Assembly (NCBI GenBank): GCA_016284115.1
Contig: JAEEOD010000309.1
Coordinates: 1 to 6,129 of the forward strand
DNA from: Bacteroidaceae bacterium
GTDB lineage: Bacteria; Bacteroidota; Bacteroidia; Bacteroidales; Bacteroidaceae
Length of the DNA: 6,129 nt
Direction of reading: 5' to 3'
Shown here: piece by piece, positions 1 to 6,129 of the stretch
How the letters are laid out: the number at the start of each line of letters is the position of its first letter
Position numbering within the stretch: the first letter of the stretch is position 1
The notes under the pieces: generated by a model
The model's database searches: none
What the model saw: only the letters and a program-made list of their open reading frames with translations
What the model was told of the DNA's origin: nothing
Translations under genes and position numbers: made by a program

Positions 1-20
1 TGCTGATTGATACTCACCAT
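1..20 (-). CDS. Start of a third gene in the sigma operon (partial)
   Basis: An ATG (18-20, read on the minus strand) follows the anti-sigma stop codon with no gap (TAAATG), and a GGAGG sequence lies 4 nt before it. Only six full codons (M-V-S-I-N-Q) are visible before the window edge, so the product cannot be named. It is in the same reading frame as the preceding gene. In Bacteroidetes operons of this kind the anti-sigma gene is often followed by a small envelope or beta-barrel protein gene, so a cell-envelope product is a guess from context. The strong ribosome-binding-like sequence and tight spacing suggest translational coupling. Confidence 0.5.
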
Positions 21-1010
21 TTAGCCTCCATTGTTGTTGTAGAAACCTCGGGTGCGACCGTAATTGCTGCTGTAATTATTAAAGCCACTTATGACTCCGC
101 CATTGTTATAATCCTCCACAGGTGTTGTCGGATTGTCATAACCTGGATTTGCTGGAGGGGTGTAATCTGAATTACCTGAGTGACCATTACCATCACCGAT
201 AGCAACCCCATGATCATGATCAGGATGAGTAGTAATAATGTCACTTGGCTTAACCACAGAATTAAGGAAATCCATGCCATTCTTAGAAATCCTATTGCCA
301 TACAAGTAAATGTCATAGTTGGGACTGCCCAATCCTTGCATGCCAGCCATACTGGCACCAATTTCCCAACGCTTGTTGCCCGACTTGCTGCGCTTAGGCT
401 GATAAGTTTTGGTTGATGCAGCAGATGGTGTTTGAGAGACTACCGGAACGGTTGTTGTATATTCAACATCTGACTCCTGTATCAGTTCCTCTTGCTTTGT
501 CTCCTGCACATCGTTCACAATTACAGTAGGGGGCAACTCGGCATCTATATGCTCACTTTCAGTTGCAGTATCAGGAAGTGTTTCAGCCATCAAGTCCTCT
601 TTTGCTACAGTTGGTGCTGTAGACAACAACTCAGAGATTTTCCGATTCCTAACCATCTGTTTAGGCTTTTGTGTCGCCATAGCCTCAGCTATTTCATTTT
701 TGGGCTCATCAATGTATGTAGGCAGTGTTTGTGTCTCAACGGTCTGCTCCTGAGCTACGGGTTTGGGCAGATTATTGTCATCCGTCAGCAAAAGGGTGCC
801 TGTGCCGATGGCCACAGCTACTATGGCAGCCGCAGCTGCTCCCCTCATCCATAGCGGTATCAAGCGGCGCTGGGTATCACTGGCTTTGTTAACAGGAACC
901 AAGCCGCGATGCTCCATCTCTCGCTGGATATCATCCAGCAGACCTTCTGGCGCAGGCTGCTCAAAGTCTGCGAATCGGTCTTGCATGTCTTTCATCCATT
1001 GCTCTTTCAT
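21..1010 (-). CDS. Putative membrane-anchored anti-sigma factor
   Basis: 329 residues. The N-terminal ~55 residues are charged and probably cytoplasmic, where they would bind the sigma factor. A basic stretch (R48, R49, R56) precedes one hydrophobic segment at about 57-76 (A/V/I/G/T/L-rich), then a long periplasmic part. Residues 80-210 are a T/E/P/Q-rich linker. Residues 213-227 (KRWEIGASMAGMQGL) resemble the first strand of the outer-membrane barrel domain attached to many Bacteroidetes proteins of this class, but no barrel follows. Instead there is a His/Asp patch (262-267), a Pro/Gly/Asn region and a Tyr/Asn/Gly-rich tail. No cysteine is present, so it is not a classical zinc anti-sigma protein. 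The gene overlaps the sigma gene by 4 nt (ATGA), which implies coupled translation. The anti-sigma role is inferred from operon position and topology. Confidence 0.75.
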   Translation of the reverse strand: MKEQWMKDMQDRFADFEQPAPEGLLDDIQREMEHRGLVPVNKASDTQRRLIPLWMRGAAAAAIVAVAIGTGTLLLTDDNNLPKPVAQEQTVETQTLPTYIDEPKNEIAEAMATQKPKQMVRNRKISELLSTAPTVAKEDLMAETLPDTATESEHIDAELPPTVIVNDVQETKQEELIQESDVEYTTTVPVVSQTPSAASTKTYQPKRSKSGNKRWEIGASMAGMQGLGSPNYDIYLYGNRISKNGMDFLNSVVKPSDIITTHPDHDHGVAIGDGNGHSGNSDYTPPANPGYDNPTTPVEDYNNGGVISGFNNYSSNYGRTRGFYNNNGG

Positions 1011-1603
1011 CTTGGTTCTTGTTTTTCAGTTACGTATTTTTTAATCTTCTTAGCCAGCATTTTCTTGGCCCTTGACAACTGTGAGATGGAGGTCGTCTCC
1101 TGTATGCCCAGCAGTTCTGCTATCTCTTTGTGAGTCCTCCCCTCAATGGCATACAGGTTAAATACTATCCTGTTGCCAGGCGGTAAGGCTCTTATCATTT
1201 GATACAACACATCAATTGGTATCTTTGGTAGGATACTCATATCTTCTTCTGGTTCCTCGCTGACGTCCGTCATCAACTTGTCGTCAAACACCACCAAGCC
1301 TTGTCGTCCTTTCTTTTTCAGGAAAGCCAATGACTCGTTCACTACAATCTGTCTAAGCCATGCTTTCAGTGAGCCTTCCTCTTTGTAATTGAAGCTACTG
1401 CCTTTTGTGAATATCTTGATAAAGCTTTCTTGAAGTGTGTCTTTTACATCTTCATAATCAATGATATATCGAGAGCATACGCTCGTAAGGTGACGTGCAT
1501 AACGGGCATACAACTCCCCCATCACCGAGGCATCGCCCCGTTGCAACATCTCAGCAAGTTCGCGCTCACTATGCTTCTGCAGGTCGCTCATATAGTCTGT
1601 CAC
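1007..1603 (-). CDS. ECF-type RNA polymerase sigma-70 factor
   Basis: 198 residues, the usual length for an extracytoplasmic-function sigma factor. The sigma-2 region spans about 28-97: LYARY at 31-35, DVKDTLQESFIKIF at 52-65 (core binding and -10 recognition) and AWLRQIVVNESL at 81-92. Sigma-4 spans about 132-190: ALPPGNRIVFNLYAIEG at 139-155, then the -35-binding helix-turn-helix HKEIAELLGI...SISQLSRAKKML at 158-183. The acidic linker (115-122) is typical. The chosen start is GTG at 1603, because AGAGGAG lies 5 nt upstream; ATG at 1591 (residue 5) is the alternative. It is first in an operon with the putative anti-sigma gene. Its 5' flank carries the 45-bp element also found upstream of the serpin, so autoregulation is plausible but not shown. 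Confidence 0.93.
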   Translation of the reverse strand: MTDYMSDLQKHSERELAEMLQRGDASVMGELYARYARHLTSVCSRYIIDYEDVKDTLQESFIKIFTKGSSFNYKEEGSLKAWLRQIVVNESLAFLKKKGRQGLVVFDDKLMTDVSEEPEEDMSILPKIPIDVLYQMIRALPPGNRIVFNLYAIEGRTHKEIAELLGIQETTSISQLSRAKKMLAKKIKKYVTEKQEPR

Positions 1604-1646
1604 ATCTTCTCCTCTGCAGGTCCCTTTCTATGTTCTTTCATGTAAA

Positions 1647-1697
1647 TAAACAACCAAATCCTGTAACCTTGCATGATATTAACACTCTTTAACCTTG
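1647..1697 (-). repeat. Copy A of shared upstream element, before the sigma operon
   Basis: The 45-bp core (1653-1697) matches 3119-3163 at 44 of 45 positions; only 1674 (T, against A in the other copy) differs. Extending to 1647 gives 49 of 51. Read towards the sigma gene it contains CAAGGTTA twice, 26 bp apart, and GTTAA twice, 10 bp apart, ending in GGATTTGGT. Its near edge is 43 nt from the GTG start of the sigma gene. I infer a promoter or activator site. No TAnnTTTG box is visible between this copy and the sigma start, so the core promoter here may be of ECF type. Confidence 0.85.
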
Positions 1698-1728
1698 TGG
1701 GCACTCTGCAGGTAAGGTGGCTTTATAA

Positions 1729-1755
1729 AATAGGCGAGGACATACCCCGCCTATT
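1729..1755 (-). terminator. Terminator hairpin after the serpin gene
   Basis: AATAGGCG (1729-1736) pairs perfectly with CGCCTATT (1748-1755). After one mismatch, two further G-C pairs (1738-1739 with 1745-1746) leave a 5-nt loop. On the minus strand the stem is followed by TTTTATAAAG, a short T-rich tail. It lies 48 nt after the serpin stop codon, so it fits intrinsic termination of the serpin transcript. A related hairpin sits after the DUF4249 gene at 5269-5288. Confidence 0.7.
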
Positions 1756-1803
1756 GCTTCATTTACTTAGAAATATTACTAACTTAAAACCAGAATGTAA
1801 GTG

Positions 1804-3072
1804 TCAGTTACCATAGTAGCCAATGAATAATGGGCACTGTGTATTGTTCTCTACAATGGCATAGAAGAACGGACGATCAAGACGCATCTCAACATGCTCG
1901 GGAACTAAAAAAGCACCATTCCCCATTATATCTGTAATCGCTGCTGCTTCTGCTCCCTCTTCATCAATCTTGATGTATGTCTTTTGCTTAGCACCCAAAA
2001 CTGGGACTTCCAAATCATTGAACAACTTAATATCATCAACATAAAATTTCAGATTTGGATTAATGTTTTGCATATATGGGAAAAGTTTGTTTTCCGTGTA
2101 TTCAGTTGTGAATTTCGGTATCCACAAACTTACATCAGTGAGCTCCCCATTAAGAGATTTATATGAGTCGACATTAAAAGTAGCAGGTATTGCATCTGCT
2201 AAATCTACTCCTTCTTTAGGTAAGAAAAGCAGCATGGTGAATGAATAATCTATAAATGGCAAATATGTAAACTGAAAAGCATCTGACTCCCCATAATATG
2301 AGATTTTCTTTTGAAACATCATATCGACGTCTTCAGTCTTGCCATCAGCATAATTAAAGGGTTCTTTCTTTGTCATTGATGGTGAGAATTCTTCATTCCA
2401 TCTAGCCCTGAAATACACAGCATTCATCAAGTGAAACAAGTCTAATGGGTCAGTTCTTTCTATCATCTTTGTTATTCTATTCTCTGTCTTTTCTGCACAC
2501 CATGAATTGATGACGTCCTTGGTCTTAGGATCGCTGAAATCCACGCTTTCAGTTTTCGCATCATAGTTATTCTTTAGAAGTGATGTGAAGTCCTTGTTCA
2601 CATCTCCATTCTTAGTGTACCAAAAAGAATTAGCACTCTTAAACGTAACAATCTCGTCAGCTTTCTCGATGCCTGTCATCATGGTTTGGAAGAAGTCGTT
2701 GATTTGCTCCTTGGTGAAGTTCTCCAGTCCCATGGTCTTGAGCACCTCTTTCAAGGTCTCACCCTCCAAGCCGTTGATGAACATACCCAGGTCAACCTCC
2801 AGGCTGATTGGGGATATCATCAAGTTATCACCTTCTTTACGGTTTACATACACCTCCTTGAACAGCTTCCAAGAGAATTCCTGCAACCTGGCATTGATGG
2901 CCTGCTGCGTCTCGCTCAGCTCCACAGGCTTATAGCTGTGCCTTGTCACTGGTTCTTCTGGTTTAGGTTCGTAAGGCTTATCAATATCAATTACATCATC
3001 TTTGCTGCTGCAACTCCACATGCAGAGGGAAGCCATACATCCAATCAATAATGTCTTTGCTTTCATAGTCAT
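1804..3072 (-). CDS. Serpin-family protease inhibitor, lipoprotein
   Basis: 422 residues from ATG 3072, or 420 from ATG 3066 (MKAKTLL), which is the better-looking signal peptide start. A short hydrophobic signal ends in a lipobox-like MWSC with C21 as the lipidated residue. The next residues, S-S-K-D-D, resemble the acidic lipoprotein export signal of Bacteroidetes, so surface display is plausible. The serpin fold is complete: NLMISPISLEVDLGM (83-97), NAVYFRARWNEEF (217-229) and DRPFFYAIVEN near the C terminus. The reactive-centre loop (about 373-400) starts with the hinge EEGAEAAAIT, small residues as in inhibitory serpins. It is about 3 residues longer than alpha-1-antitrypsin's, so P1 is uncertain; candidates lie in G386-AFLV390, small or hydrophobic, which would suit elastase- or chymotrypsin-like targets. 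Miropin of Tannerella forsythia is a known Bacteroidetes precedent. The upstream element is shared with the sigma operon. Confidence 0.95.
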   Translation of the reverse strand: MTMKAKTLLIGCMASLCMWSCSSKDDVIDIDKPYEPKPEEPVTRHSYKPVELSETQQAINARLQEFSWKLFKEVYVNRKEGDNLMISPISLEVDLGMFINGLEGETLKEVLKTMGLENFTKEQINDFFQTMMTGIEKADEIVTFKSANSFWYTKNGDVNKDFTSLLKNNYDAKTESVDFSDPKTKDVINSWCAEKTENRITKMIERTDPLDLFHLMNAVYFRARWNEEFSPSMTKKEPFNYADGKTEDVDMMFQKKISYYGESDAFQFTYLPFIDYSFTMLLFLPKEGVDLADAIPATFNVDSYKSLNGELTDVSLWIPKFTTEYTENKLFPYMQNINPNLKFYVDDIKLFNDLEVPVLGAKQKTYIKIDEEGAEAAAITDIMGNGAFLVPEHVEMRLDRPFFYAIVENNTQCPLFIGYYGN

Positions 3073-3086
3073 GCTAGTTTATTACA

Positions 3087-3116
3087 CAAAGTTAGTTTCT
3101 TTATCTGTCTATTAAA
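3087..3116 (-). promoter_or_regulatory. Candidate Bacteroidetes promoter for the serpin gene
   Basis: On the minus strand TAACTTTG (3087-3094) matches the -7 consensus TAnnTTTG exactly. TTTA (3113-3116), 18 nt upstream, is a near match to the -33 TTTG; a true TTTG in the shared element is 26 nt away, which is too far. Transcription from here would leave a very short leader before ATG 3072 or 3066. The sigma operon has no such box, so the serpin may have both a housekeeping promoter and input from the shared element. Confidence 0.55.
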
Positions 3117-3163
3117 CTACCAAATCCTGTAACCTTGCAAGATATTAACACTCTTTAACCTTG
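3113..3163 (-). repeat. Copy B of shared upstream element, before the serpin
   Basis: The 45-bp core (3119-3163) matches 1653-1697 with one substitution, at 3140. The match extends to 3113 with one more mismatch (3118). The near edge is 40 nt from ATG 3072 (46 nt from ATG 3066), almost the same spacing as copy A to the sigma start. Inner motifs towards the gene: CAAGGTTA, GTTAA-N5-GTTAA and GGATTTGGT. Copies A and B are in the same orientation and flank the serpin gene. Confidence 0.85.
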
Positions 3164-3181
3164 CACTATTAATATACAACA

Positions 3182-3209
3182 GCAGCACCCACGGGGTAGT
3201 GGATGCTGC
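3182..3209 (-). terminator. Hairpin after the MBL-fold lipoprotein gene
   Basis: An 11-bp stem with one mismatch is formed by 3182-3192 (GCAGCACCCAC) and 3199-3209 (GTGGATGCTGC), with loop GGGGTA. It lies 59 nt after the MBL gene stop. On the minus strand it is followed by TGTTGTATATT, only moderately T-rich, so it may be a terminator or a 3'-end stabilising hairpin. Confidence 0.55.
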
Positions 3210-3268
3210 CGGGTTTATTTGTTGAAATTTACAGTGATGGCCGTAAAGACCACCGCAGTGGCTCTCCT

Positions 3269-4201
3269 TTACTTCAGCAATTCAAGTTCTAGACCGCGCT
3301 GTGTTCTGGTCAGGTTGCCCATGCCAGGATAAGGCACGTGCATGCCTGCCATTGTGAGGCCTTGGCTCTCCAGCCAGTTCAGCACTTGGGCACGGCTCTC
3401 TGCAGCCTTTACTGGATTAATGTCATGGCGTGTAGGTATCTCAGGATGTGGCACCTGCACGGTGGGGAAGTTAATCAGGTCGCCCCATATAAACAGCTTG
3501 CTGCCGCCATTCTCTACCAGGTAGCAGGTATGTCCCGGTGTGTGACCATAGCTGGCTATGCTCTTTACGCCAGGTATCAGTTCTTCCATCTTCTCTGCCT
3601 GCTGTGGCTCAAACAGGTGCAGCTTGTCCTTGTAAGCCTCTACCACAGCCTGTGCGCCTGCAAAGCCGCGCTGCTGTCCCTCGGGCAGTGAAGCCTGTAT
3701 CTTCTTGTCGGTCCAGTAAGCCACCTCTTTCTTTGAGATGTACAGCTCAGCATTAGGGAACACCCGCTGTCCGTCCTTCATCAGTCCGCCTATATGGTCG
3801 CCATGCATGTGCGTCAGCAGCACCATGTCCACCTGCTCAGGACTGATGCCCTCCTTAGCCAGGTTCTCCACCAGATGAAATCCCATGCCGCTATCCACTA
3901 ATATGTTCTTGCCGTTCAGTTTCAGCAGGAAGATGTTGAATGCACCACCAGCCTTGCCCGTAGGTACAAACTCCTTGATGATTTCCTCCGATGCCCCAAC
4001 CAGCACGCTCGGGTCACCCGTGTTCTGTCCGTCGCTCAGCAGCACTACCTCCGTACTGCCCAGCGGGTAGTGGTAGATCAGCTGTTCTGTCTCATTATCA
4101 CTTTGTTCAGTTGCCACGCTCTCGCTCTGGCTTGCTTTCTGCTTGCAGCCCTGCAGGCAGAGTAGGCCCATCACCAGGGCCATGATCCATGCTCTTTTCA
4201 T
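3269..4201 (-). CDS. Metallo-beta-lactamase-fold hydrolase, lipoprotein
   Basis: 310 residues. The signal peptide MKRAWIMALVMGLLCLQGC ends in the lipobox LQGC with lipidated C19, followed by a Ser/Glu/Gln linker to about residue 40; the protein should be membrane-anchored and face the periplasm or surface. The catalytic fold spans about 50-305. Zinc ligands are all visible: HMHGDH at 131-136 (H131, H133, D135, H136), GHTPGHT at 219-225 (H224 the likely ligand), D241 in WGDLIN, and H288 in AGMHVPYPGMG. Two metal ions are therefore expected. The overall pattern resembles the AHL-lactonase-like branch of the superfamily, but substrates there are diverse (lactones, phosphodiesters, organophosphates, beta-lactams), so I assign no substrate. 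It is a single-gene unit, divergent from the toxin-antitoxin pair. Its coding sequence is clearly more GC-rich than the serpin's (about 58% in a sampled 60-nt stretch). Confidence 0.92.
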   Translation of the reverse strand: MKRAWIMALVMGLLCLQGCKQKASQSESVATEQSDNETEQLIYHYPLGSTEVVLLSDGQNTGDPSVLVGASEEIIKEFVPTGKAGGAFNIFLLKLNGKNILVDSGMGFHLVENLAKEGISPEQVDMVLLTHMHGDHIGGLMKDGQRVFPNAELYISKKEVAYWTDKKIQASLPEGQQRGFAGAQAVVEAYKDKLHLFEPQQAEKMEELIPGVKSIASYGHTPGHTCYLVENGGSKLFIWGDLINFPTVQVPHPEIPTRHDINPVKAAESRAQVLNWLESQGLTMAGMHVPYPGMGNLTRTQRGLELELLK

Positions 4202-4223
4202 ATTACCTTATTTTAATGACGGG

Positions 4224-4242
4224 GTGCATTTACCACATGCAC
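4224..4242. promoter_or_regulatory. Inverted repeat in the MBL gene leader
   Basis: GTGCAT (4224-4229) and ATGCAC (4237-4242) form a perfect 6-bp inverted repeat with a 7-nt spacer. It lies between the candidate -7 box and the MBL start codon, near the expected transcript 5' end. It could be an operator or a 5' mRNA hairpin; six base pairs alone is weak evidence. Confidence 0.35.
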
Positions 4243-4250
4243 TCTCTCTG

Positions 4251-4258
4251 CAAATATA
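4251..4258 (-). promoter_or_regulatory. Candidate -7 promoter box for the MBL gene
   Basis: TATATTTG on the minus strand matches TAnnTTTG, 49 nt before the MBL start codon. The nearest upstream TTTG is only 14 nt away, short of the usual ~19-20, so the -33 part is poor. The assignment rests on the -7 match and its position. Confidence 0.45.
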
Positions 4259-4353
4259 AGCACTTCTTCTGACAAAGGCTATAAGAATTCTGGTAATTTT
4301 TCTGCGTTATGCTGGCTCGAATAGACAAAATGCATTATTGAAAATTAATTTTT

Positions 4354-4365
4354 AAGTTAATTATT
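4354..4365 (+). promoter_or_regulatory. Operator candidate 1 of the toxin-antitoxin promoter
   Basis: AAGTTAATTATT, identical to 4408-4419. It abuts and overlaps by 2 nt the -33 TTTG at 4364-4367. An AATTAA (4344-4349) upstream forms an inverted repeat with its TTAATT. A protein bound here would interfere with polymerase. Autoregulation by the downstream XRE protein is the usual arrangement for such pairs and is inferred. Confidence 0.5.
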
Positions 4366-4395
4366 TGGATAATCGAAAGAATCAATTTACCTTTG
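4364..4395 (+). promoter_or_regulatory. Promoter of the toxin-antitoxin pair
   Basis: TTTG (4364-4367), 20 nt spacer, then TACCTTTG (4388-4395): exact matches to both the -33 TTTG and -7 TAnnTTTG elements of the Bacteroidetes primary sigma factor. Transcription should begin near 4400-4403, giving a leader of about 20 nt. This excludes the in-frame ATG at 4365 as the toxin start and supports ATG 4422. Confidence 0.8.
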
Positions 4396-4407
4396 TACGT
4401 AACTTAA

Positions 4408-4419
4408 AAGTTAATTATT
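4408..4419 (+). promoter_or_regulatory. Operator candidate 2 of the toxin-antitoxin promoter
   Basis: Second exact copy of AAGTTAATTATT, 54 bp from the first (about five helical turns) and just downstream of the expected transcription start. Its left half is also part of the inverted repeat AACTT-AA-AAGTT (4401-4412). The two copies bracket the promoter, which suits cooperative repression or looping by the antitoxin. Confidence 0.5.
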
Positions 4420-4421
4420 GC

Positions 4422-4904
4422 ATGAAACAGGAATACAGCATTGAACTCATAGAAGAGCATGAAAATGTCAATTTCTATAGCATTAAGATGAAAGATGAGG
4501 AACTGACAGAGTTGGAGGCCTTCTTTGAGAAATTCCCTGTAGGATGTGAATACGATAACGAGATTGACGTTATTGTTTCGTGGTTAGATCAGATAGCTGA
4601 GCGTGGTGCTTTGGAACGCTATTTCCGCCCAGAAGGCAAATATGGAGACGGTGTGGGTGTTATACCCATTGATGTAGGTAACAAAGATAGGTTGTATTGT
4701 TTGCGACTCTCCGATAAGATCCTTGTATTCGGCAACGGTGGTCTCAAGGATTCAAGGAGTTGGCAAGAGAGTGAGGAACTGGCTCCATATGTGAAGCTGT
4801 TGATTGATACAAGCAGGTTTATATCATCGCGAATAAAAGACGGAACAATAGTGCTAGTTGATAAAGAAATTGTAGGAAACTTAAACTTTACGAGATATGA
4901 ATAG
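4422..4904 (+). CDS. Putative toxin of an XRE-linked toxin-antitoxin pair
   Basis: 160 residues from ATG 4422. The longer in-frame start at 4365 is rejected because it lies inside the promoter. No signal peptide or membrane segment is seen, so it should be cytoplasmic. The N-terminal half (1-62) is acidic and mostly helical in character. The most conserved-looking part is GALERYFRPEGKYGDGVG (62-79), followed by LYCLRLSDKILVFGNGGLKD (91-110), which has the alternating strand pattern and 'R-L-x-x-K-I-L-V-F-x-x-G' layout of the last strands of RelE/HigB-fold mRNA interferases. I recall similar proteins beside XRE genes in other Bacteroidetes, but cannot verify this here. At 160 residues it is longer than typical HigB (about 90-110). 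The toxin-first order and 8-nt overlap with the XRE gene match higBA arrangement. Toxin activity is inferred. Confidence 0.65.
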   Translation: MKQEYSIELIEEHENVNFYSIKMKDEELTELEAFFEKFPVGCEYDNEIDVIVSWLDQIAERGALERYFRPEGKYGDGVGVIPIDVGNKDRLYCLRLSDKILVFGNGGLKDSRSWQESEELAPYVKLLIDTSRFISSRIKDGTIVLVDKEIVGNLNFTRYE

Positions 4905-5223
4905 AAATGGTATTTTGGAGGAAAGGCGTTCAAGAGTAAACCCTGAAATACGCCAGACAGTCTCATTGTCTTTTCGTATTGTTGATCGTATACACGAGGT
5001 CTTGCAGGCTAAAGGCATGAAGCAGAAAGATCTTGCTCAGAAACTCGGAAAGAGTGAGGCAGAGATTAGTAAATGGATGCGTGGCACCCATAATTTTACC
5101 ATTGATACATTGACTTCTATTGAGGTAGCACTTGATGCACCTATTATCGAAGTTTACCATCAACCCAAACCCAATGCTGAATACGAGTCAGAGCGTATGA
5201 ATGCAGCAGATTCCCTATCTTAA
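4897..5223 (+). CDS. XRE-family HTH protein, putative antitoxin
   Basis: 108 residues. A Cro/C1-type helix-turn-helix spans about 28-85: IHEVLQAKGMKQKDLAQKLGK with the turn around G51, and recognition helix SEAEISKWMRG (53-63), then FTIDTLTSIEVALD (67-80). The C-terminal 20 residues are charged and probably flexible. The gene starts inside the end of the toxin gene (ATGAATAG, 8-nt overlap), so the two are translationally coupled. By analogy with HigA it would bind and neutralise the toxin and repress the shared promoter, where the AAGTTAATTATT copies are candidate sites. HTH assignment is firm; antitoxin role is contextual. Confidence 0.85.
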   Translation: MNRNGILEERRSRVNPEIRQTVSLSFRIVDRIHEVLQAKGMKQKDLAQKLGKSEAEISKWMRGTHNFTIDTLTSIEVALDAPIIEVYHQPKPNAEYESERMNAADSLS

Positions 5224-5268
5224 AGGGGGTTTCCCAAGACTGTAGTTTGATTAAGAGCTAATAAAACA

Positions 5269-5288
5269 GGCGGGACAAATGCCCCGCC
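5269..5288. terminator. Shared terminator hairpin between convergent genes
   Basis: GGCGGG (5269-5274) pairs perfectly with CCCGCC (5283-5288), loop of 8 nt. It is 45 nt after the antitoxin stop and 47 nt after the DUF4249 stop. The T-rich tail (TGTTTTATT) is on the minus strand, so it best terminates the DUF4249 transcript; the plus side lacks a T-run but the hairpin may act both ways. It resembles the serpin terminator in sequence. Confidence 0.65.
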
Positions 5289-5335
5289 AATCTAAGGAAT
5301 TATTAACCTAAATAATTATGAATAATACAGAGAAT

Positions 5336-6129
5336 TTACTCGTAGGATATGAAGATGCGCTGACTGGAGAGACTGCCGAGAATGCCCCAGCCATTTTGCA
5401 CATTACCGAATACCTGAACTGGCTCGAAGAAGGCATCGGACTGTGTGATGCGATAGAGCTGTAAGCTCTTCAGATACCTGTAAAATTCTGGCGAGATGGC
5501 CTGTAGCTCCACCATCACCCGTGGGGAGAATTTCTCACCTACTATAATTTGCTCCCATACTGTTTTCCCTGTGCTATAATCTGTTGCTGATTGGATGTAA
5601 AAATTATTACCGGGCATTGGGCTATCTAAGGTAATTGTGTAGGAAGTTCCTTTAATTTTTGAATTATCGAAAACATTGCTGAAATAGGCTGGCCACCCTC
5701 CGAAATTACTATTTAAGCGAGAGTCAATAAACAATGGGTCTTCAGAGAAATAAATATCCTGCATTGTTAAATAGTAATCATATTCATATTCTTGTACACC
5801 CTCTATTTCAAACTCAGGATTATACCATGTTTCGGTGATGAAACTTCTCTCCCCCCTGATGCGTAGCCGGTAATACTGCTCACCACCTGCATCGTTGATG
5901 CGACAAGTGATGCGCATAATCGTATCTGCACCAGAATACAACTGATTTACCTCGTGATAAGAGTCGTCTCTTAAAACCTCATGGCTCAATACTTCAATCG
6001 AGGGTTTGGCAGGCACAGTGGTTTCTGCAGTTGTTTCTTTACCAAGATTACCGTCTTGTGACCGTTTTTTTGCCTTTAGCACAATATGGTCGTTTACTTG
6101 TGGATGGTAATTACACACATAGCCAATGC
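5336..6129 (-). CDS. DUF4249 family protein, C-terminal part (partial)
   Basis: The frame stays open to the window edge, so the start and probable lipoprotein signal lie outside; the GTG at 6118 is internal, not a start. About 264 residues are visible. Features typical of DUF4249: a beta-sandwich-like opening (VNDHIVLKAKK...ETTVPAKPSIEVLS), a mid-region G-E-Q-Y-Y-R-L-R-I strand, DPLFIDSRLN and KGTSYTITL, and the characteristic ending VELQAISPEFYRYLKSL...FFEPVQVFGNVQNGWGILGSLS. DUF4249 proteins are Bacteroidetes envelope proteins of unknown function, often beside TonB-dependent outer-membrane receptors; such a receptor may lie upstream, beyond 6129. The gene is convergent with the toxin-antitoxin pair. 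Confidence 0.88.
   Translation of the reverse strand, partial: IGYVCNYHPQVNDHIVLKAKKRSQDGNLGKETTAETTVPAKPSIEVLSHEVLRDDSYHEVNQLYSGADTIMRITCRINDAGGEQYYRLRIRGERSFITETWYNPEFEIEGVQEYEYDYYLTMQDIYFSEDPLFIDSRLNSNFGGWPAYFSNVFDNSKIKGTSYTITLDSPMPGNNFYIQSATDYSTGKTVWEQIIVGEKFSPRVMVELQAISPEFYRYLKSLQLYRITQSDAFFEPVQVFGNVQNGWGILGSLSSQRIFISYE

Follow-up and report, generated by a model that had tools for sequence, protein, structure and literature searches.

Why should a sigma factor operon and a serpin gene carry, ahead of their start codons, almost the same piece of non-coding DNA? The question is posed by a contig of a Bacteroidaceae bacterium (JAEEOD010000309.1), of which a stretch of 6,129 nucleotides (hereafter "the window", meaning this whole stretch) was analysed. 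The initial annotation had read the repeat as a shared regulatory input, in which an ECF sigma factor drives both its own operon and a surface serpin under envelope or protease stress.

Genes of the locus

The genes flanking the two copies of the repeat are listed below.

21..1010, minus strand: predicted Dma-type anti-sigma factor, 329 aa, sharing 4 nt (1007-1010) with the sigma gene, stop at 21-23
1007..1603, minus strand: ECF sigma factor of 198 aa, with GTG as start codon and an ATG at 1591 as possible alternative, Pfam Sigma70_r2 and r4_2 and TIGR02937 above cut-off
1804..3072, minus strand: serpin, 422 aa, or 420 aa from the likelier ATG at 3066, PF00079 at 6.2e-77
3269-4201, minus strand: metallo-hydrolase-fold (metallo-beta-lactamase-fold) protein that begins like a lipoprotein; its gene immediately precedes the serpin unit

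The sigma factor belongs to the ECF class, in that only sigma-70 regions 2 and 4 are recognised in it (PF04542, 43.9 against a cut-off of 24; PF08281, 58.8 against 25.7), a region 3 match is absent and TIGR02937 scores 88 against a cut-off of 42.9. Its placement among ECF21 (ECF21/Das-like) sigma factors would follow from the adjacent anti-sigma gene, the adjacency to an ECF sigma gene that characterises Dma proteins taking the form of the overlap of the two reading frames at 1007-1010. A Pfam search of the 329-aa product gave no match, and its residues 16-109 reach 26.2 bits on the NCBIfam antisigma model, under the cut-off of 100. An outer-membrane barrel domain is present in 25 of 28 proteins related to the anti-sigma factor, the other three being shorter and devoid of it. 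The reading frame ends 20 nt from the contig end, at a point where relatives of 90-98% identity continue into the beta-barrel, and its stop may be either genuine or an end-of-contig error. These closest relatives (P0242-P0246) are 513-517 aa long, apart from one of 449 aa. A structural model of P0242 (mean pLDDT 52.8) has helices at 2-34 and 54-65, the latter hydrophobic-looking, with an unstructured segment at 76-210, all at low confidence, and a barrel at 330-513 (pLDDT 65-89; best PDB match, OmpA); this modelled layout appears to be the anatomy described for Dma proteins in the available part of PMC13088901.

The serpin matches PF00079 with 259.7 bits against a cut-off of 27, and the position of ATG 3066 is the start in all 14 aligned relatives. 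A signal-like start and an invariant cysteine in the alignment of 15 proteins make it a probable lipoprotein, and the SSKDD that follows the cysteine resembles a surface-export signal of Bacteroidetes lipoproteins. In inhibitory serpins, small residues precede the variable reactive loop; a hinge of this type, DEEGAEAAAITD, is found here, with E375-A378, T380 and D381 invariant in the 15 aligned proteins and the centre of the loop varying. The protein may thus, judging from its sequence, reside on the cell surface and inhibit proteases there.

For the product of 3269-4201, the nearest NCBIfam model is AidB lactonase, which it matches below threshold (178 against a cut-off of 360). Further along the window, two adjoining plus-strand genes (4365-5223) have matches among the candidate defence families of PADLOC, one to PDC-M64B (4.9e-73) and the other to PDC-M64C with a helix-turn-helix domain (1.2e-46). 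An inverted repeat (4343-4359 / 4400-4416) lies near the start of these genes and may be an operator.

The repeated unit

The following non-coding features precede the sigma/anti-sigma operon and the serpin gene.

1647..1697, minus strand: copy A of the repeated unit (core 1653-1697), upstream of the sigma/anti-sigma operon, from repeat search and position-by-position comparison
3113..3163, minus strand: copy B of the repeated unit (core 3119-3163), upstream of the serpin gene, from the same two analyses
1729..1755, minus strand: stem-loop after the serpin gene and before copy A, -17.4 kcal/mol
3180..3211, minus strand: terminator-like stem-loop after the metallo-hydrolase gene and before copy B, -24.1 kcal/mol

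Copies A and B form the longest direct repeat in the window, with 49 of 51 nucleotides (96%) in common and a single difference in the 45-nt core (44/45). Since the next longest direct-repeat family reaches only 25 nt at 72%, a chance origin is excluded. Position-by-position comparison gives 10, 10, 9, 10 and 9 identities in successive 10-nt blocks inside the 51 bp and a background of 1 to 5 in the blocks outside. The near-identical 45-bp element with its extension to 51 bp, as first annotated, is thereby confirmed, as is the common orientation of the copies, both of which lie 5' of minus-strand genes. The spacing of 40-46 nt to a start codon that had been assigned to the 45-bp element holds for the 51-bp unit, which ends 43 nt from the sigma start (GTG 1603) and 40 nt from the serpin start (ATG 3072), or 46 nt if ATG 3066 is used; for the 45-bp core the distances are 46-52 nt. 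Two features went unmentioned in that annotation: the stem-loop preceding each copy and the resemblance of the downstream half of the unit to an ECF promoter. Since a stem-loop lies between each copy and the gene before it, the serpin gene and the sigma operon are apparently transcribed separately, with one copy ahead of each; in particular, the stem-loop at 1729-1755 suggests that sigma begins a transcription unit of its own.

Within each copy, CAAGGTTAAAG / CAAGGTTACAG form an imperfect direct repeat of 26-bp period, the upstream member of which lies outside the promoter core; CAAGGTTA is present twice per copy at a spacing of 26 bp.

The upstream 23 bp of the unit, which lie beyond the expected sigma contacts, are identical in copies A and B. 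Because this identity and that of the spacer exceed what a promoter needs, a recent duplication or conversion of the unit may be proposed, and its sharp edges likewise point to a recent copying event. It could then be argued that a promoter region was merely duplicated, or that a small repetitive element is at hand, with no shared regulation of consequence. This reading is very improbable. The unit does not behave as a dispersed repeat: a 41-nt element taken from it occurs in none of 399 genomes of the comparison family (described below) at up to 3 mismatches, and has no exact match in viral contigs. Moreover, its placement and its spacing to both start codons are those of a promoter, and distant relatives, considered below, keep both the pairing of sigma with serpin and a common core. 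Duplication and shared control are in any case compatible. Searches with the sigma factor and the serpin found no relatives in viral contigs, a plasmid search with window positions 1600-1800 gave no match, and the window has no Rfam match at the gathering threshold, so that a known RNA element is unlikely.

A predicted promoter within the unit

The downstream half of the unit resembles an ECF promoter, consisting of TGCAAGGTT, 14 nt and then TTTATTTACA or TTTAATAGAC. The boxes below were located with a matrix derived from other genomes, the -35 and -10 boxes of a copy being scored jointly.

1665..1673, minus strand: predicted -35 box of copy A (TGCAAGGTT), 12.2 bits jointly with its -10 box
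1641..1650, minus strand: predicted -10 box of copy A (TTTATTTACA), 14-nt spacer at 1651-1664
3131..3139, minus strand: predicted -35 box of copy B (TGCAAGGTT), 13.7 bits jointly with its -10 box
3107..3116, minus strand: predicted -10 box of copy B (TTTAATAGAC), 14-nt spacer at 3117-3130

From the predicted -10 boxes to the start codons the distance is 34-40 nt in both copies. The highest matrix score in the window belongs to an unrelated plus-strand site at 3071 (14.7), so that at the scale of the window the matrix is unspecific. A generic sigma-70 scan of 1500-3300 returned 5 sites where 4.5 were expected.

A 13-codon reading frame 5' of sigma was considered and dropped. Transcription from ECF promoters begins about 7 nt after the -10 box, and the ATG of this frame begins at the final base of the predicted -10 box, before the likely transcription start.

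The sigma–serpin neighbourhood in other genomes

Comparison genomes were drawn from the family of the genome of Prevotella sp. P5-108, presumably Bacteroidaceae by GTDB naming. Named protein relatives of the window genes are mostly labelled "Bacteroidaceae bacterium", and relatives of up to 99% identity for sigma and up to 90% for the serpin are known as proteins only, without their DNA. Since the closest matches in the searched genomes are 52% identical for sigma and 36-37% for the serpins, the comparison is one with distant relatives.

Among 110 sigma-anchored loci (80 + 30), at least 12 contain a serpin, a minimum since the flanks of the last 30 extend about 1.5 kb. They belong to Porphyromonadaceae, Paludibacter, Spirosoma (two), Spirosomataceae, Runella, three other Bacteroidota MAGs and three genomes of the comparison family. 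In the reverse direction, the best serpin of each genome (75 serpin-bearing among 278) was taken with up to 20 kb around it, many of these regions being cut by contig ends. Clade sigma genes, defined by a model score above 150, are found no more than 2 kb from the serpin, a zone holding 25% of the non-serpin bases, in 11 of the 75 loci and farther away in one (p=2e-6, an optimistic value as the loci are partly kin, with L173/L174 and L186/L213, for instance, coming from related species). For ECF sigma factors that match the clade model weakly, the excess is absent (3 near, 6 far, p=0.40); the model, built from the clade of the sigma factor itself, will overlook many other ECF sigma factors. 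The remaining 64 of the 75 serpin loci have no clade sigma within 2 kb. Three gene orders are found, in which the serpin precedes sigma, follows it on the same strand or is divergent from it; as the neighbourhood has been kept through repeated rearrangement, a functional bond between sigma and serpin is indicated. The proposed shared control of the two therefore gains support from comparison, serpins standing beside clade sigma genes beyond chance and in three orders.

The promoter core in other genomes

Upstream regions of the relatives share a common core, consisting of a TGCAAG- or TGCAGT-type box of 10 nt and, 14-15 nt after it, a TTTATAA-like box. The matrix was built from nine sigma-operon promoters of other genomes, aligned by eye when the serpin promoters were already known, and in seven of the nine cases a serpin lies no more than 2 kb away. 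In the 75 serpin loci, a score of at least 12 is reached upstream of 12 of 73 serpins as against 6 of the 785 other genes (p=7e-10) and, among serpins lacking a clade sigma within 2 kb, of 8 of 62 (p=1e-6), both p-values being optimistic in that matching loci often come from related species. At 14 or more, the counts are 9/73 and 1/785. With the 99th centile of 400 other genes as threshold, twenty column-shuffled matrices passed 0-5 of the 73 serpins and the real matrix 10. The other 61 of the 73 serpins score below 12. A regular expression for a CAAG/CAAC-type -35 box finds it in 36 of 117 distinct sigma upstream regions, a figure lowered in part by the frequent presence of another gene ahead of sigma.

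Strict patterns were then applied to the 399 genomes of the comparison family: GCAAGNTTN{14,16}TTNTANNRGCAG gave 5 matches and TGCAGTATTN{13,16}TTTATAANG gave 13, with one match for each reversed control. The first gene after the 18 matches is sigma in nine and a serpin in six (with sigma next in two); of the other three, one lies ahead of a lipoprotein-like gene with sigma and anti-sigma after it, one ahead of a small and unrelated lipoprotein-like gene, and one ahead of no gene. A unit with clade sigma, serpin or both thus follows 16 of the 18, six of which were promoters known when the patterns were written; 10 of the 12 new matches fit as well, though several of these are nearly the same sequence in related species. 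One genome has its promoter-bearing serpin and the located clade sigma on different contigs (C59 and C41, respectively). Neither strict pattern matches the two sites of the window, where the -35 box fits the first pattern and the -10 boxes depart from it; the strict scans thus show what such a promoter marks in relatives, namely sigma operons and serpins, and the window is tied to the core by the matrix only. Taken together, the ECF regulon with a shared promoter, as initially annotated, is supported by comparison on two further counts: a matrix from other genomes recognises both copies and is enriched 5' of serpins, including those without a nearby clade sigma, and strict patterns land almost only 5' of clade sigma or serpin genes.

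Divergent loci bear on whether both copies function. In L156 the core lies on both sides with differing spacers, in L068 it is also on both sides, and in L157 it is weak on the serpin side. It could also be that the sigma factor drives just one of the two, serpin or own operon, and that the remaining copy is a non-functional remnant; the differing -10 boxes of the window (TTTATTTACA and TTTAATAGAC) together with the lower score of copy A (12.2 against 13.7) lend this some weight. It is nevertheless unlikely, since both copies keep the -35 box, the 14-nt spacer and the 34-40 nt from -10 to start codon, and since L156 and L068 carry the core on either side, even if L157 does so weakly towards the serpin. 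The differing spacers of L156 also speak against mere duplication as the source of the shared core.

Alternatively, the 51 bp could be bound by a different regulator that activates or represses both genes, with CAAGGTTAAAG / CAAGGTTACAG as the candidate site and the ECF-like core coincidental. Such a regulator would account for the two occurrences of CAAGGTTA in each copy and for the identity of the upstream 23 bp, where no sigma contacts are expected, and a promoter of another kind might be sought in TAACTTTG (3087-3094, minus strand), 3' of the serpin copy, which resembles the housekeeping -7 box of Bacteroidetes. However, TAACTTTG has no TTG at the -33 spacing of such promoters; relatives, compared by eye, have the -35/-10 core in common and not the upstream half; and patterns made from the core only retrieve sigma and serpin genes in other genomes. 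A regulator of this kind is hence improbable, and recognition of the core by the sigma factor is the preferred reading.

Some further observations were made on these loci. Outside the comparison family (L008, L020, L043, L046, L055, L068 and others), sigma operons have a related core, GCAAC(C/G)TTT then CATC, which in L068 is found on the sigma side and the serpin side. In L270, a promoter-bearing lipoprotein-like gene ending in ...KFKYTPRK (5607-6296, minus strand), presumably NigD-like, precedes sigma, and the DNA 5' of sigma in L001, L003, L005 and L007 translates to C-termini similar to that of its product.

Proposed mechanism

Both copies are probably promoters read by the neighbouring ECF21/Das-like sigma factor, which would drive its own operon and the serpin. 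The sigma factor would contact the -35 box TGCAAGGTT and, 14 nt on, the -10 box TTTATTTACA or TTTAATAGAC, while the rest of the 51 bp would be shared since one copy derives from the other through a recent duplication or conversion event. The Dma-type anti-sigma factor, which in intact relatives should span from an outer-membrane barrel to the cytoplasm, would let the sigma factor go upon a signal; envelope or protease stress may be the inducer. With the freed sigma factor, RNA polymerase would transcribe the sigma/anti-sigma operon (positive autoregulation) and, separately from copy B, the serpin gene. The expected output is the inhibition of proteases at the cell surface or in vesicles by a lipoprotein-like serpin with an inhibitory-type loop.

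Relation to known systems and significance

According to the available part of PMC13088901, ECF21 sigma factors occur in Bacteroidota only and are encoded beside Dma proteins, and Das/Dma of Bacteroides thetaiotaomicron pairs an ECF21 sigma factor with a dual membrane-spanning anti-sigma factor. In B. thetaiotaomicron without Dma2, the most strongly raised transcripts include das2 (log2FC 4.54) and bt_1555-1557 (2.48-6.00); the function of the genes raised by this system is described there as unconfirmed (PMC13088901). The proposed autoregulation of the operon thus has published support in the induction of the das2/dma2 operon itself. The present locus resembles Das/Dma, as far as that account goes, in that the ECF sigma gene is directly followed by the anti-sigma gene, whose relatives have an N-terminal part, a membrane-type helix, a long tether and a C-terminal barrel. 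It differs in output: that account names vesicle production, polysaccharide-use genes and NigD1, whereas the gene that recurs next to sigma here, and its probable target, is a serpin. The word "serpin" does not occur in the main text of PMC13088901.

Miropin of Tannerella forsythia and the serpin of Bifidobacterium longum (PMC8233489, available part) share with the present protein the serpin domain and the inhibitory-type hinge, but no ECF-sigma control of bacterial serpins was found in the literature searched. A link between ECF sigma factors and serpins is reported in none of the matches listed, among them PMC8999054 and PMC8233489, and might conceivably be mentioned in the founding Dma paper (PNAS 2024). 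In the parts available, PMC12596196 does not contain the word serpin, PMC12071298 has no terms for bacterial serpins and PMC8980031 mentions serpin once. Nor does the literature listed hold anything on the control of Bacteroidota serpins.

A wider scheme may be entertained, albeit tentatively and as something rather doubtful at present: a Bacteroidota-wide ECF21/Dma relay could be a dedicated protease alarm, in which an outer-membrane-anchored anti-sigma factor reports surface proteolysis and the freed sigma factor induces a surface or vesicle serpin, closing a feedback loop, with a promoter code (about TGCARKNTTT, 12-14 nt, TTTATAA) marking even unlinked serpins as members of the regulon. A conserved link between sigma factor and serpin would provide one branch of the anti-sigma factors that reach the outer membrane with a testable role in controlling protease inhibition, and the short promoter signature could be used to list regulon members across many genomes.
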